Shown in pieces: positions 1 through 64,000 of a DNA stretch of 64,000 bases. The notes under the pieces are model-generated. The model was not told the origin of the DNA and did no database searches. It saw nothing but the letters and a program-made list of their open reading frames with translations. The DNA comes from a virus: the IMG/VR virus record IMGVR_UViG_3300042562_001598, positions 25,149 through 89,148 of that record. The stretch is one strand, 5' to 3'. The position numbers and the translations under genes were made by a program. The stretch's first letter is position 1; every line of letters begins with the position of its first letter.

Positions 1-2975
1 ATTGGAATTCTACATCATTTTTAGGTAGACCTGAGCCTATGTTTACCTATAAAGATACTAAACGAAGTGGTAGTTTAAGTTGGAAAATTATTGTTGATAG
101 TCCTTCAGTTATGAATCTTATTGTTGAAGAACAATTAAAAGGTAAAAACAAAGAAAAAATTGATTCAATATTAGACTCTTTTTTTGCGGGTTGTGCGAAA
201 TATGATATATATGATTTAGCTCAAAAATTTAATCAAATCCCTATGAATCAATTATATGATTTTCAGGAAGCTTTAAGTGACCCTAAAATTACTAAAGAAC
301 AATACGAGGCGATTTTTAAGGAAATTCCAACGGGTGGAGATGCTAATACTAATCAAACACAGGCTAAAGACGCTACAATTACAAAATTGGAGGATGGTTA
401 TATTGGTGTGGGTTATTATTTTGATAATGACATACCTGACCCTAATTCAAGAGCAACAACATCATCAGTTAGTTTTGAGACTACCTATGCCGCATATACT
501 AGTGCTAATAATATTGAAACATATCAAAAAACATCTGAAGGTGCTTTTAATAGTGGTCTGTCGTATTGTAAAACAAATCCTGGTTATTGTGAAAATCAAA
601 CAAAAGTAACTGAATTTTTTGATAATATTGTTAAAGATAACTATGAAAAATTGTCAAAAGAGTTTATAACTGACTTATTTAATGTTTTAAAAGAAAAAAA
701 AGGTAAAGTAACTATTAATTTAATAGGTTCTGCATCTTCATCGGCAAATCCTGATTATAATATTAATTTGTCTAAAAGACGTATAGATTCGGTTACAAAA
801 TTTATGAAAGATGTTAAAGTTGGGGATGATTCTTTAACTCAATTTTTTGATGACAAAACTTTAATTATTTCTGATAAGCCTATGGGTGAGGGTGCTGAAG
901 TCAATGTAAAACCATTAGGTAAGAATGGTTCAGGTCAAGAAGTAGATTGTTCAAAAAATCAATTAAGTGGTTCTGGTAAAGTAAAAGATTCTATCGCTGA
1001 TAAATTTTCAGTAACGGCGATGGCTTGTAGACGAGTTGTTATTAAATCTATAGTGGTTGTACCGACTGTAGTTACACCATTACCAACACCAATACCAAAT
1101 GTTATTACCGACCCTGTTGTCGCGACAATTACACCACCAACTCCAGACCCGTTGAGTGCTAGAAAAAAAGGGATTAGTAAGAAAATTATAAGAACCTTAT
1201 TGACAGAATGTAATTATTTTGATGTTATTAAAGATAAAGACCCGATGGTTTATGATTCAATTAGGGAAAAAGTTAAATATTTTAACCCTGCGTTTCACTC
1301 TATGACACCTGAAGGTTTAAATAGTCGTTTAACATTTTTAAATCAATGTGTTAGACCTGGTGAAACCATACCGGTTATAGATTCCGATGGTAAACCAAAA
1401 CATAATGACGCATTAAATACATCATTTGGTTCAGCACCGGTATTAATATTAAGAATTGGTGATTTTTTCAATACTAAAATAATACCAAACAATGTATCAT
1501 TTACTTATGACCCATTAGTTTTAGATATGAACCCTGAAGGTATTGGAGTACAACCTATGATTGCTAATGTTACTTTAACTTTTGATATTATTGGAGGAAT
1601 GGGATTGGCAAAACCTGTAGAAGAGTTACAGAACGCTTTATCGTTTAATTATTATGGTAATACTGAAATATATGATGAAAGAGCTACAGCGACTGAAGAT
1701 GTGTCTAAATTAGATGCTAAATTCGCTGCGGAATTTTATGAAACTCCCCCAACTCCAAAAATTGAAAATAAAATTACTAATGACGCCGGTAGTACTATTG
1801 GTACTATAATAACAACTATACCTGTTACTAACGGACAAACCGGTGAAATCTCGTATCTCACTATTATGGATAAATTATTGAATAGTTCTAAAGAATATTA
1901 TACCAATATTCCAAATCAAATGGAATCAAGTATAAAGGCTTATAATTATGGTATTTGGCAATTAGTTACTCAAGATAGAAATTATACTAAAGGTGTGTTA
2001 GGTGATGTTAATGGTAGTGATAAAATAAGTGATGTTCTTATTTATGGAAAACCTAAAGAGGATGTTGAAACAAAAATAAATTCGTTATTTACCGAATTTA
2101 TTAAAGATGTTGAAAAACCTAAAGATAGTAATAATAATTTCATTATCAAAAATTTAGCAAAATATAAAGATTTAACAGAATCCGATATTAATAATGTAAT
2201 TCTTAATTTCGTTAAATATATACAAGATTTTAAGAATGATTTTAGTCCTGGTATCTTTAATATTACAAATACTATTGTGGAACAAGAACAAAATATGAAT
2301 ATTATTTTTAATAAACTTAATTTCATTACTAGTAAGTCAGATGGTAAAATAATAGATAATCAAAATAGAATATATAATATCGCTGGAACAACTGAGGTAA
2401 GTCCTCAAAGTACAAATGTTGTTGATACATATGCTGAATTATGGGCTGATTATAGTGAAGTTGGTAAAAAATTAATTGAGTTTAATTCTATAATGGTAGA
2501 TAATAAAGTTATTACTGATAAATATACTGAACCGGGAGGTTTTACACCTGAAACTAATGTGTTATCTTTAATTGAAGATAGACGAATGTTTATGGTCATG
2601 GCTAGAGTGTTTGAGGATAAAAATAAATTGAAGGACTTTCAAGATAAAATCATTTCAGGCGAGGTGTTAAAAGTTAAAAAATTATCGTTTTTAAAACGAA
2701 AATTTAATAGTATATGTGATGACTTTAGAGATATTGTTAAGGACGAATTAAAGGCTGAAGAAAAGTTAATTGTTGGTGTAAAAAAACTTGATAGATATAA
2801 AAAATTCTTAGATAAATCAACTTATGTTAAAGGTAAAATGAGAAAGTTTACTTATACTACAGTTCCTGATGATACTAAAATTGCTTTACAGACGAAAATG
2901 TTAACAGAATTATACTCAACTAAAAATAGTAATGATGATAAAACAACCTTTAATGGTAAGGTTCAATTTAATTAA
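1..2975 (+). CDS. Baseplate protein with inserted OmpA-like domain (5' partial)
   Basis: The reading frame is open from base 3, so the true start lies upstream and the methionine at base 39 is probably internal. The first residues (FLGRPEPMFTYKDTKR) and a later block near residues 470-540 (RIGDFFNTKIIPNN, then MNPEGIGVQPMIANV) look like the beta-rich domains of phage and contractile-injection baseplate/tube-cap proteins. Between them, at about residues 205-335, lies an OmpA-like peptidoglycan-binding segment: LIGSASSSANPDYN, then LSKRRIDSV, ending ACRRVVI. It is followed by a Pro/Thr/Val linker (residues 345-375). The gp53-like and hub genes follow directly, which supports a baseplate role. 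I infer that the OmpA-like domain contacts peptidoglycan during infection. The exact T4 counterpart (gp48/gp54-like) is uncertain. Confidence 0.7.
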   Translation, partial: WNSTSFLGRPEPMFTYKDTKRSGSLSWKIIVDSPSVMNLIVEEQLKGKNKEKIDSILDSFFAGCAKYDIYDLAQKFNQIPMNQLYDFQEALSDPKITKEQYEAIFKEIPTGGDANTNQTQAKDATITKLEDGYIGVGYYFDNDIPDPNSRATTSSVSFETTYAAYTSANNIETYQKTSEGAFNSGLSYCKTNPGYCENQTKVTEFFDNIVKDNYEKLSKEFITDLFNVLKEKKGKVTINLIGSASSSANPDYNINLSKRRIDSVTKFMKDVKVGDDSLTQFFDDKTLIISDKPMGEGAEVNVKPLGKNGSGQEVDCSKNQLSGSGKVKDSIADKFSVTAMACRRVVIKSIVVVPTVVTPLPTPIPNVITDPVVATITPPTPDPLSARKKGISKKIIRTLLTECNYFDVIKDKDPMVYDSIREKVKYFNPAFHSMTPEGLNSRLTFLNQCVRPGETIPVIDSDGKPKHNDALNTSFGSAPVLILRIGDFFNTKIIPNNVSFTYDPLVLDMNPEGIGVQPMIANVTLTFDIIGGMGLAKPVEELQNALSFNYYGNTEIYDERATATEDVSKLDAKFAAEFYETPPTPKIENKITNDAGSTIGTIITTIPVTNGQTGEISYLTIMDKLLNSSKEYYTNIPNQMESSIKAYNYGIWQLVTQDRNYTKGVLGDVNGSDKISDVLIYGKPKEDVETKINSLFTEFIKDVEKPKDSNNNFIIKNLAKYKDLTESDINNVILNFVKYIQDFKNDFSPGIFNITNTIVEQEQNMNIIFNKLNFITSKSDGKIIDNQNRIYNIAGTTEVSPQSTNVVDTYAELWADYSEVGKKLIEFNSIMVDNKVITDKYTEPGGFTPETNVLSLIEDRRMFMVMARVFEDKNKLKDFQDKIISGEVLKVKKLSFLKRKFNSICDDFRDIVKDELKAEEKLIVGVKKLDRYKKFLDKSTYVKGKMRKFTYTTVPDDTKIALQTKMLTELYSTKNSNDDKTTFNGKVQFN

Positions 2976-2977
2976 AC

Positions 2978-3304
2978 ATGGGTAAAAAACAATATTATAA
3001 CAGATATAACGATTTTATTATTGACGGGAAACAAACTGTTTTTCCGTATGTGTCAATTCCAGGTAAAAGTTCGGATAAAAAGTATATTTATCGTGTTGGT
3101 CAGTCAAGATTAGATAAAATATCACAACAATATTATGGTTCACCATTTTTTGGGTGGTTAATATTACAAAGTAATCCTATTTACGGTGGTGAAGAATGGA
3201 CTATTCCAGATGGGAGTGTTTTGACAGTTCCATTTCCTTTAGTTGCGTCAATACAAGATTACAATAATGAGTTAGATAATTATTTTTATTATTATGGTAG
3301 GTAG
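2978..3304 (+). CDS. Baseplate wedge protein, gp53-like with LysM-type fold
   Basis: A 108-residue protein starting two bases after the previous stop. The central region, YRVGQSRLDKISQQYYGSPF followed by WLILQSNPI and IPDGSVLTVP, has the pattern of LysM-type tail/baseplate proteins and T4 gp53: a short beta strand, a DxIA-like helix, YYG, W-hydrophobic-N, then a proline-rich strand. T4 gp53 clamps baseplate wedges together. In this family the LysM-like fold is usually used for assembly and need not bind peptidoglycan. The gene overlaps the start of the next one by 11 bases, so the two are probably translationally coupled. The family call is from motif reading only. Confidence 0.7.
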   Translation: MGKKQYYNRYNDFIIDGKQTVFPYVSIPGKSSDKKYIYRVGQSRLDKISQQYYGSPFFGWLILQSNPIYGGEEWTIPDGSVLTVPFPLVASIQDYNNELDNYFYYYGR

Positions 3305-6300
3305 TTCGGAAAATATATTAGTTGAGTTTGATTACAATAATATTACAATTATTGACCCTAATAAAGTTATTGATAGTGATGGAAAAGTAAAAGAACGAAA
3401 TGTTAAGATGGAGGATTTAGTAATGTATGCTAATTTAGAATGTAAATTAGTACCAAGAACTAAATTAATTTATGGTATTTCAAATAACAATGATGTACAA
3501 AACATTTCTATTGCTAATATTAACTTCTTAAATCAAGGTGGTAAAACTTTATTAGATAATTCATATACTGATGAGTTAACCGGTAAAGGTGTTTTGCAAG
3601 GATTAGGTGTCAATCAAGTAAAACAAGATAAGATAAGTACATCTGATAAACCAGATGATTATTTTATAAAACAAACTTTAATGTCTAATGGTAAGGTTGG
3701 TGCTGTTGATAATGGGTTATTAGGTATTACATCAATAAATATTAATCAAGGGATGGATTTCCTACCTTCAATTTCGGTGACTTTAGAAGATATTAAAGGG
3801 CGAGCGATGTTTGAAGCGGGTGACAATTCACCTTATGCGGCATTTTTCAATTTACCATATCCTATGTTTACATTAACAATTAAAGGTTATTATGGTAAAG
3901 CTGTTAAATTATCTTTAATGTTACAAACATTTACATCTAGATATGATAATGTTAATGGTAATTTTAAAATTGACTTAAAGTTTTATACCTATAAATATAC
4001 AATGTTAAGTGAGGTAACTATGGCAGCATTATTAGCCACACCTCATATGTATCAATCTAGGTTAAAAATAAGTACTAAAACAACAACTGGAGCTGTTAAC
4101 CCAACAGAACCTACAAAGGATGTTGTGGTTGAACGAGGATTTCAAAAGATAAAAGAAGTTTATAGTGAGTATAAATCAAAAGGTTTAATACCTGACGATT
4201 TTCCTGAAATTACTTTAGTTCAATTAAGAAATAATATTGAAAATTTTATTAAAAACATATTAGATTCATTTACTAAACAAAATTTAGACCCGTTAAGTTA
4301 TATTGAAGAATATCAAGAGTCATTACGTAAATATGGTGGTGAGGTTTTTTTATATGGTGGGACAGATTCGTGGTTTGGAGAATATATGGACCAAGAAAAT
4401 TTTTTTATAAAAAAGGATGGTTCTAAATTATATACTTTTAAAACAGAGTTTCAAACAGGTCAAAAAAATACTGACGCTATTAGTAAACTAAATGGTATTA
4501 TTAAGAAATATAATGAATTATTAAAAAATGATAAAACATTAGGTGAAAATGGTAGTTATACTATTGATGGTAAAGTAATATCATCTAAAGTAAGTTTTGA
4601 TATTGCCTATGGAACTTTTACTAAAGATATTAGAGAAGTTGATATAAATTTACTTGAAACTTATTTATTAAGGACAAAAACAAAAAGTGTTACTGAAGAT
4701 AGTGTTGAATTTAAAGCGTTTGTTCTTAAATTACAGACTGATAATTATTTAAATAATATCAGGATTAGAGATGCGATGGGAAATAAACAAACTGGTTTTC
4801 AGTGGTTTGCTTTTGAAGGTAAAGATAATTTTGAGGGTGTATTAAATAAAATTTCTAAAGTCGCTGGTGATTTTACAGAACAAATACAAAATGAATTAAC
4901 CAAAGCTTTATCTACTTTATTACAGAGTAAAGCTAATGGTATTGGGTTTGTCCCAACAATTAGAAATGTTCTTGCTGTTGTTTTTGCAAGTGGTGAGGGG
5001 TTTTTAAGATTGATGGATGATGTTCACACACAAGCTTGGGAATTAAGAAATAATGACACTAGAAAAAATGTTATTTTTGACACAACAATAGCTAACGCTT
5101 CACAAGATAATTTAACATCGGGTGATGTTAAAAATCAACCTGTATTCCCTTGGCCACAAATGATTGTTGGTACTAGTGGTGAAGATGGGTCTGAAAAATA
5201 TACAATTACTTATCCTGGTGATAAGGAAGTTATAAATAAAACTAAAGCTTATTTATCACATATTTGGCCTGAAGTTGAATTCCTTGAAGAATTTGTCCGT
5301 GGTTATACTGAAAGAGATAGTGACCCTACACCTTCAACACCTAAAAATAATGAATTAAATGATATTCAAAGAGTTTCATTTACCCCTATTGAATTTCCGG
5401 TTGACAATTCTGTTTATGGTAATAAAGAGGAAGTTAAATTTTTTTATGAAATATTTGAAAGAATGTTTATGACCTCTAATTATTCTGGTTTAATTAGAAG
5501 TAGTGAGGACACAACAGATACGGATGTTATTACGAGTATTATTGCAGAAGGGGAAAACATTAATTTAACAAAAAGTTTATCAGATGAAAATCCGTTTTTG
5601 ATTAAAAAATTAAAGGAATTTAATTTAAGTTCAGGTAATTTTGAGGTTTTATTAAGACATATCTCAAATGATGGGACTGGGAATAGTTGGCAAAATTTTA
5701 TAAGAGGTATTTTTAACACATCATATATTAAAAATAAAGTAAATAATTCAAGTTTTACTTTTATAGATAAAAATGTGTTTACAAATAGTAATGTTACTCA
5801 ACCCTTAATATCTTTAGCTTCTGAAGATAAGATGGTTAATTTTATTTCTGAAAAAACAACGACTAATTCATATAATTTTACAGATTTATACCCTTTTACT
5901 GATTTACAGTGGGATAAAAGTAATTTATCTAATGGGTCGTCTATTGGTAGTGTTGAACAAACATTCAATACCACTAATGTATTAGTTTATAATACTAATG
6001 TAAAAACAATTAGTAATTTTAAACAAATAACGGATACTGATGTAAAAAGACCTATAACTAACTTTTTATTTAAAGATGTTAAAACACCTCAATATACTGA
6101 AGACATATATAATGGTGTTGTTAATAATATTAATAATTTAAATAGTTTCTATTCAAGTAGATATTACAATACTCAATTACCGACAGAAGGTAATTTAAGA
6201 TATTTTAATTACAGTGGTGGTGTGTCGGCAAATCAGACAGTATCTATCCTTAATACACCATATTTTATTAATTCAATACAACAGGGTGTTAATAATTATT

Positions 6301-9300
6301 TATTAGATGTTGAGTATCCTTATAAGTCAGCGGCTTATTTATTCATTAATAGTTTACCTTTAGCTACTTTAAGAGAAAAATATAAAACATATGAAAATGA
6401 ATCATCAAATGATTTAGATTATATTTTCGCAACATTAAAGAAATTTGGTGCAATACATAAATTACCTTACGCTTGGGTATTAAAGATTGGTTCAATATGG
6501 CATAGATATAAAACATATGTTAATACTAATGTTGATATTATTGATACTTCTTGGTCAGGTTTTAGTTATACTAAAAACTTTTCACCTATAGCTAATTCTC
6601 CGGAGACAAATTATTCGTTAAATTTCAATAATGGGTTTTATGATATTGTTTTAGAGAAAAACACTACATTAGGTACTGAAGTTTCAACAGTTATTAATAC
6701 AGGATTTTATCCTAAATTAATAAATGATTTTAATATTTTTTATCAAGGGTTTGAAGTTTATACTGGTTATACTAATTCTGACATTCAGAATGGATTCAAT
6801 TCTGGGGTTACATTAAATTATGTACCATCAGCAATTATTGATTCAAAAGAAGGGTTTGATAGTAAAAATAAAGGTAGAGATTTAAGAATTGTACCTTGGT
6901 CTGTTTTTGTTAATACTAGAGATGGTATTTCATCATTTATTATGCCATCACAAGGGTCGTTAATTAATCAAACTAAAAACGAATGTTTCACTAATGAAGG
7001 TAAGTTAGAGTTTGAAGTTACTGGTAATACCGCAATGTATAACGGTTCGGTTCGTTTATTTTGGTCAGCGCCTAATTATGGTTACTTTGATGTTAATAAG
7101 GTTGTTAAACCATTACCGCATCAATATATGAAAAATGTTTCACCAACATCATATTCTGTATTTGGATTTTCAGTTTCAACACAAGAAAATTATTCAATTA
7201 ATGGTCAAAGTAGTGGATACACTTCTATGAATGAGATTTTTTCTGTATTTGAAAAAGATATATTAGATAAGTTTGAAACGGAATTTTTAGATTTTTCTAA
7301 ATCAATATATGATTATCAAAGTACGGACATTTCAAATACTGATAGTAATTCCGAAAAATCATTTAAGAATTTTCAGATGTTGATGAGAGATTTAATGAAA
7401 GTCCCTAAAAGTAAAGGTATTGACGGTAAAGAAATCATTACTGATATGCAAAAACAACAGATAACGAGTCTTAGTAATGGGTTGAATCAATTTTTAAATT
7501 ATGATGTAGTTTTCAAATATGGTAATCCTGCTAATTTTGATAAAAGGTTATTCTATAGTTTTTCAAGTCCTAAAATTACTAACCCATATACTTGGGATAA
7601 GTATTCAATAACAACACCAAATACTTTACCAACTAGTGGTGGAAGTGTTACTTTATTACAATCTAAAACTAATTCTCCTGATGTTTGGAAAACTTTGGAA
7701 ACTTATGTTGGGTTTTCAGATGTTAGTGGTCTTACTTATAGTAATAACGGTTCTTGTATTACTGATTTTTTTGTTGATTGTAATGTAGCGTTTAATACTG
7801 AAAATATAATTAATTTAGCACCAATTATTAAAATATATGCGACTCAAAAATTAAAAGATAAAACTTTAAATTATTCTAAATTTATAAAATTAATGGATAA
7901 TTATATTTTATCGGTTAAGAACTTCCAAGATAAAACCTTTAATAATTTAATGATTAGATTACGACAATCATTACCTGATGTTGGTAATGCTTCTAAACCT
8001 AATTTTGAAACTGTTTTAGAAGGTACTCAAACTAAAGTTGAATTATGGGAATCGTTTAAAGCTATTAATGATAAATGGATTTCCGGTGGAGATTTTAAAA
8101 CTAAAACATTATTTGAGGATGTGTTATTATTGGATAGAGCTAGTAGAAATGTAGGTAACGAGATTTTAATTGATGTTTATAAATTAAAGGACTTATTGAC
8201 AAATATACCTGAAAAAGTGAGTATGTTAAGTTTTGTTCAGACTATATTGGTTGAGAATAATTTTGTTGTTATGAATTTACCATCCTATGTTAATTTTTAT
8301 GGTGTTCAAGACGCGGTAAAAAATCCAATACCAAAAGCTGAAGGGACTTTAGATTTTGCAAATACAATGTTTGGTGCGTTTATGAATGTTGATTATAGAG
8401 AATCTTCGGCTAAATTAGTTTGTTTTTACGCAAGTAAACCAAGTGAACATGTTGAAATGAAAAACAATGTTGATTATAGATTCAAAAATGATGCGTTTGA
8501 CTTAAGAAAAAATGACAATCCATTAGTTGAGAATCAAATGGGTAAAAATGATTGGGATAAGTCAAATAAAGTTGTTGGGTTTAATGTTGACATTGGTCCT
8601 CAAAATCAATCTATATTCTATGGTTTCCAAGTTGACCAAAACCCTGGTTTAGCCACAGCAGAATCTTTAGAAGTTTTAAATCAAATGGCTAATTTATACG
8701 GCAATCGTGGAGGTGCAAGTCAAAATGTGTCATTATATAATTTATATAAAAACAGAAGTTATACTTGTACAGTTTCTATGATGGGTAATGCTATGATACA
8801 ACCGACAATGTATTTCAATTTAAGACATGTCCCTATGTTTAGTGGCCCTTATTTAATTCAAAAAGTTACTCACGCTATAAATCCAGGTAGTTTTGAAACC
8901 ATTATAACGGGTATAAGACAACCAACAGCGTCATTACCTAAAATAAATGATTATATTCAATCATTAAAAACTAACTTATTGAAAACTATTATTGATAAAA
9001 ATAAACAAGATAGAAAAAATAAAGAGGAGTCTATTAAATCAAATAGTAAAGGTGATGTTATAAAACAAAAAGCGGATACATATAATGATGCTATGAATAA
9101 GGGTGGAAATACTTCAGCTTCAGTTGCTAATTGTTATCCAGCTAATACTGGGGGAACTCAAAATATTGGGTATAGTGAATATGTTGTTGTTACAGCACCT
9201 AAAAGTACTAAAGAAAGTTTTAAAACAATTGCTGATTTAATTAGTTCTAAAACTTCAGATAAAAAATTACGATACATTATTTTCACTACATTACATTTGG

Positions 9301-9671
9301 CTTCTGGAACTTTACAACAATTTGAAAGTAATGAAAACAATTTTGCGGGTATTAAACTAAATGAATATTGGGGTGATGGAAGTAATAGTTATTTAAAAGG
9401 AAACCAATATTATTGTTCTGCGGGTAATCAACCATTCGCATTATTTAATACACCTACAGACAATATTAATTTTTTAATTAGTAGATGGTCAAAAAGAGTT
9501 GGTAATATTAAAAGTATTACTAAAGAAGAATTAACTAAATTTTGGATTATAAATGAGGATGCAACTCAAAAACTTCCTAATGTTTATTCTACTATGGATA
9601 AGACACAATTAACTAATATTGAAAATGAAGTACAAAAAGCTATTGATGTTGCATACACTTTTTTCAGATAA
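3294..9671 (+). CDS. Giant baseplate hub protein with C-terminal lysozyme/glucosaminidase-like domain
   Basis: A 2125-residue protein whose ATG lies inside the end of the preceding gene. The N-terminal part (about 140-260) has hub-like text: INQGMDFLPSISVTLEDIKG, PYPMFTLTIKGYYG, FKIDLKFYTYKY. The segment near 1820-1890 (CTVSMMGNAMIQPTMYFNLR, then HAINPGSFETIITGIR) resembles the closing domain of gp27/gpD-type hub proteins. After a Lys/Asn/Ser linker, residues about 1960-2125 contain LHLASGTLQQFESNENNFAG, then YYCSAGNQPFALF and NFLISRWSKRV. This is the layout of glucosaminidase/lysozyme-like domains (helix, E, N-N-F-x-GIK, aromatic strand). I infer a hub fused to its own cell-wall hydrolase, functionally like T4 gp27 plus gp5. 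The long middle is unassigned. Confidence 0.65.
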   Translation: MVGSSENILVEFDYNNITIIDPNKVIDSDGKVKERNVKMEDLVMYANLECKLVPRTKLIYGISNNNDVQNISIANINFLNQGGKTLLDNSYTDELTGKGVLQGLGVNQVKQDKISTSDKPDDYFIKQTLMSNGKVGAVDNGLLGITSININQGMDFLPSISVTLEDIKGRAMFEAGDNSPYAAFFNLPYPMFTLTIKGYYGKAVKLSLMLQTFTSRYDNVNGNFKIDLKFYTYKYTMLSEVTMAALLATPHMYQSRLKISTKTTTGAVNPTEPTKDVVVERGFQKIKEVYSEYKSKGLIPDDFPEITLVQLRNNIENFIKNILDSFTKQNLDPLSYIEEYQESLRKYGGEVFLYGGTDSWFGEYMDQENFFIKKDGSKLYTFKTEFQTGQKNTDAISKLNGIIKKYNELLKNDKTLGENGSYTIDGKVISSKVSFDIAYGTFTKDIREVDINLLETYLLRTKTKSVTEDSVEFKAFVLKLQTDNYLNNIRIRDAMGNKQTGFQWFAFEGKDNFEGVLNKISKVAGDFTEQIQNELTKALSTLLQSKANGIGFVPTIRNVLAVVFASGEGFLRLMDDVHTQAWELRNNDTRKNVIFDTTIANASQDNLTSGDVKNQPVFPWPQMIVGTSGEDGSEKYTITYPGDKEVINKTKAYLSHIWPEVEFLEEFVRGYTERDSDPTPSTPKNNELNDIQRVSFTPIEFPVDNSVYGNKEEVKFFYEIFERMFMTSNYSGLIRSSEDTTDTDVITSIIAEGENINLTKSLSDENPFLIKKLKEFNLSSGNFEVLLRHISNDGTGNSWQNFIRGIFNTSYIKNKVNNSSFTFIDKNVFTNSNVTQPLISLASEDKMVNFISEKTTTNSYNFTDLYPFTDLQWDKSNLSNGSSIGSVEQTFNTTNVLVYNTNVKTISNFKQITDTDVKRPITNFLFKDVKTPQYTEDIYNGVVNNINNLNSFYSSRYYNTQLPTEGNLRYFNYSGGVSANQTVSILNTPYFINSIQQGVNNYLLDVEYPYKSAAYLFINSLPLATLREKYKTYENESSNDLDYIFATLKKFGAIHKLPYAWVLKIGSIWHRYKTYVNTNVDIIDTSWSGFSYTKNFSPIANSPETNYSLNFNNGFYDIVLEKNTTLGTEVSTVINTGFYPKLINDFNIFYQGFEVYTGYTNSDIQNGFNSGVTLNYVPSAIIDSKEGFDSKNKGRDLRIVPWSVFVNTRDGISSFIMPSQGSLINQTKNECFTNEGKLEFEVTGNTAMYNGSVRLFWSAPNYGYFDVNKVVKPLPHQYMKNVSPTSYSVFGFSVSTQENYSINGQSSGYTSMNEIFSVFEKDILDKFETEFLDFSKSIYDYQSTDISNTDSNSEKSFKNFQMLMRDLMKVPKSKGIDGKEIITDMQKQQITSLSNGLNQFLNYDVVFKYGNPANFDKRLFYSFSSPKITNPYTWDKYSITTPNTLPTSGGSVTLLQSKTNSPDVWKTLETYVGFSDVSGLTYSNNGSCITDFFVDCNVAFNTENIINLAPIIKIYATQKLKDKTLNYSKFIKLMDNYILSVKNFQDKTFNNLMIRLRQSLPDVGNASKPNFETVLEGTQTKVELWESFKAINDKWISGGDFKTKTLFEDVLLLDRASRNVGNEILIDVYKLKDLLTNIPEKVSMLSFVQTILVENNFVVMNLPSYVNFYGVQDAVKNPIPKAEGTLDFANTMFGAFMNVDYRESSAKLVCFYASKPSEHVEMKNNVDYRFKNDAFDLRKNDNPLVENQMGKNDWDKSNKVVGFNVDIGPQNQSIFYGFQVDQNPGLATAESLEVLNQMANLYGNRGGASQNVSLYNLYKNRSYTCTVSMMGNAMIQPTMYFNLRHVPMFSGPYLIQKVTHAINPGSFETIITGIRQPTASLPKINDYIQSLKTNLLKTIIDKNKQDRKNKEESIKSNSKGDVIKQKADTYNDAMNKGGNTSASVANCYPANTGGTQNIGYSEYVVVTAPKSTKESFKTIADLISSKTSDKKLRYIIFTTLHLASGTLQQFESNENNFAGIKLNEYWGDGSNSYLKGNQYYCSAGNQPFALFNTPTDNINFLISRWSKRVGNIKSITKEELTKFWIINEDATQKLPNVYSTMDKTQLTNIENEVQKAIDVAYTFFR

Positions 9672-9673
9672 CG

Positions 9674-9685
9674 CATATTTATATA
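9674..9685 (+). promoter_or_regulatory. Candidate late-type element (ATATTTAT)
   Basis: The octamer ATATTTAT with TATA following ends about 14 bases before the ATG at 9699, in the short gap after the hub gene. It is one of several such elements placed just before start codons in this window. Its function is inferred only. Confidence 0.3.
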
Positions 9686-9698
9686 TAAAACACACATT

Positions 9699-9923
9699 AT
9701 GAGTACAAAATTAATATTAGATAATTATTTAGGTAAAAATACCAGACATTCAGAAAAAGATTTGGGTAATGGTTCTAAACAGGTATGTGATTTAGACACA
9801 GGAGATTGTTATACTATCAGAATGAAAGATGGTTTAATTGAAAGAGTTGATAACACTTTAAATACAAATAAAAAAATCCAAGTTGAAACTTTAACTGGTG
9901 TAAAACAATTATTAAACGGATAA
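9699..9923 (+). CDS. Small hypothetical protein
   Basis: A 74-residue hydrophilic protein with no family I recognise. It has no signal peptide or membrane segment. Two cysteines flank a short acidic stretch (QVCDLDTGDCYTIRMKDG), which looks like a small beta-hairpin. The gene sits between the hub gene and a Pro/Ala-rich gene, with three bases before the next ATG, so it is probably co-transcribed with the hub genes. A structural or assembly role would fit its position but nothing in the sequence proves it. Confidence 0.6.
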   Translation: MSTKLILDNYLGKNTRHSEKDLGNGSKQVCDLDTGDCYTIRMKDGLIERVDNTLNTNKKIQVETLTGVKQLLNG

Positions 9924-9926
9924 ATT

Positions 9927-10592
9927 ATGAAAAAAATTGACGAAAAGATATTAGAAGAAATTGCTAGATATAATTCAATTAATTCTTATATTACAGAACA
10001 GGAAACGGCTTTACCCCCAGTTCCAGGTGAAGAAGAATTAGCTTTACCACCGGCTCCGGGTATGGAAGGTGTTCCACCTGTTGACCCTAATTTAGCTCCT
10101 GCGGCACCTGCGGCTCCTGAAACGGCTGCTGTTGATGTTGCGACTGACCCAGATGTAGAAAAAGTTGAAGGTGATGGGACTGAAGAAGGTACAACAGAAG
10201 AAATGGACATTACTGATTTAGTTAAGTCTCAAAAAAATATTGAGAGTAAACAGGAAGAGTTCTTTAATACTTTGTTTAATCATTTGAATGATTTAGATAG
10301 TAAATTAGGTGAAATGGATAACATTGTTAATACATTGAATAATTTAGAAGCTAAAATTGAAAAACTTAGACCTAAAACTGCTGAAGAAAAATTAGAATTA
10401 AGAAGTTTAGATTCTGGTCCATATACGACTAAGTTATCTGATTTCTTTAATGACAAACAAGATGATTTTGAGAAAACTGGTAAAGAGTATGTTTTAACGA
10501 CAGATGAGGTTCAAGATTATTCACCAACTGAGATAAAAAAAACTTTTAGAAACTTTGGAGATGAGACTAACTCATTTACAAACATAAGATAA
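9927..10592 (+). CDS. Hypothetical protein with Pro/Ala-rich linker and coiled coil
   Basis: A 221-residue acidic protein. Residues 1-20 are a charged helix. Residues about 22-68 form a low-complexity Pro/Ala/Glu linker (LPPVPGEEELALPPAPG and similar). Residues about 85-150 look like a coiled coil with heptad hydrophobics (LFNHLNDLDSKLGEMDN). The C-terminal 60 residues are polar and include a DxQxDFEKTG stretch. It is the last gene before a strong terminator at 10598, so it closes the hub operon. I cannot name the family. The linker-plus-coiled-coil shape is common in virion-associated or scaffold-like phage proteins, which is only a suggestion. Confidence 0.6.
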   Translation: MKKIDEKILEEIARYNSINSYITEQETALPPVPGEEELALPPAPGMEGVPPVDPNLAPAAPAAPETAAVDVATDPDVEKVEGDGTEEGTTEEMDITDLVKSQKNIESKQEEFFNTLFNHLNDLDSKLGEMDNIVNTLNNLEAKIEKLRPKTAEEKLELRSLDSGPYTTKLSDFFNDKQDDFEKTGKEYVLTTDEVQDYSPTEIKKTFRNFGDETNSFTNIR

Positions 10593-10597
10593 ATATA

Positions 10598-10622
10598 ACG
10601 ACCTTCGGGTCGTTTTTTTTTT
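10598..10622 (+). terminator. Rho-independent terminator after the hub operon
   Basis: A perfect six-base-pair stem (ACGACC/GGTCGT) closed by the very stable TTCG tetraloop is followed by a run of ten T. It begins six bases after the stop codon at 10592 and separates the baseplate hub operon from the ssb gene. Confidence 0.9.
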
Positions 10623-10630
10623 ACATATAA

Positions 10631-10662
10631 TTTGACTAACTAGATTTCTTCGCTTATACTTA
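10631..10662 (+). promoter_or_regulatory. Possible Bacteroidetes-type promoter for ssb
   Basis: TTTG at 10631-10634 and TATACTTA at 10655-10662 are 20 bases apart, close to the TTTG-N19/20-TAnnTTTG pattern but with two mismatches in the -7 box. It lies just after a terminator and about 28 bases before the ssb start, where a promoter is needed. Confidence 0.4.
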
Positions 10663-10689
10663 TCTAAACAATTAAAACTTATATAATTT

Positions 10690-11550
10690 ATGGCGACAAC
10701 AAACAATTCATTAGATGCTGTATTAGCACAGTACGAGAAATCAAAACAAGGTGGTTCTTCAACGACAAACAAAATGTCACAAGAAGACAGAATGAAAAAA
10801 TACTTTGCGGCAATTCTAACCGACAAAGAAACACAAGGACAAAGAAGAGTAAGAATCTTACCTACTACAGATGGAACTTCACCATTTAAGGAAGTATGGT
10901 ATCACGAGATTCAGGTTGATGGAAAATTCCAAAAATTCTATGACCCGGGTAAAAACGATAATGAGCGTTCACCTTTGAATGAGGTTTACGAAGATTTGCG
11001 TTCAACTGGAAAAGAGTCTGACAAAAAATTAGCGTCAACTTACCAATCAAGAAAATTTTACATTGTTAAAGTTATTGACAGAGATAACGAAGCTGACGGA
11101 CCTAAATTTTGGAGATTCAAGGACAATTACAAGAATGATGGTATCTTGGATAAAATCATCCCAATTTGGAGAAACAAAGGTGATATTACTGACGCTGACA
11201 CAGGTCGTGATTTGATTTTAGAATTAACTAAAGCTAAAACCCCTAAAGGAGCTCTATATACAGTTATTCAAACAATTATGCACGATGACCCAGCTCCTTT
11301 GAGTGATGACAAAGAAGTTTCAGATTCTTGGGTAAACGACCCAACTACTTGGAACGATGTTTACGCTAAAAAACCTTTGGAATATTTGGAAGCGATTGCT
11401 GTTGGTGAAACACCTCGTTGGGACAGTGATAAAGGTGGTTATGTTTACGGTGATAGTACTTCAGGTGAAGCATCTTTTGGTGGAACAACTAAAAAAGAAG
11501 TTCTTGACCCCCAATTACACGATGAACCGGCTGATGATATGCCTTTCTAA
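10690..11550 (+). CDS. Single-stranded DNA-binding protein, T4 gp32-like
   Basis: A 286-residue protein with the layout of T4 gp32: a short basic/polar N-terminus, an OB-like core starting at RRVRILPTTDG, aromatic-rich strands (VWYHEIQVDGKFQKFYDPG, KFWRFKDNY) and an acidic C-terminal tail. gp32 coats single-stranded DNA and recruits replication and recombination partners. Two things differ from T4. The zinc-binding CxxC region is missing: no cysteines are present and the loop reads NERSPLNEVYEDL. The last residues are DEPADDMPF, which resembles the DDxPF tip of bacterial SSB. It stands alone between a terminator and a hairpin, consistent with high separate expression. UvsX follows. Confidence 0.85.
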   Translation: MATTNNSLDAVLAQYEKSKQGGSSTTNKMSQEDRMKKYFAAILTDKETQGQRRVRILPTTDGTSPFKEVWYHEIQVDGKFQKFYDPGKNDNERSPLNEVYEDLRSTGKESDKKLASTYQSRKFYIVKVIDRDNEADGPKFWRFKDNYKNDGILDKIIPIWRNKGDITDADTGRDLILELTKAKTPKGALYTVIQTIMHDDPAPLSDDKEVSDSWVNDPTTWNDVYAKKPLEYLEAIAVGETPRWDSDKGGYVYGDSTSGEASFGGTTKKEVLDPQLHDEPADDMPF

Positions 11551-11561
11551 AAATTAATTAC

Positions 11562-11596
11562 TACATAGACTCTGAGTTAATCTTGGGGTCTATGTA
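11562..11596 (+). other. Hairpin between ssb and uvsX
   Basis: A perfect nine-base-pair inverted repeat (TACATAGAC/GTCTATGTA) with a 17-base loop lies between the two genes. There is no T-run after it, so it is not a classical terminator. It could be an mRNA-end stabiliser, an attenuator or a protein-binding site. Confidence 0.55.
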
Positions 11597-11617
11597 TTAT
11601 AACTAAAACACTAACAA

Positions 11618-12616
11618 ATGGCGATAAAGAAAAAAACATTCTCACTGGATGATATTAAGGGTAAATTCTCTACAAAAACTAAATATAAAGCGGAGAGTTA
11701 TTATAACTGTGGTGAAGCTTTTTATGAAGCTTGTGGGATACCAGGTCCGGTAATGGGGGGTATTAATATGATGTTGGGTCATAGTAATAGTTCAAAAACT
11801 ACAGCAATGATTTTAGCTGCGGTAGATGCTCAAAAACGAGGTGACTTACCTGTGTTTATTATTACCGAAAAGAAATGGTCATGGTCTCATGCTGTTGAAT
11901 TGGGTTTACAAGCAGAACAAGATGCTGATGGAAATTGGGATGGTCAATTTATCTTTAATGATAGTTTTGATTATATTGAACAAGCAACAGACTTTATTAA
12001 TTCTGTTTTGGACACACAAGAAGCGGGGGACATTCCATATAATCTTTTATTCTTATGGGATTCTGTAGGGTCTATACCATGTAAGATGACCTTTGAGGGT
12101 AAAGGTGGAAAGATGCACAACGCGTCAGCTCTTTCAGATAAGATAGGTATGGGAATCCATTCAAGAATATCAAAATCAAAAAAAGAGGACTATCCGTATT
12201 ATAATACAATGGTTGTTATTAACCAACCTTGGGTAGATTTACCGGATTCGCCTTTTGGTCAACCGGAAATTAAAGCGAAAGGTGGGGAGGCGTTATGGTT
12301 AGCGTCAAGTATTGTATTCTTATTTGGTAATCAAAAGAAATCAGGTATTAATCATATTACAGCGACTAAAAACAATAGAACAGTATCTTATGCTATTAGA
12401 ACTAAAGTATCAATACTGAAAAATCATGTTAATGGAATAGCTTTTAAGGATGGTAAAATTATTGCTGTACCACAAGGCTATATTAAAGATGATAAAGTAG
12501 CGATTGATAAATACAAAAAAGAATATTCAGGATATTGGAGTAAAATCTTAGGGGGTGAAGGCGAAATCTCCTTCAAGGAAGACACATTGAGTGGTCTTGA
12601 ACCGGAAGAGGATTAA
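11618..12616 (+). CDS. uvsX: UvsX-like RecA family recombinase
   Basis: A 332-residue RecA-fold ATPase. The P-loop at about residues 54-62 reads GHSNSSKTT. As in T4 UvsX (GPSKSFKS), the glycine before lysine is replaced, which is a hallmark of the phage branch rather than bacterial RecA. Further RecA-like features are FIITEKKWSWSHA, the Walker B region NLLFLWDSVGSIP, and a later MVVINQPW strand followed by KGGEALWLASSIVFLF. The acidic C-terminus (EPEED) is also typical. UvsX carries out strand exchange in recombination-dependent replication with gp32, and the gene follows ssb directly. The assignment to RecA/UvsX is firm. Confidence 0.9.
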   Translation: MAIKKKTFSLDDIKGKFSTKTKYKAESYYNCGEAFYEACGIPGPVMGGINMMLGHSNSSKTTAMILAAVDAQKRGDLPVFIITEKKWSWSHAVELGLQAEQDADGNWDGQFIFNDSFDYIEQATDFINSVLDTQEAGDIPYNLLFLWDSVGSIPCKMTFEGKGGKMHNASALSDKIGMGIHSRISKSKKEDYPYYNTMVVINQPWVDLPDSPFGQPEIKAKGGEALWLASSIVFLFGNQKKSGINHITATKNNRTVSYAIRTKVSILKNHVNGIAFKDGKIIAVPQGYIKDDKVAIDKYKKEYSGYWSKILGGEGEISFKEDTLSGLEPEED

Positions 12617-12655
12617 AAAAAAATTGATACTATTACTACTTTTTAGTATTTTTAT

Positions 12656-12664
12656 GATATTTAT
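12656..12664 (+). promoter_or_regulatory. Candidate late-type element (GATATTTAT)
   Basis: GATATTTAT ends five bases before the ATG at 12670. It is the same element found before other genes in this window. Its very short spacing would make a transcript nearly leaderless if it were a -10 box. Function is inferred. Confidence 0.3.
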
Positions 12665-12669
12665 ATAAT

Positions 12670-12822
12670 ATGGGAAGACTTAAAATTGATGACGACAAAA
12701 AAAAAGTGAAAGTTTCTGTGGCTATTGACCCTGAACTACCACAATACTTTAAAGATAGGTCTATTAATTTATCTTCCCTTGTTAATAAATTATTAAAAGA
12801 ATATATTAAAGATGGAAACTAA
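12670..12822 (+). CDS. Small ribbon-helix-helix-like DNA-binding protein
   Basis: A 50-residue ORF. After a basic start, the segment KVKVSVAIDPELPQYF followed by INLSSLVNKLLKEYI has the shape of ribbon-helix-helix proteins: one beta strand with alternating residues, a helix, the 'xNLS' turn, then a second helix ending near the C-terminus. Such proteins are usually small repressors or antitoxins that bind DNA as dimers. Its last 11 bases overlap the start of the HNH endonuclease gene, so the two are coupled. It may regulate that endonuclease or act on nearby phage promoters. This is inferred from fold-like pattern and position; no partner is proven. Confidence 0.55.
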   Translation: MGRLKIDDDKKKVKVSVAIDPELPQYFKDRSINLSSLVNKLLKEYIKDGN

Positions 12823-13540
12823 AGTTTGTATTAAATGTCATTTGGATAAAGAATTATCTAATTTTAGAAAACGTAAAGACTCTAAAGATGGTTTTAGAGG
12901 TGAATGTAAAGAATGTTCTTATTTATTTTGGAAAAATTATAGGGATAATAATCTTGAAATTCTGAAAGAAAAGAAAAAAAAACAATACATTGATACTAAA
13001 GAAAAAACATTATTAAGGGTTAAAAAATATCGAGAAAGAAATATTACTATTATTAGAGAAAAAGATAGAGAAAGGTCCAAAGAAACACGTAAAAAAGAAC
13101 CGAATAAGTATAAAATATATTATGATAAAAATAAGGAAGATATTTTACGTTATAAAAAAATATGGGCTGAAAAAAATAAAGAAGTTATTAAAGTTAAAAA
13201 AAATCATTATAACACTTTAAGATTAAAAAACGATTTAATTTTTCGTTTAAGACATACTATGAGGTCTAGACTTCGTTCATTTCTTAAAACTCGTAATATT
13301 ACAAAAAAAAATAAAACTTTTGATATTGTAGGTTGTTCTCCGGAATTTCTTAAAGAACATTTAGAGTCTCAATTTGTTGAAGGTATGGCCTGGGATAACA
13401 GAAAGGAATGGCATATTGACCATATCATTCCATTATCTTCAGCAAAAACAGAAGAAGACATTTACAAGTTATGTCATTACACTAATCTCCAACCATTATG
13501 GGCTGAAGATAATATAAAAAAGAGTAACAAAATATTATAG
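12812..13540 (+). CDS. HNH homing endonuclease
   Basis: A 242-residue basic protein. The N-terminus has a zinc-ribbon pattern (CIKCHLDKELSNF, then ECKECS). A long Lys/Arg-rich helical middle with repeated YR-N-K-E patterns follows. The C-terminus is an HNH nuclease: WHIDHIIPLSSAKTEED, then NLQPLWAEDNIKKSNK. These are the usual free-standing phage homing endonucleases, which cut related genomes at the cognate site and spread by repair. It sits between uvsX and the flap nuclease gene, a typical insertion in a replication cluster. It overlaps an RHH-like gene upstream. The high lysine content and A-rich composition differ from its neighbours and fit a mobile gene. Confidence 0.88.
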   Translation: METKVCIKCHLDKELSNFRKRKDSKDGFRGECKECSYLFWKNYRDNNLEILKEKKKKQYIDTKEKTLLRVKKYRERNITIIREKDRERSKETRKKEPNKYKIYYDKNKEDILRYKKIWAEKNKEVIKVKKNHYNTLRLKNDLIFRLRHTMRSRLRSFLKTRNITKKNKTFDIVGCSPEFLKEHLESQFVEGMAWDNRKEWHIDHIIPLSSAKTEEDIYKLCHYTNLQPLWAEDNIKKSNKIL

Positions 13541-13549
13541 TAACAATCG

Positions 13550-14587
13550 GTGAAAAATTCACCACAAAACAAAAGAAAAGTGACCAAAACACTTCTTATT
13601 GATGGTAATAATTTACTGAAGATTGGGGTTAAGGGGGTTAAAGACTTCTTCCACAAGGGTAAACATGTTGGGGGAACTTGGCATTTTATCAACACATTAC
13701 GACGATTCGTTGATGAACAAAACTTTGATAAAGTTGTTGTTATGTGGGATGGTAATGATAGTTCTTTAGCTCGTAAATTAATCTACCCCCAATACAAATC
13801 AAATCGAAACTTGGATATTAACCAAGAACAAGAAAATTCATTCACGGAACAGAAAGACCGGGTAAAACAATACCTGGAGGAAGGTTTTATTCGTCAAATA
13901 ATTGTGGATAACAATGAAGCTGATGATTTGATTGCGTATTATTGTCAAATATCTGAAGATGAACATAAGACAATATTCTCCGGTGATAAGGATTTAACTC
14001 AATTAATTTCGGATAAGGTATCACTATATTCTCCATCAACTAAGATAACTTATAAAAATGGTGATAAGATAAAAATATACCATTATGACATTCCACATAG
14101 TAATATGATAACTTATAAGATATTGGCTGGTGATAAGTCTGATAATATTGATGGAATCTATTACTTGGGTGAGAAAACTTTAATGAAAATATTCCCTGAA
14201 TTATTTGACTCCGAGGTAAAAATTGCCGATATTCTTAAAAAGGCGGAAACCCTATTAAAGGAGGATAAAGACAACAAGGCTTTACAGAATTTATTATCGG
14301 GTAAAACAAAAAGTGGGATTTATGGTGAAGAATATTTTTTTATTAACGAAAAAATCATAAATTTGTCCAATCCAATAATAACCGATGAGGCTAAAGAATT
14401 GGTTGAGTTGTATTATAAAGAAAGTTTAGACCCGGATGGTCGGGGATATAAGAATTTTATTAAAATGATGATGGAAGACGGGTTCTTCAAGTTTTTACCG
14501 AAAGGTGATGATGCTTGGGTAAATTTTGTCAAACCATTTCTAAAATTAACCAGAAAAGAAAAGAGAAACCACAAACAAATTAAATAA
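13550..14587 (+). CDS. 5'-3' exonuclease / RNase H, flap endonuclease family
   Basis: A 345-residue nuclease. Metal-binding and family motifs appear in order: LLIDGNNLLK, VVMWDGNDSS, NNEADDLIAYY, IFSGDKDLTQL and LAGDKSDNIDGI (the last is the helix-hairpin-helix entry). This matches T4 RNase H and the FEN/5'-3' exonuclease family, which removes RNA primers and flaps from lagging-strand DNA. T4 RNase H is about 305 residues, so this one is slightly longer. The start is GTG at 13550, directly after the HNH gene's stop; a second in-frame GTG at 13580 is possible. The exonuclease lies in the same replication run as uvsX and dnaB. Confidence 0.85.
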   Translation: MKNSPQNKRKVTKTLLIDGNNLLKIGVKGVKDFFHKGKHVGGTWHFINTLRRFVDEQNFDKVVVMWDGNDSSLARKLIYPQYKSNRNLDINQEQENSFTEQKDRVKQYLEEGFIRQIIVDNNEADDLIAYYCQISEDEHKTIFSGDKDLTQLISDKVSLYSPSTKITYKNGDKIKIYHYDIPHSNMITYKILAGDKSDNIDGIYYLGEKTLMKIFPELFDSEVKIADILKKAETLLKEDKDNKALQNLLSGKTKSGIYGEEYFFINEKIINLSNPIITDEAKELVELYYKESLDPDGRGYKNFIKMMMEDGFFKFLPKGDDAWVNFVKPFLKLTRKEKRNHKQIK

Positions 14588-14604
14588 TTAATAAATAAAC
14601 AAAA

Positions 14605-15057
14605 ATGAAAGACCAAGAATCAGTAAAATTAGAATTTTTAATGACCGTTAACGATAACATTATCGTACAAAGATTTTTTAATGTTAGAGACTTCAATCCG
14701 GAGGCTAAATCTTCAGTTGATTTGTATAATATTCTTTATGATTTTAAGATTGATATTGAGGACCAATTGAAGGTTAAAACCACAAATTACATGCTTGATA
14801 ATATGTATGATATTATCCATAACCCTAACATTTTGGAAACATCAGTTATTGAAGGTCCGGAGTATTTTAACATCTACATCAAACAAGGCGATGTGACAAT
14901 TTGTCATAGACAGGTGGATGCGAAAATATACCCGCCTAAGATTAGATACACTGTAGATGTCCGTCCTTACTTGAAAAGTTTACTAAACTCTTTGACTGAC
15001 ACTTTTTCATCTCAAGAATTAAATTTTGAATATGCTGATGTTCTTTTGAAACGATAA
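14605..15057 (+). CDS. Hypothetical protein upstream of DnaB helicase
   Basis: A 150-residue soluble protein with no motif I recognise. It reads as a mixed alpha/beta fold (LEFLMTVNDNIIVQRFF at the N-terminus, then several strands such as YFNIYIKQGDVTICH). It lacks a signal peptide, membrane segments and nucleotide-binding motifs. It lies between the flap exonuclease and the replicative helicase, so a replication accessory role (for example helicase loader) is possible from position alone. Nothing in the sequence supports that directly. Confidence 0.6.
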   Translation: MKDQESVKLEFLMTVNDNIIVQRFFNVRDFNPEAKSSVDLYNILYDFKIDIEDQLKVKTTNYMLDNMYDIIHNPNILETSVIEGPEYFNIYIKQGDVTICHRQVDAKIYPPKIRYTVDVRPYLKSLLNSLTDTFSSQELNFEYADVLLKR

Positions 15058-15064
15058 TATTTAT
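15057..15064 (+). promoter_or_regulatory. Candidate late-type element (ATATTTAT)
   Basis: ATATTTAT, followed by C, lies 20 bases before the dnaB start codon. It is the same element as before gp25 and other genes. Function is inferred. Confidence 0.3.
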
Positions 15065-15084
15065 CAATAACTAAAAGAAACATT

Positions 15085-16461
15085 ATGTCATCTAAAAAGA
15101 ATTTTGATTATCTGGGAAGTACATTTCAGATACAGTTGTTAAACCAAATTATTATTGATAAAGAATTCTCAAGGTCAATAATAGATGTTATTGAGGCAAA
15201 CTATTTTGAGAATAAGTATTTTAAACTAATCATTCAGATGATTAAGGAGTACTACGTCAAATATGAACACATGCCTACTTTTGACACTTTAGAACAGATT
15301 ACTAAATCTGAACTACAACAAGAAATGGCAGCTAAAATTGTGATTGATACAATCACTAAAATTAAAGAGTGCTCTGTTGAAGGCGGAGAATTTGTACAAG
15401 AAAAAGCGATGAAGTTTTGTAAACAACAAGAACTTCAAAAGGTTATGAGTAAGGCTCAAAAAATTATTGATGGTGGTGAATTTGAGAATTACGATACCGT
15501 TGAACAATTAGTTAGAACAGCGTTACAGGTTGGGGAAAGAGAAGATGGTATGTCTGATGTTTTTTACAATTTAGATGATGTTTTAAACGAAGATTATAGA
15601 CATCCAATACCAATGGGTATTCCTGGTATAGATAGACTCTTAAAAGGGGGTTTAGCCAAAGGTGAAATTGGGGTTATCTTGGCGCCAACTGGTGTGGGTA
15701 AATCAACATTGTTGACTAAAATCGCTAATCATTCATTCAATTTGGGTTATAATGTTATTCAAATATTTTTTGAGGACAATCCTAAAATTATTCAAAGAAA
15801 ACACATAACATTATGGACTAAAATCCATCCTGATGATTTGACTGAAAGAAAAGAAGAAGCGATGGCTAAAGTTAGGGAAGTTGAAAGTACTATGACTAAT
15901 AAGTTAATTCTTAAAAAACTTCCGTCTGATACGGTAACTATGTTACAAATAAAGAATCAGATTAGAAAGATTATTGCTGATGGTGTTAAAATTGATATGG
16001 TTTTATTGGATTATATTGATTGTGTTGTTCCGGACAGAAATTTAGGTGATGAGTGGAAGTCTGAAGGGTCAGTAATGAGAGGTTTTGAATCAATGTGTCA
16101 CGAATTAGATTTAGTTGGTTGGACTGCGACACAAGGAAATAGGTCAAGTATTTCATCTGATGTTGTAACCACAGACCAAATGGGTGGGTCAATTAAGAAA
16201 GCTCAAGTGGGTCACGTTATTATTTCTGTTGCTAAATCATTACAACAAAAAGAGATGAAACTAGCTACAATGGCGATAACAAAGTCTCGTATTGGTGATG
16301 ATGGTGTTGTATTTGAGAATTGTAAATTTGATAATGGAACATTAGAAATTGATACCGAAAGTTCTGTAACATTCTTAGGTTTAGAAGAACAAACTGAAGA
16401 AAGAAATAGACAAAGAATTAAAGACTTGGTTGAAAAACGAAAATTAAACACTAAAAACTAA
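15085..16461 (+). CDS. Replicative DNA helicase, DnaB / T4 gp41 family
   Basis: A 458-residue hexameric helicase. The N-terminal helical domain covers about residues 1-150. The RecA-like motor begins at GIPGIDRLLKGGLAKGEIG, with Walker A APTGVGKST near residue 200. A Walker B-like strand, DMVLLDYIDCV, follows, then a Q-containing strand (GWTATQGNRSS) and the DnaB-type C-terminal segment AMAITKSRIGDDG. It unwinds the fork and works with the primase, encoded here far away at 45917. Length and motif order fit T4 gp41 well. The gene follows the unknown 150-residue protein and precedes nrdB by 12 bases. Confidence 0.92.
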   Translation: MSSKKNFDYLGSTFQIQLLNQIIIDKEFSRSIIDVIEANYFENKYFKLIIQMIKEYYVKYEHMPTFDTLEQITKSELQQEMAAKIVIDTITKIKECSVEGGEFVQEKAMKFCKQQELQKVMSKAQKIIDGGEFENYDTVEQLVRTALQVGEREDGMSDVFYNLDDVLNEDYRHPIPMGIPGIDRLLKGGLAKGEIGVILAPTGVGKSTLLTKIANHSFNLGYNVIQIFFEDNPKIIQRKHITLWTKIHPDDLTERKEEAMAKVREVESTMTNKLILKKLPSDTVTMLQIKNQIRKIIADGVKIDMVLLDYIDCVVPDRNLGDEWKSEGSVMRGFESMCHELDLVGWTATQGNRSSISSDVVTTDQMGGSIKKAQVGHVIISVAKSLQQKEMKLATMAITKSRIGDDGVVFENCKFDNGTLEIDTESSVTFLGLEEQTEERNRQRIKDLVEKRKLNTKN

Positions 16462-16473
16462 AATATAAGTAAA

Positions 16474-17421
16474 ATGGAAAAAATATTACAAGAGAATAAA
16501 GACCGATTTGTTATATTTCCTATTCAACATAAAGATATTTGGGAATATTATACACAACACCAAGCTGCTTTTTGGACTGCGGAAGAAATTGATTTAACTG
16601 ATGATATTAGAGATTGGGAAAATTTAACAGATAATGAAAAATATTTCATTAAAAATGTTTTATCATTCTTTGCTGCGTCAGATGGTATTGTTAATGAAAA
16701 CTTGGCAGAAAACTTTTTAAAAGAAGTCCAATATCCGGAAGCAAAATTTTTTTATGGGTTTCAAATAATGATGGAAAATATACATTCTTTAACGTATTCT
16801 TTATTGATAGATACTTATATATCTAACTCGGAGGAAAAGGATGAGTGTTTCCACGCGATTGATAGATTACCTGCTGTTCAAAAGAAAGCTGCATGGGCGT
16901 TAGATTGGATTAAAGACACTACCTTTGAAGAAAGGTTAATAGCTTTTGCTGCTGTAGAAGGTATATTCTTTTCAGGTTCGTTTTGTGCAATATTTTGGAT
17001 GAAATCAAGAGGTATTATGCCTGGATTATGTTCTGCAAATAGTCTTATTTTTAAGGATGAAAACTTACATTGTGACTTTGCAATTCATTTGTTGAATAAC
17101 CACATTGAGAACAAACCGACTGAAAAAAGAATTAAAGAAATTTTATTATCAGCGTTAGATATTGAAAAAGAGTTTATTACTGAATCTTTGCCCGTATCTT
17201 TAATAGGTATGAACCATAACTTGATGAAACAATATTTAGAATTTGTTACTGACGGACTTTTAGTGAAATTCGGATGTAAAAAACAATTCAATGTTGAACA
17301 ACCATTCAAATTTATGGAACAGATAGCTATTGAAACTAAAGGAAACTTTTTTGAAGGTAGAACACTTGAATATCAAAAAGCGAAATTGAATGAAACGCTA
17401 TCATTTACTGACGATTTTTAA
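16474..17421 (+). CDS. nrdB: Ribonucleotide reductase class Ia, beta subunit
   Basis: A 315-residue di-iron protein. All ligand positions are present in order: D in [13 protein letters not shown] and H in [11 protein letters not shown] in [12 protein letters not shown], and E and H in [11 protein letters not shown]. The radical tyrosine is the Y four residues after the His in MENIHSLTY. It supplies the radical that the alpha subunit uses to reduce ribonucleotides, providing dNTPs for the phage. Its length is slightly shorter than the E. coli protein. It lies in one operon with nrdA, 21 bases upstream, and the dnaB gene precedes it. Confidence 0.95.
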
Positions 17422-17442
17422 TAAAAAAATATATAAATTACT

Positions 17443-19842
17443 ATGTCATTAAAGATAAAGAAAAGAAGTGGGGATGAAGTTGCCTTTAATCCCCAAAAAA
17501 TTTACGGTCGTATTAAGAAAGCCTCAAAAGGACTGAATGTTAATTCTGATGAAATATTCATCAAAGTAATTACTTCAGTTCCTACTGAAGGTAACATTAC
17601 GACTAAAGAGTTGGATAAGTTAATATACGAGATTGCTGCGTCATATACTGGAAGTCATCACGATTATTCAAGGTTAGCGTCATCAGTTGCGATATCATCT
17701 TACCATAAAGACAGTTATGATAGTTTTGGTAATACTATGACAACACTACATAGTGAAGGTGTTATTCACGACAAATTAATTGAGACTATTGAAAATTATG
17801 GTTCTGAAAATATTGAAAAATTATTAAACCACAATAACGATTATAATTTTGATTATTTTGCTTGGAAAGCATTACAAGAAATGTATTTGTTAAAGTTACC
17901 AAATGGACAAGCTATTGAAAGACCTCAACATATGTATATGAGGATAGCTCTTTGGGTTACAGATTCTTTTGAAGAAGCTACAGAGTATTATCAATCATTG
18001 TCTGAACAAAGAATCTCAAAAGCAACACCTATTATGATTAATTCTGGGACTTTAATTCCCCAATTAGCATCTTGTGTGTTACATTATAATGACGCTGATT
18101 CAAGAAAAGGGTTATTGAATACATTGAATGATATTTCAACATATTCATCTGATGCTGCGGGTATTGGGTTATGTATGTCAAACCAAAGAAGTAAAGAAAG
18201 TCGTATTACAACATCTGGTGGTTTTGCTGGAGGTTTATTAAAATATCTGAAAATTGTTAATGAGTCTTTAAGATTTTTTAATCAACAAGGTAGAAGACCT
18301 GGTAGTGCTGCGATTTATTTAGAACCTTGGCACAAAGATATCTATGATTTGTTAGATATTAAGAAAAACACTGGGAAAGATGAGTTAAGAGCTAGAGATT
18401 TATTCACCGCTTTATGGATTCCAGATAACTTTATGAGAGCCGTTAAAAATAACGAGGATTGGTATTTGTTTTGTCCTAATGATATTAAGAAAGCTGGTGT
18501 TAAAGCTCTACAAGAGTGTTATGGTGATGAATACGAAACTAATTATCGTAAAGCGGTTGAATTAGGTATTGGTAAGAAAACGAAAGCGACTGAAATTTGG
18601 AATAAGATTATTGAATCTCAAGTTGAAACTGGTGTTCCGTATTTATGTTCAAAAGATAGTGCTAATAGAAAAACCAACCATCAAAACATTGGGGTAATTA
18701 AACAATCAAATTTGTGTAATGAGATTTACCAATATACCGATGAAAAAACTACAGCAATCTGTACTTTATCATCAATGGTCTTGAAAAATTTCATTATTGA
18801 CGGAAAATTTGACTTTAACTTACTATATACTGAAGTTAGAAAGGTTACCAGAACTTTAAACAAAGTTATTAACATTAATAGTTATTCAACTTCTAAAGGG
18901 GAAAAAGGTGGTTTAGAACAAAGAGCTATTGCTATTGGTACTCAAGGATTAGCGGATGTTTTTTATATTTTAGATTATATTTTCACATCTGAAGAAGCGA
19001 GAGTATTGAATAAACAGATTTTTGAGACAATTTATTTTGCTGCGATTACGGAAAGTAATGACTTATGTAAAAATGGTAAATATGAACCATATAACTTCTT
19101 TGAAGGGTCACCAATGTCTAATGGAGTATTCCAATTTGATATGTGGGGTGTTGACCAATCTGATTTGATGTGGGATTGGAGTTCATTAAAAGAAAGTGTT
19201 AAAGAATTTGGAATTTGTAATTCTTTATTTACAGCACAAATGCCTGTTGCGTCGTCAGCTAAAATAACAGGTTCATTTGAAATGACTGAACCGGCACATT
19301 CTGCGTTATTTAACAGACGTGTTGTTGGAGGTGAGATTTTAATTGTTAACAAGTATTTGATTAATGATTTTGAGAAATTAGGTATTTGGTCTGAAGAATT
19401 GAAAAATGATATTATTGTTGATGGTGGTTCTATCCAACACATTAATTTCAATAAATATTTAGATTCTGAAGATAAAAATTATCTTAAAAAACTTAAAAGA
19501 ACTGAACATTTAATTGCGAAGTATAAAACAATTTGGGAGATATCACAAAGAGAATTAATTGATATGGCGGCTGAAAGAGCTCCGTTCATTGACCAATCAC
19601 AATCAATGAACATTTATATGGCAAATCCAACCTTATCAAAAATATCTTCGTCACATTTTCACTCTTGGGATAAAGGATTAAAAACATTATGTTATTATGT
19701 GAGAACTCAAGCCATATCAACGGGTGCTAAACATTTAGCGATTGATATGTCTAAAATGAGTAATCCTATTGAGAAACCTAATGTTACTATAAATAACAAA
19801 CCACAAGAATCTGAATTTGAGTGTTTTGGTTGTTCTTCATAA
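17443..19842 (+). CDS. nrdA: Ribonucleotide reductase class Ia, alpha subunit
   Basis: A 799-residue catalytic subunit. The N-terminus is an ATP-cone (KKRSGDEVAFNPQKIYGRIK), which allows overall activity control by ATP/dATP. Catalytic residues are visible: the cysteine of QLASCVLHY, the N-x-C-x-E core SNLCNEIY, and the second active-site cysteine in AICTLSSM. The tyrosine pair for radical transfer is in TLCYYVRTQ. The C-terminal redox pair is CFGC near the end. Everything needed for a working enzyme is intact. A strong terminator follows at 19851. Confidence 0.95.
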   Translation: MSLKIKKRSGDEVAFNPQKIYGRIKKASKGLNVNSDEIFIKVITSVPTEGNITTKELDKLIYEIAASYTGSHHDYSRLASSVAISSYHKDSYDSFGNTMTTLHSEGVIHDKLIETIENYGSENIEKLLNHNNDYNFDYFAWKALQEMYLLKLPNGQAIERPQHMYMRIALWVTDSFEEATEYYQSLSEQRISKATPIMINSGTLIPQLASCVLHYNDADSRKGLLNTLNDISTYSSDAAGIGLCMSNQRSKESRITTSGGFAGGLLKYLKIVNESLRFFNQQGRRPGSAAIYLEPWHKDIYDLLDIKKNTGKDELRARDLFTALWIPDNFMRAVKNNEDWYLFCPNDIKKAGVKALQECYGDEYETNYRKAVELGIGKKTKATEIWNKIIESQVETGVPYLCSKDSANRKTNHQNIGVIKQSNLCNEIYQYTDEKTTAICTLSSMVLKNFIIDGKFDFNLLYTEVRKVTRTLNKVININSYSTSKGEKGGLEQRAIAIGTQGLADVFYILDYIFTSEEARVLNKQIFETIYFAAITESNDLCKNGKYEPYNFFEGSPMSNGVFQFDMWGVDQSDLMWDWSSLKESVKEFGICNSLFTAQMPVASSAKITGSFEMTEPAHSALFNRRVVGGEILIVNKYLINDFEKLGIWSEELKNDIIVDGGSIQHINFNKYLDSEDKNYLKKLKRTEHLIAKYKTIWEISQRELIDMAAERAPFIDQSQSMNIYMANPTLSKISSSHFHSWDKGLKTLCYYVRTQAISTGAKHLAIDMSKMSNPIEKPNVTINNKPQESEFECFGCSS

Positions 19843-19850
19843 AGAAATAG

Positions 19851-19882
19851 AAAAAAATCACGACAATGTTCGTGATTTTTTC
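19851..19882 (+). terminator. Terminator after nrdA (possibly bidirectional)
   Basis: The stem ATCACGA/TCGTGAT is extended by A:T pairs from flanking A and T tracts, with a six-base loop. The T-rich end lies on the + strand and the A tract before it would also serve the opposite strand. It separates nucleotide metabolism from the baseplate wedge genes. Confidence 0.85.
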
Positions 19883-19889
19883 TTTATAC

Positions 19890-19898
19890 GATATTTAT
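19890..19898 (+). promoter_or_regulatory. Candidate late-type element (GATATTTAT) before gp25
   Basis: GATATTTAT lies between the nrdA terminator and the gp25 start codon, four bases before the ATG. Because a terminator precedes it, some promoter must lie in this roughly 20-base gap or in the terminator. That makes this the clearest example of the element. Confidence 0.4.
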
Positions 19899-19902
19899 AA
19901 TT

Positions 19903-20361
19903 ATGGCAGACGGATATACATATGGTTTAACATTTCCTTTTAGGGATTCTTTTGATGGTAAATACTTGAGTTTAACAAGTTATAGTGACGAAGAAATTAG
20001 GTCGGAATTAATACACCTTTTACTAACAAGAAAAGGTACGAGATATTATTTACCTGATTTTGGAACTAGATTATACGAATTTATTTTTGAACCATTAGAT
20101 GGTCCAACATTTTCAGATATTGATGCTGAAATACGAGATTCGGTTAATGAATATTTACCGGGTTTAACTATAACTAATATAAGTATTAATCCGGCATCGG
20201 AAGGTGATGAAGATAAAGGTTCTTATATTGGTGATAATAACGAAAGAATATTTAGAGTACCTGGTATGGCAGCTAAAGAACATACCGCTAAAGTTAAAAT
20301 AGATTATAAAGTTACTGACGATGTATTTAGAGGTGGTGATTTTGTAATAATTAATATATAA
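19903..20361 (+). CDS. Baseplate wedge protein, T4 gp25-like
   Basis: A 152-residue member of the gp25/GPW family. The key stretch is EIRSELIHLLLTRKGTRYYL, then PDFGTRLYEFIFEPLDG. This matches the family pattern of an IxxILxTxxGER-like helix followed by PDFGSxLxxLLFEP. gp25 is a conserved core part of contractile-tail baseplates that contacts the sheath and gp6. The C-terminal half is a beta-rich extension ending KIDYKVTDDVFRGGDF. The gp6-like gene follows six bases later, as in T4. Confidence 0.9.
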   Translation: MADGYTYGLTFPFRDSFDGKYLSLTSYSDEEIRSELIHLLLTRKGTRYYLPDFGTRLYEFIFEPLDGPTFSDIDAEIRDSVNEYLPGLTITNISINPASEGDEDKGSYIGDNNERIFRVPGMAAKEHTAKVKIDYKVTDDVFRGGDFVIINI

Positions 20362-20366
20362 GAAAT

Positions 20367-22205
20367 ATGGCTAATAAAAAAATATCCTATACAACAAGAG
20401 ATTTTCAATCTCTTAGAACTGAATTAATAAATTTCACAAGAAGTTATTATCCTGAATTAATTGATAGTTTTAATGATGCTTCAGTATTTTCAGTATTATT
20501 AGATTTGAACGCTGCCGTTGCGGATAACTTACATTTCAATATTGATAGAAGTATTCAGGAAACGGTTTTGCAATACGCTCAACAAAAATCATCAATATAT
20601 AATATCGCCAAAACTTATGGATTAAAAATACCGGGACAAAGACCATCGGTTGCTTTAGTTGACTTTTCAATTACAGTTCCGGCTTATGGTGATAAAGAAG
20701 ACTTAAGATATTGTGGTATTTTAAGAAGAGGGTCTCAAGCCAGTGGTGCTGGACAAGTATTTGAAACTGTCTATGATATTGATTTCGCGTCACCAATAAA
20801 CGCTGAAGGATATCCAAATAGATTAAAAATACCTAATTTTGATTCTAATAATACATTATTAAATTACACTATTGTTAAACGAGAAACTGTTGTTAATGGT
20901 GTTACAAAAGTATTTAAAAGAACTATCACAGCTAATGATATTAAACCATTTTTTGAGTTATTTTTACCAGACAAAAATGTTTTAGGAGTTACAAGTGTTA
21001 TTTTAAAAGATGGAACTCAATATAGTAATGTTCCGTCAATGCAGGAATTTTTAGGTTTAGATAATAGATGGTATGAAGTTAAAGCTTTAATTGAGGATAG
21101 AGTATTTGTTGAAGACCCTACAAAAGTTTCAGATAGTCCAGGTATTAAAGTAGGTAAGTATGTGTCAACATCTGATAAATTTATAACTGAATTCACTCCG
21201 GAAGGTTTCTTTAAAATGACTTTTGGTGGTGGTAACCAATCCGCCGATGAACAATTAAGGGAGTTTGCTAGAGATGGATTTAAATTAGATTTATATAAGT
21301 ATTCAAATAACCTTGCTTTAGGTAGTTCATTAAAAGCTAATTCAACTTTATTTATTCAATATAGAGTCGGTGGTGGAACTGGAAGTAATTTAGGTATAAA
21401 TGTCATAACTCAATTAGGTAATATTGACTTTTTTGTTAATGGACCTTCAGACTCAATTAATACTAGTGTTGTTAACTCCTTGAGATGTAATAATGTTACC
21501 GCGGCGATAGGTGGTGCTAACTACCCAACAACCGAAGAAGTTAGAAATTTAGTGTCTTATAACTTTTCAGCTCAAAATAGAGCTGTAACTGTTAATGATT
21601 ACGATTCTATTATTAGAACAATGCCTTCACAATTTGGTGCTCCAGCTAAAGTTGCCATTACCGAAGAAAATAATAAGATTAAAATACAAATGCTTTCTTA
21701 TGATGAGAATGGTACTCTTACAGAAATTGTTTCAAACACATTGAAAAACAATCTTGCAAATTACCTATCTAATTATCGTATGATTAATGATTACATATCT
21801 ATTGAAACTGCTAATGTGATTGATTTAGGGGTTAATATTGATGTGGTATTAGATAATAGTCAAAACCAAGGTATTGTTATCTCTAAAATTATTAATATTA
21901 TTTCAGACTATTTTAATCCATCCAATAGAGGTATGGGTGAGAATGTATTTGTTTCCGAAATTAGACGACTAATTCAAAGTGAAAATGGGGTAATTGCTAT
22001 TTCAGATATTCAGTTTTTTAATAAAATTGGGGGTCAATATTCATCATCTCAAACATCTCAAAGATACTTGGATTCAGAAACTAAACAAATTGAATTAATT
22101 GACGATACTATTTTTGCTGAACCAAAACAAACTTATCAAATTAGATACCCTAATAAAGATATTAATGTTAGAGTTAAAAATCTAAAAACCACTAATTTCA
22201 CATAG
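20367..22205 (+). CDS. Baseplate wedge protein, T4 gp6 / BaseplateJ-like
   Basis: A 612-residue protein. The N-terminus (KKISYTTRDFQSLRTELINF, then SFNDASVFSVLLDLNAAVAD) is the classic gp6/gpJ start: a short strand and the D-x-x-S-V-xx-xL-xDxxA helix that positions wedge dimers. The central beta domain, DYDSIIRTMPSQFGAPAKVA and the C-terminal LGVNIDVVLDNSQ segment match the BaseplateJ-like domain pattern. gp6 forms the ring that joins the wedges. It directly follows the gp25-like gene. The next gene (1718 residues) lies where T4 has gp7. Confidence 0.9.
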   Translation: MANKKISYTTRDFQSLRTELINFTRSYYPELIDSFNDASVFSVLLDLNAAVADNLHFNIDRSIQETVLQYAQQKSSIYNIAKTYGLKIPGQRPSVALVDFSITVPAYGDKEDLRYCGILRRGSQASGAGQVFETVYDIDFASPINAEGYPNRLKIPNFDSNNTLLNYTIVKRETVVNGVTKVFKRTITANDIKPFFELFLPDKNVLGVTSVILKDGTQYSNVPSMQEFLGLDNRWYEVKALIEDRVFVEDPTKVSDSPGIKVGKYVSTSDKFITEFTPEGFFKMTFGGGNQSADEQLREFARDGFKLDLYKYSNNLALGSSLKANSTLFIQYRVGGGTGSNLGINVITQLGNIDFFVNGPSDSINTSVVNSLRCNNVTAAIGGANYPTTEEVRNLVSYNFSAQNRAVTVNDYDSIIRTMPSQFGAPAKVAITEENNKIKIQMLSYDENGTLTEIVSNTLKNNLANYLSNYRMINDYISIETANVIDLGVNIDVVLDNSQNQGIVISKIINIISDYFNPSNRGMGENVFVSEIRRLIQSENGVIAISDIQFFNKIGGQYSSSQTSQRYLDSETKQIELIDDTIFAEPKQTYQIRYPNKDINVRVKNLKTTNFT

Positions 22206-22279
22206 TAATTTATTTTTTAATATTCTTGCTTATTTTTATAAAATAACATATTAACTATTTATTAAAAAAAAGTAATAGA

Positions 22280-25200
22280 ATGTCAAATTCATATAGAATA
22301 AGAACCAAACCTGGTGTTGATGAATCAATAAATATTTTAATTGACCAAGAGTTTGAATATTTAGAGATTTTATCTTTAAAATTACTGCAAAGTCAAATAT
22401 ATACAAGACAATGTTCTGATTATGGGGTTGTTGTAGGTCGTGTTAGTGTTAATAATGGTTTTGGTTTACCAAATGCTAAAGTATCTGTTTTTATTCCTTT
22501 AGACACGACTGATGAAGCTGACCCTGTAATCTCTGAACTATATCCATACAAAACATTAACAGAATTAAATGATGATGGGTATAGATATAATTTACTACCT
22601 TACAAACCTTCACATAGTGGACATGTACCTACGGGTACATTTTTTGATAGACTTGATGTCTTAATAGACCCAACTTTAATTGAGGTTTATGATAAATACT
22701 ACAAATATACCACCGTAACTAATTCAAGTGGAGATTATATGATATTTGGTATCCCAACGGGAAGTCAAACTATTGTTATGGATGTTGATTTATCAGATAT
22801 TGGGGAATTTTCATTATCACCTCAAGATTTAATACGAATGGGCGCTGCGACATCTAATCAAGTTGCTGGAACAAAATTTAAAGCGTCTACTAATTTACGA
22901 GAATTACCACAATTAATTACAATTAACAAAACAATTGATGTTAGTCCGTTATGGGGTGAACCAGGATTATGTAATTTAGGTATAACAAGAACTGATTTTG
23001 ATTTATCTGGAGAAGCTAATATTGATATTAGACCTACAGCTATATTTATGGGGTCAATCATTTCAACAAATGATAATGATTCTATAAAGGCTGGTTGTAC
23101 TGTTAGAAGTAATGGGGGTTATTTATGTGATATGATTACTGGTCCAGGTGAAATTTTAGCAATTAGACAAACCATATATCAAGATTCTTATGGTAGACCA
23201 ATTTTGGAAACTGTTGATTTAGATGAGGGTGGTCAAGTTATTGATGAGAATGGAACTTGGATGGTTGATGTCCCAATGAATTTGGATTATGTTGTAACTA
23301 ACGAATTTGGTGAACAAGTTATTTCTGACGACCCTAAAAGAGGTATTCCGACTAGAGGTAAATACCGATTTAAAGTTAAATGGAATCAATCTCCTTCATT
23401 GTCTGAAAGTGTAAAAAGAGGTTATTTTTTAGTTCCTAATATTAGAGAATATGGATGGTCGGGTACTAGTAAAGACGACCCGTTTTTTATTAAAGATATT
23501 TCAACAGAGTATAGTAGTTATCAGTTAGCTATGAAATCATATTCATTTAGTTTAGATTGGTCGGATTATGGTTATACAGGTTCTTCTTTGAATAGTAACG
23601 CTGTTATTGGTAGGCAAATGATTCAAGATGCTATAGATTGTAAAGATACTTTCTATGATATGAAATATAATAAAGTCTATACTGTGTCCCAATTACTTGA
23701 TAAGTATAGAAAAGGCTATAGTAATGATAGATTTATTGGTGTTAAAAATATTTTAGACAATAGTTGTCAGAGTGAAAATTATAAATTCCCAACAAATGAT
23801 TCTAATCTGAGGTTAGATATTATATTTATATTATTTTCATTATTAATGATGGTTTTCAGACCTATTTTGTATGTTCTTGTATTAGTAATGCACATATTAT
23901 TCTTTATTTTAGAGTTACTTAAATCTTATTTAGTTTATGGCCTTGTTGGATGGGCTGCTTTTGCTGCTTACAATGCGTTTACCGCGGCTAGTGTTTCCGC
24001 GCCAGCTTTTGGTTTAACAGCAACAAATATTGCTGCGGGAGTTGCTTATCTTACTTTAGGTGTTATGTTAGTTTTTGTTAGAGATGAGTTAAAAAAAATA
24101 GATTTAAATGGTATTAATTTACCTTTATTAACTTATCCTGATTGTGATATGTGTGATTGTGATGCAACAGGTGCAACACCAGGTAATGCCCCTGGAAATA
24201 GTAAAGTTTTAGCTAATAAAAACAGAAGAATTCCATGTAGTACAATTACTTCAGATTTAACACCTATGAATGTTTTAATGTCAAATATTCAAATTTCACA
24301 ACTAGGTACACCAATATATGACTATCCATTTTTTGATGACGAATCGTATAAAACAGTTGCTTTTATGCAAATTTTTGCGGGTAAACAATATGTTGATAGA
24401 GCAGATGTTAGTATTGGAACCTCAAGTTTAGTTACAGCAAAATATTCAATCACTGATAGTAGTGGTAATGATAAAAACTATACTGATTATTTTTTCACTT
24501 CAAGTTTAACTTTAGCCGAAAGAATTAATTTGTTTAACACTAAAGCGAAATATTTCGACAATAGTCCAAATAACCCTGGTGGTGGTGTTAATAGAATTAG
24601 AACAACTTTCGGAATTAATTCTAATCCGGGAAAATCTCACCTTGATAATACTATTGTTATTATTGGTGATATTAATAGTTTAAGTAATTATATACCAGGT
24701 CAATTAATTAGTTTCCAAAATCCAAATTTATCTAAAGATTTAAACACTACAAATGCTATAGCTAATCAATATGGTAATAATGCAATTACTGGAACTTCAG
24801 CTACAACTACGACGATTACGGTTAATTTCGCAAAAACAGATGGTTCAGGTAATAGTGGTGTTACATATAATAATATTGTTCAAACTGGTGATAGCGTGTA
24901 TCATAAATTCCCTATTGATATGGAATATTTCCAAGTAATTACTGGTATGACTTATGATAGTTTTTCGGCTAATTGTTCTAATGATATTGTCAATTCTTTA
25001 AACAACAGGTTTCTGAATAATAATATGAGGGTTATTGAAATTACTGGTCAACATAGTGGTGAGGATAATTGTCAAGAAGTTCATATGGTGTCACCAATAA
25101 CTAAAGTTGATGATTATAAAAATTTATCAGTAATTATTTTAAATAGAGGTGTTGACCCATATTCTTCTAAAATTGATGTTCAGTATGATTTAAGTGTTCT

Positions 25201-27436
25201 ATTTGGTAAAAATTTTGGAGATGTTAATTCTATTGTGAAAGGTAATTATCGTATGAATATACCTGTTAATGGTAAGTTCTTAAATGTCAGTCATAACAAA
25301 ACAAATTTAGTTACTAATACGGCAATTGATACTTACTCTAACCAATCTTTATATTTTAATTCTTTTTATTATACGCCAAGTAATCAGTTTAGTGCATTTA
25401 CATCGGATTTACATAGTTATTATTCAGCCTTAGATAGAAGTAATGGAAACTTCCAACCCTCAGGAAATAATTCTAATAAATTAAAAAATGTTTCTTATAC
25501 TACTGGTGTTAATAGTATTAATGGTGTTTCTGTTAAGTTTCAAAATACTTGTACTATTGACCCATATATTAAAGTTAGTGCGTATGGTTGTTTTAATTAT
25601 CATTTTACGGGTAATACAACAACAAGTGATAGGAATAGAGGTTATTTTCCATCTGAAATTATTGAAGGTGGGTCTATGGAATGGATTGATGGTACACCAC
25701 CACCAAGACTTTCTTGTAGTGGTTATGGCTGTTATATAAACCCTGTTAATAAAATAAGAGCCATATATTTTTCACCAATATATAATACTACCGGAAATAC
25801 TTTAACTTATAATCGTGGTTCAGGTACAACTACGAATCAAATAGTTATGAGGTCTGATAGATTACCATCATCAACAGTTGTGGATGAAACTAATTGTAAT
25901 GGTTTTTTACTACAGAAAAACAGAAATTTTCAGATATATAATATACCTGATACCGGTATTGTTGGTATTGTTTTAACAGGGTCAACTTTACCATCAATGA
26001 CTGCTGGTGTTGCTGATAATACTGCGGATAATAAAACTAGTAAAATACTTGAGTCAACCTCTTGTGGTGGGTCAGTTCCATTAGCTTGTTATGTTAATGA
26101 TGGTAATGGTAATGTTACAATAAGTGATAGTGATAGTTGTAGAACTTATAATAGTGAAAAAATATTTAGTAATGGATGTTATATTCTTGTTACAACAGTG
26201 TTTTTATCATTACTCAAAGATTGGGGTTTATTAACAGAATGGATTTCAAGAACTAGTATTAATTTTGGTGCCTGTAGAAATGTTTGGTCACATACATTTT
26301 CAAATAATTGGGTTAATGGAACATTATACGCTTATTCATTTAATGATGATGTAACATATAATAGTCTAAATAAACCAAGTAGTGATTATTGTAGAGATAC
26401 CTTAATATTACATACTACTAATAATTTTTATTATAGAAGTTCACCTTATGACGCTAAAAATGGTTGGTTTATAGGTAAATATAGAAATGAAAGTGGTGTT
26501 ATAGAAATTCTTGGTCCGTATGGTGATAATTTTAATAATTTACAAAATCCTACAACTATTATGGATTTAGGACCTAGAAATAATTATTTACAAGAATTAG
26601 TTATGTCGGATGAATTTGATGGGTATGTCGCTAATAGATTAAATAGTTCAACATATGGAGATGTTACCGAAATATTAAATATTCTGATTTTAAGTAGGCT
26701 GATGAATAAAAAATTTATTGATAAGATGTTACAAATTTTTGTAGGGTCTAATATTTTAGCTTATTTTAGTAGAACTAAAAATAAAGTTGATGGGGATTAT
26801 TCACAATTAATTTCAATTAATTCTGAATTAGGTGTTTCACCTTTTCAAGCATCTAATTATCCGGATAATCCACCACCAATGCAAAGTCCAATATACATTA
26901 GTGGGTTTGAAGATACTAATTCAGTTATAGGTATTTTCTTTTCTTCAGATACTCGTATTAGAGATTTTATAACACCAAAAAGAACTGTTATAAATTCACA
27001 ATTACCGGTTGGGAATAATTGTGCTTTTAATAACTTTTCAGTTTTTAGTCAAGAAGTTCCATTTTATCAATGGACTATTGAGGGTAACAAAACAATTTTT
27101 GGTAATGAAGATAATAGTTGGAATACAAATCCGATTTATGGTAAAAGTTTCTTTTCTTTTCATTATCAATCTTTAGATAGGTTAGATAGTAATTCAAGGT
27201 ATTTTAGACCAACAAATATAAGTAAGAGTGAATATACTAAAGGTTATATTTATGCGGTTAGTGGTAATGGTTCTATTGATGAAAGTTATGTTAATTGGTC
27301 TCAAAACACACCTAACAAACCAAAATCAATAACAACTGGAGCTCCATTTTATTTTTATTTTGGTTTGAAAAAAGGTAAATCTGCTTACGATAGATTTACA
27401 ACTAAATGGGTTGACACAACAACAATAGTTGATTAA
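22280..27436 (+). CDS. Giant baseplate wedge-type protein (gp7 position) with internal membrane-like block
   Basis: A 1718-residue protein in the position of T4 gp7, after gp25 and gp6. The N-terminal 180 residues contain a carboxypeptidase-regulatory-like beta fold (GRVSVNNGFGLPNAKVSVF, then SSGDYMIFGIPTGSQ). The striking feature is residues about 513-600: three or more long hydrophobic helices (starting IIFILFSLLMMVF, then VLVLVMHILFFILELL, GWAAFAAYNAFTAA, GVAYLTLGVMLVFV), followed by a Cys-rich turn CDMCDC. The rest is beta-rich and Asn/Ser/Gly-rich. Membrane helices are unexpected in a wedge protein. They may be buried in the particle or insert into the host membrane on infection. The structural assignment is by position and composition. 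Confidence 0.6.
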   Translation: MSNSYRIRTKPGVDESINILIDQEFEYLEILSLKLLQSQIYTRQCSDYGVVVGRVSVNNGFGLPNAKVSVFIPLDTTDEADPVISELYPYKTLTELNDDGYRYNLLPYKPSHSGHVPTGTFFDRLDVLIDPTLIEVYDKYYKYTTVTNSSGDYMIFGIPTGSQTIVMDVDLSDIGEFSLSPQDLIRMGAATSNQVAGTKFKASTNLRELPQLITINKTIDVSPLWGEPGLCNLGITRTDFDLSGEANIDIRPTAIFMGSIISTNDNDSIKAGCTVRSNGGYLCDMITGPGEILAIRQTIYQDSYGRPILETVDLDEGGQVIDENGTWMVDVPMNLDYVVTNEFGEQVISDDPKRGIPTRGKYRFKVKWNQSPSLSESVKRGYFLVPNIREYGWSGTSKDDPFFIKDISTEYSSYQLAMKSYSFSLDWSDYGYTGSSLNSNAVIGRQMIQDAIDCKDTFYDMKYNKVYTVSQLLDKYRKGYSNDRFIGVKNILDNSCQSENYKFPTNDSNLRLDIIFILFSLLMMVFRPILYVLVLVMHILFFILELLKSYLVYGLVGWAAFAAYNAFTAASVSAPAFGLTATNIAAGVAYLTLGVMLVFVRDELKKIDLNGINLPLLTYPDCDMCDCDATGATPGNAPGNSKVLANKNRRIPCSTITSDLTPMNVLMSNIQISQLGTPIYDYPFFDDESYKTVAFMQIFAGKQYVDRADVSIGTSSLVTAKYSITDSSGNDKNYTDYFFTSSLTLAERINLFNTKAKYFDNSPNNPGGGVNRIRTTFGINSNPGKSHLDNTIVIIGDINSLSNYIPGQLISFQNPNLSKDLNTTNAIANQYGNNAITGTSATTTTITVNFAKTDGSGNSGVTYNNIVQTGDSVYHKFPIDMEYFQVITGMTYDSFSANCSNDIVNSLNNRFLNNNMRVIEITGQHSGEDNCQEVHMVSPITKVDDYKNLSVIILNRGVDPYSSKIDVQYDLSVLFGKNFGDVNSIVKGNYRMNIPVNGKFLNVSHNKTNLVTNTAIDTYSNQSLYFNSFYYTPSNQFSAFTSDLHSYYSALDRSNGNFQPSGNNSNKLKNVSYTTGVNSINGVSVKFQNTCTIDPYIKVSAYGCFNYHFTGNTTTSDRNRGYFPSEIIEGGSMEWIDGTPPPRLSCSGYGCYINPVNKIRAIYFSPIYNTTGNTLTYNRGSGTTTNQIVMRSDRLPSSTVVDETNCNGFLLQKNRNFQIYNIPDTGIVGIVLTGSTLPSMTAGVADNTADNKTSKILESTSCGGSVPLACYVNDGNGNVTISDSDSCRTYNSEKIFSNGCYILVTTVFLSLLKDWGLLTEWISRTSINFGACRNVWSHTFSNNWVNGTLYAYSFNDDVTYNSLNKPSSDYCRDTLILHTTNNFYYRSSPYDAKNGWFIGKYRNESGVIEILGPYGDNFNNLQNPTTIMDLGPRNNYLQELVMSDEFDGYVANRLNSSTYGDVTEILNILILSRLMNKKFIDKMLQIFVGSNILAYFSRTKNKVDGDYSQLISINSELGVSPFQASNYPDNPPPMQSPIYISGFEDTNSVIGIFFSSDTRIRDFITPKRTVINSQLPVGNNCAFNNFSVFSQEVPFYQWTIEGNKTIFGNEDNSWNTNPIYGKSFFSFHYQSLDRLDSNSRYFRPTNISKSEYTKGYIYAVSGNGSIDESYVNWSQNTPNKPKSITTGAPFYFYFGLKKGKSAYDRFTTKWVDTTTIVD

Positions 27437-27438
27437 TT

Positions 27439-29247
27439 ATGAGTAATAGAATAGATTATAGAGTTATATTAGGGTCTTTGAGATATAAATCAGCGTCAAA
27501 TACTGATTTTATGTTTCAAGTCCCTCTTATTCAAACATCAAAACAAAATATTGAATATGATAAAAATATTGATGTTGATTTAGCACAAGTATATGATAAT
27601 GAACGACAAAAGTCTGATATTTTTAGACCTACTTGTAAATTCTCAATATTATTTAAGAATTCATACACTGGCAGTACAAATTATGTCCCATTAGAAAATA
27701 ATCTTCAATATGTTAATGAAGAAAGTTTAGCGTCATTATCTTGTGTTGACCAAAATCCTGATAATATTAGATGGGAAGGTTTTTTACAATATAATGAATT
27801 TGATTTTATTAGGAACGATTATAATATACCTGGATATACTACACCACCTAATAATCATATAGATTTTATTTCTAAAAGTGCGTCAACATATAATTGGAAT
27901 TTTTATATGACATATCCTTTTGAGAATGTTTATAATAAAAAATTACAATGTATTGAGGGTATTACTAATGAAACTTTAGATTGGGTTGCTAAAGATGGTA
28001 TACCTTTTATTATTGAGAATAAAACTAATAACGGAAACAATATAATATCGTTTATTTGTCCTGTCAAACATGGACTAAATGATGGTGACGCGGTAAAATT
28101 AAATTTTTCATACAATAATATTGATACTTTTTTAGTATATTCATTAGGAAATGATGCTTCTGGTAGTGAAAGTTTTATCTTTAATATATATGATGTAGGT
28201 TTTACTGGAACAACTTTTAATAATAAAAAAGAAGGTACATTTAAACGAATTATAAATATTGATAGTCCTACCGATACAACGTCCATTTATTATGTTAGGA
28301 GACATAAAGTATTAACAAATACGACTGATAATGTATTAGTTAACGCAGGATTTGAACAGAATATATTTGGGACTAAAAAAAAATATGAGAGTGGTAGTTA
28401 CACCCCTAATAAATTATCTAGAGTCTCTATTAAAGAGGGGTCACAATCTTACACATTATCATTCAATTCAGATATTCAGATTAATCCAATTAGAGATAAT
28501 TTGAAGAGACCTATTACTGAATTATTTTTTACTGTTGTTTGGAAAGGGTTTTTTGGATATACTTTTGGTAGGTCAGGTTCTTCAGGGTTATATAAAATGA
28601 AACAAGGATTTGGTTTTAATTTACCTTTAGACCCAATAACTAAATTACCGACAAATTGGTGGAAAGATAGTAATAATGATTCTAATACTAATTTTACGTT
28701 ATCAACTTATAATACACCTTTAGGTATTAACTCCAATGGTCAGAAAATTAATTTTACGTATGTTAATACTTTAAATGTCGGAGATACATTAGATGGTGAT
28801 TTCTGTGAATGGAATTCCTATGAACAAAAAGAAAGAGTTATTTCTAATTTATATCATAAATTAACTCACAATCCTGAAGTTTTTGACACAGGTTTAGTAA
28901 AACCATTAAATACTATTTCTGATAAAAATAATCCATTTGGTTATTATTATCAACCTCATCATAGTTTGACGATTAGAAAATATTCTAGTTATATTGAGGA
29001 AGGGGATAAAAAAAATGTTATAGACATACCTGATTACTCGTATTTTTCAACAACAAAAAACTTGTTTATTTGGAGGGATATTTATACTTATGGTTTTATT
29101 GACGCTGAAAAAATTGGTGTTAATTATCCATTTTTAAATGGTGTTCATTATCCTTATAGAGATATTAATTTTAGAATAATACCTGAAGGGACTAATTATA
29201 AAGAGAATACAATAATAGCTGAACCAACAATAGACGATTGTGAATAA
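27439..29247 (+). CDS. Baseplate/tail structural protein, unknown family
   Basis: A 602-residue Asn/Tyr/Ser-rich, beta-rich protein starting two bases after the giant gene. It has no signal peptide or membrane segments. The N-terminus (YRVILGSLRYKSASNTDFMF, then VPLIQTSKQ) and many aromatic strands suggest a beta-sandwich structural protein. Its place in the wedge/tail run, where T4 has gp8 and the following wedge genes, supports a virion role. I do not recognise a named family. The next gene's GTG start overlaps its 3' end by eight bases. Confidence 0.6.
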   Translation: MSNRIDYRVILGSLRYKSASNTDFMFQVPLIQTSKQNIEYDKNIDVDLAQVYDNERQKSDIFRPTCKFSILFKNSYTGSTNYVPLENNLQYVNEESLASLSCVDQNPDNIRWEGFLQYNEFDFIRNDYNIPGYTTPPNNHIDFISKSASTYNWNFYMTYPFENVYNKKLQCIEGITNETLDWVAKDGIPFIIENKTNNGNNIISFICPVKHGLNDGDAVKLNFSYNNIDTFLVYSLGNDASGSESFIFNIYDVGFTGTTFNNKKEGTFKRIINIDSPTDTTSIYYVRRHKVLTNTTDNVLVNAGFEQNIFGTKKKYESGSYTPNKLSRVSIKEGSQSYTLSFNSDIQINPIRDNLKRPITELFFTVVWKGFFGYTFGRSGSSGLYKMKQGFGFNLPLDPITKLPTNWWKDSNNDSNTNFTLSTYNTPLGINSNGQKINFTYVNTLNVGDTLDGDFCEWNSYEQKERVISNLYHKLTHNPEVFDTGLVKPLNTISDKNNPFGYYYQPHHSLTIRKYSSYIEEGDKKNVIDIPDYSYFSTTKNLFIWRDIYTYGFIDAEKIGVNYPFLNGVHYPYRDINFRIIPEGTNYKENTIIAEPTIDDCE

Positions 29248-30037
29248 TAAATTTACTTTTACATTACCGGAAAACGACAAATATATTAATTTACCTGTTG
29301 AAATCAAGTGGGATTTTAATGGTAAGGAAGATAGTATTGAATTATATGAAGAAGATGTTGTTAAAGAAATTATTGGTATTGCGGAAGATTTCGAAGTCTT
29401 AAGATTTTCTCACGCTTCTTATAGTAGTGATACTAAAACAGATGTAAAATACAATTTCCATTTTTATAGTGGTGATACGACAAATATATCAGCTTCAACG
29501 GCGAGTAATTGGGTGTGTAGTTATATTCCGGAAGGTTTTACTAAATCCGAAGTTTATTATTATTCAAAACCATTCACGAAATCATTTTTTAAATTAGATT
29601 TTTACGATACAAATAATCCAAAATCACAAACTAATTATTTCACGGTTATTATACCCGTTCAACAAGGTAATACTGAAAGTGTTAGTCTTACACCATATAA
29701 ACCTAATGTTAATATTCGTATTCCATCATACAATTTAGATTATGTTGGTGATAAAGAAGGGTTTTTCTTATATTGGTTAAGAAAAAAACAATTTATTGAT
29801 TTAAACACTTTTTATATGACAGCTAAATTTTTTGATGGTAGATTAGGTGTTTATGTTAAAATGATGACAGAACCACAATCAACTTTAACTCAAAAATTTA
29901 CATTTGAAGGTAGTAAATATTTTTATCGTAAAGTAGTTTTAGATTACGAAACTAAAGAATATAAAATATATGATAACTTAGGTACTAGAATTGGAACTGA
30001 TAGTCCCATAAAATGGTATGAATATATAAATCCTTAA
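29240..30037 (+). CDS. Tail/baseplate structural protein, unknown family
   Basis: A 265-residue protein. The best start is GTG at 29240, which overlaps the previous stop by eight bases and gives the N-terminus MNNKFTFTLPENDKYINLPV. It is beta-rich, with a regular strand pattern such as PKSQTNYFTVIIPVQQGN and PNVNIRIPSYNL. There are no catalytic motifs or membrane segments. Its tight linkage to the genes before and after (three bases to the next) argues that it is part of the same virion operon. Family unknown. Confidence 0.55.
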   Translation: MNNKFTFTLPENDKYINLPVEIKWDFNGKEDSIELYEEDVVKEIIGIAEDFEVLRFSHASYSSDTKTDVKYNFHFYSGDTTNISASTASNWVCSYIPEGFTKSEVYYYSKPFTKSFFKLDFYDTNNPKSQTNYFTVIIPVQQGNTESVSLTPYKPNVNIRIPSYNLDYVGDKEGFFLYWLRKKQFIDLNTFYMTAKFFDGRLGVYVKMMTEPQSTLTQKFTFEGSKYFYRKVVLDYETKEYKIYDNLGTRIGTDSPIKWYEYINP

Positions 30038-30040
30038 TTT

Positions 30041-31216
30041 ATGGAAGATAGAAATTATTATATTAAAATTTCACCTGAATTTATAAGTGGGGATATTTTT
30101 AAAACAAAATATTTAGACCCTTATACTGATAATATTGAAATACCGTTTTGTTGTGACATAACAACAAGTGCGGTTACTAAATATTATACAGGTGACACCT
30201 ATGTTTATTCATCAATGACTGATGTATTATCAGGAGGAACAGGAGGGACATCACTATTAACGGGTTTAACTATTCCTATATTTTTAACTGAAACCGCTGT
30301 TGATGTTGGTTATTATTCGGTTTTTGACGGAATGTTATTACAAAAAGAGACGATGACAAATTTCTTGTTCTCGGCAACAACTGGTAGTCCTTACACTTAT
30401 TACTTTTATAACACTTCAGATGTTGAGTTTAAGAAATATTTGGAGTTTTCATCCTACTATGTAGATTGGGGTGATGGCCATAGTTCACCTGTGACCTCAA
30501 CAGCACCTAATTATTATTCACACACTTATTTTAGTGGTGGTAACTATACTATTAGTATGTCCGGTATGAGCCCTTGGGGTTCAAATGTGGTAAAGAAAAC
30601 AATTACAGTACCATATAGTGGTATTACAGCGACAGACCCTAAAGGAACCGCTTATTTCACTCCGGCTGGTGGTAATTGGTCAGGAACATCATTAATGTAT
30701 GATTATATTTTTAGTGGTGATGAAAGTTGTGATACTTATTTAACTAACGATTATACCTTCACTACAACACCATTTTTAGTTACGGGTTATACTAAATCAT
30801 CATTAAATGATTTACAAGTGTATGGTAAATCATCTGAATTAGTTGATGGTAAATTTAGATTAAATACTCAAATTACTGGAACTACAGGTATTGTTGGGAC
30901 ATATTATGGAAAATCTAATGATGGGTTATATACCAGCTATTCAATTAATGGAATGGATTACTATGATTATAATGATGGTACAACATTGTTTGCTGTTTAC
31001 TCGTCTGGGATAACTCCTGATATGGTAATATGTTCAGCGATAACAAAAAATGAAGTTTTACTTAATGTAATTGACGAACCTGAAGTCCAATCAAATATCT
31101 TTATTGAAAGAGGTAAATTATCTGGTTTAGAGAGATTAGAACGAATGGGTGAGATTGATAGTTTGGGTGATTTAGAGAAATATGGGTATGGATTTTTTAA
31201 TGTTATAAAAATATAA
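30041..31216 (+). CDS. Tail protein with PKD-like domain
   Basis: A 391-residue protein. Residues about 130-195 form a PKD-like (polycystic kidney disease) beta-sandwich: YYVDWGDGHSSPVTS, then YYSHTYFSGGNYTISMSG. These have the W-GDG, HxY and G-Y-T-I/V positions of that family. PKD domains are carbohydrate- or protein-binding modules common on the surface of Bacteroidetes. The rest is Ser/Thr/Gly-rich beta structure. The C-terminus has the helix IERGKLSGLERLERMGEID, which may anchor it in the tail. I infer a surface-exposed tail component. Confidence 0.6.
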   Translation: MEDRNYYIKISPEFISGDIFKTKYLDPYTDNIEIPFCCDITTSAVTKYYTGDTYVYSSMTDVLSGGTGGTSLLTGLTIPIFLTETAVDVGYYSVFDGMLLQKETMTNFLFSATTGSPYTYYFYNTSDVEFKKYLEFSSYYVDWGDGHSSPVTSTAPNYYSHTYFSGGNYTISMSGMSPWGSNVVKKTITVPYSGITATDPKGTAYFTPAGGNWSGTSLMYDYIFSGDESCDTYLTNDYTFTTTPFLVTGYTKSSLNDLQVYGKSSELVDGKFRLNTQITGTTGIVGTYYGKSNDGLYTSYSINGMDYYDYNDGTTLFAVYSSGITPDMVICSAITKNEVLLNVIDEPEVQSNIFIERGKLSGLERLERMGEIDSLGDLEKYGYGFFNVIKI

Positions 31217-31220
31217 TATT

Positions 31221-31229
31221 GATATTTAT
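31221..31229 (+). promoter_or_regulatory. Candidate late-type element (GATATTTAT)
   Basis: GATATTTAT is followed by a second copy-like stretch that contains TATAAATA on the + strand (the T4 late -10 sequence). It lies about 36 bases before the ATG at 31266 in a gap of about 50 bases. Function inferred. Confidence 0.4.
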
Positions 31230-31265
31230 ATATAAATAATAAACGAATTAATAACAATATAAAAC

Positions 31266-32174
31266 ATGTCGGTAGGAAGTTACGGAACTATAAGACCAAG
31301 TGATGTCAGTCCAGAGGATGTGGAAATAATTTTAAATTATACACCTAGTCGTGATTATACAGATAATTTTCTTTTAACAAAATTAGACGCTAAATCAATA
31401 CTTAGACCTTATTATAATAATGATAAAACAGGTGGAAACGCCAATGTTGAAATATTAGGTGGGTTATATAATTTAAGATTACCAGCTGAACAATTTAACA
31501 AAATTGGTATTTACACATTAATGATAAGACCAGCACAAATCAGAACTAAAATTTTGGATTGTGGTGTATTATCGTCATTACCTAATGTTAAAGGTATTAT
31601 TATTGATTTAAACAATGTTCCTACTGATTTTAGAAATAAATTTGTTAATCAAGGTTTAGTTGGTTTTAGAATTGAATATTTAAATTCAGATGGTACAAAA
31701 ATACCTAATTTTTTTAGGATTATAACCTCATCATTCTTTTGTGAACCGGTTATTCAGAATTTAACTAATACATCTCAAAAAGCTATACGATATAGATACA
31801 CAGATAGTAATAGTAATTTAATTTATTGTACTGTTTCACCATCGTCAGCGCCATCAAACAAACCAAATGCGACACCTTATATAGGTCAACCAGACCAAAA
31901 TATTATTATTACTAATACATTCTTCAACCCTATTAGTGTTGATATTGAAATTGCGGAACATGATATTTCTACATTGGCAATTGCATTGTATGGTAATCAA
32001 ACAAAATCTATTGATGATGGTATCTATACTATATACGATACTCAAAATAATATTTACAAACAATATAACTTATACGAAATTAGAGACCAATTTAACGCTT
32101 TATTGTATGAAGTTAGACAAGATAGAGGAAATAATATTGATTTCAGTAAAAACTTTACAAATATTACACAATAA
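31266..32174 (+). CDS. Baseplate/tail structural protein, unknown family
   Basis: A 302-residue protein. It has alternating strands, for example GIYTLMIRPAQIRTKILDCG and LVGFRIEYLNSDGTK, and a C-terminal helix rich in Tyr/Gln/Asp (YNLYEIRDQFNALLYEVRQD). There is no motif I can name. The ATG of the next, much larger structural gene overlaps its stop codon (TAATG), so the two are translationally coupled. A candidate late-type element lies upstream. Role in the virion is inferred from this setting. Confidence 0.55.
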   Translation: MSVGSYGTIRPSDVSPEDVEIILNYTPSRDYTDNFLLTKLDAKSILRPYYNNDKTGGNANVEILGGLYNLRLPAEQFNKIGIYTLMIRPAQIRTKILDCGVLSSLPNVKGIIIDLNNVPTDFRNKFVNQGLVGFRIEYLNSDGTKIPNFFRIITSSFFCEPVIQNLTNTSQKAIRYRYTDSNSNLIYCTVSPSSAPSNKPNATPYIGQPDQNIIITNTFFNPISVDIEIAEHDISTLAIALYGNQTKSIDDGIYTIYDTQNNIYKQYNLYEIRDQFNALLYEVRQDRGNNIDFSKNFTNITQ

Positions 32175-35100
32175 TGGCGTTAATAAAATATAAAAATCCC
32201 CCAATCGTTCCTGCGACAGGAGCTGGAACATTCTCCGATGACCTAGTAGGGTTTCAATTGGTGACTGGTGGTGGTTTAACGCAAGGAAATTTTGAGTTTA
32301 CACAATCAATTACTGAAAAGAACAATAGGACTTTTAATACAGGTAATTTTTCAAATCCAATATCCTTAGAGGGTTTAGGTGTTGAGAGTGTTGCACAATC
32401 AAAAGCGATATTTGAGAAAAACTTTAATGTTTACCCGAATTACGATTTAAGTGATATTACAAATTTTACTTTATACGGTTCAATGGTTAAGAGAATATCC
32501 TCATCAATTGAAACGATATTGACTAAATTCCCGGCAGGTATTGAATCTACTTTTATGGGTTCAAATTATGTAACGGGTGAAACGGCTTCAAATATTTCAT
32601 ATAGTGAGATTGATGATACAACAACTTTTGAGTTAAGTGTGTCTAAAATCCGTAATCCGTTTGATGTTGACTTTACAACCAATTCAACCAGAAACTTACA
32701 GTTAAGAGAAGTTCAGGTTTCGTCATTAAGGAATATGACTACTCAGTATGCGAAATATTCGTTATATTTCAATGGTGAGGGTTATGAATTAAATGGTATT
32801 ATACCGACAACATCATCAAGTAGTGGAATTTTAACTTTAAAAGTTACAGGTAATCCATTTTCAGGTCAATCATTTAGTTATACTGATTTTATTGTTAGAC
32901 CTAATGATTTTGAATCAAATAAAGTATTTATTGATGGTTTAGATGAGGTTGAAAAGTTTTTATTAAATAGAAATATTACTCCTAAATACACGGCAGTATT
33001 TAAAGTTCCTAAAGATGCTGATGACGGTACTTATTATACTTTAAATCAAGAGGTTACTTGGCCGATAGAAGGTGTGTGGAATTTAGACATTTCAAGTAAT
33101 TCATTTAATAATTATTTAACAACATTGAATACAATTAGTGAATCTATGGATTCATATAAGACTAATTTAATTTCAAGGTTTTTAACAACTGGAGCATTTA
33201 AAGAGTTTGACACATCTGACCAAAAGATGGAAAAAGTTCTTCAAATTTACGGACGAGGGTTTGATGAGACTAAAAAATTCATAAACGGATTGGCGTATAT
33301 GAATTCTGTTAATTATAATGTTGGGAATGATATTCCATCTAAATTACTTAAAAATTTAGCACAAACACTAGGTTGGAACACTAATATTTCACCAACATCT
33401 GAAGACGACTTTTTAAGTTCGGTTTTTGGTGAAAAAAATAATGAAAAATCAAAATTTACAGGTATTTCAACACCGGCAACACCGGATGAGTTGAATTATC
33501 AGTTTTATAGGAATTTAATTATGAATTCCGCATATCTTTTCAAGGCAAAGGGGACTAGAAAATCAATTGAAATGTTAATGAGATTGATTGGTGCTCCGGA
33601 TGCTTTAGTTGAATTTAATGAACACATTTATTTGGCTGACCAAAAGATTAATATAAATAATTTCAATACACAATACGCTGAAATTTCAGGGGGTACTTAT
33701 GCTAAAGAATTACCAACACTTGAAGCTGGTAACACTTTTAAGATTAAGGGTGAGATATTTACAGGGTTTACAACCGAAACAGTTATTAAAGATGTAAACA
33801 TAAGTAGAGGGCAATATCCTGTTGATGAAGAGGGTTATCCTTCATCACCAATTAATACTGATGAATTTTTCTTTGAAAAAGGTAGTGGTTGGTTTGAATC
33901 AACACCAAAACATAGGTCACCTGAACAAGTTGATTTAACTAATAGTGTTTTCACTGGTAGTAATCCTAGTTATCAAACTACCTTAACGCCATATTCATAT
34001 GGTCAAGAGTATTTTGATAGGTTTAGAACATTACCATATATGAATTTAGGATATTCGTTAACTCTAACCATTGACAACAATAAAAGTTGGGTTGATAGTG
34101 AGGTTGGGTTAAGGTCTAATTTAGATGGGGGTTATAATGCACAATATTATACTAGTGATGATAAACTAGTTTTAAATGCTAAAAATGTTGATTTATTTTT
34201 AAATCCGGCACAAGGATTAGTTTACGATGTATGGTATATGTCAAGAACTTATAATTATCCAATTCCGAGTGAAGGTTTAAAAACATATCCTGAATACCCA
34301 CAAAGAGGTGGAGTTGACTGGACAGATATTAATCCACAACCTGATAGAAAAACATTTTTTGAGTTCGCTCAAACATTTTGGAATACAACTATTAATGTTA
34401 GAAATAGACAATTTGCGACAGATGGGGGAACGATGGGTTATCCTACACTCCAATCAATATATTGGAAATATTTAGAGTCTGAAAAAAACGCTGGTATCAA
34501 AAATGATAACTTTAACTACGACACTATGATGGAGTATGTTAATGGAATTGGTGATTATTGGGTTAGATTAGTTGAACAAATGATACCTGCGAGTACTATT
34601 TGGAATACTGGGGTAAAAATAGAGAATTCTATATTTCATAGACAAAAATATGCTTGGAGAAGACAAAGAGGATGTCAATTCATTCCTACTCCTTGTAATC
34701 CATGTCAATTAACGACAAATATATACACCTATGATTGTCCAAATCAGTCTGTTGAATGTTTTAAATATCCTTGGGAGACTAATTCAAGTACACAATCATT
34801 CAATGGTGTTTTAGGTACTGTGTTAACTAATTATTTAACAAGTCAAGATTATACATTGGATAATTGTATAATAGATAGTATAAATAGTGATTGGTATGTT
34901 GATTTACGACTTGACGATACTATTGTTGTTAAACAATACTTTTTCTCTGGTCAAGGCGGGCCTAACGGAGGGAATAGTTCGCCTAGTAAAACACAATGGG
35001 ATGTTGCGTTATCAACAGCGTTAACTAGTTTATTAACTTATGGCTATGAGTATACTTTAACAAGTAATACTGTAACTGTTTATAACAAAATCTGTTCTAA

Positions 35101-35188
35101 AAATACTTCAGGTATTAATTTCAAGTTAAATGTTGGTGTTGATTTCACGATAAACTGTCCTGTTTATACTAAATCTTTATACGAATAA
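32174..35188 (+). CDS. Large tail/baseplate protein with gpI-like segment
   Basis: A 1004-residue structural protein. Residues about 345-490 recall tail protein I-type baseplate proteins: IYGRGFDETKKFINGLAYMN, IPSKLLKNLAQTLGW, RNLIMNSAYLFKAKGTRKSI and MLMRLIGAPDALVEF. This is the helix-LGW-helix-KGT-helix-lG order. The N-terminus (QLVTGGGLTQGNFEFTQSI) and C-terminus are beta-rich. The last 140 residues contain a Cys-rich segment (IPTPCNPCQL, DCPNQSVEC). It probably links the wedge to the fibres encoded downstream. The fold assignment of the middle part is tentative. Confidence 0.6.
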   Translation: MALIKYKNPPIVPATGAGTFSDDLVGFQLVTGGGLTQGNFEFTQSITEKNNRTFNTGNFSNPISLEGLGVESVAQSKAIFEKNFNVYPNYDLSDITNFTLYGSMVKRISSSIETILTKFPAGIESTFMGSNYVTGETASNISYSEIDDTTTFELSVSKIRNPFDVDFTTNSTRNLQLREVQVSSLRNMTTQYAKYSLYFNGEGYELNGIIPTTSSSSGILTLKVTGNPFSGQSFSYTDFIVRPNDFESNKVFIDGLDEVEKFLLNRNITPKYTAVFKVPKDADDGTYYTLNQEVTWPIEGVWNLDISSNSFNNYLTTLNTISESMDSYKTNLISRFLTTGAFKEFDTSDQKMEKVLQIYGRGFDETKKFINGLAYMNSVNYNVGNDIPSKLLKNLAQTLGWNTNISPTSEDDFLSSVFGEKNNEKSKFTGISTPATPDELNYQFYRNLIMNSAYLFKAKGTRKSIEMLMRLIGAPDALVEFNEHIYLADQKININNFNTQYAEISGGTYAKELPTLEAGNTFKIKGEIFTGFTTETVIKDVNISRGQYPVDEEGYPSSPINTDEFFFEKGSGWFESTPKHRSPEQVDLTNSVFTGSNPSYQTTLTPYSYGQEYFDRFRTLPYMNLGYSLTLTIDNNKSWVDSEVGLRSNLDGGYNAQYYTSDDKLVLNAKNVDLFLNPAQGLVYDVWYMSRTYNYPIPSEGLKTYPEYPQRGGVDWTDINPQPDRKTFFEFAQTFWNTTINVRNRQFATDGGTMGYPTLQSIYWKYLESEKNAGIKNDNFNYDTMMEYVNGIGDYWVRLVEQMIPASTIWNTGVKIENSIFHRQKYAWRRQRGCQFIPTPCNPCQLTTNIYTYDCPNQSVECFKYPWETNSSTQSFNGVLGTVLTNYLTSQDYTLDNCIIDSINSDWYVDLRLDDTIVVKQYFFSGQGGPNGGNSSPSKTQWDVALSTALTSLLTYGYEYTLTSNTVTVYNKICSKNTSGINFKLNVGVDFTINCPVYTKSLYE

Positions 35189-35207
35189 AATAAATAAAAT
35201 AATATAA

Positions 35208-37412
35208 ATGAGTTGTTTTTTATCATATACACAAAGTGTAACCGGGGATTGTTCCAATACTAATGTTGGTGCTTTTACTATTAATATTAATGGTGAAGCA
35301 CCGGACTATATTATACAATGGTTAAGTCCACCTTTAGGTACAATTGCTTTGGGTGCTGGTGTTACAGCTTATACTCAAACTAATTTATCGGGGGGAACTT
35401 ATAGTTTTAATGTTATTGACTCTTGTTTACCTACTAATACAACACAACCAATTAATATTTATATTTCTACAGGTACTTGTGTTAGTTTAAACAATGTGGT
35501 TAATACATTATGTGGTAGTAATAATGGTACTTTAACAGCTGAAAATAGTAACTTTTACGACACCTCAGAATTTTATTTATACGAAACAACTAATGGTTAT
35601 ATAACATCTGGTTCGTCCTTTGGTAATTCATTCACTTTTAATGATTTGTCACCTGGGTTTTATTATGTCGTTGGTAATGATGGTGGAGGATGTACGGGTA
35701 AATCAGAAACTTGTATTATAAAAAGTTCAACAACAATTGATTATGGTTTTTATATTGTAAATGACGCTGGGTGTACTGTAAATTCAGGTAAAGTTTTTAT
35801 AACCGGTTTAACAGGTAACCCCCCATATACTTATTTATGGAGTAATGGTGCGGTTACAGATTCTATTAGTGGTTTAACTGCTGGGTATTATAGTGTTTCT
35901 GTTACTGATAGTACTTATTGTACAATATCAAAAAGTGCTATGGTTATTGATGTACCATCAGTTGGTTTAGGAGCTTTTGTTGTTACAAGTCCTTCATGTT
36001 TCACTAGTGATGGTGAGGTTGAGGTTATAATAACAGGAGGAACAGCACCATATTATTATTTAGGGTCTAATGGACAATCATATATATCTTTCAGTACTTC
36101 TCAAACATTTACAGGTTTAGGTGGGGGATTATTCACGGTAACTGTAACGGACGCTGGATTATGTAGTTTTACAAGTTCAATTTCTGTTTTAGTTCCAAAT
36201 GGATTTAGTATTGCGACTATTGGTATAATAAATTCTAGTTGTAATAATTATGATGGGTCTATTTCACCGATTAGTTTATTTGGTGGTAGTGGGAATTATG
36301 TTTATAGTTTAACTTATCCTGATGGACATACAATTTCTCAATCTACTACTAATAGTAATTGGTCGTTTAATGGATTATCAGGTGGAACATACACATTAAG
36401 TATTAATGACGGGACTTGTTCTTTTGTGAGTGCTTACACTATTGATAACCAAGTTAAATATACCTTAAGTACCTCAACAACTGGGGTAACTTGTGGTTTA
36501 GATAATGGTTCGGTAACTTTAACTATTGGTTCTGGAGGAACACCACCATATTTATATGAGATTGATGGACAATCAATAAGTACGTCATTTACCTCACATA
36601 CCTTTAATAATTTAAGTTATGGGTCTAATATGGCTTCGGTTACAGATTCATCAACACTTATTTGTAAACAAAATACTCCTTTTTTTATTGATGGTAGTTC
36701 AGGCGTTGATTTTACTTTAAATAGTACAAATGCAACCAATGGTTCTAATGGGACTATTTCAACATTAATTACAAGTGGTGAACCACCATTCACTTTAGAA
36801 TGGAGTAATAATGTAAATGGTCAAACAGGTTTAACCATAACTAATTTATCCGCGTCAACATATACCCTTAAAGTTACTGATAGTAATAGTTGTGTTAAAA
36901 CTCAAAGTGTTGTAATTAATGGTTCTGTGATTTTAGGTTCTTACCAAACATATGAAATATGTGAGGATATTTTTAGTGATACAACTACATTAGGTAAAAA
37001 AGGTCCTAAAGAAATGTTAAACGAAGGATTTTATGATTTAACTTCAGATTTTACGGATTGTATTCTTAATAACGCCATTTTTACTGTTATGGTTGACATA
37101 AGTGGAGTTACGGCATCAACCGAGTTTTATACAGGGTATACTTTAAATGATTATCCTACTGATAGTGTATATGAAACCGAATTATCTAATTTAATTGAGA
37201 GTTATCCACAAATTGGGGATGTTATTCTTATTCATTCTGAAAATACTATTGTGATAAAAACAAGTTGTGAAACTGAATATTTGGTTGATACGAGTATTAA
37301 AACATATCTTAAGATTAATTATGATATTTCTTGTGTTGTTGCGGATTGTGTACCACCTGTGCCTTGTACAACAGATTTTGTTATGAGTGGTTATAGTTAT
37401 AATATTTCTTAA
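35208..37412 (+). CDS. Tail fibre / adhesin with seven SprB-like repeats
   Basis: A 734-residue protein made of about seven tandem repeats of 75-85 residues (residues about 5-575), then a unique C-terminal domain of about 160 residues. Each repeat has the SprB pattern: a cysteine, N-G-T/S, a GG-x-PPY-x-Y-x-W turn, G-L-xx-GxYxVxVTD, then Cys. Examples are GNPPYTYLWSNG, GLTAGYYSVSVTDSTYC and GGTYTLSINDGTC. SprB repeats are a Bacteroidetes surface-adhesin family known from gliding motility. In a phage tail operon they would form an extended host-binding fibre. The repeats are diverged rather than identical. Receptor binding by the C-terminal domain is inferred. Confidence 0.75.
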   Translation: MSCFLSYTQSVTGDCSNTNVGAFTININGEAPDYIIQWLSPPLGTIALGAGVTAYTQTNLSGGTYSFNVIDSCLPTNTTQPINIYISTGTCVSLNNVVNTLCGSNNGTLTAENSNFYDTSEFYLYETTNGYITSGSSFGNSFTFNDLSPGFYYVVGNDGGGCTGKSETCIIKSSTTIDYGFYIVNDAGCTVNSGKVFITGLTGNPPYTYLWSNGAVTDSISGLTAGYYSVSVTDSTYCTISKSAMVIDVPSVGLGAFVVTSPSCFTSDGEVEVIITGGTAPYYYLGSNGQSYISFSTSQTFTGLGGGLFTVTVTDAGLCSFTSSISVLVPNGFSIATIGIINSSCNNYDGSISPISLFGGSGNYVYSLTYPDGHTISQSTTNSNWSFNGLSGGTYTLSINDGTCSFVSAYTIDNQVKYTLSTSTTGVTCGLDNGSVTLTIGSGGTPPYLYEIDGQSISTSFTSHTFNNLSYGSNMASVTDSSTLICKQNTPFFIDGSSGVDFTLNSTNATNGSNGTISTLITSGEPPFTLEWSNNVNGQTGLTITNLSASTYTLKVTDSNSCVKTQSVVINGSVILGSYQTYEICEDIFSDTTTLGKKGPKEMLNEGFYDLTSDFTDCILNNAIFTVMVDISGVTASTEFYTGYTLNDYPTDSVYETELSNLIESYPQIGDVILIHSENTIVIKTSCETEYLVDTSIKTYLKINYDISCVVADCVPPVPCTTDFVMSGYSYNIS

Positions 37413-37423
37413 ATAAATTACAT

Positions 37424-37723
37424 ATGACATCAATTGATTTATATTCTATTAGTGGTTTAAATTATCCATATACTGTTTATGTTTGTGATGTATATGGAAA
37501 TCAGTGTATTTTAGTGTCAGTTATTTCTTCAAATGTTCCACCATATAATACAATATTATTACCACCATTATTTGACCACGCGCCTGCGGTTGGAATCAAA
37601 ATCATCACATCAGATGGTTGTGAAAGATTTAAGGTCTTTAATTGTGTTTTAATTTATAAACAATTCCAAGATTTGGAGTTATTTGAGTTTATGGATGGTA
37701 TTCAATATGATTTCCAAAATTAA
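37424..37723 (+). CDS. Small tail-fibre-associated protein, paralogue of the gene at 45619
   Basis: A 99-residue protein of one beta-domain: YPYTVYVCDVYGNQCIL, then a Pro-rich strand and IKIITSDGCERFKVFN. The positions of its cysteines, prolines and final DGCE motif match the reverse-strand 71-residue protein at 45619-45834 ([16 protein letters not shown] ... [10 protein letters not shown]), so the two are paralogues. It follows the SprB-repeat fibre by 11 bases and may be a fibre tip or chaperone. Its function is unknown. A weak AT-only hairpin follows at 37740. Confidence 0.6.
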   Translation: MTSIDLYSISGLNYPYTVYVCDVYGNQCILVSVISSNVPPYNTILLPPLFDHAPAVGIKIITSDGCERFKVFNCVLIYKQFQDLELFEFMDGIQYDFQN

Positions 37724-37739
37724 AGTATTTATTAATATG

Positions 37740-37768
37740 GAAAATTATTTAATTTGTCAATAATTTTC
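37740..37768 (+). other. AT-only hairpin between fibre genes
   Basis: A perfect ten-base-pair inverted repeat (GAAAATTATT/AATAATTTTC) with a nine-base loop, in a 71-base gap. It is composed almost only of A:T pairs and has no long T-run. It may be a weak terminator or an mRNA processing element. Confidence 0.35.
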
Positions 37769-37794
37769 TTATAATTTATTGAATATTAAAATTT

Positions 37795-38799
37795 ATGGGT
37801 TTTATTAATGAATGTGGTGTTATTACAATATTTCCTATGTCGGTTGAATGTGGTGATTATACTAATCCGACAACTCCAATTTCAAATAACGGGGAGGTAT
37901 CAATTAATATAACAGGTGGAACACCGCCTTATGATATTACTTGGACGAATAATGGTAGTAAAACAGCTACATTAATTAATTTACCACCTGGTAATTATAC
38001 CGCGACAGTTACTGATTACTGGAAAGACTTTACAGGGGTTACTACATGTGTTTTAAGTGCTCAATCTTATAATTATTTATTGAATCAATGTTGTCCACCA
38101 ACATTATATTGGAAATTACCTAATTTAACACCTACTAATTTAACAGGTGCTACAGTGACAGGTGATTGTACAGGTCTTAATGTTATTATATCGGGAATGA
38201 CTAATGATTTAAGAAATTGTTATTGTGATTACGAAATACCGACTTGTATTACCGATAAGTATAGTGCTGAAACTCAAACTTGTGGAAGAAAAACTATTAA
38301 ATATAATGCTGGTAGTGGAGTTTATTATTGGTTTGTACAAAACTTGGATTATAACTTTTCTGTTTATAAGATAGAACCAAGTGTAACTTCAGGTAGTTAT
38401 AACATATATAATTATAGTGGTTGTTGTTCTCAATCATATATGACAGGATTTACTAATAATAGTGTTTTTAGTTCAGATTGTGGTCCATTCACAGGAACTG
38501 GGTTATTTGATTGGTATAACAGAACTGTTTTAAATGTTGGGTTAAATAATAATTATTTATTCTACCCTTATTACAATAGTGGAACGACCAAATGTATGGT
38601 GAGTGGTGGTAGTAACCAAGAAATTGTTACAATATCATCAAATTATAATGTTTTAGGTAAATATATTAAAATTGTTAAAACACCAAATGATATTTCATAT
38701 AATGTTACATCATTAGTTGATTTACCACCAACAGTGACTTGGACACCGGGTATAATCTATAGTGGTTGCTCTTGGGATTATTTCTATAATAGAAGTTAA
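37795..38799 (+). CDS. Cys-rich tail fibre-type protein with one SprB-like repeat
   Basis: A 334-residue protein. Residues about 15-85 form one SprB-like repeat (GGTPPYDITWTNNGSK, then LPPGNYTATVTDYWK). The remainder is unusually cysteine-rich (CCPPTLYW, CYCDYEIPTC, CCSQSY) and beta-rich. Cysteine-rich repeats in extracellular proteins may be bound by metal or by disulfides after release. There is no signal peptide, as expected for a virion protein. It sits in the fibre operon and was probably built from the same module pool as the 35208 gene. Confidence 0.6.
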   Translation: MGFINECGVITIFPMSVECGDYTNPTTPISNNGEVSINITGGTPPYDITWTNNGSKTATLINLPPGNYTATVTDYWKDFTGVTTCVLSAQSYNYLLNQCCPPTLYWKLPNLTPTNLTGATVTGDCTGLNVIISGMTNDLRNCYCDYEIPTCITDKYSAETQTCGRKTIKYNAGSGVYYWFVQNLDYNFSVYKIEPSVTSGSYNIYNYSGCCSQSYMTGFTNNSVFSSDCGPFTGTGLFDWYNRTVLNVGLNNNYLFYPYYNSGTTKCMVSGGSNQEIVTISSNYNVLGKYIKIVKTPNDISYNVTSLVDLPPTVTWTPGIIYSGCSWDYFYNRS

Positions 38800-38817
38800 A
38801 ATAAAAAAAAATAATAT

Positions 38818-41073
38818 ATGGCGTTTTCAGCTTCAACATGTGTAACAAATTTAGGTGGTATTGATATTAATTCTACCGTTAAAATACGAACCTATCCTGG
38901 TGAGATTCAAATAGGCGGTGATATTATATTATCGGCTATGACGGGAGTTAATTGTCCTTATACAATTACTGGTATTCCAAACGGAACTACAGAATTACAA
39001 ATATATGTACCCGGGACTAATGTTTGTGGGTATATAGATATTTCTGATAATGATTTATGTAATACTTGTGATTTAGGGTTTGATTCTTTTACATCATCAA
39101 CCATTGGAAATATAGTTGTTGGTAATTTAACAGGTAGTTGTCAAAACCCCATAACGGATTATCGTATTCTTTGGTTTGGTCCTAGTGAGTCTATGGAGGT
39201 TGTCTCAACAAATGTTGCTCGTATATCGGGTAAAGGCTCTGCTTTCACTTATAATTATCAACATCCTTTAACCGGAATTAGTTCTTTACCTATGGAACAA
39301 GGGTATTACAGACCTGTAATAGACAAAGTTAGAATCAATGGGGTTAATTTTTCATATACCGGAGGGACAGGTTATGTTCCGGCAGATTTGGAATGTTTTG
39401 ATAGTTTACCTGTTTATGTTTCAGGTTATACTTGTGAAAATGGTAAGGAGACGATAGGTGATTACACACATAGAGTTAATTTTACATCAACAGGAAGTGG
39501 TTTAAGTCCAACACCTCTTACATCAACTTTCATATTATCTGGTGGTACTACCAATTTTTTCGCTTGGAAATTTAAAGGAGAGATTATTCCTGACCAATTA
39601 AAATTAACATTTTTTGGAACTGAGTATGGTTTAGAACCAATAATTTTGGAATGGTGGGAAGTTGGAAGTATTCCCAGTTTAAATACTGCGATAATTCAAA
39701 ATACCAATACTTTTCCAAAATCTGCAAACACTATTAGTTATATTTCTAAAGTGACTACTTTAACTGGTCTAACGATAAATGATGGTGATAGGATATTGTT
39801 AGAAGTTATTCCTTCTAAAACAAATTTTAATACTAATTGGGATTTTTATTTTACTTGTTTAGAAACATTTAATTGTGATACATGTTTAGATAGTTATGAG
39901 AATGAAAGTTATAAAATTGTTGGTAGTTCTATTACTGGAATTACAGGTACCTGTGGTAATATTGATATTAGTGTAACTATTAGTGGTTGTAATGAATCAA
40001 CCCTTTTAAATTCTGATTTAATTAAATATTTTTATCAAAACCCCCCGGAATCTAATGTTATAAATAACCATTATTATGTTAGACCTTTTACTTTCCCTTT
40101 AAACAACTTTTCTGATTTAAGATTTAATGGGTACAGATGTTCACCTAGGGGTTTTGGGGGTATTATAAATTGTTCAAATTCAGGTAATTATATTTCTTTT
40201 GAAAAAACTGTTACCACAATACCACCAATTCAAGGGAATATTTATATGGAATTTAGTGGAAGTTCTAGTTTAACAGATTTTAACTCTTTTTATAATGGTT
40301 ATTTATATTGGAAAAATAGTCCAAGTTATTCTGGTTCTACTGATAATACAAATTATGATTATTATCGTTATTGGATATTACCGATATCTACAGCAACAGG
40401 TGATACTTATTGTGGTGATAGTACTACTTATTATGATTATTATATTCATTATCCGACAGCTGTTGTAACAACAGGATTAACAGGTAGTGGTTATTGGTTA
40501 AATATAACTATGCCAACAATTAGTGATGGTATTTTACCAAATAGTTGTGAGTTACAATGTGATTATTGGAGAATTGAAAGAGTAGGTATAATAAATACTT
40601 CCTCAACAGGTTCAACTAATAATCGTAAAATTTATAGTAATCGGGGTGCTAAATATCAATCACCATTTCAAATATGGGATACTGGTCGGAGTAATAATCC
40701 TAGTACTAGTGGTGAGATTATTAGTTATTTACGGGTGAATAATAATATGTTAAATACAATACCTTCATCGGGTAGTAGTAATACTTTAATACATAGTTTG
40801 TCTGGTCAAACATGTGATTATAGTTCTTACGGGGTTTTTAATACCAATGGTAGAACACCACCGACAGATGACGGTTTATATTATTATGAAAAAAATTTAT
40901 ATGCGGTTAAATTACAATTAACAAACCCTTCGGATGTTAGAGATTTTGATATTTATATGTCACCAATTAATAACTTTGTCTACTCTGGTTATCCCGGAAA
41001 CCCAAACTATGAATTAGCCTATAGTTATTCAGGGGGAAGTGTTGTTTATTCAAGTTCAACTTACATAATTTAA
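38818..41073 (+). CDS. Large tail fibre-type protein, unknown family
   Basis: A 751-residue, Gly/Ser/Thr/Asn/Tyr-rich beta protein. It contains several Cys-x-x-Cys-like pairs (CNTCDLGFDSF, CDTCLDSYENE) that may mark repeated domain borders at roughly residues 80 and 345. There are no SprB repeats clear enough to name, but the general composition and G-Y-T-C turns are the same as in its neighbours. No membrane segments or enzymatic motifs are seen. Position in the run of fibre genes suggests a receptor-binding or fibre shaft role. Confidence 0.55.
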   Translation: MAFSASTCVTNLGGIDINSTVKIRTYPGEIQIGGDIILSAMTGVNCPYTITGIPNGTTELQIYVPGTNVCGYIDISDNDLCNTCDLGFDSFTSSTIGNIVVGNLTGSCQNPITDYRILWFGPSESMEVVSTNVARISGKGSAFTYNYQHPLTGISSLPMEQGYYRPVIDKVRINGVNFSYTGGTGYVPADLECFDSLPVYVSGYTCENGKETIGDYTHRVNFTSTGSGLSPTPLTSTFILSGGTTNFFAWKFKGEIIPDQLKLTFFGTEYGLEPIILEWWEVGSIPSLNTAIIQNTNTFPKSANTISYISKVTTLTGLTINDGDRILLEVIPSKTNFNTNWDFYFTCLETFNCDTCLDSYENESYKIVGSSITGITGTCGNIDISVTISGCNESTLLNSDLIKYFYQNPPESNVINNHYYVRPFTFPLNNFSDLRFNGYRCSPRGFGGIINCSNSGNYISFEKTVTTIPPIQGNIYMEFSGSSSLTDFNSFYNGYLYWKNSPSYSGSTDNTNYDYYRYWILPISTATGDTYCGDSTTYYDYYIHYPTAVVTTGLTGSGYWLNITMPTISDGILPNSCELQCDYWRIERVGIINTSSTGSTNNRKIYSNRGAKYQSPFQIWDTGRSNNPSTSGEIISYLRVNNNMLNTIPSSGSSNTLIHSLSGQTCDYSSYGVFNTNGRTPPTDDGLYYYEKNLYAVKLQLTNPSDVRDFDIYMSPINNFVYSGYPGNPNYELAYSYSGGSVVYSSSTYII

Positions 41074-41086
41074 AAAATAAAAAACA

Positions 41087-42103
41087 ATGTATAATACAAC
41101 TCTATATAATTTTTGTTTAACCTCAAGCGTGGACAATACACAAATTCACTTCAACCCTAATGGGGCTGACGATAATGATTTTAATAAATGGATTTCAGAT
41201 GACTTAACCTATTCTGTCATATGGAATAATACAATTAATCGTTGGCAAGTAACAGGTGGGACATTGGATTATTCAATATATTCAGGAACTGAATATCCCC
41301 CACTTAACGGATGGTATATTTTAGGTGCTAGTGGGTCTGTAACAGCAAATGAGGGTGTTTGTCCGACTTTAAATACTAACACGGTATCAGTTAATCTTAA
41401 TCACCCACTTTGTTCTTGTGATGGGTCCATAATCGTTAATACATCCGGAGGTTATCCACCATATTTATATTCTATAGATAATGGGGTGTCGTATATTGAT
41501 TTTCCGTTATTTACTAATTTATGTTCAGGTTTATATACTGTAAAGGTTGTTGATGTATCTGGAAATACTTTAACTAATCCGGTTACATTAAATCCACCTA
41601 CACCACCAACGACATATTCATTAAAGTTGTCAACAACAAGTACTACTATAGTGAATACACCGACAACTATGACAACATTATATTCAAGTGTTGTTAATGT
41701 AACACCAACATTACCTGATGGAGTTACATTAACCTTTAATTTAAGTCATAATGATTTATTTACGATATCACCAAGTGGTAATACTGCGACGATAGTTACA
41801 AATAGTGTAATGACTAAAAATGAGGTAACTCAAGTATTAACTAATAGTGGGACAACAACAGGAGCAACTAATTTTAATTTAACTCAAGGTTGTCAAGGTT
41901 TATTATTATACCAAACAGGGTTAACTGAAAATTGGAATACTGTAAGTATGACAAATAGTGATACGATAGTTATTAATACGACAACAACAATTAATAAAAA
42001 TGTAATATTAACCCCTTGTGATATTGCGACATCAAATGACACTTACGTCATTAGTAACGCAAGTATTTCGGGTTGTGGTTGTTGTAATGTAATTATTAAT
42101 TAA
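41087..42103 (+). CDS. Tail fibre-type protein with SprB-like repeat
   Basis: A 338-residue protein. The N-terminal 95 residues (LYNFCLTSSVDNTQIHFN, then SVIWNNTINRWQVTGG and NGWYILGASGSV) form a compact aromatic beta domain. In outline this resembles the display domain in the reverse-strand gene at 45036. Residues about 105-175 are one SprB-like repeat (LNHPLCSCDGSIIVNTSGG, then YPPYLYSIDNG and LCSGLYTVKVVDVSG). A Thr/Pro linker and a Thr/Asn-rich C-terminal beta domain follow. I infer a modular receptor-binding fibre component. The genes before and after are within 30 bases. Confidence 0.6.
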   Translation: MYNTTLYNFCLTSSVDNTQIHFNPNGADDNDFNKWISDDLTYSVIWNNTINRWQVTGGTLDYSIYSGTEYPPLNGWYILGASGSVTANEGVCPTLNTNTVSVNLNHPLCSCDGSIIVNTSGGYPPYLYSIDNGVSYIDFPLFTNLCSGLYTVKVVDVSGNTLTNPVTLNPPTPPTTYSLKLSTTSTTIVNTPTTMTTLYSSVVNVTPTLPDGVTLTFNLSHNDLFTISPSGNTATIVTNSVMTKNEVTQVLTNSGTTTGATNFNLTQGCQGLLLYQTGLTENWNTVSMTNSDTIVINTTTTINKNVILTPCDIATSNDTYVISNASISGCGCCNVIIN

Positions 42104-42116
42104 AAAAAATAATAAA

Positions 42117-42125
42117 GATATTTAT
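42117..42125 (+). promoter_or_regulatory. Candidate late-type element (GATATTTAT)
   Basis: GATATTTAT, followed by C, ends five bases before the ATG at 42131 in a short A-rich gap. Same element as before gp25. Function inferred. Confidence 0.35.
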
Positions 42126-42130
42126 CAAAT

Positions 42131-44386
42131 ATGGGATTTATAATTAAAAATACATCGGGGTTGATTAGTACACGATTAACGGATGCAGGTAGGTTGAAAT
42201 TATCACAAGGAAATTTCAACATTTCTTATTTTCAGGTTGGTGATAGTGAGGTATCTTACAATTCATTACCTAATACTTACAATCAATTTACTACTAATAT
42301 ATTAGAACCTAATTTCAATTCACAGAATTTAGCTGGTGTTCCGCAATCAAATATGCAGAATGTAAAATATCCTTATTATGTGGATGGGACTACAGGTAAT
42401 ACATACGGGATTCCAACGATGGCTTCAGCTCCAAGTTCTATTTACAATAGAGCTGCAATGAGAGGATTTTTTACTGGTGATACAACGGCAACAACAATTA
42501 ATTGGAGTGCTTTAACTAGTAATGAATATGTTATTAATTCTAATTATATTGTTGAAATGTCAGGTTTAACTGGTGGAACAACAATTAAGGTTATAACTTC
42601 TGGTTGTAATTCAAATAGTGTTAGATTACCTTTAAGTGGTGATTTAATTACTATATACTATAATGGACTTGGTAAAAGTAATTGTTATTGTAATCAGTCA
42701 AGTAGTGCTTGTACTATGTCAATGAATAGTTGTTATCCAATGATGACTTATAGAATTATTGATGTTTGTTTGGATGTATTAACATTGGATAGAAAAACAC
42801 CTGATTTTAGTTATTTAAGTGGAACTTGTTATTACGCTAGAACTTTAGTTTATCCACCAAATATGACATCATTATATGATAGTAGTACACCATCAGAACA
42901 TTGGAGTGATAGTGTATTAAACTTTGAGTCTACTTGTTATGTTGATGAATTTGATGTTAAGGTTTGGAATATGAATATTCCGTGGTCTGAAAATCCAGCT
43001 GGGTTGATATCTACTCAAAACAAAGATTATACTAATTTTGGGTCTATAACTTATTTGGGTACTAAAGAATACCTTGGTTATATGTCAAATAGTGGTCAAA
43101 CAGATACTAGTTCTACTTATTATGTAAATTCATTTGGTGAGATTGTAACCGTTGAACCTAAAGACCAAAAAGCTATTGCAATTATACATTATACTAATCA
43201 GTCAATTGATTTATTTTATGGTGAAAAATTTGCGTTAGAACCTTATGATGCTAATACACCTGAAGAAAATACTGGTGAAGCAAGAAACTTTAAGTTACAT
43301 TTACCTTGGTTGATGTGGCATAAAAATCCTGAATGTTGTTTGGGACAAACTTTTTGGGTTGACCCAGCTGGTTTTGATGACAAAAACTTATTTGAGGTTC
43401 AATATATTGAATCAACAAAAAATACGGATATGAATAAACCAGGTATTAGATATTATCATTTATGGGATAAAAACGCTAATCCGGATGGATATCCAAATAG
43501 AGTTGGGAAAGTATTTCCTGACCAAAAAATCATTGTGATTGATGATGAAGAAATAATTGCTGCGATGTCATATAAGTCAAATCGTAATTGGACTTTACCG
43601 GCACCTAAAGTTTCTTTACTCACACCAAATACTTGTGACTCAACAACAAATCAAAGTTCCACAGGTATATTAACGGATGATACCGAGTATTTGTATGTGA
43701 CTTATAGATTAAGTAACTCAACAACCTTTACGGACTCATTACATTGTAATTATTATTCAAAAATACAAGGTCCTAATAATCTGTGTTCTGGATTACCAAG
43801 TCAAAATGTTGGTGTAAGATTTGGGGGTGAGTTTAATTGTTTAAATCAAATTCCTGAAGGTTCATCGGTGTTACAAAATGGTTTTTATGCTGATAAATTT
43901 GAAATTATTTGTCAAAAAATGAATAGTGATGGTAGACCAGATTCGTCAGAATGGAAAATACTTGATTTTACTGACCAAATTAGTGGTTCAAGTATAAATG
44001 ATTTTATAACTATGAGTGGATTAACAGGTTCAACATTTGTAATAACACAAGAGGATTATACTAACGCCCCTTATTATGATTTAAGTGATGATATTATTTT
44101 ACCAACGGGTTCAACAATGTCACTTAATTTTGGTGATGAATATTATTTTTATGGGTCTATTGAGACGGATATTCAAGCAACGATTTATGAAATGAAATAT
44201 AAGGTTAATTTAGGTCAATCTGAATTTCAAGCAACTTCAAATCCGACTTGGTCAAATGGTGAAACATCATATATTACTGAAGTTGGTCTTTACGATAAGG
44301 ATTTTAATCTTATGATTATATCAAAGCTACAATCTCCTGTTTTACGACAGGGAATTCAACAGTTTTTAGTAAAATTTGATTTTTAA
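42131..44386 (+). CDS. Tail/baseplate-associated structural protein
   Basis: A 751-residue protein. The N-terminus GFIIKNTSGLISTRLTDAGR followed by KLSQGNFNISYFQVGDSEV and the C-terminus ETSYITEVGLYDKDF, then LMIISKLQSPVLRQG, show the typical boundaries of collar/fibre-attachment proteins, whose C-termini read 'ITEvgLYD..g.L..i.kl..P'. The middle is Cys- and Tyr-rich (NCYCNQSSSACTMSMNSCYP). There is no enzymatic motif. It is the last tail-type gene before the RuvC-like gene and probably the last of the virion operon on this strand. Confidence 0.6.
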   Translation: MGFIIKNTSGLISTRLTDAGRLKLSQGNFNISYFQVGDSEVSYNSLPNTYNQFTTNILEPNFNSQNLAGVPQSNMQNVKYPYYVDGTTGNTYGIPTMASAPSSIYNRAAMRGFFTGDTTATTINWSALTSNEYVINSNYIVEMSGLTGGTTIKVITSGCNSNSVRLPLSGDLITIYYNGLGKSNCYCNQSSSACTMSMNSCYPMMTYRIIDVCLDVLTLDRKTPDFSYLSGTCYYARTLVYPPNMTSLYDSSTPSEHWSDSVLNFESTCYVDEFDVKVWNMNIPWSENPAGLISTQNKDYTNFGSITYLGTKEYLGYMSNSGQTDTSSTYYVNSFGEIVTVEPKDQKAIAIIHYTNQSIDLFYGEKFALEPYDANTPEENTGEARNFKLHLPWLMWHKNPECCLGQTFWVDPAGFDDKNLFEVQYIESTKNTDMNKPGIRYYHLWDKNANPDGYPNRVGKVFPDQKIIVIDDEEIIAAMSYKSNRNWTLPAPKVSLLTPNTCDSTTNQSSTGILTDDTEYLYVTYRLSNSTTFTDSLHCNYYSKIQGPNNLCSGLPSQNVGVRFGGEFNCLNQIPEGSSVLQNGFYADKFEIICQKMNSDGRPDSSEWKILDFTDQISGSSINDFITMSGLTGSTFVITQEDYTNAPYYDLSDDIILPTGSTMSLNFGDEYYFYGSIETDIQATIYEMKYKVNLGQSEFQATSNPTWSNGETSYITEVGLYDKDFNLMIISKLQSPVLRQGIQQFLVKFDF

Positions 44387-44387
44387 T

Positions 44388-44990
44388 ATGAGAAAAACTC
44401 TAAAAGAAAGTCCTAAAGTATTAGGATTAGATGTGTCAAGTAAAACAATTGGTATCGCATTATTTGATATTGAAAGTAAAGAATTATTGGAATTAACCCA
44501 TGTATCTCCAATACCAAAACCAAAAAAGGAGAATAAAATTGAGGAATTATTGGTTAAAGCTGATATTTTTAGGTCAAAACTTTTAACCTATCAAAATTTG
44601 GGAATTACTAAAGTGGTTATTGAAGAACCATTAATGAATTCAAATAATGTATACACTGTCGCTACATTACTTAGATTTAATACTTTAATATGTCGTGAGA
44701 TTTATGATGTGTTGGGAATTGTTCCTGAATTTATTTCAACATACAATTCAAGGAAATTTGCGTTTCCTGATTTGGTACAATTAAACGATAAAGGTAAAAA
44801 AGTTTTATTTGGTGGATTACCAAAAGACATTGATAAAAAAATGATTATTTGGGAATTGGTCGCGAAAATGGAACCACAGATAACTTGGTTATATACAAGA
44901 AATAATACACTCAAAAAAGAAAACTTTGACCAAACAGACGCTTACGCTTGTGTTGTCGGACAAATGAGAATGGATGAGGTTTGGAAATAA
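44388..44990 (+). CDS. RuvC-like Holliday-junction resolvase
   Basis: A 200-residue RNase H-fold nuclease. The ATG at 44388, right after the previous stop, is preferred over an upstream TTG. Acidic residues appear in the family order: D in VLGLDVSSKTIGIALFD, E in KVVIEEPLMNS, and the paired D in FDQTDAYACVVGQ near the C-terminus. RuvC-like enzymes cut four-way DNA junctions, which would clear branched DNA before packaging as T4 gp49 does by a different fold. It stands between tail genes and a bidirectional terminator. Confidence 0.8.
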   Translation: MRKTLKESPKVLGLDVSSKTIGIALFDIESKELLELTHVSPIPKPKKENKIEELLVKADIFRSKLLTYQNLGITKVVIEEPLMNSNNVYTVATLLRFNTLICREIYDVLGIVPEFISTYNSRKFAFPDLVQLNDKGKKVLFGGLPKDIDKKMIIWELVAKMEPQITWLYTRNNTLKKENFDQTDAYACVVGQMRMDEVWK

Positions 44991-45023
44991 AAAAAATATC
45001 GGTTAATAGCCGATATTTTTTTT
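44991..45023 (+). terminator. Bidirectional terminator between convergent genes
   Basis: A perfect 12-base-pair stem (AAAAAATATCGG/CCGATATTTTTT) with a seven-base loop sits between the + strand RuvC-like gene and the - strand fibre gene. T-tracts lie at the 3' side on both strands, so it should stop transcription from both directions. Confidence 0.9.
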
Positions 45024-45035
45024 ATATTAAGTTTT

Positions 45036-45617
45036 TTATTCAGGACATATGATGTCACCATCTATCACATCAAATCTAACATTACTAACAAAATTACAAG
45101 GACGAACAACTGGTGTTGGTGTAGGTGTCGGAGTTGGTGTAGGGGTAGGCGTAGGAGTAGGGTCAACACTAATAGTTGCGTCAATACCAAGATTTAAACA
45201 ATAATTTGTTGGTGTTGGTGTTGGTGTTGGTGTTGGAGTTGGTGTCGGCGTTGGTGTCGGCGTTGGTGTTGGTAATACAACATCACAATCAAACATAGCA
45301 CTAAAATCCAATAAACTACAATTATTAGTTGGTGTTGGTGTAGGTGGGGGACAGGTATTACTATTAAAGTATGTATCACAAAGGTCTGGACAAGTTGATA
45401 CGCAAGGTGATTTACCAGCTAATAAACAACTACCATCCAAAACTGATGATAAACACCATTGAGTATTACCTGAAGAATAGTATATAAATAAACTATTTGA
45501 CTCTCCGGTCCAATATAATTGACCATTATGAGTACCGGCAGAATAATAATTATTATCGTATGAGTAATATCCGGTGTCGCTTATACAATAAGCTGAAAAA
45601 CATGTTTCTGTTGTCAT
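45036..45617 (-). CDS. Tail fibre-type protein with Pro-Thr tandem repeats (reverse strand)
   Basis: A 193-residue protein, one of only two genes on the - strand. The N-terminal 85 residues form an aromatic, Cys-containing display-type domain ([20 protein letters not shown], then [20 protein letters not shown]). The rest holds three short Cys-containing blocks joined by three Pro-Thr tandem tracts, the longest of about 12 PT units. PT tracts form stiff extended linkers. It has no signal peptide. It follows a paralogue of the fibre-associated gene at 37424, so I infer a fibre-related host-range cassette in inverted orientation. It could instead be a moron expressed separately. Confidence 0.65.
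45111..45345 (-). repeat. Hexanucleotide tandem repeats encoding Pro-Thr tracts
   Basis: On the + strand, GGTGTT/GGTGTC/GGTGTA-type hexamers run at about 45111-45163, 45207-45273 and 45327-45345. They encode Pro-Thr dipeptides on the - strand. Units differ mainly in third positions. Gain or loss of a unit would keep the reading frame and change the linker length. Confidence 0.85.
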
Positions 45618-45618
45618 A

Positions 45619-45834
45619 TTAAAGTGTTAAAATTTTGATAATTTCACAACCATTATCGTCAATCACCTTTAATTTATATGATAATTGATTTAACATAATA
45701 GATGGAACATCAATATCTGCGGGAAATGTTGAAATTGTTGCACGATAAATACATTGAGTTGAAGTGTTACTACAGATATAAATATCAAATGGTGTCGCCC
45801 CAGTAATATCGTTTATTGTTATAGTTATTGGCAT
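45619..45834 (-). CDS. Small fibre-associated protein, paralogue of the gene at 37424 (reverse strand)
   Basis: A 71-residue beta protein ([19 protein letters not shown], then [10 protein letters not shown] and [11 protein letters not shown]). Its cysteine positions and DNGCE end match the + strand 99-residue protein at 37424-37723, but it is shorter. It lies one base before the Pro-Thr-repeat gene on the same strand, so the pair is co-transcribed. A candidate ATATTTAT element lies 14 bases upstream of the start on this strand. The role is unknown but probably linked to tail fibres. Confidence 0.6.
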
Positions 45835-45848
45835 TTTAGGTTTTATTA

Positions 45849-45856
45849 ATAAATAT
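45849..45856 (-). promoter_or_regulatory. Candidate late-type element (ATATTTAT), reverse strand
   Basis: Read on the - strand this is ATATTTAT, 14 bases before the start codon at 45834. It is important because it shows the element turning with the gene direction. Confidence 0.35.
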
Positions 45857-45881
45857 AGTGTAAAAAAAAATCTTATAAAGT

Positions 45882-45912
45882 TTTGATAATCTAATTTTTT
45901 TAATTAATATTG
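45882..45912 (+). promoter_or_regulatory. Candidate Bacteroidetes-type promoter for primase
   Basis: TTTG at 45882-45885 and TAATATTG at 45905-45912 are 19 bases apart, matching the TTTG-N19/20-TAnnTTTG pattern with one mismatch. The primase ATG at 45917 lies only four bases after the -7 box, so the transcript would be leaderless or nearly so. This divergent region also carries the reverse-strand element. Confidence 0.5.
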
Positions 45913-45916
45913 CAGT

Positions 45917-46810
45917 ATGGATGAATTTGATGTAATATTAGAAATACTATCTGACTTCTTGGGAGACCCAAAGAAGGTGTATGAACATAGTTCACAAATA
46001 TCGTTCAACTGCCCAAATTGTGATGGTGATGAGAATAAAGGTAATTTAGAAGTTAATATTGAAAAGGGTGTATTCAAGTGCTGGAGTTGTGAATCCGAGG
46101 GAACACACGGAACAGTTGGTAAATTATTTGATTTATATGGTAACTCGCAATTAAAAAAAGAGTATGAGATTATACGACCTGATGAGTTCAAGAAAGTTGA
46201 GAAGAAAGTTGAGAAGTTAAGATTACCTGATAGTTATACTTTATTCAAGGATAGTAGTCCGAGATACCCAATAAGAAATCAAGCTTACAATTACTTAAAA
46301 AATAGAGGTATAACAGATGAAATTATTGAAAAATACAATATTGGTTTTTGCGATACGGGAAGTCATTCCGGGAGAATAGTTATACCATCGTATAATAAGA
46401 AAGGTGAATTAAATTATTATATTGCAAGGTCTTGGGATGTTAATAGTCGTGCCAAATATAAAAACCCGAAAACACCAAAAGATGAAATTATCTTCAACGA
46501 GAACTTAATTAAGTGGAGTATGGATATATATTTGGTTGAAGGAGCATTTGATTCGGTATTTAAGTCAAATAGTATTCCGATGTTGGGAAAACACATGTCA
46601 ACATTATTATTTGAAACATTATATGATAGAGCGAAAGCTAATATCATTATCGCATTAGATGGTGACGCTTACGATAGTGCGTTAAAATTATATCACACCT
46701 TAAATGGTGGTGAATTATATGGTAGAATAAAAATAGTTAAACTGCCTAAAGATAAAGATATTGCCGACCTTAAAGGGGAAATTGATGAATATTATATTGA
46801 AATAAAATGA
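45917..46810 (+). CDS. DNA primase, DnaG-type
   Basis: A 297-residue primase. The N-terminal zinc finger has NCPNCDGDENKG and KCWSCESEG (residues about 32-58). The TOPRIM catalytic core follows: YLVEGAFDSVFK near residue 205 gives the conserved glutamate, and IIIALDGDAYDSA near residue 245 gives the DxD metal site. This matches T4 gp61/DnaG, which lays down RNA primers on the lagging strand with the DnaB-type helicase (15085). It is shorter than bacterial DnaG because it lacks the C-terminal helicase-binding domain. The 3' end overlaps the next gene's ATG (ATGA). Confidence 0.92.
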   Translation: MDEFDVILEILSDFLGDPKKVYEHSSQISFNCPNCDGDENKGNLEVNIEKGVFKCWSCESEGTHGTVGKLFDLYGNSQLKKEYEIIRPDEFKKVEKKVEKLRLPDSYTLFKDSSPRYPIRNQAYNYLKNRGITDEIIEKYNIGFCDTGSHSGRIVIPSYNKKGELNYYIARSWDVNSRAKYKNPKTPKDEIIFNENLIKWSMDIYLVEGAFDSVFKSNSIPMLGKHMSTLLFETLYDRAKANIIIALDGDAYDSALKLYHTLNGGELYGRIKIVKLPKDKDIADLKGEIDEYYIEIK

Positions 46811-47142
46811 TAGGTGAAATGGTTGGTATATATTTGACACAAAACTTGGGTAGTCTAACCAAGGTAGAAATTCCTTTGTTTAAAAATATACCTAATAAGT
46901 TTTATTACGATAAAAATTTAGAATTACAATTTGAGTTTGACCAACACAATTATGTGTGGGTAAATCCTTATCTTTGGATTTTTATTGGTGATATGTTCTC
47001 ATTAGAAGATGATGAAATTTCATTACATATCAGAGACTGGTTAATGAAAAATTTAGAGATTAATTATAAATTTGAGGTCCAATCAAATTACACTAACAAT
47101 ACCTTTTGGAATAACATACAAAAAACACTATGGGAGAATTAA
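46807..47142 (+). CDS. Hypothetical protein between primase and nuclease
   Basis: A 111-residue acidic protein with several Trp residues, for example YVWVNPYLWIFIGDMF. It has no motif I can name. There is one hydrophobic stretch around residues 58-72 that is too short and charged at the edges to be a membrane anchor. Overlaps on both sides (ATGA with primase, 13 bases with the nuclease) show tight translational coupling, which suggests a role in the same DNA-processing pathway. Function unknown. Confidence 0.6.
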   Translation: MIGEMVGIYLTQNLGSLTKVEIPLFKNIPNKFYYDKNLELQFEFDQHNYVWVNPYLWIFIGDMFSLEDDEISLHIRDWLMKNLEINYKFEVQSNYTNNTFWNNIQKTLWEN

Positions 47143-47999
47143 ACAATGTTGCTAAAGAGATTAGAGAGATAATCAAAAACAAACAACAAGAACTTCAGTT
47201 AACCTTTGTTGAGGATACGCATACCTACACAATGGCTGATAAAAATGGCGAATTAAGAAGTGATTGGCCTTCGGTATCAAAAGTTATAAAACTATTCTAT
47301 GATGAATTTCCAGCTCAAGAAATTTCGTTTAAGAAAGCTAAAGGTGACTTGGAAGTGCAACAACAACTGTTGGACGAATGGAAAGCTGCCGGTGATTACT
47401 CAACAAATATGGGTAGTAGAGTTCATTTCCTATTGGAACAAAAAACCATTGATATGTTTGGGGGTTATAAAGAAGTTAGACAACCTATATTTGATTGTGA
47501 CTTTGAACAAATCCTAAAAAGTGATGCGATGGTTTCAGCCGGAAGTGACTACTTAGAATTAATGGTTAAACGGGGGGCTGTATTATTAGATACGGAGATG
47601 GTCTTGGGTTCACCTGAATTAAAATATACCGGTCAGCCAGATAAAGTGTGGTTGATAAATGGTAAAGATGATTCTGAGATAGGTTTGATAATCACAGACT
47701 GGAAAAGTAACAAGAAAAAGAACTTTGAGAGTAACCATTTTACAAAACCAATGCGACCTCCATTTCAGAAACACCCAAATAACGCACTTGGTCATTACTT
47801 TACTCAACTACCATTTTATGCTAAATTATTATTAGATATGTTGAAAGGTAGTAAATATGAAGATATTAAACTCCTTGGATGTATTATTGTGTTGGTTAAA
47901 GATGATGGTAGTTATGAAGAATTTAGAGTTCCTAAAGAAGTTATAACAACAATACTTGATATGGATATGAGTAATTATTTGACAACACTAAAAAAATAA
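47130..47999 (+). CDS. PD-(D/E)XK nuclease, RecB/Cas4-like
   Basis: A 289-residue nuclease. Motifs occur in the expected order: GSRVHFLLEQ (the GxxxH-like helix typical of RecB-type nucleases), YTGQPDKVWLI (the G-x-x-D metal site near residue 167), ITDWKSNKKK (D-W-K with the catalytic lysine near residue 190) and a later LGHYFTQLPFYAKLL helix resembling the QLxxYA motif. Such enzymes process DNA ends in recombination and degrade host DNA. It lies directly downstream of the primase and its small partner, so a replication or recombination role is likely. Confidence 0.75.
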   Translation: MGELNNVAKEIREIIKNKQQELQLTFVEDTHTYTMADKNGELRSDWPSVSKVIKLFYDEFPAQEISFKKAKGDLEVQQQLLDEWKAAGDYSTNMGSRVHFLLEQKTIDMFGGYKEVRQPIFDCDFEQILKSDAMVSAGSDYLELMVKRGAVLLDTEMVLGSPELKYTGQPDKVWLINGKDDSEIGLIITDWKSNKKKNFESNHFTKPMRPPFQKHPNNALGHYFTQLPFYAKLLLDMLKGSKYEDIKLLGCIIVLVKDDGSYEEFRVPKEVITTILDMDMSNYLTTLKK

Positions 48000-48013
48000 A
48001 TTATAATTTGAAT

Positions 48014-48106
48014 ATGGAAACAATAACATTTACTTGGGAGTGTAATTCAACACTACCTAATTCGGAACAAATAAAAATTAATTATATTATTAACTATGGA
48101 AATTAA
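48014..48106 (+). CDS. Possible 30-residue ORF
   Basis: An ATG ORF in the gap between the nuclease gene and the zinc-ribbon gene. It ends 11 bases into the next ORF (overlap including the next ATG), so it could be a leader peptide or a coupling ORF. The product (METITFTWECNS ...) has no recognisable feature. It could be chance in AT-rich DNA. Confidence 0.25.
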   Translation: METITFTWECNSTLPNSEQIKINYIINYGN

Positions 48107-48329
48107 CCAACCAAGAATTGACTTAAAGAAACAACCGACGATGTCGTGTGAGGAATGTAAATCAGAAATCTTTCAAGAAATCGTATTGATTAAAAAAGTC
48201 CCTAAACTATTAACCGGAAGTCTTGAAGACACCATCGTGCCCTTTCCAAGTTATCGTTGTGCTGATTGTGGTCATATGAATGAGGATTTTAGATTATTTG
48301 ATGAAACTAATAAAACAAATTTGGTATAA
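48096..48329 (+). CDS. Small zinc-ribbon protein
   Basis: A 77-residue protein with two CxxC pairs, CEECKSEIF at about residues 18-26 and CADCGHMNED near residues 55-64, separated by a beta-rich loop. This is the pattern of a zinc ribbon. Small zinc ribbons in phages often bind nucleic acid or host proteins. The C-terminal eight residues are polar. A strong Bacteroidetes-type promoter for the next gene starts inside its 3' end (48321). Exact function unknown. Confidence 0.65.
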   Translation: MEINQPRIDLKKQPTMSCEECKSEIFQEIVLIKKVPKLLTGSLEDTIVPFPSYRCADCGHMNEDFRLFDETNKTNLV

Positions 48330-48352
48330 TTAAATAAAAGTATTATCTTTGT
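48321..48352 (+). promoter_or_regulatory. Bacteroidetes-type promoter
   Basis: TTTG at 48321-48324 and TATCTTTG at 48345-48352 (full TAnnTTTG match), 20 bases apart. It drives the small gene at 48376, giving a leader of about 15-20 bases. It begins inside the end of the previous ORF. Confidence 0.7.
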
Positions 48353-48375
48353 CAAACAATTAAAAACTACTTATT

Positions 48376-48630
48376 ATGGCTAAAGAGAAATTATACAGAA
48401 GCGTTAACGGAGAGTATTTATACCTATTCAATTGGATTGGTGGTGGATTCAACGATGTGTGGGCTAAAAGTAAAAGAGAAGCTTATTCTAAGGTGGTGAG
48501 AGAACACAAAGAACACGAGAAGAAATACCCAACTCATGTTAAGTTGAGACCAGATTATAAGACTATGAGAAAATGCACTTATAGTGAATATCAGGAACAA
48601 AACAAAATGGGTTGGATGATGAGTATGTAA
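48376..48630 (+). CDS. Small basic protein, hypothetical
   Basis: An 84-residue protein, Lys/Arg/Glu-rich and aromatic at the N-terminus (YLYLFNWIGGGFNDVWAKS), with a central KVVREHKEHEKKYP helix. It is directly driven by a full Bacteroidetes-type promoter, so it is probably expressed early. Small basic early phage proteins often alter host functions, but this one shows no known motif. A stretch of about 270 bases without a clear gene follows. Confidence 0.6.
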   Translation: MAKEKLYRSVNGEYLYLFNWIGGGFNDVWAKSKREAYSKVVREHKEHEKKYPTHVKLRPDYKTMRKCTYSEYQEQNKMGWMMSM

Positions 48631-48900
48631 AAACTACTTGAGTAAGTGGGAGTGGTGATATGAACGAAGACAATACTGCAAAAACAGAGAGAAATGCTCA
48701 TACTCAAAATAATAGTGCCTTAAGATGCACTATTTAATGCAATTACATAAGAAAAACCAAGACGTGTATAATATAGTGCGATTTACTGCTCTTTTTATTG
48801 AAGTTTTAAAAATTAGTATTACATTTGCATGAAATAATGCTTTATAATGCACTTGTCAGAATTAATAAAAACCAGCAAGTAATAAAACAAATTTGATTTA
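48631..48900 (+). ncRNA. Non-coding stretch with hairpin, possible small RNA region
   Basis: This 270-base gap has no convincing gene. It holds a perfect eight-base-pair hairpin at 48711-48734 (AATAGTGC/GCACTATT, eight-base loop). TAGTGC recurs at about 48774 (ATATAGTGCG) and an AATGCAC sequence at about 48845. A short ORF of about 25 codons begins at 48665 but looks like chance. A promoter lies at 48797. The repeated TAGTGC/GCACTA elements could pair with each other and suggest structured RNA. Function unproven. Confidence 0.3.
48797..48827 (+). promoter_or_regulatory. Bacteroidetes-type promoter
   Basis: ATTG at 48797-48800 and TACATTTG at 48820-48827 (full TAnnTTTG match), 19 bases apart. 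It lies about 70 bases before the small gene at 48901. Confidence 0.6.
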
Positions 48901-49074
48901 ATGAAAGACCAATATGTTATTATAGACCTTAGGAATATGGACTTTATGAAAGATAAAGATGGTAAAATCAATTATTACGATACGGAAGAAGAAGCTTGTA
49001 GCGTATGTGGAATATATGAATTTGAGAACGCCTGGGTGATGAAATTAATTTATAACCATATTGAACCGGAATAA
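48901..49074 (+). CDS. Small acidic protein, hypothetical
   Basis: A 57-residue ORF starting with ATG and ending with TAA. The product (MKDQYVIIDLRNMDFMKDKD at the start, then EEEACSVCGIYEFENAW) has one CxxC and several aromatics, which suggests a small compact domain. It lies 11 bases upstream of the next gene and has a promoter before it. Composition and spacing look like a real gene. Function unknown. Confidence 0.55.
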   Translation: MKDQYVIIDLRNMDFMKDKDGKINYYDTEEEACSVCGIYEFENAWVMKLIYNHIEPE

Positions 49075-49085
49075 AATATAGACAT

Positions 49086-49334
49086 ATGAAAGCGAAATTA
49101 ACTTTTGATTTAGATAATCCGGATGATGTTACAAAACACCTCCGAGCTGTAAAGTCTTTAGATTTAGCGGTCGCAATCTTTGATATTATCCAACTTAAAA
49201 AAAAGTTAGAGAGAAGATTTGAAAACCAAGATAATACTAACAATGATGTATTTGATGGTATTCAAGAATACGCTAACGAGATAGGTAATATCTTGGACGA
49301 ACATAGTATTGACATTAATGAATTGTTAGATTAG
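49086..49334 (+). CDS. Small conserved-type phage protein
   Basis: An 82-residue acidic helical protein. The start MKAKLTFDLDNPDDVTKHLR followed by AVKSLDLAVAIFDIIQLKK is a pattern I have met in many phage genomes as an uncharacterised small protein. It is soluble, with two long helices. It is followed by a strong terminator at 49339, so it ends this small operon. Function unknown. Confidence 0.65.
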   Translation: MKAKLTFDLDNPDDVTKHLRAVKSLDLAVAIFDIIQLKKKLERRFENQDNTNNDVFDGIQEYANEIGNILDEHSIDINELLD

Positions 49335-49338
49335 AACT

Positions 49339-49362
49339 ACCCTCTTTACGGAGGGTTTTTTT
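49339..49362 (+). terminator. Rho-independent terminator
   Basis: Perfect GC-rich stem ACCCTC/GAGGGT with a six-base loop and a seven-base T-run, starting five bases after the stop codon at 49334. Confidence 0.9.
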
Positions 49363-49363
49363 A

Positions 49364-49395
49364 TTTGACATTGATAAATTAATTTACTATTATTA
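49364..49395 (+). promoter_or_regulatory. Possible promoter for the gp47/gp46 region
   Basis: TTTG at 49364-49367 and TATTATTA at 49388-49395, 20 bases apart. The -7 box matches TAnnTTTG at six of eight positions. It lies directly after a terminator and before the ATG at 49410. Confidence 0.35.
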
Positions 49396-49409
49396 GTAAA
49401 AACTATAAT

Positions 49410-49967
49410 ATGAAATTAAAAGAATTTATTGAAGTTGTTGTAGCTGGTAATAATGATAATGTTACCGGGGTTACTTTATATGGTGAACAGTTACTACCTT
49501 ATAAAGATATTATAAAAAAATGTGATGAGTTTAGTGGTTGTGATGAGTTAATTATTTTAACGATGCCTGTTGCTAAGGGTAACAATGGTGAAATTTACAG
49601 TGCTCAAACTATTAAATTATCGGACTTAATGAAATTTAAAGGTAGGTGTTATTTATTATCCTTGGATTTAACACCTACGATGTATAACCCTAACAAATTA
49701 TTAACACCTGTTAAAAATGGTGCGGGTATTTCACCGACATTCTATAACCCTGAAACATTTGAGCCTTATAAACACATTATACTAACTTGGAGTCCGGAAA
49801 TGGCTCAAGATTTAAGTGGTGTAAATCCTGAAGATACTCTAAAAAACAATATTCGTATGTTGTTGGATGATGTTTTAGCGAACCCTGCGGAGTATCAAAT
49901 TAAAGGTGATAGAGGTGTAATGATTAGAGGGATATTTGAGATTGATGAAACAACAAAAAAACTATAA
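49410..49967 (+). CDS. Hypothetical protein upstream of gp47
   Basis: A 185-residue protein with a mixed alpha/beta pattern (MKLKEFIEVVVAGNNDN, then DELIILTMPVAKGNNGEIYS and PYKHIILTWSPEMAQDLSG). It has no membrane segment or named motif. It is the first gene after a terminator and lies one base before the SbcD-like gene, so it may be expressed with the recombination genes. Function unknown. Confidence 0.55.
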   Translation: MKLKEFIEVVVAGNNDNVTGVTLYGEQLLPYKDIIKKCDEFSGCDELIILTMPVAKGNNGEIYSAQTIKLSDLMKFKGRCYLLSLDLTPTMYNPNKLLTPVKNGAGISPTFYNPETFEPYKHIILTWSPEMAQDLSGVNPEDTLKNNIRMLLDDVLANPAEYQIKGDRGVMIRGIFEIDETTKKL

Positions 49968-49968
49968 T

Positions 49969-50748
49969 ATGATAAACACTATTGTTCATTTTTCTGATTT
50001 ACATATCAGACTATACAAAGACCATGACTTATATCGGAAAATCCTAACAGAGATGTTGGATAAGTTCAGAGAGATAAAACCTTGTAGAATTGTATTTACT
50101 GGTGACCTGGTCCATAGTAAGAATCAATTAACACCAGAACTTATTGATATTGTTGCTTGGTTATTAACTGAATGTTCATCAATAGCCAAAACAATACTAA
50201 TACCGGGCAATCATGACGCCTTAATCAATAATAACGAGAGGTTAGATAGTATAACCCCCATTGTTAATTCGTTAAACAATTCAAATATTGTTTATTATAA
50301 AGACCGGGGAGTTTATGAGGATGATAATGTATCTTGGTGTGTTTATTCACAATTTCAAGGAAACATCCCCCCGGAGATTAACGAAGCTAAAGGTGTTAAG
50401 GTTGGGTTATTCCACGGACCTATTCAGGGAATGAAAACGGATTTAGGTTTTGATTTTGGTGAAGAGGGTTATGAGATATCAAAATTTGATGGTTTAGATG
50501 TTGTTTTATGTGGGGATATCCATAAAAGACAGGAGTTTAAGATTAAAAATGGTAAGGGGTATATGATTGGTTCTACTTTACAGAATAATATGGGTGAGAA
50601 TATAGATAAACACGGATTTGGTATTTTAGATATTAACACTATGAATTATGATTATGTTGATTTGTATAACCCAAAACCATTTTTATCATTTAGAATAAAC
50701 TCAATTGAGGATATAACAAATGAAGCTGAAAGATTAGTGAATGTTTAA
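49969..50748 (+). CDS. Recombination endonuclease subunit, T4 gp47 / SbcD-like
   Basis: A 259-residue metallophosphoesterase. ATG at 49969 is preferred; it follows the previous stop by one base, and the upstream TTG in frame would extend into that gene. Metal-binding motifs are in order: FSDLHIRLYKDHD, FTGDLVHSK, ILIPGNHDALI, GLFHGPIQG and LCGDIHKRQ. This is the Mre11/SbcD family. With gp46 it trims double-strand ends so that UvsX can load. It lacks the long C-terminal capping domain of bacterial SbcD, as T4 gp47 does. Confidence 0.92.
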   Translation: MINTIVHFSDLHIRLYKDHDLYRKILTEMLDKFREIKPCRIVFTGDLVHSKNQLTPELIDIVAWLLTECSSIAKTILIPGNHDALINNNERLDSITPIVNSLNNSNIVYYKDRGVYEDDNVSWCVYSQFQGNIPPEINEAKGVKVGLFHGPIQGMKTDLGFDFGEEGYEISKFDGLDVVLCGDIHKRQEFKIKNGKGYMIGSTLQNNMGENIDKHGFGILDINTMNYDYVDLYNPKPFLSFRINSIEDITNEAERLVNV

Positions 50749-50765
50749 TATAATAAATCATTACA

Positions 50766-51293
50766 ATGTCAAAATTAACTTATAACCGAAAAGGGGTTAC
50801 TTATAATCCAATAAAATATTGGAAGACTGATTATGTGACTGAAGTTGCGATATACCAAGGTAGTAGGGGTGAAAATCCGGAGTTGGACTTCATTGTAAAA
50901 TACAAAGAGGAGAACAAAAGATTAAGAACCCCATCACATACTCATTGGATTGTGGATTTACTAGTAAAGTCAGAATACAGTAAGGAACTTCTATTATCGT
51001 ATATTGATGATATGATTAAAATCTATGATGAAACAACTGCCTTTAAGAGTGTTGAGGATAGAAATTCGTATAGTTTAAAACATATTTCAAGGATTGGGTC
51101 AAAATACAATAGACTTAATGGTAATGGTTATTATACCATTGAAACACTAACCACATTTATTGAGTTGTTCTCAATTTGCGAGAAACAGGCAACAGGTGCG
51201 TTTATGTTCCGGGGTTTATTAACATTGATTAAAGAATATTGTGAGGGTAAGAAAGACTTTTATCAGGTTGTGGGTTATTCAAAACGAGTTTAA
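50766..51293 (+). CDS. Hypothetical protein between gp47 and gp46
   Basis: A 175-residue, basic, Tyr-rich protein (MSKLTYNRKGVTYNPIKYWK at the start). It is helical in its second half and has no named motif. It is the first of four genes that separate gp47 from gp46, which are adjacent or nearly so in T4. Such genes are probably inserted accessory genes. Function unknown. Confidence 0.55.
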   Translation: MSKLTYNRKGVTYNPIKYWKTDYVTEVAIYQGSRGENPELDFIVKYKEENKRLRTPSHTHWIVDLLVKSEYSKELLLSYIDDMIKIYDETTAFKSVEDRNSYSLKHISRIGSKYNRLNGNGYYTIETLTTFIELFSICEKQATGAFMFRGLLTLIKEYCEGKKDFYQVVGYSKRV

Positions 51294-51295
51294 TT

Positions 51296-51922
51296 ATGGA
51301 TATCATTATTGACAAGAAACATCATAAGGACCTTACATCTTATTGTAAGTTAAACGACATAACAGATATTAATGACTTCGTAAATAAGTGTTTTAAGTCC
51401 GGATTTGACACAAAAAGGTATGGTCTTATAGGAAATACCCCAGAACCAAAAACAATTGAAATTGAGGTCATAAAAGAAGTCCCGGTTGAAGTTATTAAGG
51501 AGGTTGAAAAGATTGTTGAAGTCCCAGGACCGGTTCGGGAGGTTGAAGTTATCAAAGAGGTTGAAAAGATTGTGATTAAGGAGGTTTTCATTCAGGATTC
51601 CGTCCCAAATTTAGACAATATTTGGGACAAAGATAAGTTACTGGAAACAATACAAGGGTTGGAAGATGATAAACAAAGACTTTCCACTAAAATTGATGAA
51701 ATGACCAACGAGATACAAGAATTTTCCACTAAAACGGAAGAAACGGTAAAAATTTTCCAAGATAACCAAAAATCTTTGCAAACCACTTTACTCAATCTGA
51801 AAAAAGAACTAAAATTGAAAGACGAAAAAATTTCAGAATTAGAAAATAAATTAACGACCCCCAATGCTGATGGACAGAGAGCCATTTATATGAACGGGTC
51901 AAACATTAAACAAACATTATAA
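51296..51922 (+). CDS. Coiled-coil protein with Glu-Val-Ile-Lys repeats
   Basis: A 208-residue protein. Residues 1-45 look like a small helical domain. Residues about 50-97 form tandem EVIKEV/EKIVEV repeats with a proline-glycine break. Residues 105-190 form a predicted coiled coil (DDKQRLSTKIDEMTNEIQEF and so on). The layout suggests an elongated structural or tethering protein. It lies in the insert between gp47 and gp46. I do not recognise its family. Repeat units at DNA level are similar but not identical. Confidence 0.6.
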   Translation: MDIIIDKKHHKDLTSYCKLNDITDINDFVNKCFKSGFDTKRYGLIGNTPEPKTIEIEVIKEVPVEVIKEVEKIVEVPGPVREVEVIKEVEKIVIKEVFIQDSVPNLDNIWDKDKLLETIQGLEDDKQRLSTKIDEMTNEIQEFSTKTEETVKIFQDNQKSLQTTLLNLKKELKLKDEKISELENKLTTPNADGQRAIYMNGSNIKQTL

Positions 51923-51923
51923 T

Positions 51924-52280
51924 ATGGTACAATTATTAGTATGGACGATTATGGCTTATGGAATAACAAACATTGTTGTTTATGGAAGTATCTTCAATGG
52001 TCCAAGAGATTTTATTAGGGAATGGTCTGAATCCGATAAACCTTTTAACGAATTTGCTGGATTTGTTAGGAATATGACATCATGTGTAATGTGTTTCGGC
52101 GTTTGGGTTGGCTTCTTTTTAGGACTTTTTATATATTCACCAGTCAATCAATTACTTGGTGTAGATGTATATTCTTCTTGGTTCTTTGACGGAATGTTAT
52201 CATCCGGGGGAGTATGGATTATTAATTCAATCGTAGAATGGTTTGAGGAAAACAGACCAGTAAATAAACATAATAACTAA
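51924..52280 (+). CDS. Small membrane protein with CxxC-G-W motif
   Basis: A 118-residue protein with about three membrane segments: residues 3-24 (LLVWTIMAYGITNIVVYG), 52-73 (CVMCFGVWVGFFLGLFIYS) and 88-103. The C-V-M-C-F-G-V-W-V-G motif next to a membrane helix recalls a small phage/bacterial membrane family (DUF1360-like), which I cannot confirm. It lies in the insert between gp47 and gp46. The role may be membrane attachment of replication or a host-interaction function. Confidence 0.55.
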   Translation: MVQLLVWTIMAYGITNIVVYGSIFNGPRDFIREWSESDKPFNEFAGFVRNMTSCVMCFGVWVGFFLGLFIYSPVNQLLGVDVYSSWFFDGMLSSGGVWIINSIVEWFEENRPVNKHNN

Positions 52281-52292
52281 AAATCAAATACA

Positions 52293-52499
52293 ATGGCAAC
52301 ATCTAAAAAAAGAGGGGGAGCAAAAGCTCACAAACAAAGAGTAGCGACAAGAAATCAAGCTATTAATTCAGCCAAAACTAAATTCCAAAAAGAGTATGCT
52401 GAAATGGTTAAAACTAAAATGGAAGAGTTGAAAGTTCAGTATGAAACACAACAAGGTCAAAAAGAAATCACAGCAGAAGTTGTAGAAACAATTAAATAG
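52293..52499 (+). CDS. Small basic protein, hypothetical
   Basis: A 68-residue protein with a very basic N-terminus (ATSKKRGGAKAHKQRVATRN) and a single amphipathic helix. It resembles small nucleic-acid-associated proteins, but no family can be named. It is 11 bases upstream of the gp46 gene, so probably co-transcribed with it. Confidence 0.55.
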   Translation: MATSKKRGGAKAHKQRVATRNQAINSAKTKFQKEYAEMVKTKMEELKVQYETQQGQKEITAEVVETIK

Positions 52500-52510
52500 T
52501 AAATTATTTT

Positions 52511-54841
52511 ATGAAATACGATTTAGAAATAGAAAAATTAGATAATCCTTATATTCAAGTAGTCTGGGAAGATTTCGCTGAGAATTTTACACAAGAAAAG
52601 ATTAAAAGTGTAAAACACTATTTTCAGAAAAAATATCTTACTAGTAATGTGAATATTATTACAAAGACTAAAGTTACCCAGGAGACGACACATTCTGTTG
52701 ATATTTCGTTTAATATCTTGGATAGTAATTATCAATTGGAATTGGTTAAATCGTATTTAAAATCAAAGAATAATGAAAATTATTACGATGAGGTTTGTGC
52801 GTTAAATGCCCAAGTGGATAACAATATGTTATTGACCCAAACCGAAGCAACACCATTCAAGAAATGGTATATCAAAAACATTGAATTTTCAAACTTCTTA
52901 TCTTATGGTGAGAATCAAAGATTGGATTTTGAGAAATGTGATGGTATATCTGTTGTGGAATCAAATCCCCCAAACTTTGGTGGTAAAACAGTTCTATCGG
53001 TTGATTTATTATTATTCTTATTCTTTAATGAAACAACAAAAACTTCAAAGGCTGAAGAAATTTTTAATAGATTTTCTGATAAGAATAAGGTATCTGTAAA
53101 GGGTGAAATAATCATTGATGGTGATGAATATGTTATTGTTAGAAACATTGAAAGAAAGAAGACTAAAGCCGGTGAATGGTCAGTTAAAACAGAATTAGAT
53201 TTCTTTAAGAAACTATATGATGGTAGCTTACAAAATTTTACTGGTGAACAAAGAAGGGAGACTGAAAGTTTTATTAAAACATCTATTGGAACCAAGGACG
53301 ATTTCTTGATGACTATACTAACTACCGCTAGTAATTTAGAGGAGTTAATTGACGCTAAACCAACGGCCAGAGGTCAAGTATTATCCAGGTTCATGGGGTT
53401 GGACTTCCTTAAGAAAAAGGAAGAGGTTGGTAAAGAGTTATATAGTCAATTCTCAAAATCAATGTTATCAAACATTTATAATACTGAATCACTAAAAACT
53501 GATAACGAAAATTGTCAAGACAATATCACAACATTACTTGACCAGAACAATGAATTAAATCCAAAACTAGTTGATGTTATGGAGAGAATTCTTAAAGGTC
53601 ATGATTATAGAGATTCTTTATTAAAGAATAAACATACTGATATTGATGCTGAAATTAGTAGGTTATCACCGGATACGGTTAATTCTGAAATTGATACATT
53701 AAAATTTGATAAGGGAAAAGTTGTTACACAATTAGAAAACCTGAAAGTGGTGGAACCAACATCGTTTTATCATGAAGATGAACACGATAAGGTTAAAGAA
53801 GAATATGATATTGCTTACAAGGAAAAAGTTGTTGTTGATAACAAAATAAAAACCTTGGAAGAATTGAAAAGTTCTGTTGGTGATGGGATTAAATGTGAAC
53901 ATTGTGGTATTGAGCTAATGAACGCAACAATTACTCAATCAAAAATTGGGGAACTTGACGGATTTATCATACGCAAAGACGAAATTTTGGGGTTAATGAC
54001 TGATTTATCCACCAAAGAACAAAGTTTTACCAAACTAAAAAAAGAATTTGATGAATATGAGAAAAACAAACTCATCAAAGAAAAGTACGAATTAAATATT
54101 GAATCTTATGATTTGAAAATCAAGAACTTAAGTGACAAGTTATCCAGGTATTACGAACTTCAGGAGAAGATATCCGAAAACCAAAAAACTGAAACCTTAT
54201 TGATTAAAGCCGGTCTTAAAATTGATGAACTTGAAAAAGAGAAATATTCTATCAAAAAAACAATTGATGATAACATTAATAAAGTCGGTATAAATAACGA
54301 TAAGATTAAAGAGAATAATATTAAGATAAATAAAATCGCTGAAGAATCTGAAAAGGAAAAAATTTATAAAATCTATTTAGAAATTTATGGTAAAAATGGT
54401 ATAACTAAATCAATTATGAAGACTATGATGCCACTTATAAATTCTGAACTTCAAAGGTTATTACAGGATAGTTGTCACTTTAGACTTGAGGTTAAAATCA
54501 ATGATAAGAACGAGGTTGATTTCGTTATGGTAGATAACAATTCCCAAGTTGAAAAGAGTATGTCATCCGGGTCTGGGTATGAAAGAACCATTGCTTCATT
54601 AGCTCTTAGAGCCGTGTTAAGTAAAATATGTTCATTGCCAAAACCAAATATTATGGTAATGGATGAGGTGTTTGGTAAGATTTCCAACGATAACCTGGAA
54701 ATGGTTGGGGAATTCTTTATCAAAATTAAAGAATACTTTGAAAGGATATTCCTTATTACTCATAACCCTTTGGTTAACAATTGGGCTGATAATGTTGTTA
54801 AGATTAAAAAGGAAGATAACATTAGTTATGTTAGTCAGTAA
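52511..54841 (+). CDS. Recombination ATPase subunit, T4 gp46 / SbcC / Rad50-like
   Basis: A 776-residue SMC-type ATPase. After an N-terminal extension of about 110 residues comes IKNIEFSNFLSYGENQRLDF, then the P-loop region SNPPNFGGKTVLS near residue 150. There the canonical first glycine is a proline (PPNFGGKT), a deviation from GxNGxGKS. Long coiled-coil arms flank a zinc hook CEHC near residue 462. The C-terminal half has the signature motif MSSGSGYERTIASLALR and Walker B NIMVMDEVFGKIS. It powers gp47 in processing DNA ends. A terminator follows. Confidence 0.92.
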   Translation: MKYDLEIEKLDNPYIQVVWEDFAENFTQEKIKSVKHYFQKKYLTSNVNIITKTKVTQETTHSVDISFNILDSNYQLELVKSYLKSKNNENYYDEVCALNAQVDNNMLLTQTEATPFKKWYIKNIEFSNFLSYGENQRLDFEKCDGISVVESNPPNFGGKTVLSVDLLLFLFFNETTKTSKAEEIFNRFSDKNKVSVKGEIIIDGDEYVIVRNIERKKTKAGEWSVKTELDFFKKLYDGSLQNFTGEQRRETESFIKTSIGTKDDFLMTILTTASNLEELIDAKPTARGQVLSRFMGLDFLKKKEEVGKELYSQFSKSMLSNIYNTESLKTDNENCQDNITTLLDQNNELNPKLVDVMERILKGHDYRDSLLKNKHTDIDAEISRLSPDTVNSEIDTLKFDKGKVVTQLENLKVVEPTSFYHEDEHDKVKEEYDIAYKEKVVVDNKIKTLEELKSSVGDGIKCEHCGIELMNATITQSKIGELDGFIIRKDEILGLMTDLSTKEQSFTKLKKEFDEYEKNKLIKEKYELNIESYDLKIKNLSDKLSRYYELQEKISENQKTETLLIKAGLKIDELEKEKYSIKKTIDDNINKVGINNDKIKENNIKINKIAEESEKEKIYKIYLEIYGKNGITKSIMKTMMPLINSELQRLLQDSCHFRLEVKINDKNEVDFVMVDNNSQVEKSMSSGSGYERTIASLALRAVLSKICSLPKPNIMVMDEVFGKISNDNLEMVGEFFIKIKEYFERIFLITHNPLVNNWADNVVKIKKEDNISYVSQ

Positions 54842-54854
54842 AATAATTTTTATT

Positions 54855-54889
54855 AATAACCATCAAATTACTTGATGGTTATTTTTTTT
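54855..54889 (+). terminator. Terminator after gp46, overlapping a promoter
   Basis: A perfect 12-base-pair stem (AATAACCATCAA/TTGATGGTTATT) with a five-base loop and a T-run. The TTG of the next promoter's -33 box lies in its right arm. Confidence 0.9.
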
Positions 54890-54902
54890 ATGTTTACATT
54901 TG
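54872..54902 (+). promoter_or_regulatory. Bacteroidetes-type promoter for the helicase/methylase cluster
   Basis: TTG at 54872-54874 and TACATTTG at 54895-54902 (full TAnnTTTG match), 20 bases apart. It overlaps the terminator of the preceding gene and lies about 28 bases before the ATG at 54931. Confidence 0.6.
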
Positions 54903-54930
54903 TACTCTAATCAAATACTAAAACAATAAA

Positions 54931-55914
54931 ATGGAAAATAGTTTATATCCTAAAGTTAGTTACGACCGAATGTTTATTTATGCTTGGTATGAGAAAACCA
55001 ATGAATATGAAACTAAATTTGGTGAACACTGGGTGAAAGCAGATGTTGACCCTAAAACTGATATTGACAAATATGTTAGAAGTTCTATGAATAGACGAAA
55101 AGACCTTTTTGATGATGGGACTATTGTTGTTGAATCAATATGGGATGTAACAGAATATTCTAAAAAATATGATAAATATTACCCTAAATCACATGTTGAT
55201 GATAAGATTCGTAAAGAAATCGGGTATGTTAAACAAAGTGAGGTTCATAATCTTCACTTTGCAATTTTAGTTGAGAAAGTAAATGAGATTCTTAACAAAG
55301 AAAATCAACAAAAACCTGAAGTAGGTTTATCTACAGCACAATACGATGATGCGGTTTTAGTTTTGAACGCTATTGACAATGGTAAACGTGTAATTTTTTC
55401 TGAATTAGCGGCAAGATATGGTAAAACGATTTGGTCTTCAGCGATAGCTGTTGAGACGGGTATTCCAATTGTTATTGTAGCTTCTTATGTGTTAACATCA
55501 TTTACCTCGTTCAAAAATGATATTATGGATTTTCAACAATTTCAAAACATTAAGACTGTTGATACTTCGGATGGCGATTATAAAGAACAAATTAAAAAAT
55601 ACGTAGATGAAGGAAAACAAGTTATGGTATTTCTATCACTATGTAATGGTATAGGTCGTAATGACCGTATTAACTTCTTAAATAACCTTAATGTTCAAAG
55701 ATTAGTTTTTGTTGATGAAGCGGATTATGGTGCTCACCAAAAGAAACAATTTGAAGCTTTAAAGGCATTAGTGAGTAATGATGATATTTTGATATTAATG
55801 ACCGGAACTAACTCAGATAGAGCTTCATCAGATTGGGATATTGATTTTATGTTGTCTACAACATATTTTGAACTTTTAGTCAATAAAAAAGAGTCCATGG
55901 CTTTGGTTAATTAA
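54931..55914 (+). CDS. SF2 helicase, N-terminal half (split gene)
   Basis: A 327-residue protein. The first 110 residues (MFIYAWYEKTNEYETKFGEH, then WVKADVDP, RRKDLFDDG and ESIWDVTEYSKKY) resemble, in outline, GIY-YIG/T5orf172-type nuclease domains, but this is not certain. Residues about 135-325 are the first RecA-like lobe of an SF2 helicase: motif I ELAARYGKTIW near residue 160, motif Ia AIAVETGIPIVIVASYVL, motif II VFVDEADYG near residue 258, motif III LMTGTNSDRA near residue 288. It stops where the second lobe would begin. The second lobe is encoded by the next gene. The gap between them holds a promoter and start. Confidence 0.75.
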   Translation: MENSLYPKVSYDRMFIYAWYEKTNEYETKFGEHWVKADVDPKTDIDKYVRSSMNRRKDLFDDGTIVVESIWDVTEYSKKYDKYYPKSHVDDKIRKEIGYVKQSEVHNLHFAILVEKVNEILNKENQQKPEVGLSTAQYDDAVLVLNAIDNGKRVIFSELAARYGKTIWSSAIAVETGIPIVIVASYVLTSFTSFKNDIMDFQQFQNIKTVDTSDGDYKEQIKKYVDEGKQVMVFLSLCNGIGRNDRINFLNNLNVQRLVFVDEADYGAHQKKQFEALKALVSNDDILILMTGTNSDRASSDWDIDFMLSTTYFELLVNKKESMALVN

Positions 55915-55933
55915 TATATTATAACTATTTTTG
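55902..55933 (+). promoter_or_regulatory. Bacteroidetes-type promoter between helicase halves
   Basis: TTTG at 55902-55905 and TATTTTTG at 55926-55933 (full TAnnTTTG match), 20 bases apart. It begins inside the 3' end of the first helicase half and ends 23 bases before the ATG of the second. Confidence 0.6.
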
Positions 55934-55956
55934 ATAAAAAATAAAAAATCAATATT

Positions 55957-57201
55957 ATGTTAAAGTTTTTCAAAAAAGATATTAAAAGAGATTTAATATA
56001 CGCTTCAGTTCAGGGGTATCAATTAGATTTGAGACCGGTTGTTGAAAAAGCAAAACAACTTCATTCTAACCATGATGAATTACCATCTTGGCGTAAACTT
56101 GTGGAAAACCCTAAAAAAGGTAAAGGTTGGTTTGTTACATTACTGGAGGGCATGTTCAAAGGAAAACATAATCTTAATGGAATTAATGTTGAGAATCTTG
56201 TGGATTCAACTAATGGAGAATTATCAAATCGTCGTGTTACTATGATGTTTTTTCCGGATAATACTAAAGTTGCTAATCTTATAACTATTGGTAAAATAGC
56301 CCAAGAAACTTTGGGAGGTTGGAAAATTAAAGTCCTTAACGGGATGACGGTTAAAGATAATTCTGAATGTGAACAAAAAGTTAAAGAATGTATAGAATCT
56401 ACTGATGATAATGTTTTGATTATCTCATCTAAAATGGCTCAACGGTCTTTTTCCCAAAGTTTAATAACGGAAGTTTATTTAGCTTATGATAATGGTCAAG
56501 ATGGTGCAACAATTCAAAAGATGTCCAGAGGTTTGACTTCAAATACTTCTGATAAAATAGCTCGTATTTTTTCATTATCATTTGACCCTAATCGTGATGA
56601 TAAAATAGATACTTTAGTATTTCAAGCAGCTTTAAATCAGGTTGAAAAGAAAGGTAAAACAGATATTCGAAAAGAATTACGAAGAGTGTATGAGTCAATT
56701 GACATTTATTCTTGTAATGATGATGGTGCGTTTAAGTTAAATGTTGATGATTATGTCAAACAAGCACTTGAGAAAAAAGGTATTTTTCGTGTTATGGGTA
56801 AAAAGTCTGACCTTACTATGCTTAGTAAAGAACAACTAAATGCTTTGGCTCAAGGTAATGTGAGTTTTCTTCGTAATGAAATGAAAGAAAAAACTGAAAT
56901 TGGTAAAACAAAAGACCCTTTACCTAAAAACATTGGTAAAACAGAAACGGAAAAACCTAATGATAAAGAAATTAACAAAGTTCGTGAGGTTATTATTAGT
57001 ATTATTGAACATTCTGATATTATTATGTTAGCAGCTAAAAATCAGGGAGGTAAAAATATTATTGAAGCTTTAGCCATCATTGAAAAAAATAATTGGACTT
57101 CAATAATAGAAAAAGAATTTGAAGTGAGATATGATGTTATTAAGTATGTATTTACGATGGGGGTTATAAAGAATGAGTGGGTTGATATTCTTCACGGATA
57201 A
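55957..57201 (+). CDS. SF2 helicase, C-terminal half (split gene)
   Basis: A 414-residue protein that starts after the helicase hinge. DLIYASVQGYQLDLRPVVEK and MMFFPDNTKVANLITIGKIA match the second RecA-like lobe entry. NVLIISSKMAQRSFSQSLIT is motif V-like and GATIQKMSRGLTSN is motif VI (Q-K-x-x-R-G). Residues about 275-414 form a Lys/Glu-rich accessory region that includes helical stretches. Alone it would lack motif I and II and be inactive. Together with the 54931 product it should form a full motor. The reading frame is intact and has its own promoter, so a sequencing error is unlikely. Confidence 0.75.
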   Translation: MLKFFKKDIKRDLIYASVQGYQLDLRPVVEKAKQLHSNHDELPSWRKLVENPKKGKGWFVTLLEGMFKGKHNLNGINVENLVDSTNGELSNRRVTMMFFPDNTKVANLITIGKIAQETLGGWKIKVLNGMTVKDNSECEQKVKECIESTDDNVLIISSKMAQRSFSQSLITEVYLAYDNGQDGATIQKMSRGLTSNTSDKIARIFSLSFDPNRDDKIDTLVFQAALNQVEKKGKTDIRKELRRVYESIDIYSCNDDGAFKLNVDDYVKQALEKKGIFRVMGKKSDLTMLSKEQLNALAQGNVSFLRNEMKEKTEIGKTKDPLPKNIGKTETEKPNDKEINKVREVIISIIEHSDIIMLAAKNQGGKNIIEALAIIEKNNWTSIIEKEFEVRYDVIKYVFTMGVIKNEWVDILHG

Positions 57202-57202
57202 T

Positions 57203-57233
57203 TTTGGATATTAAATATTATTACCTATTTTTG
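57203..57233 (+). promoter_or_regulatory. Bacteroidetes-type promoter for the methyltransferase gene
   Basis: TTTG at 57203-57206 and TATTTTTG at 57226-57233 (full TAnnTTTG match), 19 bases apart. It lies two bases after the helicase stop and 17 bases before the ATG at 57251. Confidence 0.65.
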
Positions 57234-57250
57234 TAAAAAAAAAAGAAATT

Positions 57251-58426
57251 ATGTTTTCACGAATAAAATTTGATATTAGTGCTATGGTTACTGATATTTA
57301 TAGTAAAATACCTCAAGAGATGTTTGAGTCTGATGTAACTACTTTTGTAGATATACAAGCGGCTGGATTACAATTTATCATTCCTTTAATAGAGATACTT
57401 CGTAAGAAAGGACATTCTGACGATAACATTCGTAATAGAGTGTATGCTTATGCCGAGAATGATTTATATTTAAATTACGTTATGTTTAAATATAAGGGCT
57501 TACCAATAACGTATAAAATATATGATGAAAAAATTAATATGAAATTTGATGTTGTAATTGGTAATCCACCTTATAATAAACAAGTTGGACCTAAAAAAAC
57601 TCAACCTGTGTGGCCTAAATTTGTTGAAAAATCTTTTGATATGTGTAAGGAAGACGGTTACGTTAGTTTAATACATCCAAATGGATGGAGAAATTTTGAT
57701 GGAAAGTTTAAGGATATTCAAAAATTATTATTATCTAAATGTGTTAAATATATTAATATGAATTCACCTAGTGATGGTGTAGAAGTATTTAAAGCTCAAA
57801 TTGCTTTTGATTATTATCTTATACAAAATAAAAGTCATGAAAATGAATTGGTTGATATTGTTGATTATGATGATAAATTACACAATATTGACATTAGAAA
57901 TTTTGATTTTATACCAAATAGTAATATAGATTTAGTTTATTCTTTAGTTGCTAAAGAAGGTGAGGAGACTGTTAAAATTTTACATAGTTATTCTGATTAT
58001 GAAACCAGAAAAAATTATATGTCAAAAGTTAGGACTGAAGAACATATTTACCCTTGTGTGTATACTGTAAAAACTAATGACACATTAACATATTTTTATA
58101 GCAATAAAAACGATAACGGACATTTTGGCGTTCCCAAAGTAATATGGGGTAACGGTGCTAGTTATGGTGTGATTATTGACGAAAATGGTGAATATGGTTT
58201 GACACAGTTCTCATACGCTATTGTTGATGAACCTAATAATTTACCGTTAATAAAAAAAGTATTGCAAAGTAAGTGTTTTATTCAGAATATTATGGGGTAT
58301 TATGGTGGTACAACGTTAATAATATTTAACAGAAAAATTATCTCAACATTTCGTAAAGATTTTTGGAAAGAATTTCTTGATGAAAATAACAATGTTATAG
58401 AACCAAAACTTACAGATGTTAAATAA
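57251..58426 (+). CDS. N6-adenine DNA methyltransferase with altered SAM motif
   Basis: A 391-residue protein. The catalytic motif IV is clear: FDVVIGNPPYNKQVGP near residue 105, followed by the usual YVSLIHPNGWRNFDGKF strand-helix and later GTTLIIFNRKII. At the N-terminus (residues about 30-45), where SAM-binding motif I should be, the text is TFVDIQAAGLQFIIPL. It has the FxD position but not the usual DPxxGxGxF glycines. Thus the target-side domain is intact while SAM binding may be weakened. The gene overlaps the next by 11 bases, and that next gene has an intact motif I. I infer a two-component methylase. It follows the split helicase. Confidence 0.75.
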   Translation: MFSRIKFDISAMVTDIYSKIPQEMFESDVTTFVDIQAAGLQFIIPLIEILRKKGHSDDNIRNRVYAYAENDLYLNYVMFKYKGLPITYKIYDEKINMKFDVVIGNPPYNKQVGPKKTQPVWPKFVEKSFDMCKEDGYVSLIHPNGWRNFDGKFKDIQKLLLSKCVKYINMNSPSDGVEVFKAQIAFDYYLIQNKSHENELVDIVDYDDKLHNIDIRNFDFIPNSNIDLVYSLVAKEGEETVKILHSYSDYETRKNYMSKVRTEEHIYPCVYTVKTNDTLTYFYSNKNDNGHFGVPKVIWGNGASYGVIIDENGEYGLTQFSYAIVDEPNNLPLIKKVLQSKCFIQNIMGYYGGTTLIIFNRKIISTFRKDFWKEFLDENNNVIEPKLTDVK

Positions 58427-58838
58427 ATATAAAAAACATATAAGAGACAGAGTTTATATGTCGGGTATTGATAGAGATAAACTTAGAATTAAACAAACTG
58501 CTGAGGTATTTACACCTCAGCATCTTGTTATAACAACATTAGATAAATTGGAATTAGAAAATCCGGAATTATTTACTGACCCAACAAAAACTTTTATAGA
58601 TAATAGTTGTGGTGATGGTGAGTTCCTGGGGGAGATTGTAATACGAAAGATGGAACGTAGTGGTTGTACATTAGAACAAGCTTTATCAACCACTTATGGT
58701 GTTGATATAATGGAAGATAATATTGAGGAATGTAAAAAGAGATTGGCTGGTCCTACACCTACTGAAGAAATATACAGAATCCTTAATAAAAATATTGTTT
58801 GTCACGATGGTTTAACTTATAATTACGATTTTAATTAA
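58416..58838 (+). CDS. SAM-binding methyltransferase half with intact motif I, lacking NPPY
   Basis: A 140-residue protein. LRIKQTAEVFTPQHLVITTL matches the entry (FxT/TPxxLVxxxL) of adenine-methylase domains. TFIDNSCGDGEFLGEIVIRK near residue 59 has the motif I glycine pattern. TYGVDIMEDNIEECKKRL is motif II. The protein ends at NIVCHDGLTYNYDFN, just before where NPPY (motif IV) should follow. So it has the SAM site but no catalytic motif, complementary to the upstream gene. The overlap of 11 bases fixes their stoichiometry. Small proteins of this kind occur in other phages beside longer methylases, as far as I recall. Confidence 0.75.
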   Translation: MLNKYKKHIRDRVYMSGIDRDKLRIKQTAEVFTPQHLVITTLDKLELENPELFTDPTKTFIDNSCGDGEFLGEIVIRKMERSGCTLEQALSTTYGVDIMEDNIEECKKRLAGPTPTEEIYRILNKNIVCHDGLTYNYDFN

Positions 58839-58843
58839 AAAAA

Positions 58844-58874
58844 TTTGGTAATTCAAAAAAAGGTGTTATCTTTG
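58844..58874 (+). promoter_or_regulatory. Bacteroidetes-type promoter
   Basis: TTTG at 58844-58847 and TATCTTTG at 58867-58874 (full TAnnTTTG match), 19 bases apart, six bases after the methylase gene. It lies 18 bases before the ATG at 58893. Confidence 0.7.
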
Positions 58875-58892
58875 ATAAAAATAAATGACACT

Positions 58893-59453
58893 ATGAAAAC
58901 TCAAACAAAATACATCTTATTTGTTTTTACTAAACAAGATAATTTAAATGAATTAGTAACATTGATTGCTGAAGAACTTACACCAATTTCTTATTCCCCT
59001 AAGATTAATTATTATTATGATAATCAATCTATGATATTCACATTTGATTCCCAGGAAGAATTTGGTGATATTAAAGAGTATGTTGACATTCTGTTTGACG
59101 ACTTAGATATGACATATGTGTTATTACCTTACAACACTGACAATATGTCATACAATACACCTATTGATGTGTCAAATCATTTATTTGACCTAAATTTACC
59201 TGAAGATGTGTCAGGTAATATTGATGCGGGGCGAAAATTGTTACATGATGAATTAACTGACAACGTTATGTCATTTTTCAAAAAGATTGAATTTAATGAA
59301 GAAATTGACGAAGATGATGATGAAGATATTTTATTAAAACAAATAAAACCATTACCTTTGACCTTGGACAACATTTTAGATAAAATAAATGATTGCGGGA
59401 TTTCTTCTCTAACAAATGATGAATTAAATTTATTAAACAAATACTCTAAATAA
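58893..59453 (+). CDS. Acidic hypothetical protein upstream of sigma factor
   Basis: A 186-residue protein. ATG at 58893 is preferred over an upstream in-frame TTG because a promoter ends at 58874 and the TTG overlaps its -33 box. The N-terminus (MKTQTKYILFVFTKQDN) is alpha/beta. A strongly acidic stretch follows (NEEIDEDDDEDILLKQ). The C-terminus (LDNILDKINDCGISSLTNDE, then LNLLNKYSK) resembles a short helical tail seen on several Bacteroidetes proteins (LDxILDKIxxxGxxSLTxxE). It lies three bases before the sigma gene, so a regulatory link is possible. Confidence 0.6.
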   Translation: MKTQTKYILFVFTKQDNLNELVTLIAEELTPISYSPKINYYYDNQSMIFTFDSQEEFGDIKEYVDILFDDLDMTYVLLPYNTDNMSYNTPIDVSNHLFDLNLPEDVSGNIDAGRKLLHDELTDNVMSFFKKIEFNEEIDEDDDEDILLKQIKPLPLTLDNILDKINDCGISSLTNDELNLLNKYSK

Positions 59454-59456
59454 TAT

Positions 59457-60257
59457 ATGAAAACTAAAAGCTATTCAATTCCGATTAATCAAGAAGAAAT
59501 TAATGTTTATCTTAAAGATATTCGTAAGATAAAAGTTATGACTCCTGAACGAGAGAGAGAACTATCAGCACTTATAAGTTCTGGGACATTAACTGAAAAA
59601 GAAATTCAACAAGTTAATAAGGAACTTTTGGAAGGTAACTTACGATTTGTAATTACGGTCGCTAAACAATATCAAAACCAAGGATTACCATTTCCTGACT
59701 TAATCGCTGAAGGTAATTTAGGTCTTATGAAAGCCATTCATAATTTTGACTGGTCAAAAAACCTAAGATTTATTTCTTATGCTGTATGGTGGGTTAAACA
59801 ATCTATTTTACAATCATTGAATGATAATGCTAGAACTATACGACTACCGGTTAATGTTGTTCAGGATTTACATCGTGCTAAGAAAGAGATTGAAAATAAT
59901 GGTGGAAAACTTGAAGATAAGTTTCAAAATTTACCATCAATGATATGTTTAGATATGAGTATTAATGAAGATGGTGACACTTTAGTTGACATAATTAAAA
60001 ACGACCAAGCGGATATGCCGGATGAAATATTTAATAGTAAGGATTTATTAAAACAAAAACTTATGTCTTTATTACATATGTTAAATGAAAGAGAAAAAAT
60101 CATTATTGAGGATTATTTTGGATTGTCGGGTGCACCAAGAACACTTGAGGATATTGGTAATGATTTTGGATTAACTAAAGAAAGGGTTAGACAAATCAAA
60201 GAGAAGTCAATTAGATTTTTAAGAAACAATTCTAAAGAATTATTTGATTATGTATAA
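59457..60257 (+). CDS. Sigma-70 family factor, primary-like
   Basis: A 266-residue sigma factor resembling the Bacteroidetes primary sigma without region 1.1. Region 1.2 is NVYLKDIRKIKVMTPERER. Region 2 contains GNLRFVITVAKQYQNQGLPF, DLIAEGNLGLMKAIHNFDW and the DNA-melting AVWWVKQSIL. The region 3 area reads RTIRLPVNVVQDLHRAKKEI. Region 4 has REKIIIEDYFGLSGAPRTLE and the helix-turn-helix LTKERVRQIKEKSIRFLRNN. It would redirect host RNA polymerase to phage promoters; T4 uses gp55 for this, which is much smaller. All regions seem intact, so this looks like a whole gene captured from a host. A terminator follows. Confidence 0.9.
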   Translation: MKTKSYSIPINQEEINVYLKDIRKIKVMTPERERELSALISSGTLTEKEIQQVNKELLEGNLRFVITVAKQYQNQGLPFPDLIAEGNLGLMKAIHNFDWSKNLRFISYAVWWVKQSILQSLNDNARTIRLPVNVVQDLHRAKKEIENNGGKLEDKFQNLPSMICLDMSINEDGDTLVDIIKNDQADMPDEIFNSKDLLKQKLMSLLHMLNEREKIIIEDYFGLSGAPRTLEDIGNDFGLTKERVRQIKEKSIRFLRNNSKELFDYV

Positions 60258-60277
60258 GATTAAATGAAAAAATATAG

Positions 60278-60311
60278 AAACCTTCTATTTATTATAATAG
60301 AAGGTTTTTTA
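60278..60311 (+). terminator. Terminator after the sigma gene
   Basis: A perfect 12-base-pair stem (AAACCTTCTATT/AATAGAAGGTTT) with a six-base loop and T-run, about 20 bases after the sigma stop codon. It isolates the sigma gene from the membrane/amidase genes. Confidence 0.9.
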
Positions 60312-60334
60312 TTTTTAGTAAAAAAGAAATATTT

Positions 60335-60607
60335 ATGAAAACAATTGTTAATTTTATTGATGTATGGGGTAACCGAATAGTATTTTTACTAGTATTGGTT
60401 ATTTTTATGAAAACTTGTACCACAAATGGGAAAGTTGATAAGGTGGCTCAAAGAGTGGATTCTTTAGAGGTAACACTAACTGAAGGTATTAAGATTGAGG
60501 GCTTAAAATCTGAAAAAAGAATGATTCAGTCAACGGATAGAAAAATTTTAGATGTTCAACGACAGACTGAAATTGATAAAGAATTAAACAAACTTATAAA
60601 GAAATAA
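60335..60607 (+). CDS. Small membrane-anchored coiled-coil protein
   Basis: A 90-residue protein. Residues about 12-26 are a membrane anchor (NRIVFLLVLVIFMKTC), with a Cys at its end. The rest is a charged coiled coil (VAQRVDSLEVTLTEGIK, then EIDKELNKLIKK). The start overlaps a candidate ATATTTAT element. The stop overlaps the next ATG region. It may be a periplasm- or membrane-side protein of the lysis or superinfection module. Function unknown. Confidence 0.55.
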   Translation: MKTIVNFIDVWGNRIVFLLVLVIFMKTCTTNGKVDKVAQRVDSLEVTLTEGIKIEGLKSEKRMIQSTDRKILDVQRQTEIDKELNKLIKK

Positions 60608-61545
60608 TGAATTTAATTTGGAAGTGGTTAAAAGAAAATCCGATAAGGTCAATGTTTTTAATACCAATTTTATTGGTTACGGTAATATCCATATCACATG
60701 TTGTTGCTTGGTATTCATTATCTAACCCAATTAGTTGGGCTATTTATCTATCTATAGCTATTGAAGCGGCTGCGATGACAGCATTGGTAGCTGCAACTAA
60801 TAGAATTAAAGGTGGAGTCTGGATAATGTTTGGTTTAGTAACTTTAATTCAGATGATTGGTAATATATTCTTCTCATATAAAGAGATTGATTCTAATAGT
60901 GACTTATTTAAGTCTTGGGTTGAATTAACTAGTCCTATTTGGGAACTGTTAGGTTCTGATATTAACGATGTGGTGTCATTAAAAAGATGGTTAGCGTTTT
61001 TAGAAGGTGGGTTATTACCTATAATTTCTTTAACTTCTTTGCACTTTTTTGTTAAATATGATGAACTTGACCTGGAGAATAAAAAAGTTTTAAATGAAGT
61101 TTTTGAAGAAAAAAAAAATGAATCTGAAGATTTAGATGATTCTATTAATGAATCAATTGATGTTGAAGTTATGGAATCTGAAGATTTAGAAACTGAAGAT
61201 ATTCTTGAATCTGAAGTGTTAAAACTTGAAAGTAATATTGAAGAAGTTATAGAGGATGAGGTTCAAGATGTCACCGACACAAATGTCACCGACACAAATG
61301 TCGGAGACATAACTGAAAGTGTTACTAACACTGACCTTATCAGTGAAGAACAACAAAGAATAATTGATAATACTAATTTAAGTAATTTAGAGTATGTTAA
61401 AAAAATGCTCGGAATTCCAAACCCTATTACACAAACTACAGAACCGGAAATTGAAAAAGAAGACGAAATTATAATTGATGACAATACTAATGATGGTGAA
61501 ATTTCAGATAATAAAGTAAGACTAACTTATACAAAAAATAGTTAA
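60607..61545 (+). CDS. Four-helix membrane protein with acidic cytoplasmic tail
   Basis: A 312-residue protein. Four membrane helices are seen at about residues 15-38, 41-64, 69-92 and 129-152 (FLIPILLVTVISISHVVAW, WAIYLSIAIEAAAMTALV, VWIMFGLVTLIQMIGNIFF, LEGGLLPIISLTSLHFF). The C-terminal 150 residues are very acidic (ESEDLDDS, VIEDEVQD) with a short VTDTN tandem repeat and an LSNLEYVKKMLGI motif. It could be a holin-like or host-membrane-modifying protein. It lies before the amidase-like gene. Confidence 0.6.
   Translation: MNLIWKWLKENPIRSMFLIPILLVTVISISHVVAWYSLSNPISWAIYLSIAIEAAAMTALVAATNRIKGGVWIMFGLVTLIQMIGNIFFSYKEIDSNSDLFKSWVELTSPIWELLGSDINDVVSLKRWLAFLEGGLLPIISLTSLHFFVKYDELDLENKKVLNEVFEEKKNESEDLDDSINESIDVEVMESEDLETEDILESEVLKLESNIEEVIEDEVQDVTDTNVTDTNVGDITESVTNTDLISEEQQRIIDNTNLSNLEYVKKMLGIPNPITQTTEPEIEKEDEIIIDDNTNDGEISDNKVRLTYTKNS
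61270..61305 (+). repeat. Short tandem repeat GTCACCGACACAAAT
   Basis: Two exact copies of a 15-base unit, followed by a partial third copy (GTCGGAGAC), encode VTDTN-VTDTN-VGD in the acidic tail. This is a minor slippage-prone repeat. Confidence 0.7.
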
Positions 61546-61572
61546 TCATAAATATTTTTAATTCATCATAAA

Positions 61573-62169
61573 ATGGTTGAAATAATTAAATATGGTAAGT
61601 TCAAACCTAAAGGAAAACAAAAAAAGAAACGACAAATAATATTAACTCATACCTCAAGAAATATTAATGATTATCTATTGATGTTAAAACATAGGTATAA
61701 TGGGAAATATAGTAGAATACCCAATTATATTATAACTCAAGATGGTAAAGTATTACAATTATTGGGTAATGGGGAGTACTCAACATATTTTCAAGATTTA
61801 AATGTTGATAGAAATTCGGTTATTATATGTTTAGAAAATTTGGGATGGTTACAAAAAGAACCAATGACAGGTAATTATATTAATTGGATTGGTGATATTT
61901 ATAAAGGAAATACCATTGATAAAAAATGGAGAGACTATTATTTTTGGCATCCATATTCAGATAGTCAAATGAACTCGTTAAGTTTTTTATGTAAAAAAAT
62001 ATTAAAAGAAATTTCGATTAAAACACAAATTATAAGTAATAATACTAAAATAACTAATATTGAAAAACATGAAGGGATTGTAACGAGAAGTAATTTTAAT
62101 CTTAATTTTACAGATGTTAGTCCCGCATTTAATTTTGATAACTTTATAAAACAAATAGAAAATGAATAG
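61573..62169 (+). CDS. N-acetylmuramoyl-L-alanine amidase-like (Amidase_2/PGRP) protein
   Basis: A 198-residue protein. The strand-helix pattern IILTHTSRNINDYLLMLK, then KYSRIPNYIITQDGKVLQLL, SVIICLENLGWL and a late KHEGIVTRSNFNLNF stretch with DVSPAFNF match the Amidase_2/PGRP family. The zinc site would use H in LTHTSRN and H in IEKHEGIV. These enzymes cut the bond between muramic acid and the peptide in peptidoglycan. It has no signal peptide, so it would be an endolysin needing a holin, or virion-associated. The surrounding membrane proteins support a lysis role. Confidence 0.75.
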   Translation: MVEIIKYGKFKPKGKQKKKRQIILTHTSRNINDYLLMLKHRYNGKYSRIPNYIITQDGKVLQLLGNGEYSTYFQDLNVDRNSVIICLENLGWLQKEPMTGNYINWIGDIYKGNTIDKKWRDYYFWHPYSDSQMNSLSFLCKKILKEISIKTQIISNNTKITNIEKHEGIVTRSNFNLNFTDVSPAFNFDNFIKQIENE

Positions 62170-62737
62170 TTCACACGATGAAATTAAAAAATTACTAAAA
62201 GCTTCAAGAACCTTATTAAGTAATGATAAATTAAATGAAGACATTAATACTATTAGAAAACAATATAGTCTTCTAACTGAAGATGATACTACTACTAAAT
62301 TAGATTTGTCTAAATCTGTTGAAGATAAAATTGATGATGATACCGAAAGTAGTGATGATAAATCTCAAACTTATAGAATTTCAGGTGGATTATTATCATT
62401 ACATGGTAAAAGTCAAACAGACTTAGAATTAACTACAGATGAAAAATTAGCGTTCCAAGAAACTATGGATGATTTTGTTGCGGAAGTTGCGGATTTAGTT
62501 GATTTCAATAAGTTAAATGTTTATCCAAATAATGTTGAATGGTCTGGTAAAATTATTGACGCTAATATTGATTTCTTCTTTTCAATAGGTGAGGAAAATG
62601 GTGTTTATATTAATGGTGATATGATAAAAACGGATGATGAATTTTTAGAAATGATTAATAAATTAAAAACTTTTTACGAAAAATTTAAATCAAAATGGGC
62701 TACTATATTAGCTGATAGAAAAAAAACGATTAAGTAA
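62162..62737 (+). CDS. Hypothetical acidic protein
   Basis: A 191-residue soluble protein starting eight bases inside the amidase-like gene. It has an N-terminal helix, a low-complexity acidic linker (KIDDDTESSDDKSQTYRISG) and a C-terminal alpha/beta region (FFFSIGEENGVYINGDMI, then KLKTFYEKFKSKWATI). I do not recognise a family. It is in the same run as the amidase and lipoprotein-like genes and starts by overlap, so it may help them or be a virion protein. Confidence 0.55.
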   Translation: MNSSHDEIKKLLKASRTLLSNDKLNEDINTIRKQYSLLTEDDTTTKLDLSKSVEDKIDDDTESSDDKSQTYRISGGLLSLHGKSQTDLELTTDEKLAFQETMDDFVAEVADLVDFNKLNVYPNNVEWSGKIIDANIDFFFSIGEENGVYINGDMIKTDDEFLEMINKLKTFYEKFKSKWATILADRKKTIK

Positions 62738-62738
62738 T

Positions 62739-63368
62739 ATGAAGAATTTTTTAAATTCTATTGACCTTAAAACTCTATTAATTATAGGGTTAATAATTTT
62801 ATTAGTATTTAGTAAAGGTTGTAAAGACGATAATGATGTTAAAGGTGGTACTACAACTATTGGAGGTAAAACATATCAAGATGTCAAACATACAGTGGAT
62901 ACTATTATAGTTCCAAAAATTCAAATTGAATACAGACCTGGTAAGACTATTTATAAAGAGAGACCTATATTTGTTTCAATGCCAAGAGAAGTTGATACTG
63001 CGTTTATATTAAAAGATTATTATTCTAAAGTTGTTTATAAAGACACTTTAAAGTTAAAAGATAGTTTAGGTTACATATCAGTTATTGATACTATTAGTGA
63101 GAATAAAATAAAAGGTAGAGTTTGGAATTCACAGGTTAATCAAATAATAATTAAAGATACTAAAATAGTTAAAGAAATACCGGTTAATCAATTATATATT
63201 GGGGGTGTTGCCGGATTTGATAGAGTTAATATTGTTAATTATGTTGGTCCTACTTTAACATTGAAAACAAAAAAAGATAAGTTATATTCTTTAGGTGTTG
63301 GATATGGAACAAATAAACAAATATCTATCCAAGGTGGGATATTTTGGAAAATAAAACTAAAAAAATAA
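62739..63368 (+). CDS. Membrane-anchored/lipoprotein-like protein
   Basis: A 209-residue protein. Residues about 12-28 are hydrophobic and end at a cysteine (LLIIGLIILLVFSKGC), which could be a membrane anchor or an imperfect lipobox. The residue before Cys is Gly but the -3 residue is Ser. The exposed part is Lys/Asp-rich beta and coil, and the C-terminus (VNQLYIGGVAGFDRVNIV, then LYSLGVGYGTNKQISIQGG) resembles outer-membrane beta strands. This layout could suit a spanin-like or host-envelope protein. The next gene overlaps its stop (TAATG). Confidence 0.55.
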   Translation: MKNFLNSIDLKTLLIIGLIILLVFSKGCKDDNDVKGGTTTIGGKTYQDVKHTVDTIIVPKIQIEYRPGKTIYKERPIFVSMPREVDTAFILKDYYSKVVYKDTLKLKDSLGYISVIDTISENKIKGRVWNSQVNQIIIKDTKIVKEIPVNQLYIGGVAGFDRVNIVNYVGPTLTLKTKKDKLYSLGVGYGTNKQISIQGGIFWKIKLKK

Positions 63369-63613
63369 TGGCACTTACATCTACAGAAAAAAAAGAAATT
63401 GAAGTCTTGATTAGAAAAGAAATTAAAGATTTCTTGGGGTCTAACACTGTTCAACAACATGAACAAAAGATTATTGATATGTTATCTAAAGAATTGAAAC
63501 GAGGTAAACTTGAAGGTGATGTTAAAGACATTGTTGTAAAAGTTTTTAGAGAATTCTATAACTTTATGTGGACTCAAAGAGGGTATTGGGAACCAAGACT
63601 AAAAAACGCTTAA
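63368..63613 (+). CDS. Small helical protein, hypothetical
   Basis: An 81-residue protein. ATG at 63368 overlaps the previous stop (TAATG) and is preferred over an upstream TTG. It is a charged helical bundle (KKEIEVLIRKEIKDFLGSNT, then HEQKIIDMLSKELKRG), ending with the Trp/Tyr/Arg-rich WTQRGYWEPRLKNA. No family can be named. It lies one base before the next gene. Confidence 0.6.
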   Translation: MALTSTEKKEIEVLIRKEIKDFLGSNTVQQHEQKIIDMLSKELKRGKLEGDVKDIVVKVFREFYNFMWTQRGYWEPRLKNA

Positions 63614-63614
63614 A

Positions 63615-64000
63615 ATGGGAAATTTTACAGATAATTTAAAAAGTGCTATTCCAGGTGAGATGGCTAAAGCTGGTGTGCTTAGTAAAGGTACTGAAGGTAT
63701 GTTAGCTTCAAGTGAATTTGTTAGAGGTTTAGGTGAAGACGAAGAAGTTGAAGAAGCGACAGGCGCTGGTTCAGCTGGGCAAATATCTCAACCATTATTT
63801 TCTAAAGTTGAAGCTACTGAAGCGACAGGGTCTGGGTCTTCAGGTTCATATGAAACTCCGGCGGCTTGGGCTAAAACTATGAGTAAAAAAAATTGGAGAG
63901 GTAAATCAAAACCATTAATACCTGGAGGTAAATTCGTCCAAGTAAAATCTAAATGTAAAAAGTTTCCATATTGTAATCAGGGTGATATTAAAGCTTTGAA
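63615..64000 (+). CDS. Structural-type protein of unknown function (3' partial)
   Basis: The first 128 codons of a gene that continues beyond the window. The product has Gly/Ser/Ala-rich stretches (VEEATGAGSAGQISQPLF, then ATEATGSGSSGSYETPAAWA). These are followed by a basic segment with WRGKSKPLIPGGKFVQVK, CKKFPYCNQGDIKAL. This is the style of small virion-associated proteins in T4-like phages with a linker and a Cys-containing tail, but I cannot name the family. It starts two bases after the previous stop codon. Confidence 0.55.
   Translation, partial: MGNFTDNLKSAIPGEMAKAGVLSKGTEGMLASSEFVRGLGEDEEVEEATGAGSAGQISQPLFSKVEATEATGSGSSGSYETPAAWAKTMSKKNWRGKSKPLIPGGKFVQVKSKCKKFPYCNQGDIKAL

What the first reader, a model, noticed from the sequence alone, without database searches (positions are those of the whole stretch)
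54931..58838. Four-gene cluster: split SF2 helicase plus two complementary N6-adenine methyltransferase genes
The window holds, back to back, an SF2 helicase cut into two genes (motifs I-III in 54931-55914, motifs V-VI in 55957-57201), a methylase gene with NPPY but an altered SAM motif (57251-58426), and an 11-base-overlapping gene with an intact SAM motif but no NPPY (58416-58838). A terminator stands before the cluster and full TAnnTTTG -7 boxes precede three of the four genes. A helicase linked to an adenine methylase is the layout of type I, type III or ISP restriction systems and of the P1 DarB antirestriction protein. In a phage it could modify phage DNA to escape host restriction, or attack host or rival DNA. 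The N-terminal part of the first helicase gene could be a GIY-YIG-like nuclease, which would complete a restriction-like set. The cluster lies outside the T4 core, next to a sigma factor gene.
Basis: partly seen in the sequence, partly recalled or inferred. Interest (0 to 1): 0.8.

Follow-up and report, generated by a model that had tools for sequence, protein, structure and literature searches.

The report
Split phage restriction-modification cassette, swappable parts
This large Bacteroidetes-type phage carries a restriction-like gene set in which the methylating enzyme is divided between a fixed gene that should hold the methyl donor and an exchangeable gene that should recognise and act on DNA; relatives occur in many phages and in bacteria, and in one giant gut phage the recognition part flips back and forth.

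Summary
The four genes are real and correctly placed. O1+O2 (54931-57201) are one SF2 DNA translocase cut between its two motor domains; the joined model resembles type ISP and type I restriction motors. O3 (57251-58426) folds as a complete N6-adenine methyltransferase with a recognition domain: NPPY is intact, SAM motifs degenerate. O4 (58416-58838) is only the SAM-binding lobe, intact, ending just before motif IV. The division is conserved. In IMG/VR, every O4 gene with enough upstream sequence abuts an NPPY gene. 62 of 63 non-redundant O4 proteins keep G-x-G, but only 15 of 63 partner NPPY proteins do; 24 have no SAM lobe. In syntenic phages O4 is as conserved as its core neighbours (mean 75% identity; gp46 63%, sigma 71%) while O1-O3 are 27-43% or replaced. 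Bacteria have homologous sets with the same division. Lak phages flip the recognition domain by a 1,086-bp inversion. I read this as a phage restriction-modification-like system with a constant SAM subunit and exchangeable catalytic/recognition and restriction parts. Not shown: that O4 feeds SAM to O3, the methylated motif, nuclease activity in this phage, and whether it protects phage DNA, attacks other DNA, or both.

The parts
54855..54883 (+). intrinsic terminator between the gp46-like gene and the cassette
   Evidence: 12-pair stem followed by a T run
54895..54902 (+). TACATTTG, Bacteroidetes-type -7 box before O1
   Evidence: pattern match; motif not enriched over the window
54931..55914 (+). 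O1: N-terminal domain (GIY-YIG-like fold possible) plus RecA-like domain 1 of an SF2 translocase, 327 aa
   Evidence: motifs; phrog_22930 E 2e-11; AF2 model of the O1-O2 read-through pLDDT 80.5, pTM 0.77; Foldseek
55402..55428 (+). O1 motif I, ELAARYGKT
   Evidence: alignment A5
55714..55725 (+). O1 motif II, DEAD
   Evidence: alignment A5
55926..55933 (+). TATTTTTG, -7 box between O1 and O2
   Evidence: pattern match
55957..57201 (+). O2: RecA-like domain 2 plus helical C-terminal region of the translocase, 414 aa; same frame as O1, separated by two TAA
   Evidence: aligns with the C-terminal half of fused helicases at 45-50% (L029, L039); AF2
56515..56538 (+). O2 motif VI-like QKMSRGLT
   Evidence: alignments A4 and A5
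57226..57233 (+). TATTTTTG, -7 box before O3
   Evidence: pattern match
57251..58426 (+). O3: gamma-class N6-adenine methyltransferase fold with C-terminal target recognition domain, intact NPPY, degenerate SAM lobe, 391 aa
   Evidence: Pfam Eco57I E 3.5e-14; AF2 pLDDT 87.5, pTM 0.85; Foldseek CamA E 6.8e-17, M.TaqI, M.BseCI
57350..57376 (+). O3 degenerate motif I, DIQAAGLQF
   Evidence: both glycines lost against DPAIGGGQF / DPCMGKGVF of relatives
57563..57574 (+). O3 motif IV, NPPY
   Evidence: N105 and P107 invariant in 34 homologues
58416..58838 (+). O4: free-standing SAM-binding lobe (motifs X, I, II, III; ends before motif IV), 140 aa
   Evidence: homologues in at least 80 viral loci and 73 phage records; bacterial O4-like family hhalign 99.9%, E 3e-31
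58503..58517 (+). O4 motif X, EVFTP
   Evidence: alignments A1 and A13
58599..58625 (+). O4 motif I, DNSCGDGEF
   Evidence: G-x-G kept in 62 of 63 non-redundant O4 proteins
52511..54841 (+). flanking core gene, gp46/SbcC-like (5' anchor of the exchangeable segment)
   Evidence: phrog_77 E 1.6e-43; 58-72% identity in syntenic phages
59457..60257 (+). flanking core gene, sigma factor (3' anchor)
   Evidence: phrog_351 E 1.3e-49; 64-86% identity in syntenic phages

Best explanation
The cassette is a phage-borne restriction-modification-like system. O1+O2 form an ATP-driven double-strand DNA translocase of the type I/ISP kind, with a possible nuclease domain at the O1 N-terminus. O3 recognises a DNA site and carries the catalytic NPPY pocket but has lost SAM binding. 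O4 is the SAM-binding lobe that completes O3 in trans. O4 sits fixed next to core genes, while the motor, catalytic/recognition and nuclease genes beside it are exchanged between phages, so the phage can change target site and weapon while keeping one cofactor subunit. Shown: anatomy, homology, gene coupling, opposite conservation of the two SAM pockets, cassette exchange, and recognition-domain inversion in a relative. Inferred: assembly of O3 with O4, methyl transfer, DNA cleavage, and the biological role (marking phage DNA and attacking unmarked host or rival DNA).
For: (1) Every IMG/VR O4 locus with enough upstream sequence has an NPPY gene beside O4, mostly directly 5' and overlapping by 1-20 nt. 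(2) SAM motif I is intact in 62/63 non-redundant O4 proteins, but in only 15/63 partner NPPY proteins; 24 are degenerate and 24 start at MKFDxxxGNPPY with no lobe. NPPY stays conserved. (3) Aeromonas phage Ah1 fuses an NPPY half and an O4 in one ORF in the same order. (4) Bacterial homologues repeat the division: O4-like E-P-A-C-G-x-G-N-F against NPPY-lobe D-P-x-T-K-S-G-x-F, with a T5orf172-ResIII helicase. (5) Syntenic phages: O4 75%, gp46 63%, sigma 71% mean identity; O1-O3 27-43% or replaced. (6) Restriction-type companions: ISP/SauUSI/HsdR-like motor; Hpy188I-like GIY-YIG nuclease E 3.7e-12 beside NPPY-half + O4 in L030/L050/L052. (7) Recognition-domain inversion in Lak phages: 570/570 differences explained. 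(8) One O4 beside five different NPPY halves (L044; 23-52% identical).
Against: Some partners keep an intact motif I (L015-L017, L028, L053, L095), so O4 is not only a replacement. GIY-YIG is not supported by profile comparison for this O1 (hhalign 13.5%), and no other nuclease was found in the four genes. No methylation data exist.
Confidence: 0.62

Rival explanations
1. O4 is a SAM-sensing or regulatory subunit, and O3 is a pseudo-methyltransferase kept for target recognition (gating the motor or nuclease), so the complex senses SAM and DNA sites but does not methylate.
For: O3 keeps a folded but SAM-dead lobe; some partners have an intact lobe of their own as well as O4; SAM as an allosteric cofactor of type I/III restriction enzymes is established knowledge.
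Against: NPPY is near-invariant in 34 homologues, which suggests selection for catalysis or at least base flipping; NPPY-half proteins have no lobe at all and would then have no function without O4.
Confidence: 0.2
2. The set is a modification-only or antirestriction system (DarB-like): the motor moves the methyltransferase along phage DNA to mark it against host restriction, with no cleavage.
For: No nuclease is demonstrated in the window's four genes; some relatives consist only of an NPPY half and O4.
Against: Several relatives pair the same O4 with restriction-type nucleases: Hpy188I-like, and PD-(D/E)XK-like by eye; sister and bacterial helicases carry MUG113/T5orf172 domains over the cut-off.
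Confidence: 0.25
3. The cassette is decaying: O3 has a dead SAM site and O1/O2 are a nonsense-split helicase, so nothing works.
For: O1 and O2 are in one frame with two TAA between them; the nearest relatives are fused; O3 motif I is degenerate.
Against: The split lies at the domain boundary, recurs in S-CAM7, L015, L016, L051 and L053, and has its own start codon and -7 box; an IMG/VR contig from another record is identical; NPPY, Walker and DEAD motifs are intact; O3 with a degenerate SAM lobe is the common state in relatives that look functional.
Confidence: 0.07

Closest known systems
Type ISP restriction-modification enzymes (LlaBIII, LlaGI)
   Same: SF2 motor followed by gamma-class adenine methyltransferase and one recognition domain; Foldseek match of the O1-O2 model to LlaBIII 4xqk, E 1.8e-10; fused relatives of 1055-1255 aa have the same motor-methylase-recognition order
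   Different: here spread over four genes, SAM lobe separate, the methylase's own SAM pocket degenerate, nuclease not established
Bacterial O4-like + Eco57I-methylase + T5orf172/ResIII helicase sets (PADLOC labels parts REase_MTase_IIG and MTase_II; no system name found)
   Same: same three components and the same division of intact against degenerate SAM motif
   Different: gene order differs (O4-like usually first), the NPPY protein keeps its lobe, O4-like is 209-246 aa
CamA, M.TaqI and M.BseCI (gamma-class N6-adenine methyltransferases)
   Same: O3 fold and recognition-domain layout
   Different: those bind SAM in the same chain
Two-chain cytosine methyltransferases M.AquI and M.EcoHK31I (PMC3404938)
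   Same: a natural DNA methyltransferase made of two polypeptides
   Different: C5-cytosine enzymes, split in the variable region or motifs IX-X, not at the SAM lobe; no partner exchange known to me
Circularly permuted M.EcoKI-like adenine methylases noted in jumbo phages (PMC7824862)
   Same: catalytic part before SAM part, as in the O3-O4 order and the Ah1 fusion
   Different: the passages read in that survey describe no separate, shared SAM subunit or cassette exchange
Invertible HsdS / type I shufflons
   Same: recognition domain swapped by inversion between inverted repeats (Lak phages)
   Different: here in a phage and in an NPPY-carrying catalytic subunit

Membership tests
Gamma-class N6-adenine DNA methyltransferase | NPPY catalytic motif in the Rossmann fold followed by a recognition domain | tested here: met
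   O3: Pfam Eco57I 3.5e-14, AF2 and Foldseek CamA/M.TaqI
Gamma-class N6-adenine DNA methyltransferase | SAM-binding motif I (D-P-x-x-G-x-G-x-F) in the same chain | tested here: not met
   O3 has DIQAAGLQF; intact motif I only in the separate O4
Type ISP restriction-modification | SF2 translocase linked to methyltransferase and recognition domain | tested here: met
   fused relatives
Type ISP restriction-modification | all functions in a single polypeptide | tested here: not met
   four genes here; even the fused relatives keep O4 separate
Type ISP restriction-modification | N-terminal Mrr-like PD-(D/E)XK nuclease | tested here: not met
   no Pfam nuclease match in O1; relatives show MUG113/T5orf172 instead
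GIY-YIG superfamily nuclease (O1 N-terminus) | profile match and conserved Y...K[FI]G...R...E | tested here: inconclusive
   Y17, G31 and D90 conserved, beta-beta-alpha start in the model; MUG113 2.7e-5 in L015 and T5orf172 9e-7 in L108, but hhalign 13.5% for the window clade
Restriction-modification system | matching restriction and protective methylation at one DNA motif | not testable with these tools
   needs methylation calling and restriction assays
P1 DarB antirestriction | virion-packaged helicase-methylase protecting DNA in cis | not tested
   no packaging data; DarB was not compared
BREX PglX | PglX match at curated cut-off and BREX partner genes | tested here: not met
   best 14.5 bits against a cut-off of 500
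Bacterial O4-like/Eco57I/T5orf172-helicase sets | O4-like stand-alone SAM lobe homologous to O4 | tested here: met
   hhalign 99.9%, E 3e-31
Bacterial O4-like/Eco57I/T5orf172-helicase sets | degenerate motif I in the NPPY partner, with SF2 helicase | tested here: met

The most novel reading that the evidence does not exclude
A class of restriction-modification-like systems, spread over phages and bacteria, divides DNA adenine methylation between a universal SAM-binding subunit (O4) and interchangeable catalytic/recognition subunits, some phase-variable by inversion. In phages the SAM subunit is fixed in the core genome and serves whatever motor, nuclease or recognition cassette is plugged in beside it. 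The graded loss of the partner's own SAM lobe captures intermediates of circular permutation in DNA methyltransferases.
Probability: 0.5. Interest if true: 0.87.

Novelty: new variant of a known kind. Interest (0 to 1): 0.73.

Why it matters
If O4 supplies SAM in trans, these phages have solved how to change DNA target specificity and weaponry by swapping one cassette, or by flipping a recognition domain, without rebuilding a whole enzyme. It would also give a natural, testable series (intact, degenerate, eroded and absent SAM lobe next to the same O4) for how permuted and two-chain methyltransferases evolve, a model so far resting, to my knowledge, on inference and engineered enzymes. The same composition in bacterial genomes suggests a widespread, unnamed defence type.

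Tried and rejected
Aligning O4-only rows with the fusion gave a poor alignment (12% mean column identity, O4 rows apparently on the pseudo-lobe of O3) and was discarded. Single-sequence searches of IMG/VR found only the near-identical contig; alignments were needed. GIY-YIG in the window's O1: no Pfam match, hhalign 13.5%, left inconclusive. BREX membership rejected. Simple frameshift or assembly error rejected: same-frame domain-boundary split with its own start, seen in other phages and in another contig. An apparent absence of an NPPY partner in L040/L045/L046 was false: the 1243-aa ORF upstream of O4 holds INPPY at residue 964 (shown for L046). In the identity table the O3 catalytic row contains zero values from an extraction slip for L030; its median (32%) is little affected. 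Literature searches found no description of a separate shared SAM subunit; only open-licence papers were searched.

Full report
1. Observation. The window lies in a 282,192-bp IMG/VR virus record. A terminator stands at 54855-54883. TAnnTTTG boxes precede O1, O2 and O3, but the box is not enriched over the window. An IMG/VR contig (3300033984_000379) carries the identical four genes.

2. Motor. O1 holds motifs I-III and O2 a motif VI-like block. Synechococcus phage S-CAM7 has the same four genes in the same order with the helicase cut at the same place. Other phages have the helicase in one gene (L017, L029, L039, L068, L095) or fused to the methylase in 1055-1255-aa proteins. On the helicase tree split/fused changes five times, at least four forced by well-supported branches; the window's nearest relatives (L029, 50%) are fused. 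So the split is real, lies at the boundary of the two RecA-like domains, and is probably neutral. The AF2 model of the in-frame read-through (pLDDT 80.5, pTM 0.77) matches Snf2-type motors and the restriction motors LlaBIII (type ISP), SauUSI and EcoR124I HsdR. The O1 N-terminus has conserved Y...KFG...D residues. Sister helicases match MUG113 (L015, 2.7e-5, over the cut-off) and T5orf172 (L108, 9e-7), both GIY-YIG-related, but the window's own clade does not by profile comparison (13.5%). Nuclease activity here stays open.

3. Methyltransferase in two chains. O3 matches Eco57I-type methylases (3.5e-14); its model (pLDDT 87.5) matches CamA, M.TaqI and M.BseCI with their recognition domains. 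Its SAM motif reads DIQAAGLQF (both glycines gone), the acidic residue after strand 2 is gone, and the EVFTP-type motif X is gone (read from the alignments). NPPY is intact. O4 has EVFTP, DNSCGDGEF and YGVDIMEDN, and stops just before the place of motif IV. L081 shows the undivided order: an O4-like lobe, a linker, then MKFDFVVCNPPY in one chain.

4. The division is conserved and lopsided. An O4-alignment scan of IMG/VR gave 80 loci (the patterns used motifs X and II, not motif I). Every locus with enough upstream sequence has an NPPY gene adjacent to O4, usually 5' and overlapping by 1-20 nt (the L046 case resolved). 62 of 63 non-redundant O4 proteins keep G-x-G. Of 63 non-redundant NPPY proteins, 15 have an intact motif I, 24 a degenerate lobe and 24 no lobe (L048 counted as intact by hand). 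On the catalytic-domain tree lobe-less and lobe-bearing states change 11 times, at least 7 forced, so the lobe has been lost or exchanged repeatedly at the same MKFD junction. The series intact (DPAIGGGQF), degenerate (DLQMAGGQF, then DIQAAGLQF), eroded, absent is what replacement by O4 would leave.

5. Constant O4, exchangeable rest. In phages that share the flanks (gp46-like gene 5', sigma factor 3'), mean pairwise identities are gp46 63%, sigma 71%, O4 75%, O1 33%, O2 43%, O3 27-34%. In L028 the three genes are one 1144-aa gene; in L030 they are replaced by a 192-aa nuclease and a 305-aa NPPY half. The L030/L050/L052 nuclease profile matches Hpy188I (3.7e-12) and T4 endonuclease II (1.2e-4). 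ACG-2014f, Bellamy and Lak-B2 place a PD-(D/E)XK-like protein beside the pair (by eye). L044 has five NPPY halves, 23-52% identical, with one O4. Lak phages repeat the pattern: O4 is kept in the B, C and A2 records, while the cassettes examined (B2/B7/B8, B1/B3, C1) differ, and Lak-A1 keeps only a scar.

6. Recognition switching. Lak-B2/B8 and Lak-B7 differ across 6,363 bp only by a 1,086-bp inversion between 72-bp perfect inverted repeats; all 570 differing positions are explained. It exchanges the C-terminal recognition half of the NPPY gene. Lak-B1/B3 and Lak-C1 cassettes have similar inverted repeats. These are single assemblies; I did not see both orientations in one sample.

7. Bacterial kin. 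Of the 27 genome-contig loci, most carry an O4-like gene (209-246 aa) with an NPPY methylase and a ResIII-type helicase (T5orf172 domain tested in L108), in Actinobacteria, Alphaproteobacteria, Bacteroidota and Lactobacillaceae. Again the O4-like protein keeps G-x-G, while the NPPY protein's lobe reads DPxTKSGxF or an equivalent degenerate form. O4 and O4-like are homologous (99.9%, 3e-31). PADLOC labels pieces REase_MTase_IIG and MTase_II. I know no system name.

8. Mechanism. Best reading: O3 finds the site and carries the catalytic pocket, O4 brings SAM, O1+O2 translocate and restrict with whatever nuclease is attached. Steps shown: homology, fold, coupling, opposite conservation, exchange. 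Steps inferred: O3-O4 assembly, methyl transfer, cleavage, role.

9. Novelty. Two-chain cytosine methyltransferases (PMC3404938) and permuted adenine methylases in jumbo phages (PMC7824862) are known. A shared, free-standing SAM subunit serving exchangeable and invertible catalytic/recognition cassettes was not found in the open-licence literature searched. I rate it a new variant of a known kind.

Noticed in passing
L010 5829-6914 (Lak-B2) versus L124 (Lak-B7): Perfect 1,086-bp inversion between 72-bp inverted repeats swaps the recognition half of a phage NPPY methylase gene; similar repeats in L126 (5031-5117/6257-6344) and L129 (4501-4655/5689-5843).
   Followed up: partly
L044 2706-7480: Five tandem NPPY-half genes (23-52% identical) followed by one O4: possibly several target specificities sharing one SAM subunit.
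   Followed up: partly
L097-L122: Bacterial chromosomal sets of O4-like SAM lobe + NPPY methylase with degenerate SAM motif + ResIII-type helicase (T5orf172 domain in L108), apparently without a system name.
   Followed up: partly
L030 5421-5999, L050 5514-6089, L052 5500-6072: Hpy188I-like GIY-YIG nuclease gene just 5' of an NPPY half and O4: a compact type II-like set in large phages.
   Followed up: partly
L070 4991-6115: PD-(D/E)XK-looking protein (GDFVIQF...SLKNY) just 5' of an NPPY half and O4; judged by eye only.
   Followed up: no
L128 6056-7048 (Lak-A1): ORF joining the N-terminus of the Lak-C1 helicase, a GIY-YIG homing-type region and the last residues of O4: a scar of cassette loss.
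   Followed up: no
L081 6980-8705: Undivided O4-NPPY methylase followed by two short ORFs homologous to the recognition end of O3 (alternative recognition pieces).
   Followed up: no
G000:C1:143829-144473 and G000:C1:182726-183484: Two further N6_N4_Mtase genes (PF01555) in the same phage genome, outside the window.
   Followed up: no
window 58499-58522: Near-perfect hairpin TGCTGAGGTATTTACACCTCAGCA inside the O4 coding sequence, at motif X.
   Followed up: no
L002 (MT586120) versus L013 (KU686212): Two isolates named S-CAM7 carry different NPPY partners with O4: a full four-gene cassette in one, an NPPY half in the other.
   Followed up: no
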